Shown piece by piece: positions 1 to 64,000 of a stretch of DNA of 64,000 bases. The translations under genes and the position numbers were made by a program. The stretch is from assembly GCF_003439925.1 (NCBI RefSeq), contig NZ_QQRR01000001.1, positions 1,736,001 to 1,800,000 of the forward strand, in the 5' to 3' direction. The notes under the pieces were generated by a model. That model was not told where the DNA came from. It searched no databases and saw only the letters and a program-made list of their open reading frames with translations. This DNA comes from Haloprofundus halophilus. Lineage in GTDB: Archaea; Halobacteriota; Halobacteria; Halobacteriales; Haloferacaceae. Each line of letters begins with the position of its first letter. Position 1 is the stretch's first letter.

Positions 1-196
1 CACTCCCGCGAGCCCTCGGGTTCCGACCGCCTCACCCGAGGACGGCGGCGGGAGCGGCGCGCCGACGACCGTTCGGACCGGTTTCGGCAGCGGTCGCGGT
101 TCCGGTCGCGGTCGTCGGCCCCCCGCTCGCGGTCGTCGCGGGAGGCGCCGGAGTCGCGGAGCCGAGGCTCGCGGTCGTCGGAGTCCTCGCAGTCGC
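1..196. other. Window edge downstream of argH, no gene assigned
   Basis: This GC-rich stretch follows the argH stop on the minus strand. An ATG overlapping the argH stop (ATGTCTGA) opens a minus-strand frame that runs off the window, but it encodes an Arg/Pro-rich string with poor haloarchaeal codon use. Another minus-strand frame has better third-position GC but no start codon here. The lysW gene that often follows argH in haloarchaea is not visible. It may be spacer, or the start of a gene that lies mostly outside the window. Confidence 0.4.
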
Positions 197-1669
197 TCAG
201 ACATAGCTGTCGACCTCCGCCTGCAATCTCTCGTCGGCTTCGGCCAGTTCGTCGCGCCGTGCGGCGACCGATTCGGCATCGTCGTCGAAGCGCGTCCCCG
301 CCTCGTCGAGTTGCGTCTCGACCGCCGACGCCGCGGGGCCGCCGAGCGAGTCGCGAGTCGCGACGCTCTCGGCGGGGTCGAGCACGGCTTGGACGGTCTC
401 GCGGTTCACGCGCGTCCAGAGGGACTCCCCTAAAACGTCATCTGCGGCCGCGTCAAGTTTTGCAGCAGTAGTTGCCGGGTCGTCCCCGTCGTCGATTCCT
501 TCGGCCGCGGCGGCGACGATCTCGTGCGCCGTGCGGAACGGCATCCCCGTCGCCGCCAGCGCGTCGGCGACACCCGTCGCCGTCGAGAAACCGTCGCCCG
601 CGTCCGCGGCCAGTTCGTCGGCGTTCCACGCCGCGGTAGCGACTGCGCCCGCTGCCACGTCCGTCGCGTTGACGACGGCGTCGACGGCGCGGAACGCGTG
701 CGGGTGCGCCAGTTGCAGGTCGCGGTTGTACGCGCGCGGCAGACCCTTGAGATTCGTCAGGAGGCCCGTGAGGCCGCCGACGGCGTCGCCCGCGGTGCCG
801 CGGACGAGTTCGAGCGTGTCGGGGTTCTTCTTCTGCGGCATGATGGAGGACGTCGAGGAGTAGTCGTCCGAGAGGTCGACGTACCCCTTGTTCGCGAAGA
901 TGACGAGGTCCTCCGCGAGCCCCGAGATGGTCGTCGCGTGCGTCGCGAGCGCGCCGAGCGTCTCCGCGAGGAAATCCCGAGAAGAGGAGGCGTCCATCGA
1001 GTTGCCGAGCACGGAATCGAAGCCGAGCAGGTCGGCGGTGCGCTCGCGGTCGATGTCGAACGGCGTGCCCGCGAACGCCGCACCGCCCAGGGGCGATTGG
1101 TTGATGCGTCCGTAGGCGTCCAGAAGACGGGCCGTGTCGCGGGCGACGGCTGCCTCGTACGACAGCAGGTAGTGGGCGACGGTGACGGGTTGGGCGGGTT
1201 GCAGGTGCGTGTAGCCGGGCATCACCGTCTCGGTGTGTTCCGCAGCGGTCTCGCGGAGCGCTTCGCGGAGCGCGAGCGTTCCTTCTATCGCGTCGAGCAC
1301 GTCCTCGCGCAGGCGGTACCGGATGCATGTCGCCACCTCGTCGTTGCGACTGCGGGCGGTGTGCATCTTCCCGCCGTCTTCGCCGACGCGCTGGATGACT
1401 GCGGCCTCGATGGCCTCGTGGACGTCCTCGCCGTCGGGCAGTTCGGCGTGTCCCGCGTCTTCGACCGATTCGAGCGCGACGAGGATATCGGCGGCGTCAC
1501 CGTCGTCGACGATGCCTTGCTCGGCGAGCATCACGACGTGCGCGCGGTCGACGGCGAGGTCGGCCTCGAAGATGCGTTCGTCGGCCGCGAGGCTGGAGAG
1601 GAAGTCGCGGGCGGGGCCGCCGCTGAAACGGTCGCGGCGGATGACGTCGCCTGCGGACTCCTCCGTCAT
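197..1669 (-). CDS. argH: Argininosuccinate lyase
   Basis: The last step of arginine synthesis: argininosuccinate is split into arginine and fumarate in the cytoplasm. The 490-residue product has the length and motifs of the fumarase/aspartase superfamily: HTARSRND at about 103-110, THLQPAQP at about 154-161 (catalytic His region), and the signature loop SSIMPQKKNPD at about 274-284 carrying the catalytic Ser. The start lies three bases after the argG stop, so the two are surely one transcript with argG first. The C terminus is extended and acidic, as is normal for halophiles. Nothing looks damaged. Confidence 0.97.
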   Translation of the reverse strand: MTEESAGDVIRRDRFSGGPARDFLSSLAADERIFEADLAVDRAHVVMLAEQGIVDDGDAADILVALESVEDAGHAELPDGEDVHEAIEAAVIQRVGEDGGKMHTARSRNDEVATCIRYRLREDVLDAIEGTLALREALRETAAEHTETVMPGYTHLQPAQPVTVAHYLLSYEAAVARDTARLLDAYGRINQSPLGGAAFAGTPFDIDRERTADLLGFDSVLGNSMDASSSRDFLAETLGALATHATTISGLAEDLVIFANKGYVDLSDDYSSTSSIMPQKKNPDTLELVRGTAGDAVGGLTGLLTNLKGLPRAYNRDLQLAHPHAFRAVDAVVNATDVAAGAVATAAWNADELAADAGDGFSTATGVADALAATGMPFRTAHEIVAAAAEGIDDGDDPATTAAKLDAAADDVLGESLWTRVNRETVQAVLDPAESVATRDSLGGPAASAVETQLDEAGTRFDDDAESVAARRDELAEADERLQAEVDSYV

Positions 1670-1672
1670 GGA

Positions 1673-2926
1673 TTACTCGTCCTCTTCGCTCTCGGTGTTC
1701 GTCTCGTCGCCCGTCGCCCCGCCGTCGGCGGCGAGTTCGGGTTTCTCGACGTTGTTCGCCACCTCGTTGGCGAGACGCGACTGGAAGCCGTGGTACTTGG
1801 CGACGCCCGTCGCGTCGGCCTGCTCGATGCCGTCGACCGTCTCGGTGTTGAACGAGGCGGCCGACTCGGAGTAGACGGCGTATTCGCTCTCGCGGGCGAC
1901 CGGGCGGGCCTGTCCGCCCTGTAGCTTAACCGTCACGGTGCCGGTCACCGTCTGCTGGCTGTCGTCGACGTAGGCGTTCAGCGAGTCCATCAGCGGCGCG
2001 TCGACGAGGCCCTCGTAGCCTTTCTGGGCCCACTCGTTGTCGACGGTCGTCTTGAAATCGCGCTCCTCTTTCGTGAGGACGAGACCTTCGAGCGCCTCGT
2101 GGGCGGTGAGGAGGACGGTGGCGGCCGGGTGCTCGTAGTTCTCGCGCACCTTCAGACCGAGCATGCGGTCCTCCATCATGTCGGTGCGGCCGACGCCGTA
2201 CGCGCCCGCGAGGTCGTTGAGGTGCTCGATGAGCGCGAGCGGCTCCATCTCCTCGCCGTCGACGGCGACGGGGTAGCCGTTCTCGAACTCGATTTCGACG
2301 AGTTCCGTCTCGCTACCGGGCGCGTCGGTCCACTCGTAGATTTCTTCGGGAGGGACGTAGCCCGGGTCTTCCAGTTGACCGCCCTCGATGGAGCGACTCC
2401 AGAGGTTGGTGTCGATGGACCAGACGCCCTCGTTGCCGCCCTCGACGGGCAGTTCCTTCTCGGCGGCGTACTCCATCTCCCACTCGCGGGTGAGACCGAG
2501 TTCGCGCACGGGGGCGATGACTTCGAGGTCGGAGGCGCGCCAGACCGCCTCGAAGCGGAGCTGGTCGTTGCCTTTGCCGGTGCAGCCGTGGGCGATTCCC
2601 TCGCAGCCGTGTTCCTTCGCCACGTCGAGGATGGCCTCGGCGATGACCGGACGCGCGAGCGCCGTCCCGAGGGGGTACCCCTGGTAGGTCGCGTTCGCGC
2701 GGACGGAGTCGAGGCACTGGTCGGCGAACTCGGCTCGCGCGTCGACGACGTAGTGTTCGAGGTCCAACGCCTCGGCCGTCTCTTCGGCCTCCTCGAACTC
2801 TTCCTCGGGTTGGCCGACGTCGACCGTGACGCCGATTACTTCGTCGTACCCGTACTCCTCTTCGAGGAGCGGGACGCAGACTGTCGTGTCGAGTCCGCCG
2901 CTAAACGCGAGTGCCACGCGTGTCAT
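1673..2926 (-). CDS. argG: Argininosuccinate synthase
   Basis: Joins citrulline and aspartate with ATP to give argininosuccinate, upstream of argH in the same operon. The N terminus carries the PP-loop FSGGLDTT (SGGLD at 8-12) that binds ATP. The chosen ATG at 2926 gives MTRVALAFSGG and 417 residues; an ATG six codons upstream is less likely, because a TATA-like box at 2951-2958 places transcription start within a few bases of 2926, giving a leaderless mRNA. The last 20 or so residues are an acidic tail (TNTESEEDE), probably a halophilic extension. Confidence 0.96.
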   Translation of the reverse strand: MTRVALAFSGGLDTTVCVPLLEEEYGYDEVIGVTVDVGQPEEEFEEAEETAEALDLEHYVVDARAEFADQCLDSVRANATYQGYPLGTALARPVIAEAILDVAKEHGCEGIAHGCTGKGNDQLRFEAVWRASDLEVIAPVRELGLTREWEMEYAAEKELPVEGGNEGVWSIDTNLWSRSIEGGQLEDPGYVPPEEIYEWTDAPGSETELVEIEFENGYPVAVDGEEMEPLALIEHLNDLAGAYGVGRTDMMEDRMLGLKVRENYEHPAATVLLTAHEALEGLVLTKEERDFKTTVDNEWAQKGYEGLVDAPLMDSLNAYVDDSQQTVTGTVTVKLQGGQARPVARESEYAVYSESAASFNTETVDGIEQADATGVAKYHGFQSRLANEVANNVEKPELAADGGATGDETNTESEEDE

Positions 2927-2950
2927 TACTCCATGGTGGAACACTCGGGG

Positions 2951-2958
2951 TATTAAAT
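2951..2958 (-). promoter_or_regulatory. TATA box of argGH
   Basis: The plus-strand text tattaaat (minus strand atttaata) is centred about 28 bp before the argG ATG at 2926. This is the usual archaeal spacing for a leaderless transcript. No ArgR-like operator could be identified. Confidence 0.55.
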
Positions 2959-2959
2959 T

Positions 2960-3722
2960 CTGCGCTTTGGTGTTCGGAATAAAATTGAATACTGGAGGCT
3001 ACGCGGCCGAAAAGGTGGAAATCTGCACTTGGCAGTTCGAGCAAAGTGCGACGACGATGGGGGTGAGATAGAGTAGGGCCTAGAGGCCCGGTCGCGGCGC
3101 TCGCACGGCTCGGACGGGGGCGGCCGGTCCGGCGCGGCGAGTGCGCGTCATTACTGGATTGGTAATATGGGGACGCTATTAAACGCTTTCGGGGCGGCAA
3201 GCGTTGCTGTTCGAATTCGGGGGTCGTGAGGGGTTGCGAGTGAAACGGTCCTGTGATGGCTCCGTGGTCGACAAACGAGAGAGGGAACGGTGAGTCGAAG
3301 ACCGCTGCCGGGCGCAGCGAGAGGCCGCACCCTCAGACCACCGGCGAGCTTTGCTCGCCGAGCTGCCAGAACGCAACGCGTTCCGGCAACTCCCCAGCCT
3401 CGCAGTCGATACGAGAGTCGACCGCTCCCTCGCGCATCTATCGGGCGGACGGAGCCGCCCTCCGGCGCGCGCCGGAGCGCCGTCTCGTCGGCGCGAGAGA
3501 TGCGCGAGGGGCGACTGAGCGAGCGCGAAGCGCGAGCGAAGGAGTCGGCTGGGGAGGGTGAGGTATCTCGGTGCGCCCGGCAGTCGGAGTCGACCGCCGA
3601 ACTCCGTATCGGGCGTCCCCCCACTCAGTCTCTCCGCTCACCGTACCGACTCCTACGAAAACGACACCGAACGAACACACACGTCCGAGACTTTTAACCC
3701 GGTGACGCGCAAGCGGGGAGTA
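2960..3722. other. Non-coding interval with nested inverted repeats
   Basis: No frame here looks like a halophile gene. Stem-loops seen directly are: GGGCC-taga-GGCCC near 3076; an 8-bp stem with TTT loop at 3342-3360; a 10-bp stem with AAC loop and one mismatch at 3365-3387; a 13-bp perfect arm pair at 3427-3439 and 3498-3510 that encloses GGGCGG/CCGCCC at 3443-3460 and a perfect 16-bp palindrome at 3461-3476. A TATA-like gctattaaac lies at about 3171-3180. The right end holds the promoter of the helicase gene. Function is unknown; a small RNA or a decayed repeat element are both possible. Confidence 0.5.
3691..3698 (+). promoter_or_regulatory. TATA box of the XPD-like helicase gene
   Basis: cttttaac lies about 28 bp before the GTG at 3723, which supports that GTG as a leaderless start in preference to the ATG at 3744. 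Confidence 0.5.
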
Positions 3723-5912
3723 GTGGCTGAGACGAACGGACACATGCGGTTCTTCCCGTACGAGGAGCCCTACCCCAACCAGCGGGCGGCGATGGACGGC
3801 ATCGCCAACGCGTTCGCGCGCGAGCAGGACGTGCTCATCGAGGGCGCACCCGGCACGGGAAAGACACTCTCGGCGCTCGTCCCCGCGCTGGAGTTCGCCC
3901 GCGAGAACGACAAGACGGTCGTCATCACGACGAACGTCCACCAGCAGATGCGCCAGTTCGTCGAGGACGCCCGCGCCATCACGCGCACCGAGCCGATTCG
4001 GGCCGTGGTGTTCCGCGGGAAGGCGTCGATGTGCCACATCGACGTGGGGTACGAGGAGTGTCAGAGCCTCCGCGACACGACGCGCTCCGTGGCCGAGAAG
4101 GAAGAGGACAAACAACAGCTCGAACGCCGCCAGGAGCAACTGCTCGAACGGAGCCGCGACGGCGACTCGGGTGCCGCGGAAGCCCGCAGCGCCGTCATGG
4201 ACGAACTCGACCAGCTAGACGACGAACTGGAGGACCTCCGCGAGACGAACGTCTGCGAGCACTACTACAACAACCTCGTCCGAGACAACACGGAGTTCTT
4301 CTCGTGGCTGTTCGAGGACGTGCGCACGCCCGACGACGTGTACGAGTACGCCGACGAGCACCACCTCTGCGGGTACGAACTCCTCAAGGAAGGGATGGAG
4401 GGCGTCGACCTCGTCGTCTGCAACTACCACCACCTGCTCGACCCGATGATCCGCGAGCAGTTCTTCCGGTGGCTGGACCGCGACCCCGGCGACGTCATCA
4501 CCGTCTTCGACGAGGCACACAACATCGAGGGCGCGGCCCGCGACCACGCCAGCCGAACGCTCACCGAGAACACCATCGAGAGCGCGCTCCACGAACTGGA
4601 GGAGGCCGACGACTCCCGAAGCGAACCGGCCGCAAACGTGCTCGAAGCGTTCCTCGGCGCGCTCCGTCGAACGTACGACGAGAGTTTCGGGTTCGGCGAA
4701 CGCGAGCAAGTCGGCGAGAACTGGTCCGACGTCGGCATCGCCAATCCGGACCGCCGCGACGACCTGACGCTCGAATTTCTGCAGAGCTACGAGGGCCGCG
4801 GCATCGACGCGGAGGTGGAGTTGGCGCTCCAACTCGGAAAGTCGCTCGACGAGCAGTACGAACAGGCGTACAAGGACGGCGAGACGACCAGTCGGAAGGA
4901 GTGCCAGACGCTACAGGCGGCGGCGTTTCTCTCGTCGTGGATGGAGGACGGCACCAAACTCGGCCAACATCCGATGGTCTCGGTCCGACGTGACAGCGGC
5001 ACCGAGGAGATATACGGCCGCGCCGAACTGTACACCTGCATCCCGCGGCAGGTGACCGAGTCGCTGTTCGAGGAGGTCCACGCGAGCGTCCTCATGAGCG
5101 CGACGCTCCGCCCCTTCGACGTGACCGAGGACGTTCTCGGCATCGAGAACGCGGTCACCCTCGCCTACGGGATGGAGTACCCCGAGGAGAACCGGCGGAC
5201 GTTCGCGGTGCAGACGCCCGCGCTCTTCGCCAAGGAGCGAAACGACGAGTCGACGCAGGAGACCATCGCGAGCGTGCTCTCGGACGCAATTCGGTTCACC
5301 CCCGGAAACACGCTCGTCTTCTTCCCCTCCTACGCGGAGGCGCAACGCTACTACGAGATGCTGGGCGGGAGCGGCCTCGGCGGCGCGTCCTTGGGTTCGC
5401 TCATGCTCGACGAGGCGGGTACGCGCACCGAGGACCTCCGCCAGCGGTTCGTGTCGAGCGAGAACGCGACACTCTTCACCTCGCTGTGGGGGACGCTCGC
5501 CGAGGGCGTGAGCTTCGACGGCGACGACGCCCGGACCGTCCTCGTCGTCGGCGTCCCCTACCCGCACCTCTCGGAGCGGATGGAGGCGGTACAGGACGCC
5601 TACGACCGGGCGTACGCCGACCGAGGCCGTGATCCCGGGTGGCGCTACGCCGTCGAGATTCCGACGATTCGAAAGACCCGGCAGGCGCTCGGGCGGGTCA
5701 TCCGCTCGCCCGAGGACTTCGGGGTTCGCGCGCTCGTCGACAAGCGTTACACCTCGGCGAGCGACACGATGGGCAAGTACGGCGTCCGCGACACGTTCCC
5801 GCCGGAGGAGCGGCGGGAACTCATCGACGTCGGCCCCGAGAAGCTGAAGTTCGCCATGCTCAACTTCTACGCCGGCCACGACGCGTACGACGGCGAGCCG
5901 CCCAGTCCCTAG
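3723..5912 (+). CDS. XPD/Rad3-family Fe-S ATP-dependent DNA helicase
   Basis: A superfamily 2 helicase of the XPD/DinG/Rad3 type, 729 residues, expected to unwind DNA 5' to 3' in repair. Walker A GAPGTGKT is at 41-48 and the DEAH box at 263-266. Four cysteines between them (C104, C113, C178, C216) fit the Fe-S cluster that distinguishes XPD from other SF2 helicases. A charged coiled-coil-like insert (about 125-175) sits inside the Fe-S region. The C-terminal half has the conserved helicase segments ending in LGRVIRSPEDFG. The GTG start at 3723 fits the upstream TATA box; MRFFPYEEP at residue 8 is the alternative start. Confidence 0.9.
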   Translation: MAETNGHMRFFPYEEPYPNQRAAMDGIANAFAREQDVLIEGAPGTGKTLSALVPALEFARENDKTVVITTNVHQQMRQFVEDARAITRTEPIRAVVFRGKASMCHIDVGYEECQSLRDTTRSVAEKEEDKQQLERRQEQLLERSRDGDSGAAEARSAVMDELDQLDDELEDLRETNVCEHYYNNLVRDNTEFFSWLFEDVRTPDDVYEYADEHHLCGYELLKEGMEGVDLVVCNYHHLLDPMIREQFFRWLDRDPGDVITVFDEAHNIEGAARDHASRTLTENTIESALHELEEADDSRSEPAANVLEAFLGALRRTYDESFGFGEREQVGENWSDVGIANPDRRDDLTLEFLQSYEGRGIDAEVELALQLGKSLDEQYEQAYKDGETTSRKECQTLQAAAFLSSWMEDGTKLGQHPMVSVRRDSGTEEIYGRAELYTCIPRQVTESLFEEVHASVLMSATLRPFDVTEDVLGIENAVTLAYGMEYPEENRRTFAVQTPALFAKERNDESTQETIASVLSDAIRFTPGNTLVFFPSYAEAQRYYEMLGGSGLGGASLGSLMLDEAGTRTEDLRQRFVSSENATLFTSLWGTLAEGVSFDGDDARTVLVVGVPYPHLSERMEAVQDAYDRAYADRGRDPGWRYAVEIPTIRKTRQALGRVIRSPEDFGVRALVDKRYTSASDTMGKYGVRDTFPPEERRELIDVGPEKLKFAMLNFYAGHDAYDGEPPSP

Positions 5913-5960
5913 CTCTCCAATTCCGCCGACAGAGCGGGTCAGAAGCCGTTTCGGGCGAAC

Positions 5961-5967
5961 GCTTATC
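5961..5967 (+). promoter_or_regulatory. TATA box of the P450 gene
   Basis: gcttatc is centred about 27 bp before the ATG at 5991, so the mRNA should be leaderless or nearly so. Confidence 0.45.
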
Positions 5968-5990
5968 CGCACCCCATCCTAAGCCGAGAT

Positions 5991-7331
5991 ATGCGAGCGC
6001 GACCCCCGGGTCCCCGCGGTGTCCCGCTGTTCGGCAGCAGCCAGCAGTACGCGAGAGACCCCTTCGGTTTCCTCACCGCCTGCGCCGACGCCTACGGCGA
6101 CGTGGTCCACTTCGACCTCGGTCCGCTGGAGACGTACATGCTCACGAACCCCGAGGACATCGAGACGGTGCTGGTGAGCGAAGCCGAGAGATACCGAAAA
6201 CCGCGGTTTCAGGACGACGCCATCGGCGACCTGCTCGGCGAGGGGTTGCTCCTGAGCGAGGGCGAAACGTGGCGCGAGCAGCGCGAGTTGGCGCAACCGG
6301 CGTTCAACATGCAGCGCATCGCCTCGCTCGACGGGACGATGACCGACTACACCGAGGCGATGCTCGACGAATGGCGCGACGGCGAGACGCTGAACGTCCA
6401 GATCGAGATGGCGCGGCTGACGGTCAAAATCATCGTCGAGGCGATGTTCGGGTCGACGGCGGGCGACGACCGCGTCCAGCGGGTACAGGAACACCTCGAA
6501 CCGCTCGGCGCGCGATTCGAACCGGACCCGCGGCGCTTCCTCGTCCCCGACTGGGCGCCGACGCGGGAGAACCGCGAGTACCGCGAGGCCATCGAAGTGC
6601 TCGAAGGAATCATCGACGAGATCGTCGGCGAACGCAGGGGAACCGAGAACGACCCCTCGCGGATGGACCTCCTCTCGATTCTCATGCGTGCGCAGGCGCG
6701 CGGCGAACAGACCGACCGGCAGTTGCGCGACGAGATGATGACGATGCTGTTGGCGGGCCACGACACCACCGCGCTGACGCTCACGTACACGTGGTATCTG
6801 CTCTCGCAGCATCCCGACGTAGAGCAGAAGGTTCACGCCGAACTCGACGAGGTGCTCGGCGACGACCCACCCACGGCGCGGGATACGCGAAAGATGCGGT
6901 ACACAGAACAGGTGCTACAGGAGACGATGCGCCTGTACCCGCCGGTGTACACGCTGTTCCGCGAACCGCTCGTCGACGTGAAACTCGGCGGGTACCGGGT
7001 ACCAGAGGGAGCGGCAGTGATGCTCCCGCAGTGGGCGGTCCACCGCTCTTCGAGATACTACGACGACCCTCTCGAATTCGACCCGGACCGCTGGACGCCC
7101 GCCGAGCGCTCGAAGCGTCCGCGGCTCTCGTACTTCCCGTTCGGGGCCGGCCCGCGCCACTGCATCGGCAAGCAGTTCTCGATGCTCGAAGCCAAGTTGA
7201 TTCTCGGCACCGTCGCCCGGAAGTACTCGCTGGAGTACGTCGGTGAGGACGACCCGCTCACGCTTCGTGGGTCGCTGACGATGCATCCGCGGAATCCGAT
7301 GGAGATGCGGTTGCACGCACGTGAACGATAG
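5991..7331 (+). CDS. Cytochrome P450
   Basis: A soluble P450 monooxygenase of 446 residues with every hallmark present: the oxygen-binding I-helix AGHDTT at 255-260, the K-helix ExxR (ETMR) at 311-314, and the haem loop FPFGAGPRHCIGKQ with the axial thiolate Cys391. The proline-rich start (MRARPPGPRG) resembles P450s that have lost a membrane anchor, and no membrane segment is visible. It resembles the fatty-acid/carotenoid hydroxylase side of the superfamily in general layout, but the substrate cannot be read from sequence. No redox partner gene is adjacent; the nearest ferredoxin gene is at 59.0 kb. Confidence 0.92.
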   Translation: MRARPPGPRGVPLFGSSQQYARDPFGFLTACADAYGDVVHFDLGPLETYMLTNPEDIETVLVSEAERYRKPRFQDDAIGDLLGEGLLLSEGETWREQRELAQPAFNMQRIASLDGTMTDYTEAMLDEWRDGETLNVQIEMARLTVKIIVEAMFGSTAGDDRVQRVQEHLEPLGARFEPDPRRFLVPDWAPTRENREYREAIEVLEGIIDEIVGERRGTENDPSRMDLLSILMRAQARGEQTDRQLRDEMMTMLLAGHDTTALTLTYTWYLLSQHPDVEQKVHAELDEVLGDDPPTARDTRKMRYTEQVLQETMRLYPPVYTLFREPLVDVKLGGYRVPEGAAVMLPQWAVHRSSRYYDDPLEFDPDRWTPAERSKRPRLSYFPFGAGPRHCIGKQFSMLEAKLILGTVARKYSLEYVGEDDPLTLRGSLTMHPRNPMEMRLHARER

Positions 7332-7334
7332 CCG

Positions 7335-7835
7335 CTACCCCCGAAGCGGAACCGTCCCGACGACTTCTCTGTACTCCGCGCTCCAGACGTCGAGTTCGGA
7401 GACGGTCCACGTCACCGGGTCGAATTCGGCGTTTCGGAGCGCGTCGACCGCGGACGGAGAACCGCCGCGGGCGAGCGTCACGTGCGGGACGTAGTCGTCG
7501 CCCTCCAGCCCCGCTATCGCGTCGAACCGGTCGACGAGTCTGTCGTGAAGCGCGAGGAGGCCGGGGCTGTCGACGACGAGGTAGACGACGGGGCCGTCGC
7601 CGCGGGTCGGTCGCTCGAACGCGTCGATGCCCGTAACTCGCGCCTCGAACGTCGGTTCGTTCGCCAGCGGCAGACGAAGCGTCTCGCGGAGACGGTCGTA
7701 CGACTGGTTCTCGAATCGCTTGACGACGAGCGTGTGGCGGTCCCGTATCGTCTCGAACGCGGTCAACCGCGGGTAGAGTTCGTCGGCCAACCGCTGGACT
7801 GACCCCGGCACGGGGACGTTGAGGCTGTAGCTCAC
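7335..7835 (-). CDS. 2H phosphoesterase / 2'-5' RNA ligase-like protein
   Basis: A 166-residue protein with two HxT motifs, HTL at 34-36 and HVTL at 118-121, each followed by hydrophobic strands. This is the signature of the 2H family (LigT/YjcG-like), which opens cyclic phosphodiester bonds or ligates tRNA halves. The start is GTG, one base beyond the stop of the upstream lipoprotein gene, so the two are probably co-transcribed. The exact substrate is not known. Confidence 0.8.
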   Translation of the reverse strand: MSYSLNVPVPGSVQRLADELYPRLTAFETIRDRHTLVVKRFENQSYDRLRETLRLPLANEPTFEARVTGIDAFERPTRGDGPVVYLVVDSPGLLALHDRLVDRFDAIAGLEGDDYVPHVTLARGGSPSAVDALRNAEFDPVTWTVSELDVWSAEYREVVGTVPLRG

Positions 7836-7836
7836 G

Positions 7837-8649
7837 TCAGATCCACCCCGCCGCCGAGAGCGACGCGTGCCAGTCGGTGGCGTAGTCGGGTGAGGTCGCC
7901 GACTCGCCGACGAGACAGAGCCCGTTCACCGACTGGACGCCGTCGAACCGGCCGCGCCACCCGATTCGGTAGCTGTCGCGCCCGCCCTCGTCCGCGCCGT
8001 CGGCGACGCGGGGGCGGAGCCGACCGTCACGGAGCGGGAAGTCGACGCCGAACGTCGCGCCGCCACCGCCCTCGCCCGTCGCCGCGACCGATACCGCCCG
8101 CGGGCCGCTCACCCGCGCGGTCGGCGCGGAGTCGAGCAGTTCGGTGGCGGAATCGAGGTCGAGTCCCACCTCGAAGCTCGTGAGCGCGACACCGATGGAG
8201 CGGCCGACCGCGTCGAGCCACACCGAGTCGTTCAGCGGTCTGGCCGCACACCAGAGCCAGTAGGCGACGTGGCGGCGGCCGTCGGTGTCGAAGCGACGGA
8301 GCCCGTAGCGGGCGATGGCGGCGTCGGCGACGGCGTACGCGTCGCCGTCGAGGGTGGCCCGAAGCGAGAGCCGCGTCCCGTTCTCGAAGTCGACCTCCGT
8401 CGGTGCGGGGGCCTCGCCGGTTCCCCAGACGCCGCCGTCGCCGTACCGACGGTCCATCCGGGAGACGTAGCCGGCGAACGTGCGTTCGTCGAGTCGGTCC
8501 GAGTCGGCCGTGAGCGACATCGACTCGCTCGCAGTGGCAACGACGACCGGTGGCGCACGACCGAGACAGCCGACCGTCGCGACGCCGAGCGTACTCGCCG
8601 CGGCGACGCGGCGGAGAAACGTCCGGCGGGAACTGGTCGGTGTCGTCAT
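7837..8649 (-). CDS. Tat-exported lipoprotein, function unknown
   Basis: The N terminus holds a twin-arginine motif (SRRTFLRR) followed by a short hydrophobic stretch and a lipobox ending in Cys28 (TVGCLG), so the protein should be exported folded by Tat and anchored by lipid on the outer face of the membrane. The mature part (about 240 residues) is acidic with regular strand-like segments and a late conserved-looking stretch WRGRFDGVQSVNGLCLVGE. No known domain was recognised. It sits directly upstream of the 2H phosphoesterase gene in one transcription unit. The ATG at 8649 was chosen over one two codons earlier. Confidence 0.7.
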   Translation of the reverse strand: MTTPTSSRRTFLRRVAAASTLGVATVGCLGRAPPVVVATASESMSLTADSDRLDERTFAGYVSRMDRRYGDGGVWGTGEAPAPTEVDFENGTRLSLRATLDGDAYAVADAAIARYGLRRFDTDGRRHVAYWLWCAARPLNDSVWLDAVGRSIGVALTSFEVGLDLDSATELLDSAPTARVSGPRAVSVAATGEGGGGATFGVDFPLRDGRLRPRVADGADEGGRDSYRIGWRGRFDGVQSVNGLCLVGESATSPDYATDWHASLSAAGWI

Positions 8650-8758
8650 CGGCACCGACTACGCACGGAAGTACAAAAATCCGGCAGGTGCGCGCACGGG
8701 AGAGACGGGACCACGCGCGCGCGTAGCGGGGCGACGGGTTCAGAGCCGGTCGACGAGT

Positions 8759-8953
8759 TCAGAGCCGGTCGAAGAACCAGAGCACGATGAGCGCCACGAC
8801 GGCGAGACCCAGCAACGGCTGCAGCGGGCCGAGCAGTCCGCCGACGATGCCGAGTGCGGTCCCGACGATTTCGAGCACGAGCCAGACGACGACGAGAACC
8901 AACACGACCTTCAGGAGGTCCTCGACGTCGAGTTCCGCGCGACTGCGACTCAT
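8759..8953 (-). CDS. Small two-helix membrane protein
   Basis: A 64-residue protein: a charged N terminus (MSRSRAELDVED), a first hydrophobic helix at about 13-36, a short GGLLGPLQP turn and a second helix at about 44-60 ending in FFDRL. The ATG at 8953 was chosen because it removes a polar extension and leaves the usual halophile start. Proteins of this kind are common in haloarchaea and have no assigned role. It is a single-gene unit. Confidence 0.65.
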   Translation of the reverse strand: MSRSRAELDVEDLLKVVLVLVVVWLVLEIVGTALGIVGGLLGPLQPLLGLAVVALIVLWFFDRL

Positions 8954-9118
8954 ACACTGACGTGACTGTTCGGTACGCAAAAATGCTCCGGCTACCTCTC
9001 GACCCGTCGACAGTTGGATGGGAGTTCGTCACACTCTGCAGTGGAAGCGAAGGGGTCGGCGACGCGAAAGCGGTGAATCGCGAGTGACACTTATCTTCGG
9101 TCGGTCGCTAGGCACTGT

Positions 9119-10261
9119 ATGGCAAGCCTCTTTCGCGAACTCGGGCGGACAACGGCGAGAGGCGTCCCCAAACAACTGTGGACTGCCCTCTTTCTCGTCG
9201 TCGCCGCGTCGGTCGCGCTCACGCTCGTCCCTATCACGCCGGCGAGTATCGTCGGCCTGCTGGTGCTCGGTCTCGTCGTCGCCACGTTGGTCAGCGCCGT
9301 CGAAATCGTTCAGGCGTACGAGAAACGCGCGCTGACGGTGTTCGGCGAGTACCGCAAACTGCTCGAACCCGGCCTCAACCTCGTGCCGCCGTTCGTCTCA
9401 CAGGCGCACCGCTTCGACATGCGAACACGGACGCTCGACGTTCCCCGGCAGGAGGCCATCACGGAGGACAACTCGCCGGTGACCGCCGACGCCATCGTTT
9501 ACATCCGCGTGGTGGACGCCAAGAAGGCGTTCCTCGAAGTGGAGGACTACGTCACCGCGACGTCGAACCTCGCGCAGACGACGCTCCGCGCCGTCCTCGG
9601 CGACATGCAACTCGACGAGACGCTGTCGCGGCGCGCCGAGATCAACGCGCGAATCCGCGAGGAACTCGACGAACCCACCGACGAGTGGGGCATCCGCGTC
9701 GAATCGGTCGAAGTCCGGGAGGTGAAACCCAGCAGGGACGTCGAGGCCGCGATGGAGCAACAGACCTCCGCCGAGCGTCGCCGCCGCGCGATGATCCTCG
9801 AAGCCCAAGGTGAACGGCGCAGCGCCGTCGAGCGGGCGGAGGGCGAGAAGCAGTCGAACATCATCCGCGCGCAGGGCGAGAAGCAGAGCCAGATTCTCGA
9901 AGCACAGGGTGACGCCATCTCGACGGTGTTGCGGGCGCGCGCGGCCGAATCGATGGGCGAACGCGCTATCATCGACAAAGGCATGGAGACGCTCGGCGAA
10001 ATCGGCTCCAGCGAGTCGACGACGTTCATCCTCCCGCAGGAACTCACGTCGCTCGTCGGCCGCTACGGCAAGCAGCTATCGGGGAGCGACGTGAGCGAGT
10101 CGACGCCGAGACTCGACTCACAGTCGTTCGACGAGGAGACCCGCGAGATGCTCGGCCTCGACGACGTCGAAGAGATTCTCGACGGGATGGGTGACGGAGA
10201 ACGAGAGCAGATAGTCGACGTCGTTCCGGAAGGTACCGAGGTCGAAACCGAGCGGAACTGA
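9119..10261 (+). CDS. SPFH/Band 7 (stomatin/prohibitin-like) membrane protein
   Basis: A 380-residue protein with an N-terminal hydrophobic region (about 22-60, probably two helices), then an SPFH domain from about 65 to 240 (YEKRALTVFGEYRKLLEPG, DVPRQEAITEDNSPVTADAI) and an Ala/Glu-rich coiled coil at about 215-290 (repeated EGEKQS and AQGE). This is the layout of stomatin/HflK-type scaffolds that oligomerise on membranes and regulate proteases or lipid domains. No NfeD gene is adjacent. A TATA-like cacttatc at about 9088 gives a leaderless start at 9119. Confidence 0.88.
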   Translation: MASLFRELGRTTARGVPKQLWTALFLVVAASVALTLVPITPASIVGLLVLGLVVATLVSAVEIVQAYEKRALTVFGEYRKLLEPGLNLVPPFVSQAHRFDMRTRTLDVPRQEAITEDNSPVTADAIVYIRVVDAKKAFLEVEDYVTATSNLAQTTLRAVLGDMQLDETLSRRAEINARIREELDEPTDEWGIRVESVEVREVKPSRDVEAAMEQQTSAERRRRAMILEAQGERRSAVERAEGEKQSNIIRAQGEKQSQILEAQGDAISTVLRARAAESMGERAIIDKGMETLGEIGSSESTTFILPQELTSLVGRYGKQLSGSDVSESTPRLDSQSFDEETREMLGLDDVEEILDGMGDGEREQIVDVVPEGTEVETERN

Positions 10262-10262
10262 G

Positions 10263-11255
10263 CTACCAGTCGAGCGAGCCGCCGGACTGGTACTCGGTCA
10301 CCTGCGTCTCGAAGAAGTTCTTCTCCTTGTTGAGGTCGACCTGCTCGGACATCCACGGGAACGGGTTCCCCGTCTCGAACTCCGCTTCCATCCGGAGTTG
10401 CCCGAGGCGACGGTCGGCGACGTACTCGACGTACTCGGCGAACTGCTCGGCGCTCATGCCGAACAGGTCGGGCGGGCAGGCCTCCTCGGCGTAGATCTGT
10501 TCGAGTTCGACCGCCTCGACGACGAGCTCTCGAATCTCGGCGTCGAAGTCGTCGGTCCAGACGCCGGGGTTCTCGTCGCGGATGGTGTTGACGAGGTCGA
10601 CGCCGAAGTTCAGGTGCAGCGATTCGTCGCGCATGATGTACTCGAACTGCTCGCCGACGCCGACCATCTTCCCCTGCCGCTTGAGCGCGAGCATCATCGC
10701 GAAGCCCGCGTAGAAGAAGATTCCCTCCATGATGACGTAGAAGCCGACGAGGTCCCGCAGGAACGCCCGGAGGTCGTCGTCGGTGTCGATAGTGAACGCC
10801 GGGTCGTCGACGGCGCGGGTCAGGTCGACGACGAACGCGTCCTTCTCCTCGATGCTCGGGACGCGGTCGTACATCCCGTAGAGGTACTCGGGGTCGAAGC
10901 CGAGGCTGTCGCAGCAGTAGATGAACGTGTCCGTGTGGATGGCCTCCTCGTAGGCCTGCCGCAGGAGGTACTGACGGCACTCGGGAGCCGTCACGTAGTC
11001 GTAGACGGCGAGGACGATGTTGTTCGCCGTCAGCGACTCCGCCGTCGAGAAGAAGCCGAGGTTCCACTCGACGAGTCGGCGCTCCGCGTCGGTGAGTTCG
11101 TCGCCGGACCACTGGGAGACGTCGTCCTGCATCGGCACCTCCTCGGGCACCCAGTTGTTGGCGACGCCCGCCTTGTAGTACTCGCGGGCCCAGTCGTACT
11201 CGATGGGCAGTATCTTGTTCGGGTCGTGCTGGCTGTCGTCGTTGAGTATGGGCAT
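10263..11255 (-). CDS. nrdB: Ribonucleotide reductase, small (beta) subunit
   Basis: The metal-cofactor subunit of class I ribonucleotide reductase, 330 residues, which supplies the radical to the large subunit. Ferritin-like helices carry the metal ligands: TAESL (E73), EEAIH (E104, H107) and, later, IMEGIFFYAG and RDESLH. It lies 33 bp downstream of nrdA in the same direction, so the enzyme is encoded as one operon. Whether the metal pair is Fe-Fe or Mn-Fe cannot be told from sequence. Confidence 0.93.
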   Translation of the reverse strand: MPILNDDSQHDPNKILPIEYDWAREYYKAGVANNWVPEEVPMQDDVSQWSGDELTDAERRLVEWNLGFFSTAESLTANNIVLAVYDYVTAPECRQYLLRQAYEEAIHTDTFIYCCDSLGFDPEYLYGMYDRVPSIEEKDAFVVDLTRAVDDPAFTIDTDDDLRAFLRDLVGFYVIMEGIFFYAGFAMMLALKRQGKMVGVGEQFEYIMRDESLHLNFGVDLVNTIRDENPGVWTDDFDAEIRELVVEAVELEQIYAEEACPPDLFGMSAEQFAEYVEYVADRRLGQLRMEAEFETGNPFPWMSEQVDLNKEKNFFETQVTEYQSGGSLDW

Positions 11256-11288
11256 CGGTGGCTGGTGGTGAAGGACGGTCGGCGGGCG

Positions 11289-13748
11289 TTACTGGCAGGC
11301 GTCGCAGGTCGGGTCCTCGACGCTCGGGAGGTCGCAGGACTCGTCGGACTCCCACTCGTCGGCGGCGGTGCTGTCGGCGTCAGCTCCGTCGCCTCCGTCG
11401 CTGTTCTCGCCGTCGTCGCCGCGCAACTGCGTATCGTCGTACTCGGCCATGTCGAGCGTCGACTTCTCTATCTGGCTCGCGCCGAGCGTCCGCAGGTAGT
11501 ACGTCGTCTTCAGCCCGAGTTCCCACGCCGTCCGGTAGACGTCGTCGAGCAGCGTCCCGTCCGTCGAGGGGAAGAACACGTTGTGCGACTGGCTCTGGTC
11601 GACCCAGACGGCGCGCTGCGCCGACAGCCGGAGCTGGTGTCGCGGGTCGATTTCGAAGGCGCTGCGGTGGAGTTCGCGTAGCGATTCCGGGATGGCGTCT
11701 ATCTCTTGAATCGACCCGTCGTGGTACTTGACGTGGTCGAGCAGTTCGGGACCCCACAGGTCGCGCTCCTTCAACTGCTCGACGAGCGTCTCGTTGACGA
11801 CGGTGAAATCGCCGGACATGTTCGACTTCACGTAGAGGTTCGAGTAGCGCGGTTCGATGGAGGGCGTCGTCCCGGCGATGGTGGAGATGGTCGCCGTCGG
11901 CGCGACGGCCATCGTGTTCGAGTTGCGCATCCCGTGCGCTTCGACGTGCTCTCTGACGCGTTCCCAGTCGAGCGTCTCCGTCACGTCGACGGGAGTCTCG
12001 CGGCCCCGTTCTTCTTCGAGGAGTTCGACCGTGTCCTGCGGGAACAGCCCGCGGTCCCACTTCGACCCCTCGTAGCTGTCGTACGGTTCGCGCTCGCGGG
12101 CGAGGCGCGAGGAGCCGAGGATGGCGTGGTACGAGACGAACTCCATCGCCTCGTCGGCGAACTCGATGGCGTCTTCGGAGGCCATCGGAACGCCGCAGTC
12201 GACGAGCGCCTCGTGGAAACCCATCACGCCGAGGCCGACGGGTCGGTGTCGCATGTTCGAGCGCTCGGCGGCGTCGGTCGGGTAGAAGTTCAGGTCGACG
12301 ACGTTGTCGAGCATCCGCATCGCCGTGTCGACGGTGTCGGCGAGGCGCTCGCGGTCGATGTTCCCCGAATCGACGTGCCGCGCGAGATTCACGGAGCCGA
12401 GGTTACAGACGGCCGTCTCGTCGTCGGACGTGTTGAGCGTGATTTCGGTACAGAGGTTCGAGGAGTTGACGACGCCCGCGTGGTCCTGCGGCGACCGGAC
12501 GTTACAGGGGTCCTTGAACGTCAGCCACGGGTGGCCCGTCTCGAAGAGGCGGGTGAGCATCGTTCGCCAGAGGTCGGCGGCGTCGACGCGCTCGTACTGG
12601 CGCAGTTCGCCCGCGTCGGCCTTCCTCTCGTACTCGCGGTACAACTCCTCGAACTCCTGGCCGTAGGTGCCGTGTAGTTCCGGCACCTCGTCGGGCGAAA
12701 AGAGCGTCCACTCCTCCTCCGCTTCGACGCGTTTCACGAACAGGTCCGGAATCCACGCCGCGGTGTTCATGTCGTGGGTGCGGCGGCGCTCGTCGCCGGT
12801 GTTGCGCCGCAGGTCGACGAACGCGGGGAAGTCCATGTGCCAACACTCGAGGTAGGCGCAGGCCGCGCCGCGACGCTTCCCCGAGCGGTTGATGGCCGCG
12901 GTCACGTCGTTCGATATCTTGAGGAACGGGACGACGCCCGTCGACTCGACGCCCGTCGACTCGATGAGCGCGCCCGTCGCGCGGACGTCCGTCCAGTCGT
13001 TGCCGAGGCCGCCGGACCACTTCGAGAGCTTCGCGTGCTCGCCGTACGCGTCGAAGATGTCCTCCAAGTCGTCGTCGACCGTCGTGAGGTAGCACGACGA
13101 GAGCTGCGGGTGCGTGGTGCCCGCGTGAAACAGCGTCGGCGTCGAGTGGACGAACCGCAGCGTCGACAGCAGTTCGTAGAACTCCTTGGCGCGCTCGGTG
13201 CGCTCCTCGGGGAGTTCGCGAAGCGCGACGCCCATCGCGACACGCATCCAGAACGACTGCGGCAGTTCGAGGCGCTCGCCGTCGTTCGTCCGGAGGAAGT
13301 AGCGCTTCTCGAGCGTCTCCATCGCCATGTAGCCGAACTGCTCGTCGCGGTCGAGCGAGAGCGTCTCCGCGAGCTCGTCGAGGTCGTAGGCGAGCATGCG
13401 CTCGTCGAGCAGGTCTTCGGCGACGCCGCGCTCGATGCCCTCGCGGAACGACTCGCGGTAGGCGGCGTCGAGGTCGTCGCCGCGCAGGTCGTCGCCGAGC
13501 AGGTTCCGGTAGTAGCGGCGGCGGAACGCGTCGGCGGCCGCGGCGTCGAACGCCGGGTCGCGCTCGACGCGCGCGGTGAGCACGTCGATGACGGCCTCGT
13601 ACACCTCGTCGACTGACGCCCCGTCGTACAGTTTTCGCTCGGCGGCGTCGGCGAGACGGTCGGTGTCGTCGATGGCGTCGCGGCCGCGACAGGCGTCCGC
13701 GAGCACCGAACGAGCGGTCTCGATGTGGGTATCGGTGGTCTGGCTCAT
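11289..13748 (-). CDS. nrdA: Ribonucleotide reductase, large (alpha) subunit
   Basis: Catalytic subunit of class I ribonucleotide reductase, 819 residues, reducing NDPs to dNDPs. Visible motifs are the STPTLFHAG active-site strand with SSCYL (active-site Cys), NLCTEI, CNLGSVNLA and the loop NSNTMAVAPTATIS. The tail ends in CDACQ, the CxxC pair that passes electrons to the active site. A full ATP-cone is not obvious; about 120 residues precede the all-alpha domain. No NrdR-like box was seen upstream. The promoter is probably near 13890, which leaves a leader of about 120 nt. Confidence 0.94.
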   Translation of the reverse strand: MSQTTDTHIETARSVLADACRGRDAIDDTDRLADAAERKLYDGASVDEVYEAVIDVLTARVERDPAFDAAAADAFRRRYYRNLLGDDLRGDDLDAAYRESFREGIERGVAEDLLDERMLAYDLDELAETLSLDRDEQFGYMAMETLEKRYFLRTNDGERLELPQSFWMRVAMGVALRELPEERTERAKEFYELLSTLRFVHSTPTLFHAGTTHPQLSSCYLTTVDDDLEDIFDAYGEHAKLSKWSGGLGNDWTDVRATGALIESTGVESTGVVPFLKISNDVTAAINRSGKRRGAACAYLECWHMDFPAFVDLRRNTGDERRRTHDMNTAAWIPDLFVKRVEAEEEWTLFSPDEVPELHGTYGQEFEELYREYERKADAGELRQYERVDAADLWRTMLTRLFETGHPWLTFKDPCNVRSPQDHAGVVNSSNLCTEITLNTSDDETAVCNLGSVNLARHVDSGNIDRERLADTVDTAMRMLDNVVDLNFYPTDAAERSNMRHRPVGLGVMGFHEALVDCGVPMASEDAIEFADEAMEFVSYHAILGSSRLAREREPYDSYEGSKWDRGLFPQDTVELLEEERGRETPVDVTETLDWERVREHVEAHGMRNSNTMAVAPTATISTIAGTTPSIEPRYSNLYVKSNMSGDFTVVNETLVEQLKERDLWGPELLDHVKYHDGSIQEIDAIPESLRELHRSAFEIDPRHQLRLSAQRAVWVDQSQSHNVFFPSTDGTLLDDVYRTAWELGLKTTYYLRTLGASQIEKSTLDMAEYDDTQLRGDDGENSDGGDGADADSTAADEWESDESCDLPSVEDPTCDACQ

Positions 13749-14006
13749 GTCTGAGGGTAGTGTGGGTTCGGCCCCGACGGCCGCGTCGCTGGACGGCGTC
13801 GTAACTCGCCGGAGAACGGCCGAGAGCGTCCATAGCGACGCGTCGGCGCGGTCGAACCGTGTATCGCGTGATGACCGACGGGAGCGCCATAAGTGTTTCC
13901 AACGTAGCTTTCAGTAGTACAATTTCGTTTGTTTTCGCCGAGCGCACGGCAGTCGTATCAACGACCCCGAATAACGGATTTCTGCACTGACGTGCTACAG
14001 TATCAC

Positions 14007-14501
14007 ATGCGAGTGAGACCGGCGAAGACGGACGATATTCCCGCGATACAGCGCGTCGCCCGGCGGTCCTGGGAGGCGACGTACGACGAGATACTCGGCA
14101 GAGAGACGGTGGAGGAGACGGTCTCGGAGTGGTACTCCGACGAGACGCTCGCCGAGGCGCTCGACAGGCCGGGGACGGCGTTTCTGGTCGCCGAGAGAGC
14201 GAACGAGATAGTCGGGTTCTGTCACGGCGTGGTCGAAGCCGAGCAGGGCGACATCGTTCGCCTCTACGTCGACCCCGACCACTGGCGCGACGGCGTCGGC
14301 TCGGCGCTGTACGAGCGACTCCGCTCGGACCTCGAAGATTTCAACATGCACCGACTGGAGGCTATCGTCCTCGCGGACAACGAGATGGGAAACGAGTTCT
14401 ACCGTACCCTCGGCTTCGAGAAGAGGGGCGAAGGAGAGGTGACGATGGGCGGCGAAAACTACAGAGAAACCGTCTATCGGAAGGAGCTCTCGGCGGCGTA
14501 G
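14007..14501 (+). CDS. GNAT-family N-acetyltransferase (RimI-like)
   Basis: A 164-residue acetyltransferase with the GNAT fold: MRVRPAKTDDIPAIQRVA start, WEATYDE helix, the beta4 strand GDIVRLYVDPDHWRDGVGSALY that includes the acetyl-CoA pyrophosphate loop, and a C-terminal NEFYRTLGFEKRGEGEV segment. It may acetylate a protein N terminus or a small amine; sequence does not decide. The ATG at 14007 is 30-odd bases after a TATA-like cgaataacgg at about 13969. It is divergent from nrdA. Confidence 0.8.
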   Translation: MRVRPAKTDDIPAIQRVARRSWEATYDEILGRETVEETVSEWYSDETLAEALDRPGTAFLVAERANEIVGFCHGVVEAEQGDIVRLYVDPDHWRDGVGSALYERLRSDLEDFNMHRLEAIVLADNEMGNEFYRTLGFEKRGEGEVTMGGENYRETVYRKELSAA

Positions 14502-14540
14502 TCGCCGAACTCGAATCCGGGACGCGAAACCGAGACCGGC

Positions 14541-16601
<2,061 letters not shown>

Positions 16602-16699
16602 CGACTGTCGTACGTGGTGGAGCTACTTTACGGGCACGACAGGCATCGGTTCGGGTCGCTCGTGGCCGAAAGAGGGGCCGAAAACGGAAGCCGGTTCGA

Positions 16700-17998
16700 C
16701 TAGAACAGGTGGTCGGCCATCGTCGCCGACCAGACGGTTCCGTCGGTGAGCATCTCGCCGCCGCAGCGCCAGGAGTCGGCGTTGCTCACGTCGTCGACGT
16801 ACGGGTACGCGACGAGCGTCGCCTGCGACGTCAGAGTCGACAACGGGTAGTCGCTGTCGCAGACGAATCCGGCCGCGCGCATCGCACCCTCGGGAAACGC
16901 CGACCCGAACGCCGTCAGGAGGTCCGCGTCGGCGTGCTGTTCGGCGACGGCGACGAGCAGCGTCCGTACCGCATCGCGGACGGGGGTCGAGTCGTCCGCC
17001 GCCTCGGTCGAGGAGGCCCGGTCGGCCGGGAGCACGTCGACCAAACTGACGCGGCCGTTCTCCTCGGTCCGGTCGGCGACGACGACAGCGGCGACCGCTT
17101 CGCCGTCGCGGGCGGCGAAGTACGTCCGGTACGTTCCGCCGTCGCCGAACCGCCAGCCGTAGAACTCGGCGTCGCGGACGGCGCGGGCGCCGTCGGCGTC
17201 GACCCGCTCGGCCAGCGCTGCGAGTCGGTCGGCGGGGACGCCGTCGACGCGGGAGACGGCGACGTCGCGGTCCACGCCGATTCGGCGACGTTTCGCACCG
17301 AGGTAGCCGCGAGCGACGACGCCGCCGAGTCGGCCGAGCGCACCGGCAGTGCGACCCCGCCGGGCTGCGAGCGCCGCCGGGTTCTGAATCCGATAGTACG
17401 TCGGCATCTCGTCGACGGCGCGGTAACCGGAGTCGAGCGCGTCGCCGACGGCGTCCTCGCCGGGGAAGTCGAACGCGAAAGCGACCGGTGAGTCGGCGTA
17501 TCGCTCCTCGGCGGCCGTCGAGAGTCGCTCGGAGAGGTCCGTTTCCTCGTAGTCGGGGTGAACGAGGCGGTCGATAGTGTGGAGGGCGGTCACGACATCG
17601 GTACCGACCCGCACGCGGACGGCCGCCGACAGCTGTGCAGCGACGAGTTCGCCGTCGTCTTCGGCGACGTGTATCGGAATCGTACCGAGATCGAACGGGT
17701 TGTCGACGAACAGCCGGCGGAACCACGCCGGGTCCAGTGGCTCCCCGGTGGCCGTCTCGTACAACGAACCGAGTGCATCGCGGTCGTCGGACTCGAACGG
17801 TCGTAGCACGGGGGCGACGGCGTCGGCAGCCGTCTCGTCGTCGGGCGAGTCGTCGGCATCGCGGTCGTCGATGGTCGTCTCGGGAGATGGCGCTTCGGCG
17901 GTGGTCGTCTCGCTTCCGTCGGCGGGGCGGTCGGTCGCCCCGGACCGGGACTCGTCACGGTCGTTCGGGTCGTGACTCTCTTCGGTCGACGCGGTCAT
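16700..17998 (-). CDS. GNAT-like N-acetyltransferase with acidic N-terminal region
   Basis: The 432-residue product starts with about 65 residues of acidic, Ser/Thr/Asp-rich disorder, then a GNAT-type domain (VLRPFESDDRDALGSLYETATGEPLDPAWFRRLFVDNPF) and a second, related half (ARDGEAVAAVVVADRT, LTAFGSAFPEGAMRAAGFVCDSDYPL). A double-GNAT layout of this kind acetylates small molecules or contributes to lipid or cell-surface work in other prokaryotes; no substrate is suggested here. The start at 17998 is the preferred one; another ATG at 18025 in the same frame would add nine residues. Confidence 0.65.
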   Translation of the reverse strand: MTASTEESHDPNDRDESRSGATDRPADGSETTTAEAPSPETTIDDRDADDSPDDETAADAVAPVLRPFESDDRDALGSLYETATGEPLDPAWFRRLFVDNPFDLGTIPIHVAEDDGELVAAQLSAAVRVRVGTDVVTALHTIDRLVHPDYEETDLSERLSTAAEERYADSPVAFAFDFPGEDAVGDALDSGYRAVDEMPTYYRIQNPAALAARRGRTAGALGRLGGVVARGYLGAKRRRIGVDRDVAVSRVDGVPADRLAALAERVDADGARAVRDAEFYGWRFGDGGTYRTYFAARDGEAVAAVVVADRTEENGRVSLVDVLPADRASSTEAADDSTPVRDAVRTLLVAVAEQHADADLLTAFGSAFPEGAMRAAGFVCDSDYPLSTLTSQATLVAYPYVDDVSNADSWRCGGEMLTDGTVWSATMADHLF

Positions 17999-18116
17999 CG
18001 GTAGCCGTTTCGAGAGAATCGACATTGTTACTCGCTCCATACCCGGCGGTAAGTGCGTCCAAACGGCGACAGCGTGTTTCCGAACCGCTTTGCCGGTTCC
18101 CGAGGTATGTAGCGGC

Positions 18117-18386
18117 ATGGAACGAGAACCGCTCCGGCGAGCGAGCGACGAACTCCGTGAGGCGAGCGAACTGACCGACGGCACGCTCGGAGAGCGACTG
18201 CTGAAGCAGTCCGAAACGTTCGCCGACCTCGCGGGTCGGGACCGAGGACCCGACCACGGTCGCCTCGACAGACATCTGAACGCGCTGCGAGAGATTGCAG
18301 CGCAACTCGACGGGGAGGCGAAAGCGCACGTCGAGGCGGCGAGCGAGGCCGTCACGGAGTATCGCTCCGGCGTCTCCGGCGTCTGA
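18117..18386 (+). CDS. Small helical haloarchaeal protein (DUF7553-like)
   Basis: An 89-residue acidic protein predicted to be all-helical: EPLRRASDELREASELT, then LGERLLKQSETFADLA and HLNALREIAAQLDGEAKAHVEAASEAV. It resembles a family of small haloarchaeal proteins of unknown role. The ATG at 18117 follows a region with no other start in good context. It is divergent from the GNAT gene at 16700-17998. Confidence 0.6.
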   Translation: MEREPLRRASDELREASELTDGTLGERLLKQSETFADLAGRDRGPDHGRLDRHLNALREIAAQLDGEAKAHVEAASEAVTEYRSGVSGV

Positions 18387-18419
18387 ACGCGACCGGTCAG
18401 ACGGGCGACAGGCCCGGAA

Positions 18420-18520
18420 GCTCTCGACGACGGGCTCGGCGGCTCTCGACGACAGGCTCGTCAGCTCTCGACGACAGGCTCGTCAGCTCTCGGCGACAGA
18501 CTCGTCAGCTCTCGGCGACC
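18420..18520. repeat. 22-bp tandem repeat, about 4.6 copies
   Basis: Units at 18420-18441, 18442-18463, 18464-18485 and 18486-18507 plus a partial at 18508 follow the pattern gctctcgacgacaggctcgt with ca at the end. Each unit contains the inverted pair GACGA...TCGTC, so each can fold as a short hairpin. The array lies between two convergent genes, where it may act in transcription termination. Confidence 0.75.
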
Positions 18521-18588
18521 GGTACGACCCCTTCGGTTCGCGTGGAGAATCGAGAGCGTCAACCGTAGAGAACGGTCAGTTTCGGCGG

Positions 18589-19209
18589 TCAGCAGACGTT
18601 TTTCGGCTCGACGCCCATCGATTCGAGCGTCTCGACGTAGTGGTCGTACGCGGCGTCGACGACGGCGTCGGCAGCGGCGCGGGCGCGTTCCCAGTCGGCG
18701 TCGTCCTCGCAGACGCCGTCGAGCGTTTCGGCGGCGCGGTCCAGTTGGTCGTCGTAGTCGTCGCGGATGCCGCGGAACGCGTCCGCCGAGGAGGTGTCGG
18801 CGCTGCCGACGAAGAACCCGACCATCTGCCCGGCGAGACGACCGGCGACTATCGAGCGCGCGAGGAGGCCGCCGACCCGTTCTTCGGTGGTTTCGAACCC
18901 GTCGAGCGTCTCGTACAGCCGACGGTCGGTGTCCGGGTCGGCCTCGTCGCTCTCGACGGCGTCGCGGTGGTCGACTTCCGCGTCGGCGACGGCCGAGAAG
19001 AGGTCGGCGGCGTCGCCGTCGCCTTCGCTCTCGGCCCACTCCTCGAAGATGCGAGCGGCCGTCTCTGCCTCGTCGCGGGCGGCCGCGCGCACCGCCGGTG
19101 CGTCCATCTCGCCGCCGGTGAGCGCGTACAGCGCCTTGGAGGAACCGAGCCGGGAGAGAGCGGTTTCGTGGTCGTCGCGCAGCGTCTCGATGAGTCGACT
19201 ACCGTTCAT
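18589..19209 (-). CDS. Ferritin-like/rubrerythrin-like helical protein
   Basis: A 206-residue, helix-rich acidic protein (SRLIETLRDDHETALSRLGSSKALYALTGGEMDA start). A pattern of Glu and His in helices (AEVDHRDAVES, ETAARIFEEW) suggests a four-helix, rubrerythrin-like fold, but a complete ExxH metal set is not certain. Related haloarchaeal proteins have also been labelled transcription antitermination factors, with little basis that can be seen in the sequence. Function should be regarded as open. The ATG at 19209 removes an Arg-rich upstream extension. Confidence 0.55.
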   Translation of the reverse strand: MNGSRLIETLRDDHETALSRLGSSKALYALTGGEMDAPAVRAAARDEAETAARIFEEWAESEGDGDAADLFSAVADAEVDHRDAVESDEADPDTDRRLYETLDGFETTEERVGGLLARSIVAGRLAGQMVGFFVGSADTSSADAFRGIRDDYDDQLDRAAETLDGVCEDDADWERARAAADAVVDAAYDHYVETLESMGVEPKNVC

Positions 19210-19343
19210 GTGACGACGTACGCGAGTCGGGTGTTTGTAACCTCCGTCGTCGACCCGTTCGCTACAGCGACACACCGGGTGCTGACGGCGGCCGAACGCT
19301 CACCGAGAGGTACAGTTAGGGGGGTGGATGTCAACCGTCGAAC

Positions 19344-20849
19344 GTGCGAATCTCCACAGCCCTCCACACCGGATTCCGCCTTCCGGACCGCTACCCCGTC
19401 GCCGTCCTGCCGTTTTACCTCCTGACGGCGGGCGCCGGCGTCGTCGCTCGCGTGCCGCTGTTCGTCGGTGTCGCCGTCGTCCTCGCCGTTCTCTCGTCGA
19501 GCGGCAGGCTCGATACCTTCGCCGAGCGCATCCAGCAAGTCGACTTCAGTGCGCTCAACGCCGCCGAACCGACCGAACCGACCGGCCTCGCCGAGGCGCT
19601 GGCCGTCGTCGTGACGCCGCTGACGGTCACCGTTTTCGCGCTCGCCGTGTTGGCGTCGGTCGCGGTCAGCCTCCTCGTCACGGCCGCCGTCCGTGCCGGC
19701 ACGCTGTCGGCGGTGCTCGCCGCAATCGACGGTGGAGACCCGACGCTCGAAGGCGTCCGCGGCGCGAGTCGGCTCTGGCTGTCGTTCGTCGGCTTCTCCC
19801 TCGTCAGGGTAGTGCTGTTCGGGGGTCTCCTCTCCGTGACCGTCGCCCTCGCCGCCGTGCTGCTCACGCTCGGCCCCGCGGGTGCGCTCGCGGCCGCCCT
19901 CGTGTCGCTCGTCGGCGTAGCGCTCGCGCTCGTCGTCGGTCTGTTGTTAGCGTTCACCGAGCAGTCGCTCGTCGTCGACGACGACGGACTGGCCGGCGCC
20001 CTCGGTGCGAGCGCCCGGTTCCCGGTTCGGCGACCCGTCGACTTCCTGTTCTACGTGCTCGTCGCCGCGGCGGCGCTCGTCGGCAACAGCGTCGTCGTCG
20101 GAACGGCCGGCTTTTTGGGCGCGACACAGGCGGGAGCGCTGCTGTCGATACTGCTCGTCTCGCCGATTTTCGACGGGTTCAAAACGTCGCTGTACGCCGA
20201 GCGCGGCATCGGTGAGCGCGACGGCGCGGGGAGCGGCGACCGACCCACGCGGCGGCGGCGCGTCGCCGCGAGTACGCGAGACGGTGTCAGCGCGCTCGGA
20301 CGGTTCGTCGTCGACCACCCGGGGTGGAACCTCGTCTCGACGCTCGTGCTGGCCGGCAGCATCCTCGCGGGCTACGCCGCGACGTCGGGGTACGGCGTCC
20401 GCATCGGCGCGTCGGGCGACGTCGCCGGCGTCTTCGGCGTCTTCCCGGTGGGCACGTTCGTCAACATCGCCGCGAACAACTGGCTCGTCGCCGCCGGCAG
20501 CGCGTACGGTGGTCTCGCACTCGGCGTCCCGGCGGCGGTCAGTCTGGCGTTCAACGGCGTGCTCATCGGTGCGCTCGCCGGAATCTTCGAGCTAGTGCCG
20601 TTTCTGGCGCTCGTCGCCCCGCACGGCGTCGTCGAACTACCCGGGTTGGTCGTCGCGGGCGCACTCGGACTGCATCTCGGTGTCGTCGGCTGGCGCGCGT
20701 ACCGGGGCCGCGACGGCGCGGCGACGGTGGCCGAGGCGCTCCGGTACGCGTTCCGCGTGCTCGTCGGACTGGCGGTCGTCTTCGTCGTCGCGTCGTTCGT
20801 CGAAGCGTTTCTGACCCCGCGAATCGCCGCGTTCGTGCTCGGAGGATGA
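19344..20849 (+). CDS. SpoIIM-domain multi-pass membrane protein
   Basis: A 501-residue integral membrane protein starting with GTG. The N-terminal half has about six hydrophobic segments (residues about 15-250). After a polar linker at about 285-320, the C-terminal part has the stage II sporulation protein M pattern: conserved NIAANNWLVA, LAFNGVLIGAL and APHGVVELPG, with four or five more helices. Archaea do not sporulate; SpoIIM-type proteins are widespread membrane proteins often next to DUF-type or ATPase genes, and the role here is unknown. Confidence 0.75.
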   Translation: MRISTALHTGFRLPDRYPVAVLPFYLLTAGAGVVARVPLFVGVAVVLAVLSSSGRLDTFAERIQQVDFSALNAAEPTEPTGLAEALAVVVTPLTVTVFALAVLASVAVSLLVTAAVRAGTLSAVLAAIDGGDPTLEGVRGASRLWLSFVGFSLVRVVLFGGLLSVTVALAAVLLTLGPAGALAAALVSLVGVALALVVGLLLAFTEQSLVVDDDGLAGALGASARFPVRRPVDFLFYVLVAAAALVGNSVVVGTAGFLGATQAGALLSILLVSPIFDGFKTSLYAERGIGERDGAGSGDRPTRRRRVAASTRDGVSALGRFVVDHPGWNLVSTLVLAGSILAGYAATSGYGVRIGASGDVAGVFGVFPVGTFVNIAANNWLVAAGSAYGGLALGVPAAVSLAFNGVLIGALAGIFELVPFLALVAPHGVVELPGLVVAGALGLHLGVVGWRAYRGRDGAATVAEALRYAFRVLVGLAVVFVVASFVEAFLTPRIAAFVLGG

Positions 20850-20975
20850 CGCGCTGACTGCGGCATCCGACCGCCGAACGACTAGCTCCGAAACACAGTT
20901 TGGCTGGTTTCCCATTCGTCGTCCCGTGGGTTTCGTTTTCTCCAGCACGAATGCCTAATTCGTTAGGGAAGAGAG

Positions 20976-21111
20976 TTTAATGGACAGAGATACTATCGAG
21001 ATATGCACAGCGCGGATGCGCCGGACCTTACACAGTTCGCGTGCCAACGAACTAGCCAAGCCATGCAGTCCCGGTGCGCCGCGTTACGGGGCACTCGCCT
21101 CGTTTTTCTCT
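20976..21111 (+). repeat. Structured repeat copy 1 (candidate non-coding RNA)
   Basis: The copy begins with gtttaatgg-like sequence and holds a conserved core at 21011-21083. Core folding: outer 5' arm cgcggatgcgccgga pairs with 3' arm tcccggtgcgccgcg (one G-U pair, one small bulge), enclosing the 6-bp hairpin AGTTCG-cgtgccaa-CGAACT and the single-stranded agccaagccatgcag. It ends in cgcctcgtttttctc, which could serve as a T-rich terminator. The plus strand is preferred because of the G-U pair, which would be a mismatch in the other strand, but this is weak evidence. Confidence 0.6.
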
Positions 21112-21320
21112 CGAACGTTCGTCTCCGAGCGACGCGCCTCGGTATCGGACGACGTCTGTCCTCCGCCGCGACCGCAGCGCCGGCCGCGAGGGTGTGGCTT
21201 CGGGAGCGTCGGCCGCGGGAGTGCCGGCAGCGAGAGCGCCGACCGCGAGAGTGTCGACTGCAACGACGTTACCCTCCGAAACGACCAATCGACCCGGAAC
21301 CTCATTTGTGTGGTACAGTC

Positions 21321-21466
21321 GTTTAGTGGATAGGGTCGCTACAGTAGTACGCGAGCACGGACGCCCCGGACCCATCACAGTTCGCGTGCCAACGAACTTG
21401 CCAAAGCCATGCACTCCGGACGTACCGTGTTTTGACGGGGCAGCGGCCTCGTTCTCCCCCATCCTC
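21321..21466 (+). repeat. Structured repeat copy 2 (candidate non-coding RNA)
   Basis: The core spans 21356-21429. The outer arms are cacggacgccccgga and tccggacgtaccgtg, which differ from copies 1 and 3 at several positions yet still pair; one position changes from G-C to A-U on both arms. The inner sequence has gaacttgccaaagcc in place of gaactagccaagcc, a one-base insertion that breaks any shared reading frame. The right part (cggcctcgttctcccccatcctc) is shared with copy 3. Confidence 0.6.
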
Positions 21467-21599
21467 GAACCAACGCCCGACGAGCGGTGCGTCTCGCGCC
21501 ACCGCGACCGGCGGTCGCTCAACACCCGTGCCGTCGCGTCGTCGGTTCTCTCGAACCGCACCCGCCGCGGACGATGACCTAATATATTTGGCGTCGTCG

Positions 21600-21743
21600 T
21601 TTAGTGAGTGGAGAAACAAGTCGTAGATGCGAAACGCGGGCGCACCCGACCCACCACAGTTCGCGTGCCAACGAACTAGCCAAGCCATGCAGTCCCGGTG
21701 CGCCGCGTTCGACGAGGCACCCGCCTCGTATCCCCCCATCCTC
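21600..21743 (+). repeat. Structured repeat copy 3 (candidate non-coding RNA)
   Basis: The core spans 21635-21707 with arms cgcgggcgcacccga and tcccggtgcgccgcg and the same inner hairpin as copy 1. A good TATA-like aatatatt at 21581-21588 lies 26 bp before about 21611, which would start a plus-strand transcript just inside this copy. The tail cgcctcgtatccccccatcctc matches copy 2. The copy ends about 90 bp before the stop of the convergent rhodanese gene. Confidence 0.6.
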
Positions 21744-21835
21744 ACAGACGCCGACCGCCGAGCGCGTCGCTCGGCGGTCGAAGAAAGAAGAATCGCGACG
21801 AGTAGTCGCCGAGTCGGTGTCGAGTCGGCAGTCGT

Positions 21836-22699
21836 TCAATCGTCGTTGCTGCCGGTCTCGACGGGTGCGCCGACGAGGTTGCCCCACTCGGTCCACGACC
21901 CGTCGTAGTTGGTGACGTTGTCGTAGCCGAGCAGTTCGTGGAGCGCGAACCACGCGATAGAAGAGCGCTCGCCGATTCGGCAGTACGCGATGACGTCCTG
22001 GTTGTCGTCGACGCCCTCGGACTCGTAGAGTTCGCGGAGTTCGTCGGCGGACTTGAACGTGCCGTCGTCGTTGACGGTGGCCGCCCACGAGATGTTGCGA
22101 GCGCCGGGGACGTGGCCGCCGCGCTGTGCGGTCTCCTGCAGTCCCGGCGGGGCGAGAATCTCGCCGGAGAACTCCTCGGGCGAGCGAACGTCGACGAGTG
22201 GCAGACCGCGGCCGATGGCTTTCTCGACGTCGTCGCGGTAGGCGCGGATGGACTCGAACGGGCCGCGAGCGGCGTACTCCTGCTCGGGGAACTCCGGGAC
22301 CTCGTCGGTCGTCGGGTGGTCGTTGTCGACCCAGTAGTCGCGGCCGCCGTTCATCAGGCGGACGTCCTCGTGGCCGTAGTACTTGAACTGCCAGTAGGTG
22401 TAGGCGGCGAACCAGTTCGAGTTGTCGCCGTAGAGGACGACCGTGGAGTCCTCGCTGATGCCGTGAGAGCCGAGGAGCTCCTCGAAGTCCTCCTTGTCGA
22501 GGATGTCGCGGGTCGTCTGGTCCTGCAACTGCGTCTCCCAGTTGAAGCCGATCGCGCCCGGAGCATGACTCTCGTCGTACGCCTCGGTGTCGACGTCGAC
22601 TTCCACGAGTCGGTACTCGGGGTCGTCGCTCCCGAATTCGTCGAGATGGTCTTCGACCCAGTCCGCCGAAACGAGAACGTCTTTTGCGTAATCTGCCAT
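21836..22699 (-). CDS. Thiosulfate/3-mercaptopyruvate sulfurtransferase (double rhodanese)
   Basis: A 287-residue two-domain rhodanese that moves sulfane sulfur from thiosulfate or mercaptopyruvate to a thiol acceptor. The C-terminal domain holds the active-site loop with Cys240 (AYCRIGERSS). The N-terminal domain has Asp in the equivalent loop (LYGDNSNW) and is a structural, inactive domain. It begins MADYAKDVLVSADWVEDHL at 22699; a minus-strand TATA-like sequence near 22727-22733 fits a leaderless start. It is divergent from a second rhodanese gene, with a 231-bp shared promoter region. Confidence 0.9.
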   Translation of the reverse strand: MADYAKDVLVSADWVEDHLDEFGSDDPEYRLVEVDVDTEAYDESHAPGAIGFNWETQLQDQTTRDILDKEDFEELLGSHGISEDSTVVLYGDNSNWFAAYTYWQFKYYGHEDVRLMNGGRDYWVDNDHPTTDEVPEFPEQEYAARGPFESIRAYRDDVEKAIGRGLPLVDVRSPEEFSGEILAPPGLQETAQRGGHVPGARNISWAATVNDDGTFKSADELRELYESEGVDDNQDVIAYCRIGERSSIAWFALHELLGYDNVTNYDGSWTEWGNLVGAPVETGSNDD

Positions 22700-22930
22700 C
22701 GCGTGCGTGGCTACGTACTCCGGGAGCATAACCCTCACACCCCCGGCATGTACGGCCGTTCGAGCGAAGTACCGGAGATTTTTGCAGAAATCACCCCGTC
22801 GAGCGATTTATTCCGATGTTGCGCGGCTGACGAATCGGCGAGTCCCAGCGTTTTTTGCTGGTAAATGGGACGAGGGTCAGTCGTGGCCGCGACGAGGGGA
22901 GCTAAATCCCGTCCGTTCGTAACCCGTTAC

Positions 22931-23794
22931 ATGTACGAGAACGCCGTCGTCGCTCCGACGTGGCTCGCCGACCGACTGGACGAGGTCCGCGTTGTTGACG
23001 TGCGCGACGGGTGGGAGTTCGACGGTATCGGTCACCTCCCGGGAGCGGTGAGCGTCCCGTTCGACGACTTCCGCAGCTCCGCAGGTGATGAAGGAATGTT
23101 ACCTGGTGCGGAGACGTGGGAGGCGCTCTTGGGCGAGGCCGGCATCGCGACCGACGACCACCTCGTCGCCTACGACGACACCCACGGCGTCTTCGCCGCC
23201 CGCTTTCTCGTGACCGCCGAACTGTACGGCCACAACACCGACCGCCTCCACCTGCTCGACGGCGACTACAGTTCGTGGAGCCGCGAGTACGAGACGACGA
23301 CCGAGACGCCCGACCCGGAGCCGGCGACCTACGAGGTTCGACGCCCCGACTCGTCGCCGCTCGTCGACTACGAGACGGTGCTCGACAGCCTCGACGACGA
23401 CGGCGTGGTCGTCGTGGACACGCGCGAATCGTGGGAGTACGACGAAGCACACGTCCCCGGCGCGGTGCAACTCGACTGGCGCGAGTTCGTCGACGACGAG
23501 ACGCGAGGGTTGAAATCGACCGACGAACTGGAGTCGATTCTGGCCGACCACGGCGTCTCCGCGGACCGACGAGTGCTTCTGTACTGCAACACCGCCCGCC
23601 GCATCAGCCACACCTACCTCGTGCTCCGACACCTCGGCTACGAGGACATCGCGTTCTACGAGGGGAGTCTCACCGAGTGGAAAGAACGCGGTGGTCCGCT
23701 CGAAAGCGGCGGGGAGAACGACGAAGGCGGCGGAGAGAGCGACGAAAGCGACGGAGAGAGCAACGAAGGCGACGAGAGAGGGGAGGAAAGCTAA
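22931..23794 (+). CDS. Second double rhodanese with acidic repeat tail
   Basis: A 287-residue sulfurtransferase with catalytic Cys219 in LYCNTARRIS and an inactive N-terminal domain (AYDDTHG, Asp in place of Cys). The active loop CNTARRIS differs from CRIGERSS of the divergent partner, which suggests a different acceptor or donor. The last 32 or so residues (from about 256) are a Gly/Glu/Asp/Ser tail of repeated GES(D/N)E units encoded by GA-rich repeats. The ATG at 22931 is about 26 bp after a TATA-like gctaaatc at 22899. Confidence 0.88.
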   Translation: MYENAVVAPTWLADRLDEVRVVDVRDGWEFDGIGHLPGAVSVPFDDFRSSAGDEGMLPGAETWEALLGEAGIATDDHLVAYDDTHGVFAARFLVTAELYGHNTDRLHLLDGDYSSWSREYETTTETPDPEPATYEVRRPDSSPLVDYETVLDSLDDDGVVVVDTRESWEYDEAHVPGAVQLDWREFVDDETRGLKSTDELESILADHGVSADRRVLLYCNTARRISHTYLVLRHLGYEDIAFYEGSLTEWKERGGPLESGGENDEGGGESDESDGESNEGDERGEES

Positions 23795-23818
23795 GGAGAC
23801 AAGGGGGGGGGTGGACAG

Positions 23819-24112
23819 TTAGTGCGATTGGACGAGCACCCGACCGTCGTCGAAGGCGGAGACGTGGACGCCCGCGTAGTGAAACTCGACGACGCGACTG
23901 CCGGTACTTCGAAACCCGCCGAGGGGGTCGCAGAGGAGGTCGTCCAGCGCGTCCGGGTCGACGGCGTGGAACAGCGGCGGTAACGAGAGCGGGTCCGTCC
24001 TCACGGCGTCGGCGACAGCCCTGATGACGGTATCGCTCGGACGTTCGCCGTCGTCGCAGTGGTAGGTTTTCGCGTGCGGCCCGGGGGTGACGAGTGGTGA
24101 GGTGATGGTCAC
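23819..24112 (-). CDS. HalOD1 output-domain protein
   Basis: A 97-residue single-domain protein of the HalOD1 type, a haloarchaeal output domain often found attached to, or beside, response regulators. Typical segments are the helix PSDTVIRAVADAVRTDPLSLPPLF and the strands VVEFHYAGVHVSAFDDGRVLV. The start is GTG. The gene lies 73 bp downstream of the Bat-type HTH regulator gene on the same strand, so the two probably act together. No ligand or partner can be inferred. Confidence 0.8.
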   Translation of the reverse strand: MTITSPLVTPGPHAKTYHCDDGERPSDTVIRAVADAVRTDPLSLPPLFHAVDPDALDDLLCDPLGGFRSTGSRVVEFHYAGVHVSAFDDGRVLVQSH

Positions 24113-24185
24113 GACCGGGTGTAGACGCGCAGCCTAGAGAACGTGTCCTGTGATTATGCAACGGCCTTTATTACGGCGTCGGCGA

Positions 24186-24827
24186 TCACTGTTCGACGAG
24201 TGTCCGCCGCACGAGATTACGGCAGCCGCGACGGAGACGGTCGGCGACCGCCTGTCGGCTGATGTCGAACTCGTCGGCCAGCGAGTCGAGCGACGCGCGC
24301 CGCGGAATGTCGAAGTAACCGCGGTGGAACGCGAGCAGCAACGTCTCCCGCTGGGCTTCGGTGAGCCCCTCCGGACGTGGCTCCGTGCCGTCGAGTCGCC
24401 GGAGCTGGCGGAGAGTCAGCGGCACGTCGTGGTCTCCGCAGTACTCCTGAAACGCCGAGAGTCCCTCGCGCGTCGGCGCTCGGCATTTGAACGTCCACCC
24501 GTCGGGTGTGCCGGTCGCGCTGAGGAGCGCCACGTCGAGGCGAGCGAACCCGGTGAGTAGTTCGTCACCCGCCGCGGACCAACGACTCCGAAAGAGCGTC
24601 CCGTCGCCGTCGGGGCCGAGAACGTCGACGCCCTCGAAAGCGTCGTGCGTCGCGAGGACGTCGACGACGGCGTCTTCGTCGGCGCCGGTGACCCGAAAGT
24701 ACGGGAACACGTCGGGTTTCGTCGGGATGACGCGGACGAGTTCGATTCGCACCTCCGGCGCCGCCGCGAGAACCGAACCGAAGGGGAGGATGTCGGGTGG
24801 AAGAGCGAACTCGGCGTAGAGAGTCAT
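24186..24827 (-). CDS. Bat-type helix-turn-helix transcriptional regulator
   Basis: A 213-residue regulator. Its last 60 residues form an HTH-10 domain of the bacterio-opsin activator type (LTEAQRETLLLAFHRGYFDIPRRASLDSLADEFDISRQAVADRLRRG). The N-terminal 145 residues form an input domain (LYAEFALPPDILPFGSVLAAAPEV) with an unknown signal. The ATG at 24827 gives MTLYAEFALP, the usual start of this group. The HalOD1 gene follows on the same strand. Confidence 0.85.
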   Translation of the reverse strand: MTLYAEFALPPDILPFGSVLAAAPEVRIELVRVIPTKPDVFPYFRVTGADEDAVVDVLATHDAFEGVDVLGPDGDGTLFRSRWSAAGDELLTGFARLDVALLSATGTPDGWTFKCRAPTREGLSAFQEYCGDHDVPLTLRQLRRLDGTEPRPEGLTEAQRETLLLAFHRGYFDIPRRASLDSLADEFDISRQAVADRLRRGCRNLVRRTLVEQ

Positions 24828-24879
24828 TCGGTGAACACGGCACAACTACCACTCGACCGCACAAAAGACCAGTGACGAG

Positions 24880-25884
24880 TTAGTTTAATTCATCTGTCTG
24901 ATGGGATTTGAGCTCCGAGGAGAACAGCGCCGCGCTCTCCAGGACGAGTGCGACGGCGAGCGGTCCGACGATGACACCGAGAGCGCCGAGGCTCAACAGT
25001 CCGCCGACGAAGCCGACGAAGTAGACACTCCCGGGGAGGTTCGCCGTCCGTTGAGCCAGTCGCGGACGGATGACGACGTCCGGAAGAAACGCCACGAAGA
25101 ACCCGCCGACGACGAGAACGAGGAGTGCAGCGACGGTCTGCCCGAGCGTGAGGTGGTACAGCGCGAGGAGCAACAGGAGGAGACTCGGACCCAAAACCGG
25201 GACGAACTGCAGCACCGCCGCGACGGTCGCGAGCGCGAACGGGAAGTCGTAGCCGAGGAGCGCGAAAACGACGACGCTGACGAGAAACGTCCCGACGGCC
25301 GTCGCCGCCTGCAGGACGTAGATAGCGAACAGCGTGTCGCGGGCGCGCCTGTCGAGCGCCGACGCCACGTCTCGGTACGCGGGGGGAACGACCGTCAGCA
25401 CGGCCGCGCGCGTCGTCCCCGCCCGAAACAGCAACGCGAAAACCACGAGCGCGAACACCGAGAGTTTGACGAGCAGCACCGGCGCAGCGACGACGACGTC
25501 CTGTGCGAGCGACCGCAGAAGCGACAGCGCCACCGTCGTCGCCTGGTCGAGCGTCACCGTGTAGGCGTAGCCGGCGAGTTCGAGCGTCACCGCGTCGGGG
25601 ACGATGGCGAGCAACCCGCGGAGCGCGTCGAACCGAAGGACGAGCACACCGACGAGCGGTGCCGCGACGGCGACGACGCCGAGGAACGCGGCCGCGGTGG
25701 CGACGGCGCTTGACATCCACGCCGATAGCCCGCGCCGAGTCAGTTCCCGACGCAACGGCGAGAGGAGATACGCCACCGTCAGGGCGAAAAACACCGTTCC
25801 CAACACGTCGACGAGTATCAGCGCCGTCAGCGCCGCTGTGGTGGCGAACAACGCCCCGAGAACGTACCGTCGGTCGAAAGTCAC
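24880..25884 (-). CDS. AI-2E/PerM-family membrane transporter-like protein
   Basis: A 334-residue membrane protein with about eight helices and the AI-2E family layout: paired N-terminal helices, a long middle region, then FALLGYDFPFALATVAAVLQFVPVLGPSLLLL and a helix near the end with the GFVGGLLSLGALGVIVGPL motif. Archaeal members have been linked to Na+ or other ion export; substrate is unknown here. The start chosen is GTG at 25884 (VTFDRRYVLG), because the upstream frame is a poor protein and a minus-strand TATA-like ctattac lies about 30 bp ahead. Confidence 0.78.
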   Translation of the reverse strand: MTFDRRYVLGALFATTAALTALILVDVLGTVFFALTVAYLLSPLRRELTRRGLSAWMSSAVATAAAFLGVVAVAAPLVGVLVLRFDALRGLLAIVPDAVTLELAGYAYTVTLDQATTVALSLLRSLAQDVVVAAPVLLVKLSVFALVVFALLFRAGTTRAAVLTVVPPAYRDVASALDRRARDTLFAIYVLQAATAVGTFLVSVVVFALLGYDFPFALATVAAVLQFVPVLGPSLLLLLLALYHLTLGQTVAALLVLVVGGFFVAFLPDVVIRPRLAQRTANLPGSVYFVGFVGGLLSLGALGVIVGPLAVALVLESAALFSSELKSHQTDELN

Positions 25885-25990
25885 GTCTGAGGTTCCGAAG
25901 ACACCGTAATAGCCGTTGGGTCTCGCTTCCGAACCGCCGACGCCGCCGACGAGTGTCGATAGTCGCTCCGACGCGTCCAGACCACGACCG

Positions 25991-26016
25991 TTAAATATCA
26001 CCCGGTGTAATCACCG
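25991..26016 (+). promoter_or_regulatory. TATA box and candidate operator of the thiBPQ-type operon
   Basis: ttaaatat at 25991-25998 is a good TATA box about 26 bp before the ATG at 26021. Directly after it, at 26003-26016, lies the inverted repeat CGGTG-taat-CACCG, between the TATA box and the transcription start, where a repressor would block initiation. A thiamine-sensing regulator is a plausible binder, but this is inference. No TPP riboswitch is seen in this short leader. Confidence 0.5.
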
Positions 26017-26020
26017 CGTA

Positions 26021-27154
26021 ATGAGACGGCGAAACTTCCTCAAAGCGGCGGGTGCTGCGGGCGTGTCGGCGCTCGTCGCCGGCTGTAGCGCCGAGCCCGT
26101 CGACGACGGAAGCGACGGCTCCGGGTCGAACGAGACAGGAAGCGGAGATGCGGCGGGCACGACCACCGGGACGCCCGAGGGTCCCGCGACGCTCCGCGTC
26201 GCGACGTACTCCGCGTTCGTCGACGCCCCGAGTTCGAGCCCCGGACCGTGGCTCAAAGAGCGGTTCGAGTCGGAGTTCGACGCCACGCTGGAGTGGCAGA
26301 CCCCCGACGGCGAGATAAACTACTTCATCGAGCGCGCCGCGCAGGGCGTCGACGTCGACGCCGACGCCTACGTCGGCCTCGACACGAACATGCTCATCCG
26401 CGTCGACGAGAACCTCGACCGAGAGCTGTTCGCACCGGTCGACGGGAACGAAATCGAGGGCCGAGACGCCGTCAAGTCGGGACTGGAGTTCGACCCGCAG
26501 GAGCGGGCGATACCGTACGACACGGGGTACATCAGCCTCGTGTACGACGAGAACGAGGCGACCGCGCCGGAGACGTTCGACGGCCTGCTGGACCCCGAAT
26601 TCGAAGGTGACCTCATCGCGCAGGACCCCCAGTCGAGCGCGACCGGCCAAGCGTTTCTGCTCCACACCATCCACGCGAAGGGCGAGGACGGCTACCTCGA
26701 CTACTGGAAGCAGTTGCAGCAAAACGGCGTGCGCGTGCTCGGGACGTGGGAGGACTCCTACGCCGCGTACTCGAACGGCGAGGCGCCGATGGTCGTCTCC
26801 TACTCGACCGACCAGGTGTTCGCGAACGAGGAGGGAGAGGACCTCAGCGAGCACCAGATTCGGTTCCTGAACGGCGAGGCGTACGCCAACCCGGAGGGGA
26901 TGGCCCGCTTCGCCGACGCCCCGAACGTGGACCTCGCGAACCGGTTCCTCTCGTTCATGCTCCGCCCGGAGGTGCAGGCCGAAATCGCCGTCAGAAACGT
27001 CGCGTTCCCGGCGATTTCCGACGCACCGCTACCGGAGGATTTCGCCCAGTACGCCAAGGAACCCGAGACGCCGGTCACCTTCACTTACGAGGAACTCCAA
27101 GGAAACCTCAGTGAGTGGACCGACGCGTGGGCCCGGCAGTTCGCCAGCAACTGA
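26021..27154 (+). CDS. Thiamine-type ABC transporter, substrate-binding lipoprotein
   Basis: A 377-residue periplasmic-type binding protein. It starts MRRRNFLKAAGAAG with a twin-arginine motif and a lipobox ending at Cys22, so it is exported by Tat and lipid-anchored. The mature part has the fold and motifs of the thiamine/iron class (TLRVATYSAFVDAPSSSPGPWLKERFESE, ERAIPYDTGYISLVYDEN, GTWEDSYAAYSNGEAPMVVSYSTDQV), closest in style to ThiB. It is the first gene of a three-gene importer operon. Another cargo, such as iron or a polyamine, cannot be excluded. Confidence 0.82.
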   Translation: MRRRNFLKAAGAAGVSALVAGCSAEPVDDGSDGSGSNETGSGDAAGTTTGTPEGPATLRVATYSAFVDAPSSSPGPWLKERFESEFDATLEWQTPDGEINYFIERAAQGVDVDADAYVGLDTNMLIRVDENLDRELFAPVDGNEIEGRDAVKSGLEFDPQERAIPYDTGYISLVYDENEATAPETFDGLLDPEFEGDLIAQDPQSSATGQAFLLHTIHAKGEDGYLDYWKQLQQNGVRVLGTWEDSYAAYSNGEAPMVVSYSTDQVFANEEGEDLSEHQIRFLNGEAYANPEGMARFADAPNVDLANRFLSFMLRPEVQAEIAVRNVAFPAISDAPLPEDFAQYAKEPETPVTFTYEELQGNLSEWTDAWARQFASN

Positions 27155-27155
27155 C

Positions 27156-28949
27156 GTGAGCGACGCGACCAGCGGCGACGAGAGGAGCGCAAACGCGGGC
27201 GGTGGCGGGTCGGAGAGACGGACCGGTCGACGACACGACAGTGTCTCGGACTGGCTCGAAACCCGCGCGCTGACGCTCGTCGCGCTCGCCACCGGTGTCG
27301 TCCTGCTGGTCCTCTTTTACTACCCCGTCGCGACCGTGTTCGTCGAAGCCGTCGTCGACGACGGCGAACTGACGTTCGCGCCGCTTTCGGGCGTCCTCAC
27401 GTCGCGCTTCTACCTCGTCGAGATCATCGGCTTCACGGCGTACCAGGCCGCGCTGTCGACCGTCGCCAGCGTCGCGCTCGGGCTACCGGGCGCGTGGGTG
27501 CTGTCGCGCTTCGAGTTCCGCGGCCGCGAGACGCTTCGCTCGCTGACGATTCTGCCGTTCGTGCTCCCCTCCATCATGGTCGCTATCGGGTTCGTCGCCA
27601 CCTTCGGCGCGAACGGCACCCTCAACCGCTTGCTCTCCTCGCTCGGACTCGGTTCGGTGAATCTGTTGTACACTCTTCCCGCGATCATCGTCGCCCACGC
27701 GTTCTACAACGCGCCGCTCGTGACCCGAATGACGACGGCGGCGTGGGAGAGCGTCGACGCCCGAACGGTGGAGACGGCGCGGAGCCTCGGCGCGTCGCCG
27801 ACGCGGGCGTTCCTCGACGTGGTCGCGCCGCAACTACTACCCGCGGTTCTCGTCTCCGCGACGCTGACGTTCGTCTTCACCTTCGCGTCGTTTCCCATCG
27901 TACTGGCGCTCGGCGGCCTCCAGTACGCGACCATCGAGGTGTTCGTCTACTACCGCGTCCAGCAGTTGGCGTACGCCGACGCCGCCGCCCTCGCGGTGGT
28001 CGAGACGGCCGTCTCGCTCGCTCTCACCTACGCGTACCTCCGCTACGAGGCCCGCCAGCAGACGGCCGCCTTCGGCGCGGGCGCGCGCCCGGCGCCTCGA
28101 AAGCAGTTGCTTCCACGTTCACTCGACGGGTTCTCGGCCCGCGAGGCGCTCTCGCGCGTCGCCGTCTTCGGCTACGGCGTCGTCGTCCTGCTCGTCTTCG
28201 TCGCGCCCATCGTCAGCATGCTGCTCTCGAGCGTCACCGCACCCGACGGGTCGCTGACGACGCGCTACTACGAGTTTCTCGTCCAGCGACAGGCGACGGC
28301 GGCCGAGTTCCAGGTGAAGCCGCTCCCCGCGGTCCTCAATTCGTTGCTGTTCGGCGTCGGAACGCTGCTTTTGGCGCTGCCGATGGGCGTCGTGATGGCG
28401 GTACTGACGACGCGTCGTTACCGCGGCCGGAAGGTCGTCGACGCGCTGGCGATGGCCCCGCTCGCGGTGAGCGGCATCGTCGTCGGCCTCGGCCTGCTCC
28501 GGGGGCTTGTGTTCGGCTTCGAGGCGTTCGGCTACCGGTTCACCGTCGCGGGCGCTATCGCCATCGTCGCTGCGCACGCGGTGAGCGCCTACCCGTTCGT
28601 CACGCGCAACGTCGCGCCGCTGCTCGGGAATCTGGACCCGCGGCTGATCGAGTCCGCGCGGAGCCTCGGCGCGTCGCGGGCGCGGACGCTGTGGGATATC
28701 GAACTCCCGCTCGTCGCCGCGGGCGTCGTCGCCGGCGCGGCGTTCGCCTTCGCCATCAGCGTCGGCGAGTTCGACGCGACGGTGATTTTGGCCACCGGGT
28801 CGAACAGCTACACGATGCCGGTCGCCGTCGAACGCTATCTCGGTCGCCGCCTCGGACCAGCGACCGCGATGGGCTGTATCCTCCTCGTCGTCACGAGCCT
28901 CAGTTTCGTCGTCATCGAACGCTTCGGCGGGGGGTCCCGCGGTGTCTGA
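27156..28949 (+). CDS. Thiamine-type ABC transporter, fused permease
   Basis: A 597-residue permease made of two tandem halves, each with about six helices and an EAA loop: ETARSLGASPTRAFL in the first and ESARSLGASRARTLW in the second. Such duplicated permeases are typical of ThiP and Fe3+ uptake systems. The GTG at 27156 begins two bases after the stop of the binding-protein gene; an upstream GTG at 27111 would overlap it by 44 bp and is less likely. The 3' end overlaps the ATPase gene by 8 bp. Confidence 0.85.
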   Translation: MSDATSGDERSANAGGGGSERRTGRRHDSVSDWLETRALTLVALATGVVLLVLFYYPVATVFVEAVVDDGELTFAPLSGVLTSRFYLVEIIGFTAYQAALSTVASVALGLPGAWVLSRFEFRGRETLRSLTILPFVLPSIMVAIGFVATFGANGTLNRLLSSLGLGSVNLLYTLPAIIVAHAFYNAPLVTRMTTAAWESVDARTVETARSLGASPTRAFLDVVAPQLLPAVLVSATLTFVFTFASFPIVLALGGLQYATIEVFVYYRVQQLAYADAAALAVVETAVSLALTYAYLRYEARQQTAAFGAGARPAPRKQLLPRSLDGFSAREALSRVAVFGYGVVVLLVFVAPIVSMLLSSVTAPDGSLTTRYYEFLVQRQATAAEFQVKPLPAVLNSLLFGVGTLLLALPMGVVMAVLTTRRYRGRKVVDALAMAPLAVSGIVVGLGLLRGLVFGFEAFGYRFTVAGAIAIVAAHAVSAYPFVTRNVAPLLGNLDPRLIESARSLGASRARTLWDIELPLVAAGVVAGAAFAFAISVGEFDATVILATGSNSYTMPVAVERYLGRRLGPATAMGCILLVVTSLSFVVIERFGGGSRGV

Positions 28950-30081
28950 AATCTCCCTGGAGGGCGTCGGAAAGTCGTACGCCGGGACGACGGCGCTCGA
29001 CGACGTGAGCCTCCGCGTCCGCGACGGCGAGTTCTTCACGCTCGTCGGCCCGTCCGGCTGCGGGAAGACGACGACACTGCGGCTGATTGCGGGGTTCGAG
29101 TCGCCGACAGAGGGTGAGATTCGGTTCGACGGTGACGACGTCTCGGGCGTGCCCCCCGAGGACCGGAACGTCGGCGTCGTTTTCCAGAACTACGCGCTGT
29201 TCCCCCACATGAGCGTCGCCGAGAACGTCGGCTACGGGCTTCGCTTCGCGGACGAGAAGCGACGCCGCGGGCGCGGCGAACGGGTCTCGGAGCTACTGGA
29301 ACTCGTCGACCTCGCGGGGATGGGAGAACGCGACCCGACGGAGCTCTCCGGCGGCCAACAGCAGCGCGTCGCCCTCGCCCGCGCGCTCGCACCGGGACCT
29401 CGCTTACTGTTGCTGGACGAACCGATGAGTGCGCTCGACGCCCGCCTGCGCGAACGCCTCCGGTTGCAGGTGAAGCGAATCCAGTCGGAGTTGGGCATCA
29501 CGACGGTGTACGTCACTCACGACCAGGAGGAGGCGCTGGCCGTCTCGGACCGCGTCGCGGTGATGAACGAGGGGAACGTCGAGCAGGTCGGCCCGCCGCG
29601 CGAGGTGTACCAACGCCCGGCGACGCGGTTCGTCGCCTCGTTCGTCGGCGACAACAACCTGTTCGAGGGTGAACTGGTCGGCACACACGAAAAGTCGGGG
29701 ATTGCACGCGAAACGAAGGGGTCGCGGCGGTTCCGCGTGCGCGTCGGCGAGACGGTGTTCGAGGTCGACGCGACCGCGGACAGTTCGACCGGTGAGAGCG
29801 GGTCGACGCCGGTCGGAACCGGGTCGTCTTCCGGGCGATCGCCGCGGTTCGACGGCGGGAGCGTCGGCTTCTGCGTCCGTCCCGAGAAACTGGAAGTCGG
29901 GAGACGCGAGAATCGGTTCGAGGCGACGGTCCGAGAGACGGAGTTCCTCGGCGAAGCGACGCGCGTCCACCTCGACTGGGACGGGCGCGAGGTGATCGTC
30001 CGCGCGCCGGAGTCGCCGCCGACGGGCGAGACGGTCGAACTGGGGTTCGACCCCGCGGACGCGTACGTGTTCGAGTGGTGA
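28942..30081 (+). CDS. Thiamine-type ABC transporter, ATP-binding protein
   Basis: A 379-residue ATPase with Walker A GPSGCGKT at 36-43, Q-loop FQNYALFPHMSVAENV, signature LSGGQQQR at 135-142, Walker B LLLLDEP (Asp159) and the H-loop VYVTHDQEEAL. The C-terminal TOBE-type region (residues about 240-379) is longer than in a minimal ThiQ and has a low-complexity Ser/Gly insert (about 275-305). It is the last gene of the operon and overlaps the permease gene by 8 bp. The start is GTG. Confidence 0.88.
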   Translation: MSEISLEGVGKSYAGTTALDDVSLRVRDGEFFTLVGPSGCGKTTTLRLIAGFESPTEGEIRFDGDDVSGVPPEDRNVGVVFQNYALFPHMSVAENVGYGLRFADEKRRRGRGERVSELLELVDLAGMGERDPTELSGGQQQRVALARALAPGPRLLLLDEPMSALDARLRERLRLQVKRIQSELGITTVYVTHDQEEALAVSDRVAVMNEGNVEQVGPPREVYQRPATRFVASFVGDNNLFEGELVGTHEKSGIARETKGSRRFRVRVGETVFEVDATADSSTGESGSTPVGTGSSSGRSPRFDGGSVGFCVRPEKLEVGRRENRFEATVRETEFLGEATRVHLDWDGREVIVRAPESPPTGETVELGFDPADAYVFEW

Positions 30082-30209
30082 ACAGTCCGGCAGCGGTGAC
30101 GGCGGGTCCTGGCTTTATTCGGTCCGGCGTGGTTCGTTCGCAAGACCGGTTGGTGTCGGTTTCCGCGCTCGCACGGCGCTCGGCCGCACCCCGACGACGG
30201 AGTTCTCCG

Positions 30210-31781
30210 ATGAAAGACAACGACCACGACGACACCGACGCCGCAGCATCGAGTACCGACCAGTTTGCGACGGGCGAGCGGACGTCCGTCTGGCTCGGCA
30301 CCTCGCCGACGACGGAGTACGAACCGCTCGACGGCGGTATCGACGTCGACACCGCCGTCGTCGGCGGCGGTATCGTCGGAGTGACGACCGCGCTCCAGTT
30401 AGCCGAGGCGGGACAGGACGTCGCGCTCGTCGAGCGCGACCACATCCTCACCGGCGTCACCGGGAAGACGACGGCGAAGCTCACCTCCCAGCACGGGATT
30501 CTCTACGACACGCTCGCGTCGACCGTCGGCGAGCGGAAGACCCGGCAGTACGCCGAGGCCAACGAGGCTGCCATCGACCACGTCGAATCCCGCGTCGAGA
30601 GCCTCGGCGTCGACTGCGCCTTCCGGAGGCTACCGTCGTACGCTTACGTTCGGTCACCGGGGCGTCGCTCGGAGGTTCGACAGGAAGTGAACGCCGCTCG
30701 TCGGTTCGGCCTGCCGGCCGAGTACGAGGAGTCGGTCGCCGTCGACGACGGAGCGGTCGCCGCCGTCCGATTCGACGACCAGGCGATGTTCCACCCTCGG
30801 AGCTACCTGCTGGCGCTGGCGGAGGCGTTTCTCGACGAGGGCGGGCGCATCTACGAGGAGACGCGGGCGCTCGACGTCGACGGCGGCGCGCGTCCGATGG
30901 TCGACACCGACCGCGGCGAGATTCACGCCGACGACGTCGTGCTCGCGACGCACTTTCCGATTCGTGACACGGGCGCGTACTTCGCCCGGATGCACCCGAA
31001 ACGGTCGTACGTCGTCGCCGCGCGCGTCGCCGACCCGCCGACCGAGGCGATGTACTACTACACCGGCGAGCAGTACTTCTCGGTTCGGACCCACGACACC
31101 GGCGACGAGGTGCTGACGCTCGTCGGCGGACAGAACCACAAGACCGGACAGGGCGGCGATACGCGCGAGCGCTACCGGAAGGTCGAGGAAGCCGCCCGCC
31201 GCCACTTCGACGTCGACTCTATCGAGTACCGTTGGTCGACGCAGGACTACGCCTCGGTCGACAAAGTACCGTACGTCGGCGAGTTACCGCTCTCGGAGCG
31301 CGTCTACATGGCCAGCGGCTTCGGCGGGTGGGGGATGACGAACGGGACGGCGGCGGGACTGTTGCTCGCGGACCTGGTGTGCGGCGAGGAGAACCCGTAC
31401 ACGGAGGTGTACGACCCGAGCCGGGTGACCGTCGACCGAACGTCGGCGACGGAGTTCGCCACGCAGAACGCGAACGTCGCGAAGGAGTTCGTGCGCGACT
31501 GGCTGTCGAAACCGCACCGCGACGACCTCGCGCGACTGCGGCCGGGCGAGGCGACAGTGCTCCGCGAGCGGACGAAACCGATAGCTGCGTACCGCGACGA
31601 CGACGGGGAGCTACACACTCACTCGGCCGTCTGTCCGCACTTGGACTGCATCGTCCGCTGGAACGACGCCGAACGGTCGTGGGACTGCCCGTGTCACGGC
31701 TCGCGCTTCGAGTACGACGGTCACGTCGTCGACGGACCGGCCGTCTCCGACCTGTCGACGCGAAATCTGGACGTCGAGTGA
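30210..31781 (+). CDS. FAD-dependent oxidoreductase fused to a C-terminal Rieske domain
   Basis: A 523-residue fusion. The first 430 residues are a DAO-type flavoprotein with the dinucleotide motif VVGGGIVGVTTALQLAEAG near residue 50 and a C-terminal ASGFGGWGMTNGTAAG flavin loop. The last 90 residues form a Rieske [2Fe-2S] domain with ligands C475-x-H477 and C493-x-x-H496 (CPHLDC and CPCHGSRF). Related fusions oxidise amines or amino acids and pass electrons to the cluster. The ATG at 30210 gives an acidic N terminus; the ORF is open further upstream without a better start. Confidence 0.85.
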   Translation: MKDNDHDDTDAAASSTDQFATGERTSVWLGTSPTTEYEPLDGGIDVDTAVVGGGIVGVTTALQLAEAGQDVALVERDHILTGVTGKTTAKLTSQHGILYDTLASTVGERKTRQYAEANEAAIDHVESRVESLGVDCAFRRLPSYAYVRSPGRRSEVRQEVNAARRFGLPAEYEESVAVDDGAVAAVRFDDQAMFHPRSYLLALAEAFLDEGGRIYEETRALDVDGGARPMVDTDRGEIHADDVVLATHFPIRDTGAYFARMHPKRSYVVAARVADPPTEAMYYYTGEQYFSVRTHDTGDEVLTLVGGQNHKTGQGGDTRERYRKVEEAARRHFDVDSIEYRWSTQDYASVDKVPYVGELPLSERVYMASGFGGWGMTNGTAAGLLLADLVCGEENPYTEVYDPSRVTVDRTSATEFATQNANVAKEFVRDWLSKPHRDDLARLRPGEATVLRERTKPIAAYRDDDGELHTHSAVCPHLDCIVRWNDAERSWDCPCHGSRFEYDGHVVDGPAVSDLSTRNLDVE

Positions 31782-31997
31782 GTAAACGGGTGAGTGAGAA
31801 CGCGAGAGTGTAGGGGCGAACAGGCGACCGGGCGGATTCAGGAGCGTCGCACGGCGACTGGTCGCACAACCGCGAACCGCCGCGCGCCGAGGGTCAGATC
31901 ACGAGGCGGGGTGGTCCCGTCTCCGTTTATAAAAATTCGCGGAGCGGCGTTTCGAGTCGTGGTCTCGGGTTCCAGTACGCCGGCGAGGAGCGACGGG

Positions 31998-32678
31998 CTA
32001 CGGCACGACGCCGACCGTCAACAGCGTTCCGTAGGTTCGATAGCGCTCGACCATCGCCTCGCGCGTCTCCCAGCTATCGGTCGGGAACGCTTCGGCCGGG
32101 GGGATGTCGATGTCGAGGTCCGGGACGTTGTCCTGTTCGGCGACGTGGAATCCGGCATTCCGGAACGCTCGGCGGTACTCGCTGCGGTCCCAGCGAGTCA
32201 TCTCGACGCCGATGTTCTCCTGCCACTCGTGGCTGTGGACGTTCTCTTCGTAGTAGTTGACTGCGCAGTAGAACGTCCCGCCGGGGCGGAGGACGCGCGC
32301 GAGCTCTTCGAGCGTGTGTTCGGGGTCGGCCGCGTAGTAGAACGCCTCCATCGAGAACGCGTGGTCGACCGAGTCGTCGGCGAACGGCAGTTCGTCGAAG
32401 TCGGCGACGACGAAACCGACGTTCGGGTCGTCGGTGTAGTTTCGGGCGTTCCGAGCCATCTCCGGGGAGCCGTCGATACCGTAGGCGCGGCCCGCGTGCT
32501 TCGTCTCGCGGAGCGCTCGGAGCGCGTAGCCGCTTCCAGTCCCCAGGTCGAGCACCGTGTCGCCCGCTTCGACGGGCATTCGCGCGAGCACGTCCTTCGC
32601 GGTGTGCCAGTGTCGCTCTTCCATTCCCTTGTCGCGGCCGTCGGCCGCCCACGCGTCGAACTCCTCGCGGACACTCAT
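31998..32678 (-). CDS. SAM-dependent class I methyltransferase
   Basis: A 226-residue methyltransferase with the SAM-binding motif I VLDLGTGSGYALRAL at about 43-57, motif II YGIDGSPEMARNA and motif III region FVVADFDELPFADDSVDHAFSMEAFYY. The layout fits the UbiE/Methyltransferase-11 group acting on small molecules. A longer upstream reading frame exists, but the ATG at 32678 (MSVREEFDAWA) is the usual beginning for this haloarchaeal family. It is divergent from the DUF2391 gene. Confidence 0.85.
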   Translation of the reverse strand: MSVREEFDAWAADGRDKGMEERHWHTAKDVLARMPVEAGDTVLDLGTGSGYALRALRETKHAGRAYGIDGSPEMARNARNYTDDPNVGFVVADFDELPFADDSVDHAFSMEAFYYAADPEHTLEELARVLRPGGTFYCAVNYYEENVHSHEWQENIGVEMTRWDRSEYRRAFRNAGFHVAEQDNVPDLDIDIPPAEAFPTDSWETREAMVERYRTYGTLLTVGVVP

Positions 32679-32789
32679 GGTGGTTTCTCGGTCTGGTGAG
32701 TCAAAATCGGTTCGGAGTGCGGACGCGAGCGGGAGTCGCCGGTCGGCCGAACGCGTGACGTTTACGTTCGGTCGCCGTAACGGGTCGCC

Positions 32790-33239
32790 ATGGTTCGGGT
32801 CGGACGCCACCGGCGGTTCAAGCTAACGGACATCGCACAGCAGGTCGTCGGCGGATTCCTCCTCGCGGGGCCGTTCGTCGTCACCGACGAGGTGTGGGCC
32901 CTCGCGGTCGGGATGGAGTGGTACCAAGCGCTGTTGACCGTCGGTATGGTGTTCACCATCGGCTACGGGACGCTGTACAAAGCCGACGACGACCGAGACC
33001 CCGACCGCGAGGCGGAGGTGGGCGGAGTTCCGCTGCGGTTCGTCTCGCTCATCCTCGTCTCGTATCTGTCGGTGTTCATCCTCGCGCTCTCGTTCGACGC
33101 ACCCGCGACGCTCATTCCGAACCACATGGACGCCGCCGAAATCACGTTCCGAACGCAGGTGTTCGTCACGGCGAAAGCGACGAGCATCGGTGCGGTGTTC
33201 AGCGTCATCGGTGCGGCGACCGCCGACAGCGTGTTCTGA
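32790..33239 (+). CDS. DUF2391 integral membrane protein
   Basis: A 149-residue protein with four hydrophobic segments at about 16-36, 43-63, 80-103 and 125-147 separated by short charged loops (KADDDRDPDREAEVGG). It matches the pattern of the DUF2391 (TIGR02587-like) membrane family, with no known function. A TATA-like cgtttacg at about 32758 gives a leaderless ATG at 32790. Confidence 0.75.
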   Translation: MVRVGRHRRFKLTDIAQQVVGGFLLAGPFVVTDEVWALAVGMEWYQALLTVGMVFTIGYGTLYKADDDRDPDREAEVGGVPLRFVSLILVSYLSVFILALSFDAPATLIPNHMDAAEITFRTQVFVTAKATSIGAVFSVIGAATADSVF

Positions 33240-33298
33240 GCGGTCAGGCGTCTCGCCCACTGATGTCCGCGAATCGAGCGAGAGGCTGCCAGCCCGCA

Positions 33299-33306
33299 TT
33301 GTTAAG
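33299..33306 (+). promoter_or_regulatory. TATA box of the HTR-like gene
   Basis: ttgttaag is centred about 27 bp before the ATG at 33330. Confidence 0.45.
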
Positions 33307-33329
33307 TCAGTTCGGTTGGTCTCTCCGAT

Positions 33330-33911
33330 ATGGATTACAGCCTCGCCATCGAAAACGCTCCAGACACCATCCCTGCGGGGACTGGCCTGCTTCTTCTGCA
33401 TCCGAGCATCGGCGAGACCGACCGAATCGACACCGACTTTCTGAAAACCGACACCGACTACTTCCTCGTCATCTCGACGCGGACGACCGCCCGCGAGGTC
33501 GAACAGAAGCTCGAACACTACGACGTCGACGAGTCCCGAGCGGTCATCCTCGACACCCTCTCGGTCGAGCGCGGCTACTCGCGACGGAAGTCCGAGCACG
33601 TCCACTACGTCTCCTCGCCCGACGACCTCGACGGCATCGTCGCCCAGACCCGCAAGTTCCTCGAATCGCATCCCGGAAAGCTCCGCGTCAGCGTCGACTC
33701 GCTCACCGAGATGGCGTACTACGCCGACGAAGAAGGCGTCTACGAGGCGACCGAGCGACTGCTCGACCTCCTGGTGGAGAACGACGCCGTCGGCATCTTC
33801 CACCTCTCGAAGGAGGTCCACGACGAGGACGTCATCGAACGTTTTAGCGGTTTGTTCAGCGGAATCGTCGACCTCGCGGAGGACGGCGGCGTCACCTACG
33901 AAGAACGGTGA
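33330..33911 (+). CDS. HTR-like protein (DUF7504-type, RecA/KaiC-like fold without P-loop)
   Basis: A 193-residue protein of a family found in many haloarchaea and often called HTR-like. It has alternating strands and helices of the RecA/KaiC superfamily (GTGLLLLHPSIGE, YFLVISTRTTAREVEQKLEHY, LRVSVDSLTEMAYYADEEGVYEATERLLDLLVENDAVGIFHLSKEVH), but a Walker A motif is absent, so ATP hydrolysis is unlikely. These proteins occur near signalling and taxis genes; nothing of that kind is adjacent here. Confidence 0.75.
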   Translation: MDYSLAIENAPDTIPAGTGLLLLHPSIGETDRIDTDFLKTDTDYFLVISTRTTAREVEQKLEHYDVDESRAVILDTLSVERGYSRRKSEHVHYVSSPDDLDGIVAQTRKFLESHPGKLRVSVDSLTEMAYYADEEGVYEATERLLDLLVENDAVGIFHLSKEVHDEDVIERFSGLFSGIVDLAEDGGVTYEER

Positions 33912-34059
33912 GCCGCCCCGGAGTCGAGCGCTGAGCCGCGAGGGTGCGGCCTGCCCCACCTGTAGACCCGGTCGTAGGCGTTCGAGATGTAGACCTGGCC
34001 GTAGGCGTTCGAGACGGTCACTGTTCTCCGGTTACCGTTCATCGGTCACCGTTCTCCGG

Positions 34060-34842
34060 TCACTCGCGGAGCTTCTCGAACGTCTTCTCGGCCCACCGAA
34101 CCGCGTAGGCCGCACCGTGGTCGTGGTACGCCGTCGTATCCAGCGCCGCGAACGGTGCGGGAGGCTCGATAGCGTGTTTCAGCCCCGAGCACGCCAGTTC
34201 CGTGGCGTCGACGAACGACGTCTCCCCGCGGGCGACTTCGCCGGGGAGTCCCTCGATTCGGCCTTCGAGTCGCGTTCCGGCGTCGAGCCACGCCTCGTAC
34301 AGCCCCGGGTAGTCGTCGCTCCACTCCGCGAACACCTCGCGGCTCTGGACGCCGACCCAGGCCTCGAACAGCGCGGCCGCGAGCTGGTAGAGTTCCGCGG
34401 GCGACAGCGACACCGCCGCGTCGAGGTCACGGTATCGCTCGCCGAAGAACGGGAGGAAGTGCTCGGGGACGCCGAGGTGAATCTGGACGAGTGCCTCCGC
34501 GAAGAGAAAGTCGAGAAAGGCTTCCGGCGTTCCCTCGGCGCGCTTCTTGGCGACGATAGTCGGCGGGTTCGTCTGCCGCGTCCAGACGATGGTTCCGTCG
34601 CCCGGCATCCCGACGGTGAACGTCCCGCCCGCGTACCGCCGGAGCAGTGCCGGGGCGTCGTCGGGCAGCCACTCGTCGGGGTACGTCGCCGGGTCGAGCG
34701 AGTCGACGAGCAGTCCGAGGTCTTCGGCGGCCGCGGGCGGAATCGTTTCGAAGTCCGCGTCGGCGTCGACGACGACCGTCTCCGCGGCGTAGCTATCTCT
34801 AACCGCGCGAAGCTCACCGCTGAGCTGCCGTTTCTGGAACAT
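34060..34842 (-). CDS. Haloarchaeal protein of unknown function (DUF7089-like)
   Basis: A 260-residue acidic, soluble protein with mixed strands and helices (FQKRQLSGELRAVRDSYAAETVVVDADADFETIPP start, GVPEHFLPFFGERYRDLDAAV middle). The pattern is of a lineage-restricted family without assigned function; no catalytic motif was recognised. It is followed in the upstream direction by a 29-residue membrane peptide gene on the same strand 15 bp away, so the two may be co-transcribed. Confidence 0.65.
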   Translation of the reverse strand: MFQKRQLSGELRAVRDSYAAETVVVDADADFETIPPAAAEDLGLLVDSLDPATYPDEWLPDDAPALLRRYAGGTFTVGMPGDGTIVWTRQTNPPTIVAKKRAEGTPEAFLDFLFAEALVQIHLGVPEHFLPFFGERYRDLDAAVSLSPAELYQLAAALFEAWVGVQSREVFAEWSDDYPGLYEAWLDAGTRLEGRIEGLPGEVARGETSFVDATELACSGLKHAIEPPAPFAALDTTAYHDHGAAYAVRWAEKTFEKLRE

Positions 34843-34857
34843 CGTCGGGCGCCTCCG

Positions 34858-34947
34858 TCAGCCGAAGACGGTGACTGCGAGGATACTCACGCCGAGGATG
34901 ACCGAGATGCCAACGGTACCGAGGACGATTTTCGTCGCCGTGCTCAT
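34858..34947 (-). CDS. 29-residue single-helix membrane peptide
   Basis: The minus strand encodes MSTATKIVLGTVGISVILGV followed by nine more residues ending in VFG. After a short KT-type head the peptide is one hydrophobic helix. Codon use has the GC3 bias of the neighbours, and the frame starts at an ATG and stops 15 bp before the next gene. Small membrane peptides like this are common beside larger haloarchaeal genes and often missed. Function unknown. Confidence 0.6.
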   Translation of the reverse strand: MSTATKIVLGTVGISVILGVSILAVTVFG

Positions 34948-35130
34948 GGCGATAGCGTGTCGCCGCGGGCGCTTAAAACGTGCTGAAAAGGCGCGGCTCG
35001 CCGGGGCGACGGACGCGCGACGGTTCGAGAGGGGAATCAGCCGTTAGGACAGGTCGCCAACGCGGACGAGTTCGTGCGGCGCCGGGTTCGAGACTGTCGA
35101 ACGACAGATCCCCGCGTGGACGGAGAGAGA

Positions 35131-35236
35131 GTTGAGAGACGAGTCGGAGAGTTGAGAGACGAGTCGGAGAGCAGAGAGCTAGAAGATGGGTAGGAAGCAG
35201 AGAGAGCTAGAAGATGGGTAGGAAGCAGAGAGAGCC
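35131..35236. repeat. Two short tandem duplications between genes
   Basis: A 20-bp unit gttgagagacgagtcggaga occurs at 35131-35150 and 35151-35170. It is followed by a purine-rich unit of 26-28 bp (beginning gcagagagctagaagatggg) at 35171-35196 and 35197-35224. The repeats lie just beyond the stop of the zinc-ribbon gene (oapC), in an otherwise empty 293-bp interval, and look like recent slippage duplications. Confidence 0.75.
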
Positions 35237-35240
35237 GGGT

Positions 35241-36077
35241 TCAGTCGTCGTCTCGGTTCCACGTCTCGGGGACCTCGATGACGTAGTGACCGTCTTCCTG
35301 CAGCGAGATGATGTAGGAGTCGCGGTCGTACAGTTCCATCAGGTTCAGTTCGTACTGCCCGGGACTGACGATTTTGATGCTCTCGAACTGCTCGTTGAGT
35401 TCTTCGCGGAGCGTCGAGAGATCCGGTTTGTCGTCGATCTCGGCACCGTCGTCCACGCCCTGTGATGCGTCGGCGGGTGCAGCGCGCGAGATTTCGTCCG
35501 GACTCACGGTGCCGCTTCGAGCGTCGGCTTGCGCGCGGTCCTCCCGCGTTTCGGCTGCAGATTCGTCGTCGCTCGGCGGTGTATCCGTCGATTGGGACTG
35601 GCCGCGTCGGGTCGACGTCTCCGCGGAACGCTGCGGGTCGACCGTTACGTCCGACTCGGCGGCCGCGGTCGACCGACTGCGACTCGCCGGTTCGCGGGCC
35701 GTCGACGGCCACGGTTTCGGCGAACTCGACTCGGTGTCTTCGGACGCCTCCTGGCCGGGCCACGCTCGTTTCGAACCCGCGTCCGAACTCTCGGCCGAAT
35801 CGGCCGACCGACTCCGGCCGGCGGCGTCGGGAGAACCGTTACTGCCGGTGTCCGCGGACGCCGACGAGTTCGTTGAACTTGCCGGTTCCGTGGAGGTCGC
35901 TGACTTCGCGGATTTCGTGGACTTCGACGACGCCGAAGTCGTCGACTCCGGGGTGCCCGACGAGGACGACGCGGGGCGGAACTGGAACTTGTTGCCGCCG
36001 CAACTCGGACAGCCCGAGAGCATCTCCTTGGAGCCGTCTGCGAACGTCTCGCCGCAGTTCGTACACTCGTGCGGCAT
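35241..36077 (-). CDS. oapC: Origin-associated zinc-ribbon protein OapC
   Basis: A 278-residue protein in three parts: an N-terminal zinc ribbon with C5, C8, C23 and C26 (HECTNCGE and SGCPSCGG); a long Ser/Ala/Asp-rich disordered linker from about 35 to 205; and a conserved C-terminal domain (LREELNEQFESIKIVSPGQYELNLMELYDRDSYIISLQEDG). It is the third gene of the oapA-oapB-oapC cluster beside the replication origin, a set conserved at oriC1 of haloarchaea. Its role in replication is not known in detail. Confidence 0.85.
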   Translation of the reverse strand: MPHECTNCGETFADGSKEMLSGCPSCGGNKFQFRPASSSSGTPESTTSASSKSTKSAKSATSTEPASSTNSSASADTGSNGSPDAAGRSRSADSAESSDAGSKRAWPGQEASEDTESSSPKPWPSTAREPASRSRSTAAAESDVTVDPQRSAETSTRRGQSQSTDTPPSDDESAAETREDRAQADARSGTVSPDEISRAAPADASQGVDDGAEIDDKPDLSTLREELNEQFESIKIVSPGQYELNLMELYDRDSYIISLQEDGHYVIEVPETWNRDDD

Positions 36078-36082
36078 ACGAA

Positions 36083-36466
36083 CTACTTCCGGGAGATGAG
36101 CGCGCTGATGAGCGTCTCGTCCTTGTGGAGCGTCTCGATCTGGTTGGCCGGGCCGATGACGGTGAGCTTCTTCGTCGAGTCGCGTCCCATCAGTTTGCCG
36201 AGGAACCCGCTGTCGCTGCTCTTGTGCGGGTACGTCTCGATTTCGATGCCGCTGAAGTTGTCGGGGCTGATCTCGGTCATCGTCACCTCGATGAGTTTCG
36301 ACTCCTCGTCGGGCGAGAGTCCGTCCTCGAGGATGACGATCTTCCCGTCACGGACGCTGTCGAGGATGAGGCGGATCTTCTCCATGCTCCGCATGTTCTC
36401 CATCCGCGCGCCGCTGATGAGGTCGATCTGGATGCCGTCGTGGTCGCCGCGTCTTACTTCGGGCAT
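36083..36466 (-). CDS. oapB: Origin-associated protein OapB (DUF2073)
   Basis: A 127-residue protein of the DUF2073 family: IQIDLISGARMENMRSMEKIRLILDSVRDGKIVILEDGLSPDEE, then a C-terminal KKLTVIGPANQIETLHKDE segment. Known from conserved context next to oriC1 and reported to bind RNA in other archaea; the activity here is inferred from family. It begins 4 bp downstream of the oapA stop and ends 5 bp before the oapC start, so all three are one transcript. Confidence 0.88.
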   Translation of the reverse strand: MPEVRRGDHDGIQIDLISGARMENMRSMEKIRLILDSVRDGKIVILEDGLSPDEESKLIEVTMTEISPDNFSGIEIETYPHKSSDSGFLGKLMGRDSTKKLTVIGPANQIETLHKDETLISALISRK

Positions 36467-36470
36467 GGTG

Positions 36471-37112
36471 TCACCCGAAGTACTCCGCGATCTTGTCGTA
36501 CACTTCGTCCATGTTCTCACCTTCGAGCGCCGACAGCGGCACCGTCTCGTGCTGCGGGAAGGCGTTGGCGATCTGTTTGACGTTCGAACCTTCGAGGTCC
36601 GTCTTGTTCGCGAAGATGAGCACCGGCAGTTCGCGGCTCTCGATGATGCCGATGAGCATGGTGTTCACCTGCGTGAACGGGTCTTCTGCGCTGTCGAGTA
36701 CGTAGATGACGCCGTCGACGTCCTCACGGAGCCAGTGCATGGCCTCGGCGACACCTTCGGTCGCCTCCCGGGAGCGACGGACCGCGTCGTCTTTGTCGAT
36801 GTCGTGGTCGAGGAACTCCTTGTAGTCGACTTTCGTCGTCACGCCGGGCGTGTCGACGATGTCGATGGTGACGGCGCGACCGTTGCGCTCTATTTCGACG
36901 TTCTCTTTCCGCCGAGCGCGACGCGTCTCGTGCGGGATGTGACTCTCCGGACCGATGGCGTCACCTGTCCAGTCGCGGGCGATGCGGTTTGCGAGGGTCG
37001 TCTTTCCGGCGTTCGGCGGTCCGTAGATACCGATTCGCTTCGGTTCGGAGGCCGAGAACAGCCGGTCGGTGACCCGTGATATGCTGTCTCTGAGTTCTGT
37101 GAGCAGTCCCAT
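36471..37112 (-). CDS. oapA: Origin-associated Era-like GTPase OapA
   Basis: A 213-residue P-loop GTPase: G1 GPPNAGKTT at about 30-38, G3 DTPGV, G4 NKTD and a G5-like SALEG near the end. It is the first gene of the oapABC cluster, transcribed away from the origin. The ATG at 37112 gives MGLLTELRDSISRVTDRL and has an SD-like ggag upstream. The extended frame upstream is not needed. A plausible role is regulation of initiation at the neighbouring origin, which is inference from position. Confidence 0.88.
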   Translation of the reverse strand: MGLLTELRDSISRVTDRLFSASEPKRIGIYGPPNAGKTTLANRIARDWTGDAIGPESHIPHETRRARRKENVEIERNGRAVTIDIVDTPGVTTKVDYKEFLDHDIDKDDAVRRSREATEGVAEAMHWLREDVDGVIYVLDSAEDPFTQVNTMLIGIIESRELPVLIFANKTDLEGSNVKQIANAFPQHETVPLSALEGENMDEVYDKIAEYFG

Positions 37113-37479
37113 CCTAAACTCCTGCTCCTCCCAATACCGCTCGTGGAGGGGCGTATGCCGGTAGAACATCCCCGGGGTAACTTAAGTACTGCGTCAGACA
37201 ACGGTCACATTACCCGACAGATAGTTGCAAGCGACGTGCGAGTCGAGTTCTGTAACGACGTGCGAGCCGGGTTCTGTATTGTGTGTTTCCCCGCGCAGGC
37301 GTGCGCGACCACAGAAGAAATGGAGGGGTGAAAATGAGAGGAGGAGGAGGAGAGACGAAAACGAGAGGGAACGAAGAGGAGATGGAAGATGCGGAGAGAC
37401 GAAGTTGGTCGGGTCACGAGACTGGCTTCGACTCTTTCCGTTCGTGCTCGTCTCGTCGTTCCCCCTCCTCGTGTCTCCA

Positions 37480-37506
37480 CCCCCCACCCCTTCGTTTCGG
37501 GTGGAG
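37480..37506 (-). other. Extended origin recognition box with G-string, left
   Basis: Read on the minus strand this 27-bp site has the core cgaaacgaaggggt followed by gggggg. It differs from the right box at only three positions. It lies inside a perfect 8-bp inverted pair GTCTCCAC/GTGGAGAC at 37473-37480 and 37501-37508. Expected ligand: Orc1/Cdc6. Confidence 0.85.
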
Positions 37507-37539
37507 ACGCCTCGTGGGAGGCCCGGCCGGCGAACCGGG

Positions 37540-37672
37540 AAAATACAGAGAATAGAGGAGTATAACACATCGGCAAATATAGATAAACGAATCAATCCAA
37601 CAACAACAAATAACTTTTTGTCGAGGCTACGGACCAATAGGATACACTACAAAATAAAACCTCCCTTTCTAA
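37540..37672. other. AT-rich duplex unwinding element
   Basis: The stretch is strikingly AT-rich compared with its surroundings (for example caaatatagataaacgaatc and caacaacaaataactttttg). It lies between the two inverted extended ORBs, as expected for the site where the origin melts. Confidence 0.8.
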
Positions 37673-37706
37673 CGTCCCTCGGAAACACCTTCCTACCCGA
37701 GAGCGG

Positions 37707-37733
37707 TTCCACCGGAAACGATGGGGTGGGGGG
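37707..37733 (+). other. Extended origin recognition box with G-string, right
   Basis: The plus strand reads ttccaccggaaacgatgggg followed by tgggggg. The G-string beyond the core is a halophile-specific extension of ORBs. Orientation is opposite to the left box, so Orc1 bound to both would face the unwinding element in a symmetrical way. Confidence 0.85.
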
Positions 37734-37838
37734 GTTCGTCTCTCGCTGACCGTTCCTCTCCATCGGTTCGACTGCAGTCTTACGGGCCGAGAGCGGGAGA
37801 AAGACCACTCTTGTCCGACTCGTCGGGGGATGTCGAAC

Positions 37839-37861
37839 GTTTCCAGTCGAAACAGAGGGGT
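37839..37861 (+). other. Origin recognition box (short form)
   Basis: The plus strand reads cgtttccagtcgaaacagag then gggt. It shares the core tccagtcgaaac with the box at 54364. Confidence 0.8.
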
Positions 37862-38326
37862 CGTTCGCTGAACGAGTGGTGGTGGACGGATGCGTGTCCG
37901 TGGCCCCATAGAGAGATCGCACGTAGTTCGAGACCGAAGCCCGCGACTGAGTTCCTGGGCGACTGACAAGAGATTACTCCCGAATGTGGTGCGACTGGGA
38001 CCGTGTCGACCCGGCTCCGCGCGTTCCTGCCGACGACTACCGACGTTGCTGGGACCGCCGAGGTTGCTGGGACTACCAGCGGTGTGATTTACTCCGCCAC
38101 TTCACCCGAAACGTAGAGTTTCTGGTCGAATCGCTCGACTCGTTCGAATCGTCCGAATCGGTTAGTCCGAGTTTTCTAGACGCGAAACTCGTCACGAAGC
38201 GGTAACTTTTTTGTCCCTCCTCTTCATTCGTTTCTTCTGCATCACCTGGACGCGTCTCGGCGGCCGACGAGCTCGATATTGGCTTCTCGTCGGTTCTACA
38301 CCCGAATTTACACCGTCGCCGGCGCG

Positions 38327-38347
38327 GTTCCAATCGAAACAGAGGGG
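38327..38347 (+). promoter_or_regulatory. Origin recognition box in the orc1 promoter
   Basis: gttccaatcgaaacagaggg then g lies 8 bp before the orc1 ATG and about 25 bp after a TATA-like aattta at about 38304. Orc1 bound here would cover the transcription start, which suggests autoregulation. Confidence 0.75.
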
Positions 38348-38354
38348 CTCAACG

Positions 38355-40028
38355 ATGACCGAAGACGACTCACACTCCGACGACGGCGAACCCGCGGATA
38401 CGGCGTCGGAGCAACGAAGACAGGCTGGCGACGAAGAGACGAGCAGAGCGGGGACCGACACGTCGTCGGGTCGAACTCCGCCCGACCGGACCGCCGAGGA
38501 GAGACCGGCAGGCTCCGCGACCGACGGCTCCGCCGGCACCGAGGGGGACGACGCCGACGAATCCGAGGGTTCGACCGCCCAACGGTCCGGTGCACCGAAC
38601 CCCTCGCGCGCGCTGAGCGACGTCGGCCTCGGCGACGACGGTGACAGTCGCGGTCTGTTCGACGACCTGCTCTCGGGCGAGCCGATCTTCGAGAACAAGG
38701 AGGTGCTTCGACCCTCCTACACCCCGCACGAACTCCCCCACAGAACCGACCAGATCAATCAGATGGCGACGATTCTCGTCTCCGCGCTTCGCGGCGAGAC
38801 CCCCTCGAACATCCTCATATACGGAAAGACGGGAACCGGCAAGACCGCGAGTGCGAAGTTCGTCAGCCAGGAACTAGAACGCACCTCCCAGAAGTACGAC
38901 GTTCCCTGCGAAGTCGAGTACATCAACTGCGAAGTGACCGACACCCAGTATCGCGTGCTCGCACAGCTCGCCAACAAGTTCATCGAGAAGAACCACACGG
39001 TCATCGACGACAGTCTCCGTTCACTCGAAACGCTGGCCGGACAGGCACGCGAAGACGAGACTGCCCTCGCCGACACCGAGTTCGACGCCGTCGCCGACGT
39101 CGACGCCCGCATCTCCGAACTCGAACGCGACCGCGAGGAGATGGAGGCGGTTCCGATGACGGGGTGGCCGACCGACCGGGTCTACTCGACCTTCTTCGAC
39201 GCCGTCGACTACAACGAGCGCGTCGTCGTCATCATGCTCGACGAGATCGACAAACTCGTCGAGAAGTCCGGCGACGACACGCTGTACAACCTCTCGCGGA
39301 TGAACTCCGAGTTGGACAACTCGCGCATCTCTATCATGGGCATCTCCAACGACCTGAAGTTCACCGACTTCCTCGACCCGCGCGTCAAATCCTCGCTCGG
39401 CGAGGAGGAGATCGTCTTCCCGCCGTACGACGCCAACCAACTCCGCGATATCCTTCAGCACCGCGCGGACGTGGCGTTCAAAGGACATGCGCTCTCCGAA
39501 CACGTCATCCCGCTCTGCGCCGCGTTCGCCGCGCAGGAACACGGTGACGCCCGTCGCGCGCTCGACCTCCTCCGGACCGCGGGCGAACTCGCCGAGCGGA
39601 GTCAGGCCGACGGCGTCGCCGAAACGCACGTCCGCCAAGCTCAGGACAAGATCGAACTCGACCGCGTCGTCGAGGTTGTTCGGACGCTCCCGACGCAGAG
39701 CAAGATCGTCCTGTTCTCCATCATCCTCCTCGAGAAGAACGGCGTCCACAACATCAACACCGGCGAGGTGTTCAACATCTACAAACGGCTCTGCGAGGAG
39801 ATAGACGCCGACATCCTCACGCAGCGCCGCGTCACCGACCTCATCAGCGAGCTCGACATGCTCGGCATCGTCAACGCCGTTGTCGTCTCGAAGGGTCGCT
39901 ACGGCCGCACGAAGGAGATCAGCCTCTCGGTTCCCATCGACGAAACCGAGGCTGTCCTGCTGACGGACTCGCGTCTCGGCGACATAGAGAACGCCCAACC
40001 CTTCGTCCAGGCGCGGTTCGACAACTGA
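38355..40028 (+). CDS. orc1: Orc1/Cdc6 replication initiator
   Basis: A 557-residue AAA+ initiator. The first 100 or so residues are acidic, Thr/Ser/Asp-rich and disordered; then Walker A YGKTGTGKT at 156-164, Walker B VIMLDEIDKL with DEID at 296-299, sensor 1 MGISNDLKF and a C-terminal winged helix (SKIVLFSIILLEKNGVHNINTGEVFNIYKRLC) for ORB binding. The ATG at 38355 excludes an upstream stretch that contains the ORB. The long acidic extension is greater than in bacterial or crenarchaeal relatives but usual for haloarchaea. An adjacent origin and oap genes support the oriC1 type. Confidence 0.95.
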   Translation: MTEDDSHSDDGEPADTASEQRRQAGDEETSRAGTDTSSGRTPPDRTAEERPAGSATDGSAGTEGDDADESEGSTAQRSGAPNPSRALSDVGLGDDGDSRGLFDDLLSGEPIFENKEVLRPSYTPHELPHRTDQINQMATILVSALRGETPSNILIYGKTGTGKTASAKFVSQELERTSQKYDVPCEVEYINCEVTDTQYRVLAQLANKFIEKNHTVIDDSLRSLETLAGQAREDETALADTEFDAVADVDARISELERDREEMEAVPMTGWPTDRVYSTFFDAVDYNERVVVIMLDEIDKLVEKSGDDTLYNLSRMNSELDNSRISIMGISNDLKFTDFLDPRVKSSLGEEEIVFPPYDANQLRDILQHRADVAFKGHALSEHVIPLCAAFAAQEHGDARRALDLLRTAGELAERSQADGVAETHVRQAQDKIELDRVVEVVRTLPTQSKIVLFSIILLEKNGVHNINTGEVFNIYKRLCEEIDADILTQRRVTDLISELDMLGIVNAVVVSKGRYGRTKEISLSVPIDETEAVLLTDSRLGDIENAQPFVQARFDN

Positions 40029-40056
40029 TTCGCAGACTCCTCCGCCCCCGATTTAA

Positions 40057-40080
40057 CACCCCTCTGTTTCGACTCCAGAC
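40057..40080 (-). other. Origin recognition box downstream of orc1
   Basis: The minus strand reads gtctggagtcgaaacagagg then ggtg, a match to the short ORB. It lies 29 bp after the orc1 stop, inverted relative to the ORB in the orc1 promoter, so the orc1 gene is bracketed by facing boxes. Confidence 0.75.
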
Positions 40081-40153
40081 GTAGATTACAGACGTAGAAC
40101 CTGTTCTTTTGGACGTAACACTCTGCACCCGAAATAGTGGTGTTCTGGCCCGG

Positions 40154-40990
40154 CTACGGTGAACCGGACGCCGTCGTCGGAGGCAACTCGGCGGTCACGC
40201 TCGGTTTCGAGAGACGGTCGGCGGTCGTCGACTCCCCCACCGGTGAGAGGACGACCATCGGTCCGGCGTCGGTCGTCGCGGGTGCGGTGCTCGAAAAGGC
40301 GAGTCGGACCCATCCGAGGTACGGGATACGAACCCGCGCGACGCCCGTTACCCACTCCTCTTTGACGGGTGCACTGATGGAACTCGTCTGGTCGTACGTC
40401 GGGTTGTTGTCGCCTTTCGTGATGTAGGCGTCGTACGGCGCGGGACAGAACGCCAGTTCCTCGCAGTTGTCCGCGGTGATGTACTCCTGGTTGGCCTTCT
40501 CGTACCAGTTTTCGCCCGCTTCGACCCGAAACATCGCCCGGTGGATGACCGGCGGTCCGGCGCTGTTGGGGTTGTCGTAGACGACGACGGAACCGTACGA
40601 CCCGAGCGACCGGTAGTCCGCTCGCTGACCCTCGGCGTACGTGACGACTCCCGACCCGTCGCCGGCGTCCGGTGCGAACCGACCGGGTTCCGTGATGAAT
40701 ATGAGGTCGCCTCGCTCCATGTGCGGTTCCATGCTTCCGCTCTCGACGGCGACCATCGGCGGCCAAACGCCGGCGACGGCGAACAGGAGCGCCCCGACAG
40801 CGAGAACGATGGCGGCGCTGCTGAGCACTTCCCGGAGAAACATGAACGGTCCGTCCTGGTCGTGAAGAAATCTGCTGACGGGACCGTCGGCCGGTTCGTC
40901 GGCGTCGGTTCCATCGGAAGAAGTAGAGGTTTCGCCCCCTCCCGGTGGTCCGGAACTATCGGAGGGCGGGCGGCTATCTCCTGCACTCAT
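40154..40990 (-). CDS. Signal peptidase I (archaeal/ER type)
   Basis: A 278-residue S26B-type signal peptidase, which removes Sec signal peptides at the outer face of the membrane. About 45 residues of acidic disorder precede a membrane helix at about 54-78; Ser86 in ESGSMEP is the nucleophile and His150 in PVIHR replaces the bacterial lysine, which makes it the archaeal/eukaryotic kind. A later GDNN motif completes the site. A second hydrophobic anchor near the C terminus is not evident. Confidence 0.9.
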   Translation of the reverse strand: MSAGDSRPPSDSSGPPGGGETSTSSDGTDADEPADGPVSRFLHDQDGPFMFLREVLSSAAIVLAVGALLFAVAGVWPPMVAVESGSMEPHMERGDLIFITEPGRFAPDAGDGSGVVTYAEGQRADYRSLGSYGSVVVYDNPNSAGPPVIHRAMFRVEAGENWYEKANQEYITADNCEELAFCPAPYDAYITKGDNNPTYDQTSSISAPVKEEWVTGVARVRIPYLGWVRLAFSSTAPATTDAGPMVVLSPVGESTTADRLSKPSVTAELPPTTASGSP

Positions 40991-41051
40991 TGCACTTCGA
41001 TTCGGACCGTCCGCGTTTCAACTTTCTGGACCGCCCACCGCCGACATCGGT

Positions 41052-41125
41052 CCCCGGTCGTCTCCGGTAGTCATCGTCGTCCCCAGTCGTCTCCGGTAGT
41101 CATCGTCGTCCCCAGTCGTCTCCGG
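41052..41125. repeat. 29-bp tandem repeat, 2.5 copies
   Basis: Units at 41052-41080 and 41081-41109 and a partial at 41110-41125 follow ccccagtcgtctccggtagt plus catcgtcgt. The array ends just before the promoter of the DP1 gene. Confidence 0.8.
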
Positions 41126-41158
41126 CACGCTTTTCTTTCGACCTGTGTATCTCTGCCT

Positions 41159-42835
41159 GTGCCGCTGGAGACGCCCTCACGCATCGTGAAAGCGCTCGCC
41201 AGCCGCGGCTACAACGCCGAGCGCGAGGCCGTGACCCTGCTCGCCAGCGCAGCGAACCCGCCCGAGGCGTTGGAACGGGCCATCGAGACGGCTCCCGACG
41301 ACGCGCTTCGACTCACCGTCGACCACGTCAGAGCGGTTCTCGACGGCGGAGCCAACGCGGCGGACGCGCCGACGAAGACGACTCCGGATTCGCCCGGTTC
41401 GCCCGACTCGCCCAGTTCGCCTGACTCGCCCGACTCGCCTGACTCGGTCGATTCGTCCTCCGCAGACCCGTCTGTTTCCACTGCACCCTCGACACAGAAC
41501 CCGTCGACTCCGGCGGGTTCTCCAGTGGAAACGGGGGGGTCCGACTCGCCTTCTGCGGAGTCGATTACCGCATCGGCGGCCCGTTCGCCGGACGCGAACG
41601 CCGACTCTGAACACGTCCGCGACCCCGCGAAACGCTCGCTAGACATCGCCAACGACATGACCGGCGCGAGCACCGGAACCGGCGAGTACAAGCAGTTCGT
41701 CGCGACGTTCCGGGACCGGTACGACCGCCTGTCGAAGCTCCTTCGCGGACGCGTCAACCACCGACCGGCGAAGGCCATCGGCGACATGGTCGGCGGCAGC
41801 GAAGTCGACCTCATCGGCCTCGTCAACGACGTCCGCTCGACGGCGAGCGGCCACTGGCTCGTCGAACTGGAGGACACCACGGGGACGTTTCCCTGTCTGG
41901 TAATGAAGGACAAGGCGATCGCCGAGAACGTCGCCGAACTCCTGATGGACGAGTGTATCGCCATCCAGGGGACGCTGTCGGACGACTCCGGTATCGTCTT
42001 TGTCGACACGCTTCACTTCCCCGACGTGCCGCGGACGTTCAAGCCGAAGACGGCCGACAGACACGTCCAAGCCGCACTGATATCGGACGTCCACGTCGGC
42101 AGTCAGGAGTTCATGGCCGACGCGTGGCACTCCTTCACCGACTGGCTCCACACGCCCGAGGCCGACCCCGTCGAGTACCTGCTCATCGCCGGCGACATGG
42201 TCGAGGGCGTCGGCGTCTACCCGAATCAGGACGAGGAACTCGACGTCGTCGACATCTACGACCAGTACGAGGAGTTCTCGGAGTATCTCAAGGAAGTACC
42301 GGGCGACACGGAGATCGTCATGATTCCGGGCAACCACGACGCGGTCCGCCTCGCCGAACCGCAGCCCGGTTTCGACGAGGAACTCCGCGACATCATGACC
42401 GCCCACGACGCCCGCATCACCTCGAACCCCTCCACCGTCACTATCGAGAACGTCTCCGTTCTCATGTACCACGGCGTCTCGCTCGACGAGGTCATCGCCG
42501 AACTCCCATCGGAGAAAGCGAGCTACGACGAACCGCACAAGGCGATGTACCAACTTTTGAAGAAGCGCCACGTCGCCCCGCAGTACGGCGGTCACATGCG
42601 CCTCGCACCCGAGGAACGCGACTACCTCGTCATCGACGACGTTCCCGAGGTGTTCCACACCGGTCACGTCCACAAACTCGGCTGGGGGAAGTACCACAAC
42701 GTGCTGGCCGTCAACTCGGGCTGCTGGCAGGAACAGACCGACTTCCAGAAGAGCGTCAACATCGACCCCGATTCCGGCTACGCGCCGATTCTCGACCTCG
42801 ACACGCTGGACATGACGGTCCGGAAGTTCGCATAG
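41159..42835 (+). CDS. polD1: DNA polymerase D small subunit DP1 (3'-5' exonuclease)
   Basis: The proofreading subunit of archaeal replicative polymerase D, 558 residues. The N-terminal segment (PLETPSRIVKALASRGYNAE) is followed by a Ser/Pro/Asp-rich linker at about 70-165, an OB fold (SEVDLIGLVNDVRSTASGHWLVELEDTTG) and a calcineurin-like phosphoesterase with metal ligands in SDVHVGS (D310), GDMVEG, GNHD (392-394) and HTGHVHKLG. The GTG at 41159 is leaderless relative to a weak TATA-like gcttttcttt. The linker DNA contains two opposed ORB-like sites. The large subunit gene is not in the window. Confidence 0.93.
   Translation: MPLETPSRIVKALASRGYNAEREAVTLLASAANPPEALERAIETAPDDALRLTVDHVRAVLDGGANAADAPTKTTPDSPGSPDSPSSPDSPDSPDSVDSSSADPSVSTAPSTQNPSTPAGSPVETGGSDSPSAESITASAARSPDANADSEHVRDPAKRSLDIANDMTGASTGTGEYKQFVATFRDRYDRLSKLLRGRVNHRPAKAIGDMVGGSEVDLIGLVNDVRSTASGHWLVELEDTTGTFPCLVMKDKAIAENVAELLMDECIAIQGTLSDDSGIVFVDTLHFPDVPRTFKPKTADRHVQAALISDVHVGSQEFMADAWHSFTDWLHTPEADPVEYLLIAGDMVEGVGVYPNQDEELDVVDIYDQYEEFSEYLKEVPGDTEIVMIPGNHDAVRLAEPQPGFDEELRDIMTAHDARITSNPSTVTIENVSVLMYHGVSLDEVIAELPSEKASYDEPHKAMYQLLKKRHVAPQYGGHMRLAPEERDYLVIDDVPEVFHTGHVHKLGWGKYHNVLAVNSGCWQEQTDFQKSVNIDPDSGYAPILDLDTLDMTVRKFA
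41465..41487 (-). other. ORB-like site inside the DP1 gene (minus)
   Basis: The minus strand reads gggtgcagtggaaacagacg then ggt, matching the ORB pattern tccagt-cgaaac-agaggggt at most positions. It lies in the low-complexity linker codons of DP1. Confidence 0.55.
41519..41540 (+). other. ORB-like site inside the DP1 gene (plus)
   Basis: The plus strand reads tctccagtggaaacgggggg then gt. It matches the ORB core (tccagt.gaaac..ggggt) at about 17 of 20 positions and has the run of G typical of extended boxes. Together with the minus site 32 bp to the left it forms an inverted pair. Confidence 0.6.
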
Positions 42836-43049
42836 CGACCTTCGACGCTACAACTCGCCTCGTCCCGACGATGCTCGTCTCGATTCCGCTCGCGTATCTG
42901 CTCGTTTCCAAGCGAAGTGGAGAGGGTTCGCGGCCCGAGGCGACCTCCTGACTATCCGACGACTCAGTGCGCCCCGATACCACCCATCGCGTGTACTCCG
43001 CGTGCACCACCGCCGTCTCCCTTTCACCGAGGCGTCCCTCGGAACGAGT

Positions 43050-44179
43050 ATGTCCGAATCTGACGCGCTGTTCGAGACGTTCGAGTTCGAGGGAGTGTCG
43101 CTCGACAACCGAGTCGGTCTCGCACCGATGACCCGAACCAGTGCGACCGACGACGGCCGCGCCACCGAACGGATGGCGCGGTACTACGCCAAGTTCGCCC
43201 GCGGCGGGTTCGGCTTCCTCGTCTCCGAGGGCGTCTACCCCGACACCGAGTACAGCCAGGGTTACTTGAACCAACCCGGCCTCGCCACCGAGGAGCAGAC
43301 CGACGCGTGGGAGAAGGTGACCGAGGCGGTCCACGAGGAGGGCAAACCCATCTTCGCGCAGTTGATGCACGCGGGGGCGATTTCGCAGGGTAACCCCACG
43401 CCGACGAGACGGTCGCTCCCTCCGCGATTCAGCCGGAGGGCGAGAAATCCGAGCTGTACGGCGGCAGCGGCGCGTTCGACACGCCGCGCGAACTGACCAT
43501 CGAAGAACTCGGCGACATCGAAGCCTCGTTCGTCGAAGCCGCGAAAAATGCCAAGGAAGCCGGATTCGACGGTGTCGAACTCCACGCGGCGAACGGCTAC
43601 CTGCTCAACGAGTTCCTCGCGCCCGACGCGAACCAGCGCGAGGACCGCTACGGCGGCGACGCCGAGAACCGCGCGCGCTTCCCCGCCGAAGTCGTCGAAG
43701 CCGTCTCCGAGGCGCTGCCCGACGAGTTCGTCGTCGGCATCCGCGTCTCCCAGACCAAGGTCAACGACGAGACGTACGAGTGGCCCGGCGAGGAGTACGC
43801 CGCGACGGTGTTCGAGGCGCTCTCGGATGCGGGCGCGGACTACATCCACACCACCGAGGGCGACGGCCTCGCCCCGGCGTTCGGCGACGACGGTCCGACA
43901 CTCGCGGAGGTCGCCGTCGAACACGCCGACGCGCCGGTCGTCGCCAACGGCGGACTCGGCGACCCCGACTCGGCCCGCGCCGCGCTCGACGCCGGAGCCG
44001 ACCTCCTGACGCTCGGAACGAGCGCGCTCGCCAACGCCGACTGGCCCGAACGCGTCCGAAACGACGAGGAACTCGCCGAGTTCGACCCCGGCGCGATTCT
44101 CGTCCCCGAGGCGACCATCGGCGACGAGGAACTGCCCGACGCTGACGCCGACGCAGTCGCTGAGACGGCCGACGACTGA
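43050..44179 (+). pseudogene. Old-yellow-enzyme (NADH:flavin oxidoreductase) with a frameshift
   Basis: The first frame (43050 to about 43394) encodes an OYE N terminus (VGLAPMTRTSATDDGRAT, FAQLMHAGAIS) and the second frame (from about 43397 to 44179) continues it (FDGVELHAANGYLLNEFLAPDANQREDRYGGD, DAPVVANGGLGD). The join is in aacccc at 43392-43397: adding one C restores NPHADE and a single reading frame of about 376 residues. All expected OYE motifs are present on the two sides. This is either a one-base deletion in the genome, so the gene is broken, or a homopolymer sequencing error. Confidence 0.85.
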
Positions 44180-44200
44180 GAGCGGAACTCGAAGCTCGCG

Positions 44201-44662
44201 TTACGGCTGAAGTCGATATCGCACGGTCTGCTGGCCGTCGAACTGCGGTCCCGACCCCTGTTTCTCGAAGCCGACCCGCTCTGCGGCCCCGCGGAGTTCG
44301 TCGTCGTCGGCCCCGACGAGCAGTTCGGCAGCCATCCGCTCGGCCCGAGCGAACCGAAGCGGTTCTTCGAGGAGTCGTTCGACTGCGTCGCCCTGTCCGC
44401 CGAACTGCGTGACGTGGACCGTCCGGTCTCTGGCGTCGTAGCTGACGAAGCCGACGATTGGCTCGTCGGTTCTCGCGTCGGGTCGGTCGGCGTCGGCCGT
44501 CTCTGCTCCGTCCGCGTCCTCGTTCGGACCGGTGACGGTGTTCGCTTCGGTGGCGACGTGGACGGTCCGGTCGTGGACGAGATTTCGCATCACGTCGGTC
44601 GGCGCGTCGGCGATACCGGCGATGGCCTCGGCGTCGGCTTCGACCGCATCGCGTATCTCCAT
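44201..44662 (-). CDS. GNAT-like acetyltransferase-type protein
   Basis: A 153-residue acidic protein with a degenerate GNAT layout: MEIRDAVEADAEAIAGIADAP start, an acidic insert at about 45-65, the strand PIVGFVSYDARDRTVHVTQFGGQGDAVERLLEEPLRFA and an end helix AAERVGFEKQGSG. The acetyl-CoA loop is weak, so it may not be an active enzyme. It is convergent with the OYE gene and has an independent promoter upstream. Confidence 0.6.
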   Translation of the reverse strand: MEIRDAVEADAEAIAGIADAPTDVMRNLVHDRTVHVATEANTVTGPNEDADGAETADADRPDARTDEPIVGFVSYDARDRTVHVTQFGGQGDAVERLLEEPLRFARAERMAAELLVGADDDELRGAAERVGFEKQGSGPQFDGQQTVRYRLQP

Positions 44663-44775
44663 ACCGCAGGTTCCTCGGCGTCGCGCTTAAGCCCGTGGGT
44701 AACCGTCGCACACCGCGTCGTCGACCGCCGCCCCGCCTACGCCTTCGGGACCGGCAACCGTTGGGAGAGTGAACA

Positions 44776-44783
44776 CAGTTATG
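44776..44783 (+). promoter_or_regulatory. TATA box of the lysC transcription unit
   Basis: cagttatg is centred about 27 bp before an ATG at 44808, not before the aspartate kinase ATG at 44861. Transcription would therefore begin on the upstream ORF. Confidence 0.5.
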
Positions 44784-44807
44784 GGTTCTCCACCGCTATC
44801 GCACCCC

Positions 44808-44870
44808 ATGTCTGAGCACCACGGTCCCGTCCGGCGTCGAGAGGTAGAGGTGACGCTCGGATGCGCGTAG
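44808..44870 (+). CDS. Short upstream ORF overlapping the lysC start
   Basis: A 20-codon frame (MSEHHGPVRRR... ending LGCA) starts at the position of an expected leaderless mRNA and stops 10 bases inside lysC. The lysC ATG has a good SD (gaggtga) 7 bases upstream, so lysC could be started internally while the uORF is translated from the 5' end. The peptide has no run of amino acids that would suggest attenuation by aspartate-family products. It may be a regulatory leader or chance. Confidence 0.4.
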   Translation: MSEHHGPVRRREVEVTLGCA

Positions 44871-46039
44871 TCGCGAAGTTCGGTGGGACGAGTCTCGGTA
44901 GCGGCGACCGAATCAATCGCGCCGCCGACTCCGTCGCCGCGGCGGTCGAGGAGGGTCACGAGATCGCCGTCGTCGCCAGTGCGATGGGGAACACGACCGA
45001 CGACCTGCTGGACGAGATTCAGTTCGAAGCCGACGACCGCGACCGCGCCGAAATCGTCAGCATGGGCGAACGGACGAGCGTCCGGATGCTGAAAGCCGCC
45101 CTCGCGGCCCGCGGGGTCGACGCGCTGTTCGTCGAACCCGGCAGCGAGGAGTGGCCCATCATCACGAACGACCTCGGCGAGGTCGACGTCGAGGAGACGC
45201 AGCGCCGCGCCGCCGCACTCGCGAAGCGACTCGACGGCGTCGTCCCGGTCATCACCGGTTTCCTCGCCCAGAACGCCGACGGCGAGATAACGACGCTCGG
45301 CCGCGGCGGCAGCGACACCAGCGCCGTCATGCTCGGCAAGTACATGAACGCCGACGAGGTCGTCATCGTCACCGACGTCGAGGGCGTCATGACCGGCGAC
45401 CCCCGCGTCGTCGAGGGCGCGCGAAACGTCGGCCGCATCACCGTCGACGAACTCCGAAACCTCTCGTTCCGCGGCGCCGAGGTCGTCGCGCCGAGCGCGT
45501 TGAGTTACAAAGACGACCACCTCGCGGTCCGCGTCGTCCACTACCAACACGGCGACCTGCTGACCGGCGGCACGCAGATAGAGGGGCAGTTCCGCAACCT
45601 CATCGACCTCCAGGAGACCGAACTGGCCTGTCTCACCGTCGCCGGACGTGCGATTCGAAATCGTCCGGGCATCCTCGCGGACCTCTCGGAGTCGCTTCGA
45701 GAGTCCAACATCAACATCGAAGCCGTCGCCAGCGGGATGGACTCGGTCACCTTCTACGTCGCCACCGAAGAGGCAGAGGAGGCCGAGAGCCTGCTGCACG
45801 ACGCCGTCGTCGCCGACCAGTCGCTCTCCAGCGTCACCGTCGACGAATCCGTCGCGGTCATCCGAATCACGGGCGGCGAACTGCCGAATCAGCCGGGAAT
45901 CATCCGCGGCATCGTCTCGCCGCTTGCGGAGGCGGGCATCAACATCCACGACCTCATCACCAGCGCGACCTCCGTCGCCATCTTCGTCGACTGGGCCGAC
46001 CGCGAGAAGACGCTCGACATCGTCCAACAGCGGATGTAA
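44861..46039 (+). CDS. lysC: Aspartate kinase
   Basis: Phosphorylates aspartate, the first step toward threonine, methionine and (where made) lysine. The 392-residue product has the catalytic start VAKFGGTSLGS (KFGGTS at 5-10), the nucleotide loop FLAQNADGEITTLGRGGSDTSAV, and two C-terminal ACT domains from about 260 (LTVAGRAIRNRPGILADL and IRITGGELPNQPGIIRGI), which bind the feedback inhibitor. A Shine-Dalgarno site (gaggtga) lies 7 bp before the ATG, unusual among the leaderless neighbours. Confidence 0.95.
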   Translation: MRVVAKFGGTSLGSGDRINRAADSVAAAVEEGHEIAVVASAMGNTTDDLLDEIQFEADDRDRAEIVSMGERTSVRMLKAALAARGVDALFVEPGSEEWPIITNDLGEVDVEETQRRAAALAKRLDGVVPVITGFLAQNADGEITTLGRGGSDTSAVMLGKYMNADEVVIVTDVEGVMTGDPRVVEGARNVGRITVDELRNLSFRGAEVVAPSALSYKDDHLAVRVVHYQHGDLLTGGTQIEGQFRNLIDLQETELACLTVAGRAIRNRPGILADLSESLRESNINIEAVASGMDSVTFYVATEEAEEAESLLHDAVVADQSLSSVTVDESVAVIRITGGELPNQPGIIRGIVSPLAEAGINIHDLITSATSVAIFVDWADREKTLDIVQQRM

Positions 46040-46222
46040 CACCGGCGGGGCCGATTTTCGCTCGTTTCGGAGCACGCTACACAGTGATCTGTCTCTCCTT
46101 CGCTCTCCTCGGCTGTCTGTCTCGTCACGCTCCCGCTGGCGATGCACAGATTCCGGTGTCGGCGACCAGAGTCGGAGCCTCCTCCGCACAGTTAGGCAGA
46201 AACGAACGGACGCTCTCGTGGC

Positions 46223-46231
46223 GGTATTAAG
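46223..46231 (+). promoter_or_regulatory. TATA box of the tryptophanase gene
   Basis: ggtattaag is centred about 28 bp before the ATG at 46255. Confidence 0.5.
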
Positions 46232-46254
46232 ACATCCGAGCGACGACGCCGACC

Positions 46255-47601
46255 ATGCGCTCCTACAAGGCGAAGATGGTCGAACCCATCTCGCTTCCCT
46301 CCCGCGAGAAGCGGGACGAAATCCTCGACGACGCGGGCTACAACGCGTTCAACATCCCCGCCGAGCACGTCTACGTCGACCTGCTGACCGACAGCGGCAC
46401 CGGGACGATGAGCGACGAGCAGTGGGCCGCGCTGTTCCGCGGCGACGAGTCCTACGCCGGCAGCACGAGTTTCGCGAACCTCCGCGACGCCGTGGAAGAC
46501 GTGATGGGCTTTCCGCACGTCGTCCCAACCCATCAGGGCCGCGGCGCGGAGAACGTCCTCTACGGCTGCCTCGTCGACGAGGGCGACGTCGTGCTCAACA
46601 ACGCGCACTTCGACACGACCCGCGCGCACGTCGCCAACCAGGGTGCGGACCCGGTCGACTGTCCCGTCGAGGGCGCGAAGGACCCGAGCGTCGACGGTCC
46701 GTTCAAGGGGAACTTCTCGGTCGACCGCGCTCGCGACATCGTCTCCGACGTCGGGGCTGACGCGGTTCCGGTCGTCGTGCTCACCATCACGAACAACTCG
46801 ACGGCGGGCCAGCCGGTCAGCGTCGAGAACACCCGCGAAGTGGCCGACTTCGCCGCCGAAATCGACGCGACGCTCGTCGTCGACGCCTGCCGCTTCGCCG
46901 AGAACGCCTACTTCGTCCAGCAGCGCGAGGCCGAGTTCGAGGGGAGTTCGGTCGCCGATATCGCCCGCGAACAGCTGTCGTACGCCGACGCGGTGACGAT
47001 GAGCGGCAAGAAGGAGGCGCTCGTCAACATCGGCGGCTTCGCCGCGATGCGCGACCCCGGGATCTTCGAGGCCGCCAAACAGCGCGCCATCCTCTACGAG
47101 GGCTTTCCCACCTACGGCGGGATGGCCGGCCGCGACATCGAAGCGATGGCCGTCGGCCTCCGCGAGGCCGTCGAACCGCCGTACGTCGAAGAACGCGTCC
47201 GACAGGTACGGGAACTCGGCGAGCTGCTCGAAGCCGAGGGCGTCCCCGTCTACAAACCCGTGGGTGGACACGCGGTGTATCTCGACGCGGGTCGACTGTT
47301 CTCGCACCTCCCGAGCGACCAGTTCCCCGGACAGGCGCTCGTCTGCGAACTCTACCGCGAGGGCGGCGTCCGCGCCGTCGAACTCGGTAGCTTCGCGTTC
47401 CCCGGCGCGAACCGACTCGAACTCGTCCGCCTCGCGGTTCCGCGCCGCACCTACTCGCGCGAACACCTCGAACACGTCGCGGAGACGGCGGGTGCGGTCG
47501 CCGCGCGCCGCGAGAGCGTGAGCGGCCTCGAAATCACCGGCGAACCGCCGGTACCGGAACTGCGACACTTCTCGGCCACGCTCCGACCCGTCTCGGAGTA
47601 A
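46255..47601 (+). CDS. tnaA: Tryptophanase (PLP-dependent beta-eliminating lyase)
   Basis: A 448-residue fold-type I PLP enzyme that cleaves tryptophan to indole, pyruvate and ammonia. Clear family features are NAFNIPAEHVYVDLLTDSGTGTMS, HQGRGAE, TITNNSTAGQPVS, DACRFAENA and the PLP-lysine in MSGKKEALV (K252/K253). Tyrosine phenol-lyase shares this fold, but the overall pattern and length agree with haloarchaeal tryptophanases. It has a leaderless start at 46255. No tnaC-type leader or permease gene is adjacent. Confidence 0.88.
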   Translation: MRSYKAKMVEPISLPSREKRDEILDDAGYNAFNIPAEHVYVDLLTDSGTGTMSDEQWAALFRGDESYAGSTSFANLRDAVEDVMGFPHVVPTHQGRGAENVLYGCLVDEGDVVLNNAHFDTTRAHVANQGADPVDCPVEGAKDPSVDGPFKGNFSVDRARDIVSDVGADAVPVVVLTITNNSTAGQPVSVENTREVADFAAEIDATLVVDACRFAENAYFVQQREAEFEGSSVADIAREQLSYADAVTMSGKKEALVNIGGFAAMRDPGIFEAAKQRAILYEGFPTYGGMAGRDIEAMAVGLREAVEPPYVEERVRQVRELGELLEAEGVPVYKPVGGHAVYLDAGRLFSHLPSDQFPGQALVCELYREGGVRAVELGSFAFPGANRLELVRLAVPRRTYSREHLEHVAETAGAVAARRESVSGLEITGEPPVPELRHFSATLRPVSE

Positions 47602-47605
47602 CGCC

Positions 47606-48265
47606 CTACTTCCCTTCGTACAGTCGCGTTCCGATGCGTTCGGGGAGGCACTCGGCCTCGACGGCGCGGACGACTTCGTCGATGTCGTAGGTGACGCGAC
47701 GTTCCTCGACGGTCATCGCGTCCAAATCGACGATGGCGTACGCCGCCCGCGAGTCGCCGTCGCGGGGTTGGCCGACGCTGCCCGGGTTCATCACGATACC
47801 CTCGTCGTACAGTTCGTGCGCTTGGACGTGGGTGTGGCCCATCACGAGCACGTCCTCGTCGTCGAGCAGTTCGGGCATGAACTCGTCGGGGTAGGTGTAG
47901 TGGTCCGGGTTGTCCGGATGACCGTGGACCAGACGGACGCGGCGGTCGGCGACGAGTCGCTGCTGCGGTAGACTCGCCAACCAGTCGACCTGCTCGCCGT
48001 CGAGCCGTTCGCGGGCGAACTCCACGCCCGCGCGGGCCATCTCGTTGAACCGGAACGCGACATCCTCGGCGACGGCGCGGTCGTGGTTGCCCTGGACGGT
48101 CGGGACCCCGCGCTCGCGGAGTCGCTCGACGCACTCGGCGGGACACGGGTTGTAGCCGACGACGTCGCCCGCGCACACGATGCCGTCGACGGAGGGCATA
48201 TCTGACAGAACCGCATCGAGCGCGACCAAATTACCGTGAATATCGGAGAGGACACCCAGCCGCAT
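47606..48265 (-). CDS. Metallophosphoesterase (YfcE/MJ0936-like)
   Basis: A 219-residue calcineurin-like phosphoesterase with the metal-binding set SDIHGN at 7-12, GDVVGYNP, GNHD at about 58-61, HGHPDNPDHY and GHTHVQAHEL. Members hydrolyse phosphodiesters or act as protein Ser/Thr phosphatases; the small one-domain form suggests a phosphodiesterase. It converges with the tryptophanase gene with only 4 bp between their ends. Confidence 0.85.
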   Translation of the reverse strand: MRLGVLSDIHGNLVALDAVLSDMPSVDGIVCAGDVVGYNPCPAECVERLRERGVPTVQGNHDRAVAEDVAFRFNEMARAGVEFARERLDGEQVDWLASLPQQRLVADRRVRLVHGHPDNPDHYTYPDEFMPELLDDEDVLVMGHTHVQAHELYDEGIVMNPGSVGQPRDGDSRAAYAIVDLDAMTVEERRVTYDIDEVVRAVEAECLPERIGTRLYEGK

Positions 48266-48361
48266 ACACTTCGATACGACACGAGGGCATTAGTGTTCGA
48301 CGGCCACGTTCACGCTCTCTGACCGGTCGTCACCGGCGCTCGATGCGAGGGCCTGCGGCGC

Positions 48362-48940
48362 TCAGTCGTTTATGACGGCCGTCTCGACGCCATCGCCGCC
48401 GGAGACGGCGACACCCGCCGCGCAGACGGCGTGTTCGAAGTCGAGGTCGTACGCCTCGCGGGCGGCGTCCTCGGCCGTCGTCGCCGCGAATTCGAACGCC
48501 CGTGGACTGTCTTCCTCGTAGGTGGCGACGAGCGTCGGCTCCTCGACGGCCTCCACGAGTACCGCGTCCCTGCGGACGATGCCGATAGTCGCCTCGTCGT
48601 CGCCGACGACGCCCGCGATTCGCGGCGTGTCGTAGTCGTCCTTCTCGTAGTCGAGCGCGAGTAAGCTCTCGACGAGCGCGTCGCGGGCGGGGTAGCCGAG
48701 GTCCAGTTTCTCCGTTATCGGGTCGACCTGCGAGCCGTTGCCGACGACGACTTCTCCGCTGCCGGTCTCGCGCACGCAGTTGTACGAGATGTAGGGGTTG
48801 TCCGTCTCCGGGGCGTCCGCCGTCGGCGCGACGGTGAGCGCGCCGTCGCGTTCGACTATCTGTCTGTCGGGGAACGACCGCGAGGAGACTCGGTAGGCGC
48901 CGATGCCCGGTCCGACGACGATGAAGCGTCCGACGTACAT
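48362..48940 (-). CDS. purO: IMP cyclohydrolase (archaeal type)
   Basis: Closes the ring of FAICAR to give IMP, the last step of purine synthesis in archaea that lack the bacterial PurH fusion. The 192-residue product has the PurO features [49 protein letters not shown] and a C-terminal [11 protein letters not shown] minus-strand TATA-like ctatttta lies near 48970, and further out the inverted repeat ATACAC-gg-GTGTAT at 48982-48995 may be an operator. Confidence 0.92.
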
Positions 48941-49907
48941 GCACGAAAGTGGGTATCTAGTGGTAAAATAGGTGGCGATATATACACGGGTGTATGTAAC
49001 ATCGGCTCTCGATCGAACTGCCGTTCGTGAGATGCACGTAGGTCACCACGAATCGGGAAACGCCGCTGTCGACGTCTGCTCGTGGACTAATCGAAAGAAG
49101 GCCAGCGAGAGACGCGCATTTGTCTCAGACGGCACATAAGCAACGTTTGAGATACCTCCTATCCGTCTCTGTTCTACCATTTTTGTCAGATACGGGTTAC
49201 CGACTCTCCCAACGCCGAGAGCACCCCTACGTCCGTGAGCACGCTCCATCCGATGTTCATAATCGGCTCGAATCCCCGAAAGAGCGGTTAGCAGCAGCGC
49301 TGACGGGTCGATACTGAAGAGCGAAACACCGCACAGAAATTTCGCGCTTTCGTGGCGATTGTGGACGACAGTCGACAAGAACCGCGAGAATAGCACGTAG
49401 AGAGATGATAGTCGACCCTAACCGATACTGGCGAGTCGAACCGGTGAACGCCAGCGCGACGTTAACACTGCCAGAATCCAAAGTCAAATCTTCATAATCG
49501 GTTCTCGTCGTGCGGTTTCACTCTGACGCTCTCAGCGCGAAGGAGGTGGAGACCGACGAAACGATAGCGATTCGTGCTCAAAAGCCAGCAGACGGGTGTT
49601 TCAGCGCGTTTCGTGAAATCGACCGTGGCCGTCGCAGGCCGTTCATACTCGGTTCGATTTGGCCTAGAGACGTCTTCTTGCGGAGGTTTGAGCCGATTAT
49701 GACTCGAAACGAACCAACGACAGGCGTCGAAACCCACTCACGCGCTCGTTGGACCGACAGCTACGAGTATGGAGTCGCAGACGACAGCCGACGGGGAGTC
49801 GCATGTCTCTGACCTCTTCGCGTCGAAAACGTCGGTGGTCACGGTGTCGTCAACAGACTCCGTCGGAACTCTTTCAGGGCGGAGTTTTTCAACACTCTAC
49901 GGACGGT
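48941..49907. other. Gene-poor, lower-GC interval
   Basis: About 970 bp with mixed composition and no frame showing halophile codon bias. Frames of 100 or so residues exist on both strands (for example 49043-49396 minus and 49510-49812 plus) but lack acidic composition and known motifs. The stretch looks like decayed DNA, possibly old mobile-element sequence, at the edge of an accessory region. The purO promoter lies at its left end. Confidence 0.5.
48982..48995. promoter_or_regulatory. Inverted repeat upstream of purO
   Basis: ATACAC-gg-GTGTAT has perfect 6-bp arms and lies about 45-55 bp before the purO start, just upstream of its TATA-like box. It could bind an activator or repressor. Confidence 0.35.
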
Positions 49908-50156
49908 CTACTCTCTGACCGCTACCTCCGATGACTGCAAGACACCATCTACAAAGATTCGTTCGTCGTAGGTCACAGTAATCTGGTGATCAGAATATTG
50001 GAACGTAAAGCGCCACTCGCCTCTCCCTTGCGCATATAATTTGTTCAGTATTTCCGGGTCAATGTACTCGTAAAGCGAATCGAGTTCCGCCGGGTCCACC
50101 CTATCCACGGCGGCCACCGCTTTGACAACGCTGGTGACGATTTCAGGCCGGGTCAT
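49908..50156 (-). CDS. HalOD1 output-domain protein
   Basis: An 82-residue HalOD1-type protein: helix PEIVTSVVKAVAAVDRVDPAELDSLYEYID, then WRFTFQYSDHQITVTYDERIFVDG. It overlaps by 14 bp the end of the wHTH gene upstream and should be translated from the same mRNA. The pairing of a HalOD1 protein with a transcription regulator repeats the arrangement at 23.8-24.8 kb. Confidence 0.75.
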   Translation of the reverse strand: MTRPEIVTSVVKAVAAVDRVDPAELDSLYEYIDPEILNKLYAQGRGEWRFTFQYSDHQITVTYDERIFVDGVLQSSEVAVRE

Positions 50157-50538
50157 TGTCCACCATCTCTTGGATAACCTTACAGTTGGTGACCAAGGAC
50201 TCGGGAATCTCGTCCGTCGACTCTAACACGTTCTCGATGATGAATGCCGGTTCCGCGAAGTTGGGGCCACGCTGGACACAGAACGTCTCGCGTTCCCAGC
50301 GAACGTACCCCCCTTCAGCCAGCTTGGGGAGGTGGTGATGGCGCAATTCAATTACGAACGTCTCGGAGTCTATCGATTGGTTGGGGGACTCTGCAGCCTC
50401 TGGCAACCTGAGCCGTCGCTCTTGTGGCACATCCAGTAGCGACTTAATAATCTCTCGCCGCGGCTCGGCGGAGATCGCGTCAAACAACTGATCCCACCGC
50501 TCGGCCCATTCCAAGTCCTCAGACGGGCTGGTAGACAC
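50143..50538 (-). CDS. Winged-helix DUF7344-type transcriptional regulator
   Basis: A 131-residue protein with a winged-helix core (WDQLFDAISAEPRREIIKSLLDV, ELRHHHLPKLAEGGYVRWER) typical of the DUF7344 group of haloarchaeal regulators. It starts with GTG at 50538. The gene is followed by an overlapping HalOD1 gene. Base composition is lower in GC than the core genes, which fits an accessory region. Confidence 0.7.
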   Translation of the reverse strand: MSTSPSEDLEWAERWDQLFDAISAEPRREIIKSLLDVPQERRLRLPEAAESPNQSIDSETFVIELRHHHLPKLAEGGYVRWERETFCVQRGPNFAEPAFIIENVLESTDEIPESLVTNCKVIQEMVDNDPA

Positions 50539-50855
50539 ACTCTCGATGAATTGCCCATCTTACTTTACCATTGTCAAACTGTGTGATATACTACATCTAT
50601 TCAAACAGTCATTTTCGGTAGTATACTATCGATTCCAGCCAATCCAGTGTGAGGATGCAACGAACTGTACTGTGATCCTCCTACGACGTCGGCCTTCACG
50701 CGCATGGACCATCATATCGAGCTTCCTCGTCCGGACAGATATCTTTAGAACACCGCCGTCTCCCTCCCTCGACCCTCCTATCGACCGACGTCCATTTTAT
50801 CGGCCCCCACAGGGTGCGGGGCACCCACCCACTGACGGCCGTCCCGCGTGAGTGA
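50539..50855. other. Divergent promoter interval with a GC hairpin
   Basis: The 317-bp gap lies between the wHTH gene (minus) and the HNH gene (plus). It has an AT-rich left half, a TATA-like ttttatc at about 50795 and the hairpin GGGTGC-ggg-GCACCC at 50812-50826, which would fall at the start of the HNH transcript. Confidence 0.5.
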
Positions 50856-51689
50856 ATGAACGAACACCGAAACTCGAATCTACCCACTGAGACGACCGTA
50901 TCGACCACTTCCGTAGACACTGACTTACCCACCGACAGTAGGCAGACGAACGAAGTCAGTACGACGGACGAAACAAACACGACCACAGACGCCTGTCTCT
51001 CCGCGCTCCGTACTGCCGCACGCCAACTCGGTCACTCCCCCTCCAAAGCCGATTACGAAGCCCTCGGCCTCACTCCCGCATCTGCGACGATTATCCGTAC
51101 GCTCGGCGGCTGGAACGCCGCTAAAGAAGAAGCGGGATTAAAGACGCATTCTTCGACTGGCTCACGCGTCACTCCCCCACCCGACGACATCGATATCGAC
51201 GACTCCATTCGCGCTGAGTGGGCGACTCTCTCCGTCGACCAACGCTGGCACTACCGCAACCGTGAGCAGAACGCCACCCGCACACTACGTCGTCGCGACT
51301 ACATCCGTGCGTGGGTCTTCGAGTACAAAGCAGCCTCTGACGGCTGTTCGAACTGCTCTGAACACCATCCTGCCTGTCTCGACTTCCACCATCTCAATCC
51401 CGAAACGAAGGAGAAATCGATTAGCAAAATGATCACCTACGGCTACGGAAAGGCCCGTCTTCGCGAAGAGATCGAAAAATGCGAACTTCTCTGTGCGAAC
51501 TGCCACCGGAAACTCCACCACCGGAACCGAACTGGTAGCTGGAAACGAGGTCGAAATGAGAACGAACTAACGGGTGACTATGAGAACGAATCGCTCGACA
51601 AGTGTGAGCCCGAAAACACCACTGGGTACGTAAGCCAACCTAGAACACGAAGTCTGACTCCCACCCACGCTCCCGCTGACGACGATTAA
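50856..51689 (+). CDS. HNH endonuclease with homing-endonuclease-associated repeat
   Basis: A 277-residue protein. The Thr/Ser-rich first 50 residues are followed by a repeat of the homing-endonuclease-associated type (LGHSPSKADYEAL...GGWNAAKEEAGL) at about 53-90, and an HNH-type zinc domain with CSNC, FHHLNP and CANCHRKLHHR at about 165-230. The C terminus is polar. Such proteins occur as free-standing homing-type nucleases or restriction-like enzymes. GC and codon use are lower than in the core genes. It lies beside a relic IS605-type end and a tRNA gene. Confidence 0.75.
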   Translation: MNEHRNSNLPTETTVSTTSVDTDLPTDSRQTNEVSTTDETNTTTDACLSALRTAARQLGHSPSKADYEALGLTPASATIIRTLGGWNAAKEEAGLKTHSSTGSRVTPPPDDIDIDDSIRAEWATLSVDQRWHYRNREQNATRTLRRRDYIRAWVFEYKAASDGCSNCSEHHPACLDFHHLNPETKEKSISKMITYGYGKARLREEIEKCELLCANCHRKLHHRNRTGSWKRGRNENELTGDYENESLDKCEPENTTGYVSQPRTRSLTPTHAPADDD

Positions 51690-51700
51690 GTCACACAGAT

Positions 51701-51737
51701 TCGAGGCGGAAGCCCACAACTTCAGTCGTCGGTAACT
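51701..51737 (+). mobile_element. Relic IS200/IS605-type right end
   Basis: gaagcccacaacttcagtcg with following tcggtaactaac resembles the palindromic right end and guide-RNA scaffold seen behind tnpB genes of the IS605 group (pattern gaagcccac..cttcagt..gtgggta). The second arm is mutated (gtcgg for gtggg), so it is probably an inactive relic. It starts 12 bp after the HNH stop. No tnpA or tnpB remains here. Confidence 0.45.
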
Positions 51738-51897
51738 AACGACCTTTCTTCTGAGCTGACTTTCCAGGCTCCATTGGCCCGTGTGTGTCTGTCTCTATGC
51801 CCATTACGTGACTTCGCAACACTCATATGCGTCAGCGCGCAACGAAGGAATGCTGACTGAGTCACCGACGAACGTGTCGAGTTGACGAATGTCCAAA

Positions 51898-51970
51898 AGT
51901 CCCATGGGGTAGTGGCCAATCCTGTTGCCTTCTGGGGGCAACGACCGCGGTTCGAATCCGTGTGGGACTA
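51898..51970 (+). tRNA. tRNA-Gln (anticodon CUG)
   Basis: 73 nt fold into a complete cloverleaf. The acceptor stem AGTCCCA/TGGGACT is perfect with discriminator A. The D arm begins ggggtagtggcc. The anticodon stem TTGCC/GGCAA holds the loop ttctggg with anticodon CTG after U33. The T arm is CGCGG-ttcgaat-CCGTG with one G-U pair. CCA is not encoded. A T-rich stretch (ttttcctcactttt) directly after the gene may be the terminator. The tRNA borders an accessory segment. Confidence 0.93.
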
Positions 51971-52090
51971 TTTTCCTCACTTTTGCAAATTCGAGTCGAG
52001 ACTGTCTCGACTCTCTCAACGATACGATTTCTCAGGCGTAGACGCGTGTATGTGTCGACGCTCTGCTCACGGATTCACCCGGGGTGTATG

Positions 52091-52882
52091 TCAAGACGAC
52101 TGGTTCCCGTCGAGTCGCCAAGTAAAAATCGCCCGTAGGACGACGACGAGACTGTTTCGATTGCCGGCCCCCCAAATAGCCGTCTCCTCGATATCTTCGG
52201 TTGTGGAGGCACCGTCCACGAGCGCGCTCACGAGCGCCGTCTCTTCATCCGTAATCAGCAGGCTCCCAGCGGGCGTCTCCCTCCATTCCCAGAGGGTCTC
52301 GAATAGCTCGGCCGCCGGCACCGTTTCCTGGATGCGTTTCTGGACCTCTTCGGAAATCCCTGCCAAGTAGATATCGACACCACGATCTGCGGCAGCCCGA
52401 AGCCTGTCGAGGTGTTCGTCAGTAAGCAGTTCGTCGATAGTCATGTAAACTATCTGCTCGTCAGCGTCGGCGATGAACTCACTAATGCGGGATGACACCG
52501 CCTCACGTCCGGTGACCGTCCAGACGCCGAACTGTTCGCGCTGTGGTTGAGCGGGGCCGATCTCTTCTAGACACTCCGCGAGTTCGGTAATCGTGTTCTC
52601 GCGTTTGACGTTGAGCATTCGGATGATCGTCTCCTCGGAGATTACGGTGAACTTTCGCGGCGTCGTGTGCTGGATGTCGATGAATCCCAATTCGTGGAGT
52701 CGCTCCGCGGATTCGTACACGCGAGTCCGCGGGACACCGTTGATTCGCGTGATATCTTGTGCGGTTCCCGTCCCGAGTCGGACGAGATTGATGAGAGTTT
52801 GAGATTCGTACTTGGACAGCCCAAGGTCTTGCAATCGGTCGAGCGCTTCGGCTACAGCCTGCTCCTCCTCGAAACTGACCAT
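52091..52882 (-). CDS. TrmB-family transcriptional regulator
   Basis: A 263-residue regulator with an N-terminal winged helix of the TrmB type (LSKYESQTLINLVRLGTGTAQDITRINGVPRTRVYESAERLHELGFI, about 20-70) and a C-terminal effector domain with phospholipase-D-like strands (IVYMTIDELLTDEHLDRLRAAADRGVDIYLAGIS). TrmB proteins sense sugars or other small ligands. The ATG at 52882 (MVSFEEEQAV) is the usual start. The nearest possible target is the MFS transporter gene upstream of it on the same strand. Confidence 0.85.
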   Translation of the reverse strand: MVSFEEEQAVAEALDRLQDLGLSKYESQTLINLVRLGTGTAQDITRINGVPRTRVYESAERLHELGFIDIQHTTPRKFTVISEETIIRMLNVKRENTITELAECLEEIGPAQPQREQFGVWTVTGREAVSSRISEFIADADEQIVYMTIDELLTDEHLDRLRAAADRGVDIYLAGISEEVQKRIQETVPAAELFETLWEWRETPAGSLLITDEETALVSALVDGASTTEDIEETAIWGAGNRNSLVVVLRAIFTWRLDGNQSS

Positions 52883-52952
52883 GGTAACAATTGACTTGGT
52901 AGGGGTAAAAAGGCCACACAGCGTCGAGAACACGGCCGCACCGGGTTGCCAC

Positions 52953-54158
52953 TCACTCCGTCTGCGGATTCACGCTTCCCGTCTTCGCGTACACCCCGCC
53001 CAGAAGCACAAACCCGGCGAGGAGCGGAATCACCGCACAGGCCGCGTACACCGGCTCGAACCCGACCGTCTCGACCAGCGGCAGCGACACCATCGGCCCG
53101 ATACCACCGCCCAGATCGCCCAACACGTTGTTCGTCCCCGTCGCTCGGCCCATCCGCTCGGTCGGCGTGAGGTCCGCCAGCAGCGCCATGAGCGGGCCGC
53201 TCGTCCCGCCCTGTCCCGCGCCGATGCAGACACAGGAGACGACGAGCGTCGGGAGCGAGGAGGCCCGCGAGAGGAGGAGAAAGCCGACGAAGGAGACGAC
53301 GAGAAACACCATCAGCACGGGAACGCGAGCGCCGTAGTCGTCGCTGACTTTCCCCCCAGCGAGCATGAACACCGACGCGGAGACGACGGTCACCGCCATC
53401 AGCACCCCCGAGACACCTTGCGGCCCGTAACCGAGGAGGCTGATCTCGTTCGCTTCGATGAACAGTACGAGCGTCGCGAACAGCGCGCCGAGGTACGCGA
53501 AGAAGAGGCCGAAGTTGACGAAGCCGACGGTGAGTGCGGGGGTGCTCGTGTCGATCTCCCACGGCGCGCTCGCCGACGACCCGGTCGTGATGTGCGTCTC
53601 CGGAACCTGCCAGTAGGCGATGACGCCCGCGAACATGGCGAACGCGGCGGCGACGACGAACGCCGCGCCGACGCCGTACACATCGCTCACGATGCCGCCG
53701 AGGATGAGTCCGGCGGGGAACCCGAGCGTGATGCCGCCGCGGACGACACCCATGTTCGTCCCGCGAGAACTACCGTCGCTCACGTCGGCGGCGATAGTGT
53801 AGGCGGTGGCGAAGACGGCGGCGCTGCCGAGTCCCCAGAGGACTCGCGCGAGGAGGAACCAGAACTCCGGCAGCGACGACTCGACGGCGACGACGTAGCC
53901 GAGCGTGGCGAACCCCTCCACGAACAGGCCGGCGACGAAGGGTTTTCGGGTGCCGATACGGTCGACGAGCGCCCCTGCGGGGGCGTTGGCCACGATACGG
54001 GCGAAACGGTTGGCGCTCAGGATCAACCCGACCAGAAACGGCGAGATGCCGAGAACCGCCCCGAGATTCGGGAGGATGGGGAAGATGACGCCGCCGCCGA
54101 ACCCGACGAAGAACGTGCTGGCGATGACCGCGAGAACGACTGTCTGCGGGCGCTTCAC
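52953..54158 (-). CDS. Major facilitator superfamily transporter
   Basis: A 401-residue membrane protein with about twelve helices. The first loop has GALVDRIGTRKPF, the conserved MFS motif A; the second half repeats it as GGKVSDDYGARVPV. Substrate is not evident; drug/metabolite efflux is typical for short MFS proteins of this type. The start is GTG at 54158, followed at once by a lysine/arginine head and the first helix (TVVLAVIASTFFVGFGGG). It lies 70 bp upstream of the TrmB gene on the same strand. Confidence 0.88.
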   Translation of the reverse strand: MKRPQTVVLAVIASTFFVGFGGGVIFPILPNLGAVLGISPFLVGLILSANRFARIVANAPAGALVDRIGTRKPFVAGLFVEGFATLGYVVAVESSLPEFWFLLARVLWGLGSAAVFATAYTIAADVSDGSSRGTNMGVVRGGITLGFPAGLILGGIVSDVYGVGAAFVVAAAFAMFAGVIAYWQVPETHITTGSSASAPWEIDTSTPALTVGFVNFGLFFAYLGALFATLVLFIEANEISLLGYGPQGVSGVLMAVTVVSASVFMLAGGKVSDDYGARVPVLMVFLVVSFVGFLLLSRASSLPTLVVSCVCIGAGQGGTSGPLMALLADLTPTERMGRATGTNNVLGDLGGGIGPMVSLPLVETVGFEPVYAACAVIPLLAGFVLLGGVYAKTGSVNPQTE

Positions 54159-54363
54159 CGCGGACGCTGACCTCCGGGCGAAGACGGGTTCGTCGGATAC
54201 ATAACTGACTGTCCGGTCAGTACATCGGCGACGGAAATACGACTGTCGCTTCTCGCGTCGGTCCCCGGTAGTTCACCGACGGTGCGCTTGGAGACGAGTT
54301 TCCGTGCAGCCAGCACTCGTCTACCCGTCCGGATTTCGCGAGATTACCACGACGCAGTCTCTC

Positions 54364-54388
54364 GGTTTCCAGTCGAAACGAAGGGGTT
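54364..54388 (+). other. Orphan origin recognition box
   Basis: ggtttccagtcgaaacgaag then gggtt matches the ORBs of the origin region (21 of 23 positions against the box at 37839) but lies about 16 kb away, between the MFS and cgi121 genes. No orc/cdc6 gene is adjacent. Confidence 0.65.
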
Positions 54389-54412
54389 GTTCGAAATCGA
54401 AATCCTTTACAA

Positions 54413-54907
54413 TCACTTCTCGACATCGAGCAACGCGACCCGCTCACGGACGGCTTCCGAGACCGTTCCGTCGGTCGCTTCCAACTCCCGTTCCGTAATC
54501 TCGAAGAACTCGAAGAGGCGGTTTCTGTCGTACTCGCCGAGCGTCGTCGTCCCGTCGAGACGTAGTTCGTCGACGACCGAATCGACGGCCGTCGACTCCG
54601 CCCCGCCGTCGACCACGACCACGAGCGGCAGTCGGCCTTCTCGGAGCCCCATCTCGAACGCCCGGTCTATCTGGCGTCGTCCAGCCGCGTAGAGCAGAAT
54701 CTCGACAGCGCGGTCGTGCGCGACGTTCTCGCCGCGTTCGATTGCGCGGTCGGCGAGTTCGACCGCTCGTTCGAGGTGCGCGCGGTCGGCGACGTAGCGA
54801 GCGTCGAACGCCTGAACGGTCGTCCCGTACTCCTCGGCGATGTCGCCGAGTGCGGCGACGACGGCGTCGACGTCTCCGACGTCGGCGACGCCCTCGACGA
54901 GTCTCAC
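54413..54907 (-). CDS. cgi121: KEOPS complex subunit Cgi121
   Basis: A 164-residue KEOPS subunit, which helps the Kae1-Bud32 core make the t6A modification of tRNA by binding tRNA. Its pattern is [81 protein letters not shown] with a C-terminal EREL-type helix. The GTG start overlaps the last 4 bases of hel308, so translation is coupled. Kae1-Bud32 genes are not in the window. Confidence 0.88.
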
Positions 54908-57315
54908 CCGAAATCACCCAGACTCGACTGGTCGTCGTTACCGTCGCCGCCACTCGCACCACTCGACGCGGAGGCAGTTCCGCCCGTGGACGTGAACTCG
55001 ACGGGCGTTGCCGACTCGTCGGCTTCCACGCCGTCCATCGACGGGTCGCGTCGACCGACGTTCTCCAGTACTGTTTCGGCCGTCTTTCGACGCCCACGAA
55101 GTGCCGCGAGGACGACGGACTTGTCGGCCTCGCGGAGGTCGGCGCGACTCTCGACGCCCGCCTCGAACAGTCGACGGGCGCGTTTCCGACCGATACCGCG
55201 GACGCCCGCCAGGTCGAGTAGTTCCTCTCGAACGCCGTACTCGATGCGCTTTTTCGCCTCGCGGACGGCGACGTTCGAGCCCAAGTCCAGTTCGCCCGCG
55301 AGCTGTTCGGCCGCGCCCAGCAGCCACTCGGCGGTGTCGACCTTCCCTCTGATGTCGCCGGGACCGACGCCGTAACGCTCGGTGATGCGGTCCTCGTCGA
55401 CTTCTTTGGACCAGTCTTCGAGCAGCTTCGCCGTCTTCAGCGCCGACAGCCAGTCCTCGAAGGCGACGTCGTCGTACTCCGAGGGGACGTTCCCGAGGAA
55501 CTCGCTCTCGCGCTCGTAGCAGAGTTCGGTGTACGTCGACCGGTCGCCGGATTTGAGGTACAACTGGTACATATCCGGCGTTCGGGAGACGAGGTGGTAG
55601 AGACCGAGCGCGGTCGGGTGGGGAGCGTCGCCCGTCGACTCGGACGCCGCTTCGTCGTCCCGCAGGTCGCTCGCGGAGACGAATCCGGCGTCGGCCGCGT
55701 CGCCCGCCTCGGCCGCGTCGCCTGCCTCGCTCGCTTTCTTCCCGCCCTTGCGCTCCCACTCCCGCAGGCCGTCGATGATCTCGGCGGCGCTCATCGGGTC
55801 GAGGTAGAGCCGCGAGACGGTGTGGCCGACGCCGGTCGCCCGCAGCGTGTCGCCGTCGCGCTCGACGAACTCGTTGACCTCCAGATACCGGAGCACCGAA
55901 TCGGTCACCGCTTCGAGTCGGCTCTCGTCGTCGGTCTGCGTCGCGTACAGCGTCCGGTCGAGGAATTCGAGCAGTCCCTCTCTGCTGTTGGCGAATCCGG
56001 AGGCGACGGTGGCGAGTACGTGGGTCCGCAGGGCGGGCTCGGCCGCGAGTTTCGAGCGCACCGGTTCGGGGTCGGCCCACAGGTAGCGCTCGAACAGTTC
56101 GTCCATCTCGTCGGCGTTCTTCGCCAAGAGGACGGCCTCGCCGTAGGGGTCGCGGCCGGGTCGGCCCGCGCGGCCCATCATCTGGTGGACTTCGAGGACG
56201 TTCAGCGGCTTCATGCCGCCGAACTCGCCGTCGTAGCGCCGCCAGTCGCGGACGACGACGCGGCGACTCGGCGTGTTGACGCCGGCGGCGAGCGTCGGCG
56301 TCGCGCTCACGACTTTGATGAGTCGGTCGCGGAACGCCGACTCGACGATGCTGCGGTGGTCGGGCGCGAGTCCGGCGTGGTGAAACGCCGCGCCCTTGGC
56401 GACGGTTCGGGCCAGATCCGCGCTCGTCTCGGCGTCGGAGACGTCCCGAATCTCGGCGGCCAGTTCGGAGAGCTCGTCGCGTTCCTCGGGGGTGAGCGCG
56501 GCGTCCGAGACGTCGGCGAGGCGTTTCGCGGCGGCTTCGGCGTTGCGCCGCGAGTTGACGAACACGAGCGACGAACCGCCCTCCTCCAGGGTGTCTGCGA
56601 CGAGCGCGGCCTCCTGCTTCTCGCTGCCCTCGACGCTCACCTCCCGTTGGCTGCCGTCGTCGAAGTTGATGGCGCTGCCGTAGTGGACGCCCGTCTTCAG
56701 GTCGATCGGCCGCCAGTCCGAGCGGACGAGCGTCGCGTCGAGCCAGTCGGCGACTTCTCCGGCGTTGCCGACGGTCGCCGAGAGCGCGACGACCTGCAGG
56801 CCGGGATTTATCTTCTGGAGTTTCGCCAAGGTGACTTCGAGCGTCGGTCCGCGGTGGCGGTCGTCGACGAGGTGAACTTCGTCGGAGACCACGCAGGTCA
56901 GGTCCGAAATCCACGACGCGTTGTTGCGGACGAGCGAGTCGACTTTCTCGCTGGTCGCGACGATAATGTCCCGAGTCGCGAGCCACTCGCTCGTCGAGTC
57001 GTAGTTACCCGTGGAGACGCCGACGTCGACGCCGAACTGCTCGAATCGTTCGAACTCGGCCTTCTTCTCGGAGGCGAGCGCCCGAAGCGGGACGATGTAG
57101 AGGGCTTTCCCGCCGCGCTGGACGCTCGACAACATCGCGAGCTCGGCGATGAACGTCTTCCCCGAGGCGGTGGGGATGGAGGCGACGAGGCTCTCGCCGT
57201 CGGTGACGCCCGCCTCGACGGCTTCGGCCTGCGGCGGATAGAGCTCCTCGATTCCTCCGTCGTGGAAGAACTCCGGAACGCCCGCCGGCAGACCCGTGAG
57301 GTCCGCGGTCTTCAT
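54904..57315 (-). CDS. hel308: ATP-dependent DNA helicase Hel308
   Basis: A 803-residue Ski2-like helicase that remodels stalled forks 3' to 5'. Walker A IPTASGKT is at 47-54, DEVH at 145-148, and [16 protein letters not shown] marks motif VI. The ratchet and helix-hairpin-helix domains follow ([21 protein letters not shown]). An Ala/Gly/Asp repeat insert ([14 protein letters not shown]) at about 540-560 is encoded by a cgcctcggccgcg-type DNA repeat and looks like slippage expansion. The ATG at 57315 gives [10 protein letters not shown]; an earlier start adds 17 basic residues and is less likely. Confidence 0.93.
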
Positions 57316-57518
57316 TGGACGGAGTTGGCGCGTCCTCCGTTTAACTGTTTTCAGACACTTACTCACTCACCTCAAGTGGCGACGCAGCACGAAGGCCAAT
57401 ATAGCGTAGTTAGGGGAGGAGACAGCGTCATTTTGCCTCACAAGAGCTCTGTGACACTTGATTTACAACCGCTACACTCATCATAAACTACTTCTATGCA
57501 AATTACGCAAGTTATGAC

Positions 57519-57644
57519 GTGGCAACGCGTAAGACCATATCTATCCGCGACGACCAAGAGGAGTGGATTCAGGAAAACCACCTGAGCCTCTCGTCGTTTG
57601 TCCAAGCAAAGTTGGACGAACTAATCGAGGAACGAGAAGCATAG
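57519..57644 (+). CDS. Small protein abutting tnpB, ribbon-helix-helix-like
   Basis: A 41-residue frame starts at GTG (MATRKTISIRDDQEEWIQEN) and ends with a stop that directly touches the tnpB ATG. The pattern is a short strand followed by two helices (HLSLSSFVQAKLDELIEERE), as in CopG/ribbon-helix-helix DNA-binding proteins. Small genes of this kind sit in front of tnpB in haloarchaeal IS605-group elements and could repress the element, but the function is inferred. Confidence 0.65.
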   Translation: MATRKTISIRDDQEEWIQENHLSLSSFVQAKLDELIEEREA

Positions 57645-58928
57645 ATGCACTACAATTACAAGTATCGACTCGACCCCCCAGGAGCCCTCACCGAGACGCT
57701 TCTGCACCACGTCGATACTTGTAGACAACTGTACAACCACGTTCTCTCCAAACTCAACGAGTCGGAGGATATTCCAGCACGCTACAAGGTGCAGGGGACT
57801 CTCCCCAAGCTCAAAACGTGGTGGGACGACCTGAACGACGTTCACTCAAAAGTATTACAGATGGTCGTCAAGCGCGTCTACGATAATCTCTCCAGGCTGA
57901 AACGACAGAAGGAGAGTGGGCGTACTGTTGGAAGGCTCAAGTGGAAGTGTCCCCGGGAGTATCGGTCGCTCACCTACAACCAATCCGGCTTCAAGCTCAA
58001 GAATACGAGTGGTCGGCCTGTCTTATGGTTGAGCAAAATCGGTGAGATACCAATCATTCTCCACCGAGACATTCCCGAGAACTCGACAATCAAACAGGTC
58101 ACAGTCAAGCAAGAACCCACGGGTGAGTGGTTCGCCACGTTCGGCATTGACGTAGACGAAAATACCCCCCAGAAACCGGAGAATCTAGAGCGAGTTGTCG
58201 GTATTGACGTGGGAATCTTGAAGTACGTACACGATTCTGATGGAACCGCCGTCGAGTCACCGGACTTCTCCGACGAACGCGAGCGCTTAGAGCGCGCTCA
58301 ACGCAACCTCTCGCGGAAAGAACACGGTTCGAACAATTGGGAGGAACAGCGCAAGACGGTCGCTCGACGTCACGCCGACCTGAAACGCAAGCGCAGGGAC
58401 TTCCTCCACAAGTTGTCGAACTACTACGCGCGGGAGCACGACCTTGTAGCAGTCGAGAAGTTGGACGCGAAGGGGTTGGTCGAACTACCGGGCAACTCTC
58501 GGAACCGAACCGGTGCTTCGTGGGGAACGTTCCTTCGAATGCTCGAATACAAGTGCGAGCGTGAAGGTACGCACTTTGTTGCTGTGGACCCGCGAGGAAC
58601 AACCAAAGAGTGCGCGTCGTGCGGAACAGAGACGGACAAACCGTTGTGGGTGCGTGAGCATTCGTGCCCGTCGTGTGGGTTCGAGGCGGATAGAGATGCA
58701 AATGCATCGTGGAACATCCTTTCTCGCGGTCTCGAAGATATAGGGGCGGAACGCTCCGAATCAACGCCTGTGGAGACCGCGCTCCCTACAGGAACCACTT
58801 CGGTTCCTGCAAAGCGTGTCATGGAAGCAGGAAGCCCCATCACCAGATCACAAGGGGATCTGGTTAGCAGTCAGAAAGCAGAGCTTTCTGATGACACACT
58901 CAAGTGCGAGCCGTCAGGCGAGCGGTAG
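57645..58928 (+). CDS. tnpB: TnpB RNA-guided nuclease of an IS605-group element
   Basis: A 427-residue TnpB. The RuvC-like active site is complete: D188 (GIDVG), E271 (VEKLDAKG) and D351 (DRDANAS). A zinc ribbon is formed by C323, C326, C341 and C344 (CASCGTE and CPSCGFEA). Length and motifs are those of an intact protein, so it should bind its guide RNA and cut DNA. No tnpA is present, so it is an IS1341-type, TnpB-only element that needs transposase from elsewhere to move. Its 3' end holds three hairpins that probably belong to the guide RNA. Confidence 0.92.
   Translation: MHYNYKYRLDPPGALTETLLHHVDTCRQLYNHVLSKLNESEDIPARYKVQGTLPKLKTWWDDLNDVHSKVLQMVVKRVYDNLSRLKRQKESGRTVGRLKWKCPREYRSLTYNQSGFKLKNTSGRPVLWLSKIGEIPIILHRDIPENSTIKQVTVKQEPTGEWFATFGIDVDENTPQKPENLERVVGIDVGILKYVHDSDGTAVESPDFSDERERLERAQRNLSRKEHGSNNWEEQRKTVARRHADLKRKRRDFLHKLSNYYAREHDLVAVEKLDAKGLVELPGNSRNRTGASWGTFLRMLEYKCEREGTHFVAVDPRGTTKECASCGTETDKPLWVREHSCPSCGFEADRDANASWNILSRGLEDIGAERSESTPVETALPTGTTSVPAKRVMEAGSPITRSQGDLVSSQKAELSDDTLKCEPSGER
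58790..58891 (+). ncRNA. Candidate TnpB guide RNA (omega RNA) scaffold
   Basis: Three perfect hairpins occur in the last 140 bp of tnpB: AGGAACC-acttc-GGTTCCT at 58790-58808, CCAGATC-acaaggg-GATCTGG at 58843-58863 and TCAGAAAGC-aga-GCTTTCTGA at 58871-58891. Guide RNAs of TnpB proteins overlap the 3' end of the gene and read into the flank, so the guide should start beyond about 58930. Boundaries are inferred from structure only. Confidence 0.55.
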
Positions 58929-59035
58929 GGTGGGGCAGTTCACACTGTCGGAGGCGCGGTGGAAGTGAAACCCGGAGTCGCCGCGCTCCGCCGTTGGGTC
59001 GTCACGGCTTTGTAACCGACTGTCGAACTCTCCCT

Positions 59036-59281
59036 ATGCGAATCGAGTTCGACCGCGACACCTGCATCGGGATGTACCAGTGCGTCGACGAGTGGGAGGC
59101 GTTCCAGAAGAACATGGACGAGGGGAAAGCCGACCTCGAAGACAGCGAAGAGGTCGACGACCAGCTGTTCGTCCGAGAAGTGCCCGAAGACGCGGAGTTC
59201 GACGCGGAGTTCGCTGCCCGCGTCTGCCCCGTCGACGCCATCAGAGTGTACGACGACGACGGCGAGCAGCTCGTCCCGTAG
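59036..59281 (+). CDS. [3Fe-4S]-type ferredoxin
   Basis: An 81-residue, acidic ferredoxin. It has three cysteines in the right places for a single cluster, C10 and C16 in TCIGMYQC and C64 in RVCPVDA, so a [3Fe-4S] cluster is more likely than [4Fe-4S]. An insert of about 30 acidic residues lies in the middle. It could carry electrons to monooxygenases such as the P450 at 5991, but it is not close to that gene. The ATG at 59036 replaces an upstream frame of no coding character. Confidence 0.85.
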   Translation: MRIEFDRDTCIGMYQCVDEWEAFQKNMDEGKADLEDSEEVDDQLFVREVPEDAEFDAEFAARVCPVDAIRVYDDDGEQLVP

Positions 59282-59346
59282 ACGCCGCAGACGGGGTCAG
59301 GTGGCGTCGCCACCCGCTCGCTCTACTTTCACCGCGGTTCACGAAC

Positions 59347-59353
59347 GCTTATC
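59347..59353 (+). promoter_or_regulatory. TATA box of hef
   Basis: gcttatc lies about 27 bp before the expected transcript start, just ahead of the ATG at 59379, giving a leaderless mRNA. Confidence 0.5.
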
Positions 59354-59378
59354 CGAGAGAACGACGAAGCGGGCCCCG

Positions 59379-61823
59379 ATGGCCGCCTCCGACGAGGTCG
59401 CGTACGTCGACCACCCGCTTCTCGCCCCCAGTTTCATCGAGCGCCGGCTCTACCAGATACAACTCGCCGGCACTGCACGCGACGCTCACACGCTCGTCTG
59501 CCTCCCCACGGGGCTCGGGAAGACGACGGTCAGCCTCCTCGTCACGGCCGAACGCCTCGCCGAAGTCGGCGGCAAATCGCTCCTCCTCGCGCCGACGAAA
59601 CCACTCGTCCAGCAGCACGCCGACTTCTACCGCGAAGCTCTGTCGATACCCGACGACGACATCGTCGTCTTCACCGGCGACGTTCGCCCCGACGACCGGG
59701 CGGCGCTGTGGGACGAGGCTCAAATCGTCATCGCCACTCCTCAGGTCGTCGAGAACGACCTCGTCGGCGGCAGAGTGAGCCTCGCCGACGTGACACACCT
59801 CACCTTCGACGAGTGCCACCGCGGCACTGGCGACTACGCGTACGTCTACATCGCCGAGCGCTACCACCAAGATGCGGAGAACGCTCTCGTCACCGGCATG
59901 AGCGCGTCACCTGGCGGCGACAAGGAGGATATCCTCACCGTCTGCGAGAACCTCGGGCTCGTCGACGTGACGGTGATGACCGAAGACGACGCCGACGTGG
60001 CCGAGTACACCTACGACACGGAGGTGGAGTGGGAGCGAATCAGCCTCCCCGAGGAGATTCTGACTATCCGCGACGCGCTCAACGAGGTCATCAAAGACCG
60101 GCTGAGCAAACTCAAGTCGCTCGGCGTGACGCGGGCGACGAGCCCCGACATCTCCCAGAAGCAGCTGAACGGCATCCGCGCCGAGTTGCAGAAGATGATC
60201 AACGCCGACGACGGCGACGGCTACAAAGGCATGTCCGTCCACGCGGAGGTGATGAAACTCCGGCGGGCGGTCGAACTCGTCGAGACGCAGAGCGTCGAAT
60301 CCGTCCGGAGATACTTCGAGCGGCAGCGAAACGCCGCCCGCTCGTCGGGCGCGTCGAAGGCGAGCCAGCGCCTCGTCGCCGAACCCAAGGTCCGAGAGGC
60401 GATGCGACTGGCCGAGTCGTTCGACGAACTCCATCCGAAGTTCTCGAAGACGCGCATCCTCCTCGCCGAGACGCTGGGCCTCGGCGGCGGCGAGCGCGTC
60501 ATCGTCTTCACCGAGTCCCGGGACACCGCCGAAGCTCTGACCGACTTCCTCTCGGGAAGCTTCGACACGCGGCGCTTCGTCGGCCAGGGCGACAAGGAGG
60601 GCTCCGACGGGATGACCCAGAAGGAACAGCAGGAGACGCTCGACGCGTTCCGAGCCGGCGAGTTCGAGGTGCTCGTCTCGACCTCAGTCGCCGAGGAGGG
60701 TCTCGACGTGCCCGAGGTCGACCTCGTACTGTTCTACGAACCCGTCCCGACGGCGATTCGCTCCATCCAGCGGAAGGGCCGAACCGGTCGCCAGACCGAA
60801 GGTCGAGTCGTCGTCCTCATGGCCGAAGACACCCGCGACGAGGCGTACTTCTGGATCTCCCGACGCAAAGAGAGCCAGATGGAAGACGAGTTGAAGAAAC
60901 TGAAGGGCGTCGCCGACGAAGTCGAAGACGAACTCGACGACTCCCAGCAGAGTCTCGACGCTTTCGAGGGAAGTGCGGGCGGAGAGAGCGGCTCGGTCGC
61001 CCGCGAGAAACGGTTACAACCCGGCCTGACGGAGTTCTCCGCGTCCGACGGGGACGGCTCGACGGTCGACAGTGCGACGGTCGACGGCGCGGACGACGAG
61101 GGAGTGACCCCCGACGAGGACGACACCGACGACTCGGACGGCGTCGTCGCCACCGCCGACAGCGGCGACGACGAGGACGTCGTCGAGATCGTCGCCGACC
61201 AGCGCGAACTCGACTCGACCATCGCCCGCGACCTCTCGACGCGCGAGGGAGTCAGGACCCGACTGGAGACGCTCGCCGTCGGCGACTACGTGCTCTCGGA
61301 CCGCGTCGCCGTCGAGCGCAAGTCGGTGTCGGACTTCCTCGACACGCTCACCGGCGGCGACCGCTCGCTGTTCGAGCAGGTCGCCGACATGTCGAGACAC
61401 TACTCGCGGCCCATCGTCGTCATCGAGGGCGACCGCCTCTACGAGGAGCGAAACGTCCATCCGAACGCGATTCGCGGCGCGCTCTCCAGTCTCGCCGTCG
61501 ACTTCGGGGTGAGCGTCCTCCGGACCGAGGACGAGAAGGACACCGCCGACCTGCTGGAGGTCGTCGCCACCCGCGAGCAGGTGAGCGCCGAGCGGTCGGT
61601 CAACGTCCACGGCGAGAAGAGCGCGAAGACGCTCGACGAACAGCAGGAGTACGTCGTCAGCTCCATCGCCGACATCGGTCCGGTGTCGGCGCGGGCGCTG
61701 TTGGAACACTTCGGCTCCGTCGAAGCCGTGATGATCGCCTCGAAAGACGAACTGCTGGAGGTCCACGGCGTCGGCGAGGTGACGGCCGACCGCATCCGCG
61801 AAGTCGTCGGAAGCGACTACTAG
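59379..61823 (+). CDS. hef: Hef-type helicase-nuclease (XPF/FANCM family)
   Basis: A 814-residue fork-processing enzyme. The helicase half has Walker A LPTGLGKT at 42-49, the DECH box at 143-146 and RKGRTGRQTEGR as motif VI. A long acidic linker (about 530-605) joins it to an XPF-type nuclease with the ERK signature at 646-648 (VERKSVSDFLDTL) and a tandem helix-hairpin-helix end (IADIGPVSARALLEHFGSVEAV, VHGVGEVTADRIRE). It acts on stalled forks and crossovers; Hef is a fork-restart alternative to Holliday junction resolution in haloarchaea. Confidence 0.95.
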   Translation: MAASDEVAYVDHPLLAPSFIERRLYQIQLAGTARDAHTLVCLPTGLGKTTVSLLVTAERLAEVGGKSLLLAPTKPLVQQHADFYREALSIPDDDIVVFTGDVRPDDRAALWDEAQIVIATPQVVENDLVGGRVSLADVTHLTFDECHRGTGDYAYVYIAERYHQDAENALVTGMSASPGGDKEDILTVCENLGLVDVTVMTEDDADVAEYTYDTEVEWERISLPEEILTIRDALNEVIKDRLSKLKSLGVTRATSPDISQKQLNGIRAELQKMINADDGDGYKGMSVHAEVMKLRRAVELVETQSVESVRRYFERQRNAARSSGASKASQRLVAEPKVREAMRLAESFDELHPKFSKTRILLAETLGLGGGERVIVFTESRDTAEALTDFLSGSFDTRRFVGQGDKEGSDGMTQKEQQETLDAFRAGEFEVLVSTSVAEEGLDVPEVDLVLFYEPVPTAIRSIQRKGRTGRQTEGRVVVLMAEDTRDEAYFWISRRKESQMEDELKKLKGVADEVEDELDDSQQSLDAFEGSAGGESGSVAREKRLQPGLTEFSASDGDGSTVDSATVDGADDEGVTPDEDDTDDSDGVVATADSGDDEDVVEIVADQRELDSTIARDLSTREGVRTRLETLAVGDYVLSDRVAVERKSVSDFLDTLTGGDRSLFEQVADMSRHYSRPIVVIEGDRLYEERNVHPNAIRGALSSLAVDFGVSVLRTEDEKDTADLLEVVATREQVSAERSVNVHGEKSAKTLDEQQEYVVSSIADIGPVSARALLEHFGSVEAVMIASKDELLEVHGVGEVTADRIREVVGSDY

Positions 61824-61897
61824 GCGTATTAGGTCCCCTAGGGGCCACACGGCGTTCCGGAGTAAGGCTCAAATAGCTCGGTCTGGGACTCAGTAGC

Positions 61898-62062
61898 ATG
61901 GTGTGGTCGAACGACACTTCGCGGTACGGACCTCCGCAACACGAACACTACTGGTCGGAAGAGAGACTACTCTACGGCGGCAGCGAGCGGACGCGTCCGG
62001 CCGAACGGAGTCGATACACCGTCACGCCGCACTATCGAGACGCGGACTCACGTCCCACTTGA
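61898..62062 (+). CDS. Small protein with YGPPQHE motif
   Basis: A 54-residue polar frame (start MVWSNDTSRYGPPQHEHYW) preceded at the right distance by a TATA-like tcaaata at about 61869, so a leaderless start is likely. It is rich in Tyr, His, Arg and Glu and has no signal or membrane part. It shares the seven-residue motif YGPPQHE with the gene 70 bp downstream in the same frame. No family was recognised. The two may be paralogues or parts of one gene separated by damage. Confidence 0.5.
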   Translation: MVWSNDTSRYGPPQHEHYWSEERLLYGGSERTRPAERSRYTVTPHYRDADSRPT

Positions 62063-62131
62063 ACGCACCGTTGTTCGAATACCAGAACTCGCAGCAGTTC
62101 ACGGGCTACGACTCGCCCACGACTCAGGAAG

Positions 62132-62389
62132 ATGGCATCTCACGACTCGTTCGATTCGAGCGAAGAGATGGCGCTGTACGGCACGGCACAGCACGAGACG
62201 GAGCCGAACACCCCGGAACCGTTGTACGGCCCACCGCAACACGAGGCGGCGACGGGTCCGTACCCCTGTTCCGGAAGCGAACTCGCGCGGCCGACCGTCG
62301 TCGCCGACTTCGACGGCGCCGACTTCGACGGAACCGACCCCGTCGACCGGCGGAATCGGTCGGCACGAAACGCGTCGACGACCGACTGA
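62132..62389 (+). CDS. Small protein with duplicated YGxxQHE motif
   Basis: A 85-residue acidic frame that contains LYGTAQHE at about 15-22 and LYGPPQHE at about 31-38, related to the motif of the small gene just upstream. The C-terminal part repeats ADFDGADFDGTD. Codon use is halophile-like. The motif repeats suggest a metal- or protein-binding peptide, but that is a guess from His/Glu spacing. It is convergent with the zinc-ribbon gene. Confidence 0.5.
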   Translation: MASHDSFDSSEEMALYGTAQHETEPNTPEPLYGPPQHEAATGPYPCSGSELARPTVVADFDGADFDGTDPVDRRNRSARNASTTD

Positions 62390-62474
62390 GGGCGTTTCGG
62401 CGCGATGTTCGCTCCGTGGTCCGTCGAGAGAGTAGGGTTTCGAAACCCGCCCTCGGCTCGGTTCGACCGTCGCG

Positions 62475-63110
62475 CTATCGGTTCAACGCCGAGAGCGTCT
62501 CCGCCGCCTCTCTGGCCGCCGACAACAGCTCTTTTGCCCGTCGTGGGTCCTCGGCGGACTCGGCGGCGGTGGCGTAGCGCGTCACCGTTCGGACCAGCGC
62601 GGCGCGTGCGTCGCTCAAGTCTTCTGACGTCGACTGCGACGCCGGCTCCGTCGTCGTGGTTCGAGCGTCCACCGACGCGGCGGACGGCGAGAGAGACTGT
62701 TGGGTGGGTGAAGCGGCCTCGCTCTCGTCGGCCGACGCGCGCCGAGTCGTCGACGGTTCTCCCGACTGCGGCGGTTCCGGTGTGACTTCGACTTCGTCGC
62801 TTTCGTCGGCGTCGTCTCCGGGTTCTCGCTCCGGCTGCGTTCCGTCGGCGGTCGCTTCGGACTGTGCCGATTCGGCTGAACCGGCCGCCCCGCCCGACTC
62901 CGCGACTCGAGCGTTCTGACACGTCGGACAGAACTCCTGACCCTGATAGCGGAAGATGGGGTCGCCGCAGGTGTCGCAGTGTCTGTTCGTCATCGTCGCG
63001 CCCTTGAGGAGGAGTTCGCTCATCCGCTGGGTGGATTTGCGCTTCTCCTCGTCGCGGGCGAACTTCTCTCGGAGTTTCTCTCGCTCCGCTTCCTTGTCGA
63101 ACTCGCTCAT
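62475..63110 (-). CDS. Autoantigen p27-type (UPF0148) zinc-ribbon protein
   Basis: A 211-residue protein: a basic, helical N terminus ([32 protein letters not shown]), a zinc ribbon with C45, C48, C61 and C64 ([20 protein letters not shown]), a long acidic Ser/Thr/Glu linker from about 70 to 155 and a C-terminal helix pair ([39 protein letters not shown]). This matches the Sjogren's/scleroderma autoantigen 1 family in archaea, of unknown role. The ATG at 63110 is the natural family start. Confidence 0.85.
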
Positions 63111-63270
63111 ATCGCGGCACAAGGTCTCCTGTGCCGAAAAAGTCACCGGGGAACAGTCCCGCGGCGACGACGGGACCAGCGTCCGTCCCCCGCCGGCGAC
63201 CGTCGTCGAATTTCGACGATCGACGAACCACGAATTCGGGTCAGTCGGGTTTTGTGGGGGGTTCCGAAGC

Positions 63271-63278
63271 GTTTAATC
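63271..63278 (+). promoter_or_regulatory. TATA box of mdh
   Basis: gtttaatc is centred about 30 bp before the ATG at 63305. Confidence 0.5.
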
Positions 63279-63304
63279 GCGTTCCGCGGTCAGATTTACG
63301 TGGT

Positions 63305-64000
63305 ATGACGAAAGTGAGCGTGGTCGGTGCCGCCGGGACGGTGGGCGCCGCCGCTGGATACAACATCGCGCTGCGGGACATCGCCGACGAACTCGTCTTC
63401 GTCGACATCCCGGACATGGAGGACAAGACGGTCGGCCAGGCCGCCGACACGAACCACGGCGTCGCCTACGACTCGAACACCGTCGTCCGACAGGGCGGCT
63501 ACGAGGACACCGAGGGCTCCGACGTCGTCGTCATCACGGCGGGCATCCCGCGCAAGGAGGGCCAGACTCGCATCGACCTCGCGGGCGACAACGCGCCCAT
63601 CATGGAGGATATCGGCTCCTCGCTCGCGGAGTACAACGACGACTTCGTCTCTATCACCACCTCGAACCCGGTCGACCTGCTGAACCGCCACCTCTACGAG
63701 GCCGGCGACCGCGACCGCCACAAGGTCATCGGCTTCGGCGGCCGCCTCGACTCGGCGCGCTTCCGCTACGTGCTCTCGGAGCGGTTCGGTGCCCCCGTGA
63801 AGAACGTCGAGGCGACGATTCTCGGCGAACACGGCGACGCGCAGGTGCCCGTCTTCTCGAAAGTCCGCGTCGACGGCCGCGACCCCGAGTTCACCGACGA
63901 CGAGAAGGAGGAGATTCTCTCCGACCTCCAGGAGTCGGCGATGGACGTCATCAGCCGAAAGGGCGCGACCCAGTGGGGTCCGGCGACGGGCGTCGCTCAC
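63305..64000 (+). CDS. mdh: Malate dehydrogenase, 3' end outside the window
   Basis: The first 232 residues of an LDH-like malate dehydrogenase, which interconverts malate and oxaloacetate with NAD(H) in the citric acid cycle. Visible are the dinucleotide-binding [20 protein letters not shown], the substrate-loop [20 protein letters not shown] with the catalytic Arg residues, [15 protein letters not shown], and the catalytic His in [12 protein letters not shown]. The gene runs off the right edge; about 70 residues should be missing. The family shows malate rather than lactate preference. Confidence 0.95.

Follow-up and report, generated by a model that had tools for sequence, protein, structure and literature searches.

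The region between a gene for a SpoIIM-domain membrane protein and a convergent gene for a two-domain rhodanese in Haloprofundus halophilus contains three diverged copies of a structured repeat, and the question it raises is whether these copies are RNA genes and, if so, how they might act. Judging from genome comparison, they are probably three paralogous, separately transcribed small non-coding RNA genes of about 105-150 nt, acting in trans by means of a loop.

Three copies at one locus

A preliminary description had placed three cores at 21011-21083, 21356-21429 and 21635-21707 of the 64,000-nucleotide stretch analysed here (the window), with CACAGTTCGCGTGCCAACGAACT and neighbouring sequence in common. 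These positions hold, and the shared sequence forms a 51-nt family at 84-86% identity, but the units are longer than the cores, extending to about 105-110 nt with a second hairpin and possibly to about 150 nt. Copies 1 and 3 match at 79% over 111 nt. In the whole 3.47-Mb genome of this haloarchaeon the element is present at three sites only, the next best match having E = 0.19. The features of the locus are listed below, with the 5' end of copy 1 (21003) placed by promoter spacing.

19347..20849, plus strand: SpoIIM-domain membrane protein, upstream flanking gene (Pfam PF01944, E 1.5e-22)
20954..20967, plus strand: copy 1 upstream element CCTAATTCGTTAGG, perfect palindromic arms, possible regulator site (conservation)
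20976..20983, plus strand: copy 1 TATA-like box TTTAATGG (position kept in 15/15 copies)
21003..21111, plus strand: candidate RNA gene copy 1, presumed 5' end to second-hairpin tail (alignment, folding)
21009..21026, plus strand: copy 1 outer stem P1, 5' arm (MFE structure)
21034..21053, plus strand: copy 1 invariant hairpin AGTTCG-CGTGCCAA-CGAACT with the loop motif (alignment, folding)
21068..21085, plus strand: copy 1 outer stem P1, 3' arm (MFE structure)
21086..21103, plus strand: copy 1 second hairpin P3, then a T-rich run, terminator-like (sequence, folding)
21300..21313, plus strand: copy 2 upstream element CCTCATTTGTGTGG (conservation)
21322..21329, plus strand: copy 2 TATA-like box TTTAGTGG (conservation)
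21348..21457, plus strand: candidate RNA gene copy 2, most diverged, with CACGG/CCGTG outer stem (alignment, folding, tree)
21353..21370, plus strand: copy 2 outer stem P1, 5' arm (MFE structure)
21379..21398, plus strand: copy 2 invariant hairpin (alignment, folding)
21415..21432, plus strand: copy 2 outer stem P1, 3' arm (MFE structure)
21434..21453, plus strand: copy 2 second hairpin P3, then C/T-rich tail CTCCCCCATCCTC (sequence, folding)
21578..21591, plus strand: copy 3 upstream element CCTAATATATTTGG, the AT-rich stretch of the preliminary description (conservation)
21600..21606, plus strand: copy 3 TATA-like box TTTAGTG (conservation)
21627..21734, plus strand: candidate RNA gene copy 3 (alignment, folding)
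21630..21650, plus strand: copy 3 outer stem P1, 5' arm (MFE structure)
21658..21677, plus strand: copy 3 invariant hairpin (alignment, folding)
21692..21711, plus strand: copy 3 outer stem P1, 3' arm (MFE structure)
21712..21729, plus strand: copy 3 second hairpin P3 (ACGAGGC-ACCC-GCCTCGT), then ATCCCCCCATCC (sequence, folding)
21836..22738, minus strand: two-domain rhodanese (sulfurtransferase), downstream flanking gene (Pfam PF00581)

Two divergent rhodanese-type sulfurtransferase genes adjoin the triplet (window 21836-23794). SpoIIM-type and rhodanese genes are also adjacent, without the RNAs, in other genera; in genome G018, for example, they are about 49 nt apart.

Exactly three tandem copies occur at the same site in all five Haloprofundus genomes sampled, spaced 232-376 nt apart, and the sister genome of Haloprofundus marisrubri SB9 has the same triplet. 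A mobile repeat or MITE would be dispersed and have terminal repeats, and a fixed set of three at a single conserved locus in five genomes does not fit that description. In a tree of the 15 copies, grouping is by position (support 100/99 for copy 2, 88/83 for copy 3 and a weaker 62/82 for copy 1), which indicates that the triplication is older than the genus and that the copies have been kept apart. Around every copy three blocks are conserved while the spacers have diverged. The first is CCTAAYNTRTTNGG, the second is GTTTAGTGG, with its TTTAGTG 8 nt away in the downstream direction, and the third is the stem-loop unit ATGCGAA(A)CGCGG...CAGTTCGCGTGCCAACGAAC...GCCAAGCCATGCA...CCGCGTTCGACG, located 26 nt past the start of TTTAGTG. 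Beyond this unit come the second hairpin and a C/T-rich tail. Copies 1 and 2 are also followed, after roughly another 25 nt, by a patch of weaker conservation, GAGCGAYGCGTCTC. A second conserved patch, GAGCGRYGCGTCTC or a CGAGCG...CGCTCG hairpin, is found 3' of each copy (21125-21145, 21480-21500 and 21755-21780), and the one after copy 3 may also serve to terminate the rhodanese gene that converges on it.

Promoter-like elements and predicted structure

The TATA-like box, TTTARTG, lies 26 nt upstream of the presumed RNA 5' end in all 15 copies, and 8 nt before it is an upstream element that reads CCTMAYNTRTNNGG in nearly all of them. Although the sequence between box and stem is variable, the distance is fixed. 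Constant spacing with variable filler is the pattern to be expected of an archaeal promoter with its start site, and it is from this pattern that we infer transcription. About 50 nt upstream of each presumed start there is an imperfect palindrome with the consensus CCTAAN4TTNGG. The aatatatt that had been described as TATA-like before copy 3 is indeed an AT-rich stretch, but it is the copy 3 version of this palindrome, CCTAAYNTRTTNGG, the conserved TATA-like box being TTTARTG. The two-block pattern of palindrome and box occurs in the genome only at these three sites, and across 146 genomes of the family only at the Haloprofundus sites and in one further match that is likely due to chance. Since the combination of palindrome and TTTAGTG box is unique in the genome, a dedicated regulator may bind at the palindrome. 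Archaeal activators often bind about 50 nt upstream of the start, and the placement of the palindrome thus makes regulated transcription likely, with the palindrome presumably playing an activator-type role.

The three cores fold into one shape, as first proposed, comprising a long interrupted outer stem, an inner hairpin (AGTTCG-cgtgccaa-CGAACT) and a second hairpin (e.g. GACGAGGC-ACCC-GCCTCGT), after which the sequence in most copies is C-rich, not T-rich. In RNAalifold, the plus strand of the 15 copies scores 3.1 SD better than column shuffles, with 2 of 400 shuffles as good, while the minus strand is poorer than its shuffles (z +1.5). The outer stem pairs in 93% of cells, and sliding the pairing by 1-3 columns reduces this to 32-40%. 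Earlier claims about the stems fared unevenly. The last inner-stem pair was thought to be intact in copy 2 only, but AGTTCG/CGAACT is intact in all three copies. Because these arms never vary in the genus, the inner hairpin provides no evidence of covariation, and the covarying stem that had been claimed comes down to one pair of the outer stem. The double change there between CGCGG/CCGCG and CACGG/CCGTG is real (10 copies with G-C and 5 with A-U, in five genomes) and goes back to one event, on the copy 2 branch of the tree. In an R-scape-like test coded for this analysis, in which substitutions were relocated along the tree, pair 12-87 is significant (E about 0.005-0.01), in line with the covariation check that had been suggested. 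As the significant pair reflects one event, covariation within the genus is real but thin.

The structure matches none of the recognized RNA classes with which it was compared, and the preliminary description likewise knew of no named family. Rfam 15 yields no match at the gathering cutoff in the window or among the relatives, and permissive Rfam scans yield two sub-threshold matches at E > 0.6, or none. ARAGORN places no tRNA or tmRNA at the RNA copies, its only prediction in the window being a tRNA-Gln at 51898-51970. On inspection, the 15-copy alignment contains neither the invariant RUGAUGA/CUGA blocks of a C/D box guide RNA nor the conserved ACA/ANA 3' of the outer stem that would mark an H/ACA guide RNA. 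There is also a segment, GUGCCAGC, that we take to resemble 16S helix 18; this is probably a coincidence.

Relatives of the loop in other haloarchaea

The covariance-model search that the preliminary description had called for was run against 146 genomes of the family and 392 of the order, but the outer-stem model matches only Haloprofundus. An unfiltered run of the same model on gene-neighbourhood regions from 14 further genomes gives only noise. An exact scan for the strict motif in 84,980 species genomes finds only Haloprofundus and three unrelated bacteria. With the outer-stem model empty outside the genus, any wider family rests on a loop of about 16-20 nt and a similar architecture. Such relatives were found by searching 392 Halobacteriales genomes for the 20-nt hairpin with 2 mismatches allowed. 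A hairpin with the same two differences, CAGTTCGCGTGCCAGCAAAC, is present in one genome of the same family (G006), in one genome of a second family (G362, family f7) and in 24 of the 25 genomes fetched from a third (f17, at a guess Haloarculaceae); in the 25th, the hairpin end is CAGCCAAC. Chance is a very unlikely source of an identical 20-mer in three unrelated genomic contexts. Since reversed-pattern controls also match a small number of times in the same genomes, isolated matches, such as those in G235 and on the C40 contig of G055, can be due to chance. On the H. marisrubri contig C40 (L203:3619-3640), a 14-nt start of the motif is followed by AGGTACTG just after a methyltransferase-like ORF; it lacks a member-like fold and may be a chance match.

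In the members of this wider group, the loop motif CAGTTCGCGTGCCARC tips stems of unrelated sequence. The hairpin sits on a longer stem in an intergenic position, with a promoter-like box upstream. Its 5' side, CAGTTCGCGTGCCA, is identical in every member. In the inner stem, CAG/CTG is mostly kept and the 3' side changes, while outer stems differ in sequence and keep their pairing. The f17 genomes have a single RNA gene between tatC and a PP-loop gene, with its own TATAACTAAGG box. Here GCGTTCGCGCC...GGGTGCGAACGC encloses two hairpins, TAGCT-CGCGTGCCAGC-AGCTA and GCAGTT-CGCGTGCCAGCA-AACTGC, and thus each RNA has two loops. This RNA is near-invariant over about 95 nt across genera, and the adjoining intergenic DNA is far less conserved (L167-L191). 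In G006 the RNA has a TAGGCTCC...GGAGCCTA stem and is located between a DUF7344 gene and glmS.

A GGCTCCCG...CGGGAGCC stem is shared by G362 and by plasmids of Natrialbaceae (Halomontanus, Haloterrigena, Halostagnicola, Natronorubrum, Natrononativus and Halosolutus), of which 11 records matched and nine were examined in full. Family f7 is probably Natrialbaceae, given the resemblance of its RNA to that of Halomontanus. On these plasmids the RNA usually comes directly after a DUF7344 wHTH gene; this gene and a TFB gene are divergent, and glycosyltransferase or beta-helix genes are nearby. In Haloterrigena alkaliphila, RNA and DUF7344 gene are about 2.7 kb apart. A Haloprofundus halobius plasmid carries an extra copy, CCGTATCGCCAGTTCGCGTGCCAAGCAGCTCGATACGG, between DUF7344 and glmS genes (L263:4718-4770). 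Haloprofundus sp. MHR1 and H. salinisoli carry these genes on plasmids that lack the motif, which may have been lost or replaced there. A plasmid module of TFB, the DUF7344 winged-helix gene, the loop-motif RNA and glycan genes recurs (L261, L270-L277, L263-L265, L198:4800-5530), the glycan genes encoding glycosyltransferases, beta-helix proteins and glmM/glmS. A literature search found no mention of DUF7344.

Two comparisons bear on whether these relatives belong together. A sequence model built without Haloprofundus has 17 matches in 160 kb, among them all 15 Haloprofundus copies (E 0.002-0.004); the other two are the H. halobius plasmid copy and the C40 site. When 35 chance occurrences of the motif are taken for comparison, family members also prove to fold more stably (Mann-Whitney p = 5.5e-5; the members are not independent of one another). 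Matches in viral contigs served as controls in this folding comparison. There are 57 such matches to the 16-mer, with unremarkable folds, and they look like chance, plausibly as coding DNA antisense to Leu-Ala-Arg-Glu-Leu. Phage records contained nothing meaningful. There appears, then, to be an unnamed RNA family with one invariant loop on differing stems in at least three haloarchaeal families, and it probably controls other genes.

Alternative readings and possible mode of action

It is extremely unlikely that the copies encode conserved short peptides. Copies 1 and 3 begin with ATG and QFACQRTSQAMQSRCAA is common in one frame, but the ATG is missing there in some copies, stops break the frames, and 1-nt indels located between invariant blocks put even orthologues out of frame (in copy 1, for example, GAAC-TAGCC versus GAACTAAGCC). 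The indels exclude a shared peptide on either strand, where the preliminary description had called conserved peptides unlikely, and no single frame with synonymous changes is kept among the copies. The conserved unit could instead be a DNA element, such as a protein site or a recombination or replication hairpin, and palindromes and hairpins repeated in one intergenic region, with several relatives on plasmids, would suit this. However, the folding signal is strand-specific, the stem, loop and tail sit downstream of a TATA-like box in independent lineages, relatives occupy different contexts on plasmids and chromosomes, and in the genome there is no mobile element and no spread past one locus, all of which make a DNA element very improbable. 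Nearly every lineage seen has a same-strand gene upstream (SpoIIM-type, tatC or DUF7344), as would be expected of cis-acting 3'-UTR or terminator structures. Yet these upstream genes are unrelated to one another, each of the three tandem copies has its own promoter-like block, and the distance of about 2.7 kb in Haloterrigena alkaliphila fits poorly, so that a cis-acting role is improbable as well. The best reading is still a non-coding RNA family, on the combined grounds of the missing frame, plus-strand folding, the covarying pair, fixed spacing and relatives that keep the loop.

How such RNAs would work is a separate matter. They may be classical base-pairing sRNAs, in which the loop, the unpaired GCCAA/GCCAUGCA or the C-rich tail pairs with mRNA start regions and blocks or promotes translation. 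The unpaired stretches are conserved, the tail CCCCCAUCCUC is complementary to the SD/AUG-like GAGGAUGGGG, and several sibling copies are typical of such sRNAs, as outlined in PMC4211561. However, a loop identical across families, plasmids and chromosomes is unusual for an mRNA seed, and an insertion makes the distance from GCCAA to CCATGCA variable. The genome has no other site complementary to the unpaired 13-nt GCCAAGCCATGCA at up to 1 mismatch, and this speaks against extended antisense pairing through that segment. On balance, base-pairing with mRNAs is rather unlikely.

In the trans-acting model that we prefer, the long outer stem would display the hairpin with the invariant motif CAGUUCGCGUGCCARC. 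The Haloprofundus RNAs would also show the unpaired GCCAAGCCAUGCA, and the second hairpin and pyrimidine-rich tail may form the 3' end. The same loop on unrelated stems suggests that function probably resides in the loop, with the stem serving only as a scaffold. That the loop stays constant over three families, whether on plasmids or on chromosomes, suggests a conserved partner, which the loop would most likely bind in trans. It is quite possible that this partner is an RNA-binding protein, sequestered or delivered as with multi-loop regulatory RNAs, and a protein is a likelier partner for the loop than mRNAs bound by base-pairing. The loop is displayed repeatedly, through three genes in Haloprofundus and through two loops in each f17 RNA, which is consistent with a protein being sequestered or delivered.

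Known systems offer several points of comparison. Like the Haloferax sRNAs from RNA-seq studies, for example PMC5892119 and PMC5852579, these RNAs are intergenic and haloarchaeal; in a comparison at genome level, the family has no match among the Halobacteriales genomes sampled except in the lineages named here. Sibling bacterial sRNAs, such as those of Neisseria and others reviewed in PMC4211561, likewise have several near-identical genes, sometimes in tandem, and invariant unpaired segments with diverging stems. The RNAs described here differ in that they are archaeal, have no sequence relation, are without an Hfq-type U-rich terminator and have a loop that is constant across families. A partner or mechanism is known for few archaeal small RNAs, and the sharply defined, probably decisive loop, the small size and the presence in several cultivated haloarchaea would make a trans-acting archaeal RNA mechanism directly testable here. 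The plasmid tie to DUF7344, TFB and cell-surface glycan genes suggests the pathway to examine first. In CsrB/RsmZ-type RNAs, hairpins repeatedly display one loop motif and sequester a protein. The present family differs in having no GGA-loop array and only one or two loops per RNA, with a CsrA-type partner that is hypothetical, but it is similar in the repetition of its loop, through three genes in Haloprofundus and two loops per RNA in f17. More tentatively, it may be that this family is an archaeal counterpart of CsrB-type control, in which an invariant loop on unrelated scaffolds sequesters or delivers a dedicated RNA-binding protein and, on plasmids, is linked to DUF7344 regulators, an extra TFB and glycan genes.
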